Below, piece after piece: positions 1-8,029 of a stretch of 8,029 bases of DNA (within the stretch, counting starts at the first letter, position 1; the number at the start of each line of letters is the position of its first letter). Under the pieces are notes generated by a model. It saw only the letters and a program-made list of their open reading frames with translations, did not search any database and had not been told where the DNA came from. Made by a program: the position numbers and the translations under genes. Origin of the DNA: Candidatus Eiseniibacteriota bacterium (GTDB lineage: Bacteria > Arandabacterota > Arandabacteria > JAGLYR01); NCBI GenBank assembly GCA_023132135.1, contig JAGLYR010000161.1, positions 1-8,029 on the forward strand. The letters run 5' to 3'.

Positions 1-1803
1 GGTGATCAGATTCTGAACCGTGTTGTCGATGTGGGTCTTTCTGCCGGTCAGGTCGCCGATCGACTCGGCTTGCCCGGCTTTCAGCAGGACCGTGAGTTCG
101 GACGCTATCCTGTCGCGTGACCGAACCTGTTTCTGGAACTCGGCGTACCGGCCCTTCGCCCCGGCAGGGTCCCCCTGTGTCGAAGCGAGAACGCTGTGGA
201 GTTTGCTCGAGAGCTCCGAAGTCCGCTCATCGGCCGCCTTTATCTCCTCTGCAAGCACAGTGTGCCGGCGCAGCTTTTCCCGGAGCTCGCCCAACTCTCC
301 GGCCCCGGCAGTGGCGAGCTCTCCGAGGACACTGTCGACCTCCGCCAGGGCTCGGACGATCTCGATCACGTCCCTGGTCAGCCGCTGGAACCGCTGGACG
401 TCTTTCGGATCTTCCAGTCTGGGTCGAATGACCAGAAAGGCGATCCCGCCGGCAAGGATTCCGGCGCCCACCATCGTCAGAATCAGCTCGACCGTCTCCA
501 GCCTCAAACCGAAGCCCAGGGCAAGCCCGCCCAGAAACCCGACAAACCCAATTGCCGCCGCCTTCCGCCTCCGCCCTTCCCTCGCATTGGAATAGTGCGC
601 TTCGATCCGCTGCAGGTCCTGCCCCTTCTCCTCGAGATCCCTCTCCAGATCCGCCTTCCTGTTTAGCTGCTCAAGCACATTCTCCATACTACGATCCGCG
701 AAGACGGACTCTCCAAAAAGCCCCCGCACATCTGATTCAATGGTCTCCTGCTCCCGGCGGATGCGCTCTCTGCGGCTGTGGAGCGAGATCATTTCATCCG
801 CCCTGTCTTCGAAATCGGGCGGAGCGTCTTCGAATTCGGGATATTCCCTGAGAAGGGCCTCTTCCGCCTTGCCCAGATTGTCTACCAGGCCCTCGCAGGT
901 GGAAATCACATTTCCGAGACGGGCTTGCTCTTTTTCCTGGCCATGCAATTCCCGCTTCAGAACCTCCCACTTGTCCCAGGCTTCGAGGGTCGTCTTCGCC
1001 CTGCCTTGTTCTTCCCGGGCCCTCTCCAGGCCTTTCTCTTTTTCGGCCAGATCGTTCCTCAAACCTGCGAGGCCTGCCAGGGTGTCGCTGCTGGACTCGA
1101 TATTCTGCTTGAGCACCCGGATGTCCGCCTCAACCCGTTCCAGTTTCTGCTCATTGCGCGCATCCCTGGGCTGTTTTCCGGGCGACGCGATGCCATACTT
1201 CCCGCTCGCGCGGGTCACACTTCTGAAAGCCTCCACGAGCTTCTCAACGACATCATTGAAGCTGCGTTCCCCGCTCGCCGCAACAAGTTGCTGGACGGCA
1301 CCGCCTCTCTCCTCTCCATGCCCGGCGTCCGTTTCCTGAGTCACGCAGAACACAGACTCGAAGAGATCCTGGTCGGCGACTCCGAGAGTCTCCTTCAGGA
1401 TCCCGTTGTATCTCTCCACCTCCGTCCCGCGCCCGAACCGATTATGTTCACCGTCAAACAGGATGCGCGGCCCGCCATCGCCATCGATGGAAAGGCGGGT
1501 CTCGTGGGACTCGAACTCGCGCCGGAGACGGTACAGTTTGCCGGACGATGTGAACTCCAGCTCGCCCCAGAACCCGGGAGGCGAGTCCCAGTTCTTGAAT
1601 CGGGTGGTCGTGAAACCCTCTGTGTCACCTTCCCGCCGCAGAAGGCCGAACAGGGTTGCAAGAAGGCCGTTGACGAAGGTGGACTTCCCCGATTCGTTCG
1701 GCCCCGCAAAGACGGCCAGCGACGGATCCAGGATGAACGTCGTCGGATCCTTGTAGAGTCCGAATCCGCAGAGAGTGACCTTGTTGAACACCACATCAGC
1801 CAT
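1..1803 (-). CDS. SbcC/Rad50-like coiled-coil ATPase with membrane hairpin (YhaN-type), C-terminus cut off by window edge
   Basis: The frame is open from ATG at 1803 to the first base of the window, giving 601 codons with no stop; the C-terminal half lies outside. The N-terminal ATPase lobe has a Walker A motif GPNESGKST at residues 34-42 (Lys40) and a Q-loop-like SVFCVTQE ending near Gln156. From about residue 215 the sequence is charged and heptad-like, as in SMC/Rad50 coiled coils. This is interrupted at about 415-435 and 438-460 by two hydrophobic helices (AAAIGFVGFLGG..., then LTMVGAGILAGGIAFLVI) with a short turn. The basic flanks RRRK and RPR predict that both arms stay in the cytoplasm. 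I see no CxxC zinc hook in the visible part. Walker B, the signature motif and D-loop should lie in the missing half. The start overlaps the stop of the upstream nuclease gene by 8 nt (ATGGCTGA), so translation is probably coupled. By family knowledge it would act with that nuclease on DNA ends. The membrane hairpin resembles B. subtilis YhaN rather than soluble E. coli SbcC. The SbcC-like family call is firm; the YhaN subtype is inferred. Confidence 0.9.
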   Translation of the reverse strand, partial: MADVVFNKVTLCGFGLYKDPTTFILDPSLAVFAGPNESGKSTFVNGLLATLFGLLRREGDTEGFTTTRFKNWDSPPGFWGELEFTSSGKLYRLRREFESHETRLSIDGDGGPRILFDGEHNRFGRGTEVERYNGILKETLGVADQDLFESVFCVTQETDAGHGEERGGAVQQLVAASGERSFNDVVEKLVEAFRSVTRASGKYGIASPGKQPRDARNEQKLERVEADIRVLKQNIESSSDTLAGLAGLRNDLAEKEKGLERAREEQGRAKTTLEAWDKWEVLKRELHGQEKEQARLGNVISTCEGLVDNLGKAEEALLREYPEFEDAPPDFEDRADEMISLHSRRERIRREQETIESDVRGLFGESVFADRSMENVLEQLNRKADLERDLEEKGQDLQRIEAHYSNAREGRRRKAAAIGFVGFLGGLALGFGLRLETVELILTMVGAGILAGGIAFLVIRPRLEDPKDVQRFQRLTRDVIEIVRALAEVDSVLGELATAGAGELGELREKLRRHTVLAEEIKAADERTSELSSKLHSVLASTQGDPAGAKGRYAEFQKQVRSRDRIASELTVLLKAGQAESIGDLTGRKTHIDNTVQNLIT

Positions 1804-2920
1804 GAGACTGCCCACCCCGCCAGGCTTGCCATGCGTGCCGTAGAGCCAGGCGCACGATGGTTTTGTCCTTCTCCGTCTCGGCCTGTCTTTCCTTTTCGCG
1901 TAGTGTTCGAATCACGATGGCCAGGGGAGTTTCCTCCCTGGCCGCCGCATCCACGGCGGAGGTTTCCATCAGAGTGAAGCCGTCGTCAATCTCGAAATGG
2001 TAGAAGCAATCACTCAGCTCCGTTTGGAGCAGACTCGAAGGAGGCTCGAAGCCGGCAGCACCCATCAGCACCAGACGGAGAATGAGATCCGCGTCGGCCA
2101 TCTCCTCGATGGCTTCCCGGAGGGCATCGGGATCTCCCAGTGAACCGAGATCAACATCCCGCGTTTCAATGCGCCGGGTCTCGAGGGGGATTCGCTCCGC
2201 CCTGGGATTCCCGTCCCCCAGACGGACCACGGTGAGCTCCGAGCAGCCCGGGTCATCGAATCCTGATCCCTCGATGAGACCGGGATACACGGCCAGGCCG
2301 TTGAGAAGCCTGATCACATCCGGCTTGTGGATGTGGCCAAGGGCTACGTAGTCCACGCCCAGTCCGGCCAGTTCCTTCGACGTCGTGTGGATGGAACGGT
2401 CGCCGCCGGGCAGGTTGACGGAGGCGTGCAGGATGGCGACGTGCAGCCCTTCGGGCTCAAGGGCGATGGAAGTGTCCAGAGTCCCGGAAGTGATCCCCGC
2501 CTGGTAGGCCAGTCCGTAGAAGTGGCAGGTGCCCTCGGCGGTCTCCACCGTCGCAACCCTCGACCATTGGGGCGAGGTCACCAGGATCCCCGGCCAGCGG
2601 TCCTTGTGTTTCAGGTAGACGCAGTCGCTGTAGCTCAGCTCGTCGTGGTTCCCCGGCAGGGTGATCACCGTCTTTCCGGCGTCCACCAGGCGACGAAGCT
2701 CCCGGATGACGTCGCCCACCAGGGACGCCTCGGGTTTGTAGGTCTCGAACAGATCTCCGGCGATCACGACCGCGTCCACCTCGATAGGGTCCTTCAGGAC
2801 CCGGTCGACGACCCGGCGGAGGACACCGTCGGCTTCCCTCTTCCTCTCCGTTGCCCTGTCCCCGAGATAGCTGTGGGACCGGCCGAGGTGGAGATCTGCG
2901 AGATGGAGGATTCGGATCAT
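1796..2920 (-). CDS. SbcD/Mre11-like metallophosphoesterase (YhaO-type DNA nuclease subunit)
   Basis: This 374-residue protein carries the full set of calcineurin-like phosphoesterase metal-binding motifs in order: DLHLG at 9-13, GDLF at 55-58, GNHD at 90-93, HAS at 165-167 and GHIH at 195-198. Family members use these to hold two metal ions (usually Mn) and to act as exo/endonucleases on DNA ends. A less conserved C-terminal part (about 225-374) would be the capping and ATPase-binding region. The protein is a typical length for SbcD/YhaO. It has no signal peptide, so it is cytoplasmic. The ATG at 2920 follows GAGGAG with an 11-nt spacer, slightly long but usable. Another ATG at 2930 is in a different frame and only opens a shadow reading. 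The stop overlaps the start of the Rad50-like ATPase gene by 8 nt, which supports a stoichiometric two-subunit complex. The gene symbol is withheld because sbcD and yhaO cannot be separated with certainty. All key metal ligands appear intact. Confidence 0.93.
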   Translation of the reverse strand: MIRILHLADLHLGRSHSYLGDRATERKREADGVLRRVVDRVLKDPIEVDAVVIAGDLFETYKPEASLVGDVIRELRRLVDAGKTVITLPGNHDELSYSDCVYLKHKDRWPGILVTSPQWSRVATVETAEGTCHFYGLAYQAGITSGTLDTSIALEPEGLHVAILHASVNLPGGDRSIHTTSKELAGLGVDYVALGHIHKPDVIRLLNGLAVYPGLIEGSGFDDPGCSELTVVRLGDGNPRAERIPLETRRIETRDVDLGSLGDPDALREAIEEMADADLILRLVLMGAAGFEPPSSLLQTELSDCFYHFEIDDGFTLMETSAVDAAAREETPLAIVIRTLREKERQAETEKDKTIVRLALRHAWQAWRGGQSHG

Positions 2921-2964
2921 GCTGGGCCATGCTCCTCTGAATCAGGAATTCGCACTGCGCGTGG

Positions 2965-2993
2965 ATTCTACCCGGATGGGGGAGGGAAATAAA
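2965..2993 (-). promoter_or_regulatory. weak candidate sigma-70 promoter for the SbcD/SbcC-like pair
   Basis: On the minus strand a TAGAAT (-10-like, 2965-2970) lies 17 nt downstream of TTTATT (2988-2993). The -10 is good but the -35 matches only about half of TTGACA. It sits about 45 nt before the ATG at 2920, in the only non-coding gap ahead of this gene pair. It is proposed mainly from position. Readthrough from the upstream carbohydrate operon is an alternative. Confidence 0.35.
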
Positions 2994-3009
2994 GGACGGA
3001 GTGCGGGGA

Positions 3010-3034
3010 CGGGGCAGGTCAACGACCTGCCCCG
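3010..3034 (-). terminator. strong 11-bp hairpin in the gap between GH130 and the nuclease gene (terminator or REP-like)
   Basis: CGGGGCAGGTC at 3010-3020 and GACCTGCCCCG at 3024-3034 are perfect reverse complements around a 3-nt loop. The hairpin lies about 50 nt after the stop of the GH130 gene, the right place to end that transcript. On the minus strand it is followed by GC-rich sequence and only a short T-rich patch (CCTTTATTTCC) about 15 nt later, so it lacks the immediate U-run of a classic intrinsic terminator. A dispersed REP-like palindrome is an equal alternative. Confidence 0.5.
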
Positions 3035-3040
3035 ACTCCC

Positions 3041-3067
3041 TTCGTGTCCTTCGTGGCCTTCGTGGTT
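3041..3067. repeat. three tandem copies of a 9-nt TTCGTGKYY unit (NHEGHEG-type dispersed repeat)
   Basis: TTCGTGTCC, TTCGTGGCC and TTCGTGGTT stand head to tail. Read on the minus strand they would encode Asn-His-Glu-Gly-His-Glu-Gly-His-Glu-Gly. That string turns up in spurious small ORFs of many environmental bacterial genomes, which is known background rather than something testable here. It directly adjoins the 11-bp hairpin at 3010-3034, so the two may be one mobile or dispersed unit. The reading frame here (in a 103-codon minus ORF) shows no other sign of being a gene. Confidence 0.75.
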
Positions 3068-3083
3068 GAAGCTTTTCCCCGAA

Positions 3084-4061
3084 CTACTCTCCCTCCACGA
3101 GCGCGCGTCCATGGGTCTTGAGCCACGCCAGCATTTCGCTGATCTTGCCCCGAGCGAGGCAGATGCAGCTGTCGGCCGCGCCGTAGTAGAGGTTGATGGT
3201 ATCCCCATCGTCGTCAATCGTCTGCCCGCAAGGAAACACAACCTGCCCCACATCGCCTACATCCTCGTAGGCCTCATCGGGGCCGAAGATCCACTCATCC
3301 CCGCGCAGGATACACTGTTCGGGGGTCGCCAGATCGAAAAGAGCGAGGCCCAGGCGGTAGATTGATCCCGAGGCAGTCTCGCGCACACCGTGGTAGATCA
3401 TGAGCCAACCCTCGGGGGTCTCGATGAGCGGCGTGCACAGACCAATCTTGTTGGCGTCCCACCACGCTCCGCGCCGCGCCGGCAGGATCATATTGTGGCT
3501 GCCCCAGTGACGCAGGTCCGGGGAGTAAGAAATCCACACGTGAGCGCCCAGGGTCGTGAGCGGGCGGTGAATCATCGCCCAGAAATCACCGATCCGGTGC
3601 GGGAGCAACGCAGCGTCCTTGTCCTCAGGAGGCATGATCACACCCAGGCGCTCGAAGCTCCGGAAATCTTCCGTGAGGGCAATCGAGACACCGGGGCCGC
3701 CTCGCGAGAAGGCCGTGTAGACCACGGCGTACTTCCCCAGTTCCTCGACCCAGGTGATACGGGCATCCTCAATACCCCAGAGCTCGCCAGGGTATTTCCC
3801 GGGATCCGGACTAAGGGTAGGTTCGGGATCGATTTTCCAGCCATCCACCCCGTTTTTCGACCGCGCGGCTGTGAAATGCGAATGGCCGTTGCGACCTTCA
3901 ACACGGCAAAACAGGAGAGTCGTCCCGTCCCGCAGGCGGGTCGCGGCTGGATTGAACACGGTGTTGCAGGGATACGGCCAGTCCCGGGCAATCAGGATCG
4001 GGTTGCCGTCGTGGCGGGTGAACAGGTCCGCGGGGTGCTCGGGCGTCTTTGCTTTCTTCAA
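3084..4061 (-). CDS. glycoside hydrolase family 130 protein (beta-mannoside phosphorylase or mannosidase)
   Basis: The predicted 325-residue protein has the GH130 five-bladed beta-propeller pattern: an N-terminal HDGNPIL, then NPAATRLRDG, then CRVEGRNGHSHF with Arg53. WGIEDARIT follows, with Asp99 at the position of the family's catalytic acid. KIGLCTPLIETPEGWLMIYHGV (205-226) and C-terminal YYGAADSCICLA complete it. The family breaks beta-mannosidic bonds with phosphate to give mannose 1-phosphate, and some members hydrolyse instead. Basic residues near the centre (Lys205, His224) lean towards a phosphorylase, but the subfamily and linkage cannot be set by eye. There is no signal peptide, so it acts in the cytoplasm. 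I prefer the TTG at 4061 because AGGGAG stands 7 nt ahead. A GTG at 4097 would add 12 residues and overlap the upstream stop, but has only a weak ribosome site. It follows the glycosyltransferase gene by 28 nt in one operon. Confidence 0.9.
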   Translation of the reverse strand: MKKAKTPEHPADLFTRHDGNPILIARDWPYPCNTVFNPAATRLRDGTTLLFCRVEGRNGHSHFTAARSKNGVDGWKIDPEPTLSPDPGKYPGELWGIEDARITWVEELGKYAVVYTAFSRGGPGVSIALTEDFRSFERLGVIMPPEDKDAALLPHRIGDFWAMIHRPLTTLGAHVWISYSPDLRHWGSHNMILPARRGAWWDANKIGLCTPLIETPEGWLMIYHGVRETASGSIYRLGLALFDLATPEQCILRGDEWIFGPDEAYEDVGDVGQVVFPCGQTIDDDGDTINLYYGAADSCICLARGKISEMLAWLKTHGRALVEGE

Positions 4062-4068
4062 TTGTTCT

Positions 4069-4074
4069 CTCCCT
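4069..4074 (-). promoter_or_regulatory. ribosome binding site that selects the TTG start of the GH130 gene
   Basis: AGGGAG on the minus strand lies 7 nt ahead of TTG 4061-4059. The upstream GTG at 4097, in the same frame, has no comparable site. This is the main reason for preferring the shorter protein. Confidence 0.6.
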
Positions 4075-4089
4075 GTTAGTCTTGTTCGG

Positions 4090-6327
4090 CTAGTCACTCG
4101 TCGGCGCCTGCGAGAACTCGAGCAACGACAGCTGCCAGGCCAGCAGTGACTCTGCGCCCTGATTCGCGTTCACGCGGTCCGGGTGAACTCCATCCCGGCA
4201 TCCGCCGGTGTTGAAATCGTACACAGAGAGCCCCAGATCATTCCGCCCCAGGAACCACTCGAAGGCCCGCCGCGCCTCTGTGCGCCACTTGACATCCTGG
4301 GTCATGCGGTACGCTTCCATGCAGGCGGACACCACGGCCTGAGCTTCGATGGGTTGCTGATCGAAGTGCGGCATGTGCCCGCCGCGCCGGTAGACGTCAT
4401 GGCTACCGACAGGCGAGAAATAGCCTTCCGGGGAAGTTTGGACTTTTGCCAACCACTCCAGGGAACGGAGGCCGGCTTGCACCATCTCACCGTCCTGCAT
4501 CCACTGCCCCGAGAGAATGAGCGCGTGCGGCAGCTTCGCATTGGCGTACGACAGAACAATCTCGAACCAGGGCCACTCGGCGTCCGCATTCCGGCGGTAG
4601 AGCTCGAAGAGGCGAGAGGCCAGAATGCGCCGCACCCTTTGAGCCTCGCTGTCGCCGCTGAAGCGGCGCAGATACTCGTGTACGCCGATAATCGCGAAGG
4701 CCCAGGCCCGTGGCGAACGGAACCCCTCGACAGCTCCTACGGCCTGGCCAAAGAGGTTCGCGGCCATTGCCACCTGGCCTTCCTCGCCCCCGTGCCCAAC
4801 AGCTGCACCCAGTCCCCAGAGAGCCCGGCCATGACTGTCTTCGGAACCCTCGGTCTCCAACCATCGGCGATCGTAGCCCATGAAATTCCGGAACCGACCG
4901 GAATCCGGGTTGTAGGCATGGGCCAGGAAGGCCAGATACTTGGCTGAAAGATCCCGCAAACCCTCAAGCTCTCCCGATATCTGTTCGGCCATGAGGACCA
5001 CTACCAGCGCCCGGGCATTGTCGTCCGTGCAGTACCCTTCTTGATACTCGGGAACACTGCCGATTGCGTGCTGCAGAATTCCTGTACTGTCTGTCATGCG
5101 CCGGAGGTGAGCGAGGTTCAGCCGGGGGAGCTCCACCTGTTCCGTCTCGGCCAACCTGGCCAGGCCGATGGTCTTGGGGTAGGAGGCTCTGCTCTCCTGA
5201 GCACTGGCAAAACTCCCGAGGTACTGCCGGGCCACCTCACGCCAGACCATCCCGCGACCGAGTTCGTAGGCCCGCTTCCTCAGAGCGTGGCGCTCGACCT
5301 CGTTATCCAGGAGTCGGAGAATCTGTTCGGCCAGCACTTCCGGATCCCGGAAGGGCGCCAGCAGTCCCCGGCCCTCTGCGAGAAGCTCCTCTGCGTGCCA
5401 GTACGGTGTGGAGACCACAGCCTTCCCGGCGCCTACCGCATAGGCCAGGGTCCCCGACGCTGCCTGCTCCTTGGCGAGGTAGGGCGTGACGTACACGTCC
5501 GCCGCGCCGATAAACTGCTTCAGCTCCTCCAGATCTACAAACCGGTTGTAGAAAACGACGTTGGACTGGAGACCCAGTTCTCTCACCTGGCGCTGGAGGG
5601 ACAACCGGTAGTCCTCCCCATGATCGCGCAGGACATGCGGATGCGTGGCGCCAAGGACAATGTACACCGCGTCCGGATGTTCCTTCACAACCTCAGACAT
5701 GGCCTTTATCATGTCTTCGATTCCCTTGCCGGGAGAGAGCAATCCGAACGTCAGAATCACGCTGCGGCCCTCAACGCCATACAAATCCTTGTAGTAATTG
5801 GGATCCACAAAGGGGATGTCATGGATGCCATGGTGGATGAAATCGATCTTGTCCGGCGGAATTCCGTAGGTATCCTTCAGGATTCCCTCGGACCGACGGC
5901 TCATCACGACCAAACGATCCGAGATACCGGCGATCTCGTTCATCACGGACCGCTGGTCATCCTCGGGGTGTTCCAGCGCTGTGTGGAGTGTGGTGACAAC
6001 CGGACTCCGGAGCTCTCGGAGGAGTTCAAGGATGTGCCCCCCCGCTACCCCGCCGAAGATCCCGTACTCGTGCTGAAGACAGACAACATCGACGTTGTTG
6101 ATGTTGAGGAAATCCGCCGCTTTGCGGTAGCTGGGAAGATCGTTCTGGGGAATCTCAAACCGTACCCGGTCGGGATAGGCGTAGCCGTCCGGCGTGTCGT
6201 TGATCGCCAGAACCTGGCAGACACCGTCCGCCACTTCTTCCGCCACCGCTTCACAGAGGTCGTGCGTGAAGGTAGCGATCCCGCACTGGCGGGGAAGGTA
6301 GTTCCCCACGAAGGCAATCTTCTTCAT
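4090..6327 (-). CDS. bimodular protein: GT4-family glycosyltransferase fused to a C-terminal alpha/alpha-barrel domain
   Basis: This 745-residue protein has two parts. Residues 1-375 form a GT-B glycosyltransferase of the GT4 type. They show the N-terminal loop FVGNYLPRQCGIATFT (6-21), QHEYGIFGG (85-93), TLHTALEH (113-120), the second Rossmann half starting ILTFGLLSPGKGIEDMIKAM (191-210), and the donor-site stretch KEQAASGTLAYAVGAGKAVV (286-305) followed by STPYWHAEELL. The usual second Glu of the EX7E motif is replaced (Tyr296), a variation within GT4. Residues about 385-745 are helical and look like a six-hairpin (alpha/alpha) toroid of glycosidase or epimerase type. Conserved-looking acidic/aromatic patches are GYCTDDNARAL (431-441), SEDSHGRALWGLG (495-507), EWPWFE and FNTGGCRDGVHPDRVNANQG. 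There is no signal peptide or membrane helix, so it is cytoplasmic. The ATG at 6327 has AGGAG 7 nt ahead. It is the first gene of an operon with GH130 28 nt downstream. GT4 donors are often GDP-mannose or UDP/ADP-glucose; the partner favours a mannose product, but that is inference. The GT assignment is firm; the barrel's activity is not. Confidence 0.92.
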   Translation of the reverse strand: MKKIAFVGNYLPRQCGIATFTHDLCEAVAEEVADGVCQVLAINDTPDGYAYPDRVRFEIPQNDLPSYRKAADFLNINNVDVVCLQHEYGIFGGVAGGHILELLRELRSPVVTTLHTALEHPEDDQRSVMNEIAGISDRLVVMSRRSEGILKDTYGIPPDKIDFIHHGIHDIPFVDPNYYKDLYGVEGRSVILTFGLLSPGKGIEDMIKAMSEVVKEHPDAVYIVLGATHPHVLRDHGEDYRLSLQRQVRELGLQSNVVFYNRFVDLEELKQFIGAADVYVTPYLAKEQAASGTLAYAVGAGKAVVSTPYWHAEELLAEGRGLLAPFRDPEVLAEQILRLLDNEVERHALRKRAYELGRGMVWREVARQYLGSFASAQESRASYPKTIGLARLAETEQVELPRLNLAHLRRMTDSTGILQHAIGSVPEYQEGYCTDDNARALVVVLMAEQISGELEGLRDLSAKYLAFLAHAYNPDSGRFRNFMGYDRRWLETEGSEDSHGRALWGLGAAVGHGGEEGQVAMAANLFGQAVGAVEGFRSPRAWAFAIIGVHEYLRRFSGDSEAQRVRRILASRLFELYRRNADAEWPWFEIVLSYANAKLPHALILSGQWMQDGEMVQAGLRSLEWLAKVQTSPEGYFSPVGSHDVYRRGGHMPHFDQQPIEAQAVVSACMEAYRMTQDVKWRTEARRAFEWFLGRNDLGLSVYDFNTGGCRDGVHPDRVNANQGAESLLAWQLSLLEFSQAPTSD

Positions 6328-6334
6328 TTATGAT

Positions 6335-6339
6335 CTCCT
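6335..6339 (-). promoter_or_regulatory. ribosome binding site of the glycosyltransferase gene
   Basis: AGGAG on the minus strand lies 7 nt before the ATG at 6327 (AGGAGATCATAAATG). It is close to ideal and fixes the start of the bimodular protein. Confidence 0.85.
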
Positions 6340-6360
6340 GGCTAGATGCGCGCGGTCGCC

Positions 6361-6389
6361 ATAGTACGCCCAAGCGGGGAAAATTTCAA
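6361..6389 (-). promoter_or_regulatory. sigma-70-type promoter of the GT4/GH130 operon
   Basis: On the minus strand TTGAAA (6384-6389) and TACTAT (6361-6366) are separated by exactly 17 nt. Each hexamer differs from consensus at one position. Transcription would begin near 6354, giving a leader of about 27 nt that ends in the AGGAG site before the ATG at 6327. No operator palindrome is evident over it, which suggests housekeeping expression. Confidence 0.8.
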
Positions 6390-6492
6390 CACACCTTTCT
6401 GCAGCCCACCCTCAGCCCTCACCACTACCATCGACCGCCAGCGAACGAAACTGAACCCCAAGGACCTGCAACAATGCCCAAGATAGCCTGGA

Positions 6493-6510
6493 TTATTCAT
6501 TGATCCCTGC
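6493..6510 (+). repeat. 18-nt motif, upstream copy (TTATTCA-N3-ATCCCTGC)
   Basis: TTATTCA TTG ATCCCTGC here matches TTATTCA GGA ATCCCTGC at 7984-8001 in the same orientation, with all 15 bases outside the central triplet identical. The two copies bracket the PLD-like gene. Unlike the downstream copy, this one is not followed by a clear inverted partner. It could be a degraded copy of a dispersed element or chance. Confidence 0.45.
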
Positions 6511-6549
6511 TGCGAGGGCGAGAGGGCCTGTTCCGATGCTCTTTTCCTT

Positions 6550-6591
6550 GGACTACGAACTAGGGACTACGTACCAGGGACTGTCTCTCAT
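6550..6591. repeat. 14-nt tandem repeat, two good copies and one decayed
   Basis: GGACTACGAACTAG (6550-6563) is followed directly by GGACTACGTACCAG (6564-6577), 12 of 14 identical. A third unit, GGACTGTCTCTCAT (6578-6591), keeps only the GGACT start clearly. It lies just upstream of the -35 of the PLD-like gene promoter (6603), so it could be regulator binding sites or a neutral slippage or dispersed repeat. Confidence 0.65.
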
Positions 6592-6602
6592 GCCCTTCTC
6601 CT

Positions 6603-6631
6603 TTGACACGCCCCCGGCATTGTCCTACTCT
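6603..6631 (+). promoter_or_regulatory. sigma-70-type promoter of the PLD-like gene
   Basis: A perfect TTGACA (6603-6608), a 17-nt spacer and TACTCT (6626-6631) form a near-consensus promoter. The start of transcription would be near 6638, leaving a short leader of about 22 nt with GGAGG at 6651-6655. No hairpin is visible in the leader, so control would be at initiation, if any. Confidence 0.8.
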
Positions 6632-6650
6632 CGCAGCCGGACATCTACCT

Positions 6651-6655
6651 GGAGG
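6651..6655 (+). promoter_or_regulatory. ribosome binding site that supports the TTG start of the PLD-like gene
   Basis: GGAGG lies 5 nt before TTG 6661-6663. This strong site, plus a signal peptide that begins right after it, supports the rare start codon over any internal ATG. Confidence 0.85.
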
Positions 6656-6660
6656 AAAGA

Positions 6661-7977
6661 TTGGCCGAGCGACTCGTGACCGCATCAGTCCTGTGGATCC
6701 TGATCCTCTTCGCAACGGCAGGGGCAGCAACCCAGCCTGCCGATTCCGTGGACGTCACGCCGGACCGCACTCAACTTGCCACCGCATCCGGTATCGAAAT
6801 CGAGATTATCGAATCCGCCCCGCTAGAGACGGAGCTGGACCAGGAGGACATCCGGAACACGTCCGACGTCTGGGTGGAGATGATCGAGGGGGCCGGGGAG
6901 TCTCTGGATCTGGCCGAGTTCTATCTGAGCAATACCAAGGGCCACGGGCTGCTCGAACCGGTGATCGAGGCCGTGACCGGCGCCGCCGGGCGCGGAGTCA
7001 AGGTTCGCCTCCTCGTCGAGAAGTCATTCTATGATACTTACCCGGAGACGATCGACCGGCTTGGGGAAAGCGGAATCGAGGTCCGGTTCTTTGACATCAA
7101 GCCCCTGACCGGCGGTGTCCTTCACGCCAAGTACTTCATTGTAGATGGACGGGAGCTGTTCCTGGGTTCTCAGAACTTCGACTGGCGGGCGCTGGAACAC
7201 ATCCACGAGATCGGGCTTCGGGTGGTCTCAGAGAGCCTTGCGCTCACGCTGGTGCATCTGTTCGAGTTCGACTGGGCCCTCGCCGGAGGAGAAGAGCCCA
7301 TGGCCGCAGCGGATGCGGAACCGGCCGAGGACAAGGATGGAGACGGTCTGCCGGACGGGATCGATCCGACCCCGGACGTCGCCACGTGGAACGAGGAACC
7401 CGGCGGCGGGATCCATCGGGCCTACCTCGTGGCTAGCCCGCCGGAGCTCAACCCTCAGGGAATCCCGGGAGCGGAGGACGAACTGATCCGGCTGATCGAC
7501 TCCGCAGAGAAGGAGATTCTGGTCCAGCTCTTGAGCTACTCCCCCGCCGGCAGACGCGGGGGCTATTACGCGACGATCGACAACGCGCTCAGGGCAGCTG
7601 CGAACCGCGGGGTCAAGGTCCGGATGATCCTCTCCGACTGGAACAAGCGCCGCCCGGGGATCGATCACCTCAAGAGCCTCTCCCTCATCCCCAACATCTA
7701 CATTCGTCTCAGTACCATCCCTCAGTGGAGCGAGGGATTCATCCCCTTCGCCCGTGTCGAGCACTGCAAGTACATGGTGGTCGATGAGAAGATCCTGTGG
7801 GTGGGCACCAGCAACTGGAGCGAGGACTACTTCCACAGCTCGCGAAATGTCGAGATGGTGGTCGAGGCGGAAACGCTGGCTGAGCGGATGTGGCACCTCT
7901 TCTACTTCGGCTGGAATGGGCCATACACGTATCCGATACGCGTGGATATTGATTATCCGGCGCCGAGAATACGCTAG
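6661..7977 (+). CDS. exported two-HKD phospholipase D superfamily protein resembling PLD3/PLD4
   Basis: The protein has 438 residues and starts at TTG. Residues 1-23 look like a Sec signal peptide (Arg4, hydrophobic 5-19, ATAGAA) with no lipobox Cys, so it should be periplasmic or secreted. Two HxKx4D motifs follow: His155-Lys157-Asp162 with GSQN at 169-172, and His368-Lys370-Asp375 with GTSN at 382-385. Both are complete, so one active site with a phospho-histidine intermediate is expected. Framing motifs such as LDLAEFYLS, GGVLHAKYFIVD, FDWRALEH, RGVKVRMILSDW and NWSEDYF follow the layout of animal PLD3/PLD4 and poxvirus K4/F13, rather than cardiolipin synthases or classic secreted phospholipases. 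Between the halves (211-245) lies an acidic linker with DKDGDGLPDGID (224-235), a thrombospondin-3/dockerin-like calcium motif. PLD3/4 relatives are 5' single-strand nucleic acid exonucleases and lipid transphosphatidylases; which applies here is unknown. The gene stands alone, with its own promoter, divergent from the glycan operon. Confidence 0.93.
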   Translation: MAERLVTASVLWILILFATAGAATQPADSVDVTPDRTQLATASGIEIEIIESAPLETELDQEDIRNTSDVWVEMIEGAGESLDLAEFYLSNTKGHGLLEPVIEAVTGAAGRGVKVRLLVEKSFYDTYPETIDRLGESGIEVRFFDIKPLTGGVLHAKYFIVDGRELFLGSQNFDWRALEHIHEIGLRVVSESLALTLVHLFEFDWALAGGEEPMAAADAEPAEDKDGDGLPDGIDPTPDVATWNEEPGGGIHRAYLVASPPELNPQGIPGAEDELIRLIDSAEKEILVQLLSYSPAGRRGGYYATIDNALRAAANRGVKVRMILSDWNKRRPGIDHLKSLSLIPNIYIRLSTIPQWSEGFIPFARVEHCKYMVVDEKILWVGTSNWSEDYFHSSRNVEMVVEAETLAERMWHLFYFGWNGPYTYPIRVDIDYPAPRIR

Positions 7978-7983
7978 CCTGGG

Positions 7984-8001
7984 TTATTCAGGAATCCCTG
8001 C
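7984..8001 (+). repeat. 18-nt motif, downstream copy (TTATTCA-N3-ATCCCTGC)
   Basis: This copy matches 15 of 18 bases of the motif at 6493-6510, on the same strand. It forms the left arm of the terminal inverted repeat. Together the two copies flank the PLD-like gene with its promoter. Confidence 0.45.
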
Positions 8002-8029
8002 AACCCTCTCGCTACGGGATTCCTGAATA
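7985..8029 (+). terminator. 14-bp perfect inverted repeat after the PLD-like gene (terminator or dispersed palindrome)
   Basis: TATTCAGGAATCCC at 7985-7998 and GGGATTCCTGAATA at 8016-8029 are exact reverse complements around a 17-nt loop, 8 nt past the stop codon. The position suits a terminator. However, the loop is long, no U-run is seen before the window ends, and the stem may continue beyond the edge. The left arm overlaps the downstream copy of the 18-nt motif also found at 6493-6510, which favours a REP-like or otherwise dispersed element. Confidence 0.6.

Follow-up and report, generated by a model that had tools for sequence, protein, structure and literature searches.

The closest structurally solved relative of the protein analyzed here, and the one solved member of its bacterial family, is SpPLD of Serratia plymuthica AS9 (PDB 7e0m), whose structure was published as that of a phospholipase D (PMC8004604). 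The consulted passages of that publication report no assay (PMC8004604). In these passages, data on the GS-GT motif are stated to be lacking, nuclease-like features such as the shortness of the loop joining helices 10 and 11 are noted, and the paper closes by asking about nucleic-acid hydrolytic activity of the protein; SpPLD is compared there with lipases and Nuc-type nucleases, at a time before the PLD3 structure was released (PMC8004604). Further relatives are PLD3 and PLD4, which are lysosomal 5' exonucleases, and the vaccinia nicking-joining enzyme, all of which act on nucleic acid (PMC10783504, PMC8497607, PMC11879855). Vaccinia K4, the nicking-joining enzyme, lies nearer to PLD3, with 48% identity, and vaccinia F13 has been described as an envelope/membrane phospholipase (PMC11879855). 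In PLD3, the ssDNA product is contacted by H201, K203, N218, H416, K418, N432, Y126, D220, and Y411, the last of which binds O5' and packs against the base by stacking, and E229 is the proposed proton acceptor (PMC10783504). Two PLD3 structure papers, when searched, mentioned neither SpPLD nor Serratia. We found no paper in the open-access literature that links SpPLD with PLD3, and no measured activity of any bacterial family member in the literature.

The Gene and Its Product

The window, i.e., the whole stretch of 8,029 nucleotides that was analyzed, carries an intact open reading frame of 438 amino acids with a TTG start and a TAG stop (Table 1). A Pfam search with the protein returned two PLDc_2 domains (E 2.2e-36). 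In line with the original prediction, the two HKD motifs are intact, and the further motifs listed there (FYLS, GGVLHAKYFIVD, FDWRALEH, NWSEDYF, and FYFGWNGPY) were all found in the protein sequence. In the AlphaFold2 model, the N-terminus forms a hydrophobic helix (residues 2-20), after which confidence is low over residues 23-42, as expected for a signal peptide; the signal peptide proposed earlier was therefore retained and graded as probable. Of 132 homologues, judged by simple heuristics and with guessed start sites, 118 have a hydrophobic N-terminus and 13 a lipobox-like pattern. The enzyme is probably exported and would be periplasmic or extracellular.

Pattern searches throughout the source assembly identified this protein as the sole close family member, with more distant PLDc_2 proteins on two other contigs. 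Another two-HKD protein of the source genome (G000, contig C286, positions 6207-7181), a more distant PLDc_2 protein, lies in an 824-aa open frame and has a long N-terminal extension and what looks like a signal peptide.

Table 1. Positions of the gene and its features within the window.
Feature	Position	Strand	Basis
GGAGG, likely ribosome-binding site	6651..6655	+	read in sequence; TTG start 5 bases downstream
PLD3/4-type two-HKD gene	6661..7977	+	ORF, two PLDc_2 domains, fold
Probable signal peptide, ~residues 1-23	6661..6729	+	hydrophobic helix 2-20, then low-confidence stretch; homologue N-termini
HKD motif 1, H155-K157-D162-GSQN172	7123..7176	+	sequence; conservation in 132 homologues
Calcium-type linker DKDGDGLPDGID between lobes, residues 224-235	7330..7365	+	sequence motif; pLDDT <50 at 223-236
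HKD motif 2, H368-K370-D375-GTSN385	7762..7815	+	sequence; conservation in 132 homologues
FYFGWNGPY, C-terminal, residues 414-422	7900..7926	+	sequence; motif named in the original prediction

Family Membership and Predicted Fold

A single-sequence search of the PDB (phmmer) returned 7e0m as the best match (4.5e-95) and PLD3 as the next (4.9e-46), followed by the vaccinia nicking-joining enzyme, PLD4, F13, and NucT (7e-5). A profile built from 23 homologues agreed with this order of solved relatives, with 7e0m at 3.7e-126, PLD3 at 4e-80, the vaccinia nicking-joining enzyme at 7e-75, and PLD4 at 3e-70, and with lower matches to F13 (6e-35), NucT (7e-12), and Streptomyces PLD (5e-8). The NCBIfam model for NucT scored 52.5 bits, below its curated cut-off of 297. 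In a quick tree of 108 rows, the family and PLD3 were split with support of 99 from an outgroup with E. coli ClsA, ClsB, and ClsC; the outgroup branches were long, and PLD3 was a single long-branched row joined to another long branch. A more careful tree of 46 rows placed the window protein in a clade of 16 rows (support 97/91, order within the clade unsure), which includes homologues from Serratia, Acidobacteria, Aminicenantes, and Elusimicrobia. Identity as a cardiolipin synthase was rejected by the split in the quick tree and by the NCBIfam score of 53.9 bits, which does not reach the curated cut-off of 290.

The AlphaFold2 monomer model, computed from 64 natural sequences, reached a mean pLDDT of 88.9 and a pTM of 0.85, with values below 50 only at residues 23-42 and 223-236. 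Structural comparison with VIA-align gave the highest score for 7e0m (Z 54.4, rmsd 2.1, 43% identity over 370 aligned residues), followed by PLD3 (Z 48.7, rmsd 2.7, 372 residues), with both lobes being PLD3-like. Z-scores for the other structures were 48.2 for PLD4, 43.3 for F13, 32.5 for phosphatidylserine synthase, 30.0 for PLD2, and 27.9 for Streptomyces PLD. Foldseek recovered the same groups, i.e., 7e0m, then PLD3/4, then F13, with the rest below. A PLD3-like fold between the two HKD halves, which had been proposed as a check, is thus predicted (PLD3 and PLD4 versus Streptomyces PLD).

The window protein almost certainly belongs to an SpPLD-type bacterial family with a PLD3/4-type fold. 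The relationship to PLD3 and PLD4 put forward in the original prediction stood with regard to fold and family, but not with regard to an isolated relative of the animal enzymes: since its nearest relative is bacterial SpPLD, the protein takes its place within a broad bacterial family. That it is distinct from cardiolipin synthases and from the Nuc family, a check proposed in the original prediction, was borne out by the profile order, Foldseek, VIA-align, and the tree split.

Active Site

The two HKD motifs follow the patterns H155-A-K-x4-D162 ... GSQN172 and H368-C-K-x4-D375 ... GTSN385, and their residues H155, K157, D162, N172, H368, K370, D375, and N385 are invariant across 132 homologues. 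In the comparison with PLD3, H201/K203/N218/H416/K418/N432 correspond to H155/K157/N172/H368/K370/N385, and Y126/D220/Y411/E229 correspond to Y88/D174/F363/E183. Twelve of 14 compared positions are identical, the exceptions being Tyr411, which is replaced by Phe, and Glu423, which is replaced by Asp; among the residues that hold the ssDNA product in PLD3, only Tyr411 is changed (Phe363). At eleven active-site positions, Y88 and D174 among them, none of the 132 homologues deviates, and Phe occupies the Tyr411 position in the window protein and in 87 of the 132. Many conserved active-site residues are general to HKD enzymes. Cardiolipin synthases do not align reliably outside the HKD motifs, so the compared residues are not claimed to separate nucleases from lipases.

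Distribution and Genomic Context

An alignment query identified at least 468 loci encoding relatives in the genome collection, whereas a query with the single protein gave none. The best 80 of these loci belong to Marinimicrobia, Ignavibacteria, Aminicenantes, Planctomycetota, Elusimicrobia, Myxococcota, Enterobacterales, and others. Of 386 genomes drawn broadly, 22 had a relative, as did 44 of 377 genomes from the phylum of an uncultured Myxococcales homologue (L096). Seven other genomes from the window's own phylum had none, a result in keeping with acquisition by transfer or with repeated loss. Copies on plasmids are found in Chimaeribacter, Duffyella, and Sphingomonas, under the annotation "phospholipase D-like domain-containing protein". 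A phage origin was rejected, as 50,697 phage records held no match to the window protein; among viral predicted structures, the matches were poxvirus and giant-virus proteins of low identity.

Comparison of homologue loci revealed no gene neighborhood conserved across phyla, with sharing only within small groups. Four loci (L052, L063, L064, and L079) have a gene for a patatin-like lipase (GGGARG motif) in the vicinity of the PLD gene, directly downstream of it in L064 and L079; for those four lineages, this hints weakly at a lipid context. Within the window, a Mre11/SbcD-like phosphoesterase (1796-2920, minus strand) adjoins a long AAA/SMC-like ATPase cut off by the window edge, and this pair (1-2920) resembles a DNA-repair pair of the SbcCD or YhaO/YhaN type. 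The gene of a GH130-type mannoside phosphorylase overlaps that of a 745-aa protein whose N-terminal part is a GT4 glycosyltransferase (3084-6327, minus strand), and the two likely form a mannan or beta-mannoside module. Pfam returned no family for the C-terminal half of the 745-aa protein at E 0.001, and homologues of this protein with 57-58% identity occur in two genomes of the same class.

Copies of a palindromic, MITE-like repeat, TAGCCTGGRTTATTCABGAATCCC ... GGGATTCVTGAATAAYCCAGGCTA, lie on both sides of the PLD gene (6484-6510 and 7975-8029). The downstream copy begins with the TAG stop codon of the gene, and the contig ends within this copy. The source genome has 105 half-site matches (≤2 mismatches); seven other genomes of the same phylum have none (≤1 mismatch).

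Substrate and Proposed Function

Judged by the nearest solved relatives, i.e., the Serratia "phospholipase", PLD3, and PLD4, cutting of single-stranded DNA or RNA outside the cell is more likely than cutting of lipid, and we lean toward nucleic acid (single-stranded DNA or RNA) as the substrate. Nucleic-acid enzymes make up two of the three nearest named groups from eukaryotes or viruses, namely PLD3/PLD4 and the vaccinia nicking-joining enzyme; the profile order, the Z-scores, and the retained residues of the ssDNA product site also speak for this substrate. Counted against this assignment are the change of Tyr411 to Phe, the generality of the retained residues among HKD enzymes, and F13, a described phospholipase; as F13 has the same fold, fold alone cannot tell nuclease from lipase. 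The protein would act as a secreted two-HKD phosphodiesterase of the SpPLD family in the periplasm or outside the cell, most probably as a 5' exonuclease on single-stranded DNA or RNA. Both lobes together would build one active site, in which one HKD histidine would attack the phosphate and form a covalent phosphohistidine, while the other would serve as acid and base and water would free the product, all without requiring a metal ion. Such an enzyme may have a scavenging role.

It is possible, if less probable, that the protein is a secreted phospholipase D or transphosphatidylase, which would apply the same phosphohistidine chemistry to a phospholipid and thereby scavenge phosphate or carbon or make unusual lipids. 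This would agree with the published designation of SpPLD, with the phospholipase F13, and, as a weak hint, with the four patatin-like lipase neighbors, but the consulted passages of the SpPLD paper hold no assay and note nuclease-like features, and classic PLDs are much less alike in sequence and fold. It is very improbable that the protein is an antibacterial effector, or a nuclease that acts in defense or conflict and is related to DISARM DrmC: DrmC is the best NCBIfam match (91.6 bits, E 5.3e-26) and several PADLOC DrmC models match the protein, but the NCBIfam score does not reach the curated cut-off of 133, no other DISARM genes were recognised in the window, where the neighbors are the glycosyltransferase, the GH130 enzyme, and the SbcD-like/AAA pair, and neither a neighbor shared across phyla nor a match among the phage records was found.

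The family itself was already known, as a large bacterial one annotated only as "phospholipase D-like"; of value is the link of this neglected SpPLD family with PLD3/4, which leads to the testable prediction that its members are extracellular single-strand nucleases. PLD3 and PLD4 have been linked with lupus and Alzheimer's disease. If the prediction is true, bacterial family members could serve as stand-ins for them.

The Calcium-Type Linker

The stretch DKDGDGLPDGID fits DxDxDGxxDxxD, a calcium repeat pattern of the thrombospondin type 3-like kind. The motif goes beyond chance, as D.D.DG..D..D arose in only 7 of 200,000 shuffles of the window protein and two homologues carry a motif of this type at the same place. 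It is rare, being present in three of 132 proteins, i.e., the window protein, L096, and a homologue from the phylum of L096 (L132). Residues 223-236 have low confidence in the model, which contains no calcium, and are predicted to be disordered. A Pfam search with a 46-aa linker query gave no match at E up to 10, under filters that drop weak short matches. Since L096 also resembles the window protein in the residues past the motif, common descent of the two linkers is plausible; for the calcium-linker proteins as one clade, the AU test gave p 0.08, which neither rejects nor establishes such a clade. Besides its linker motif, the myxobacterial protein (L096:3467-4852) has another motif of calcium type, DLDRDGTPNAVD, close to the N-terminus. 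The inserted linker of the original prediction is therefore real as a motif, while a role in calcium binding is a possibility suggested by the motif pattern. We consider unlikely the wider proposal of old, widespread bacterial secreted 5' exonucleases, kin to the PLD3/PLD4 line, with a subgroup whose Asp-rich linker would bind calcium and set extracellular stability or activity.

Comparison with Known Enzymes

With SpPLD, the window protein shares homology over its full length, predicted secretion, two HKDs, the GS/GT motifs, and Phe at the Tyr411 position. It differs in its linker, which measures 53 residues and contains DxDxDG, whereas that of SpPLD measures 31 residues and lacks the motif. 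With PLD3 and PLD4, it shares the fold and, for PLD3, 12 of 14 compared active-site positions, but identity is only ~32% and two residues are exchanged (Tyr411 to Phe and Glu423 to Asp). Furthermore, PLD3 is a type II membrane protein that is then cleaved (PMC10783504), whereas the window protein has a probable signal peptide. The vaccinia enzymes K4 and F13 are both reached by the profile (7e-75 and 6e-35), and F13 is also alike in structure (Z 43.3). Cardiolipin synthases, Nuc/NucT, and Streptomyces PLD have the superfamily and HKD chemistry in common with the window protein, but are set apart by sub-cut-off scores, the tree split at 99, and the Z of 27.9 for Streptomyces PLD.
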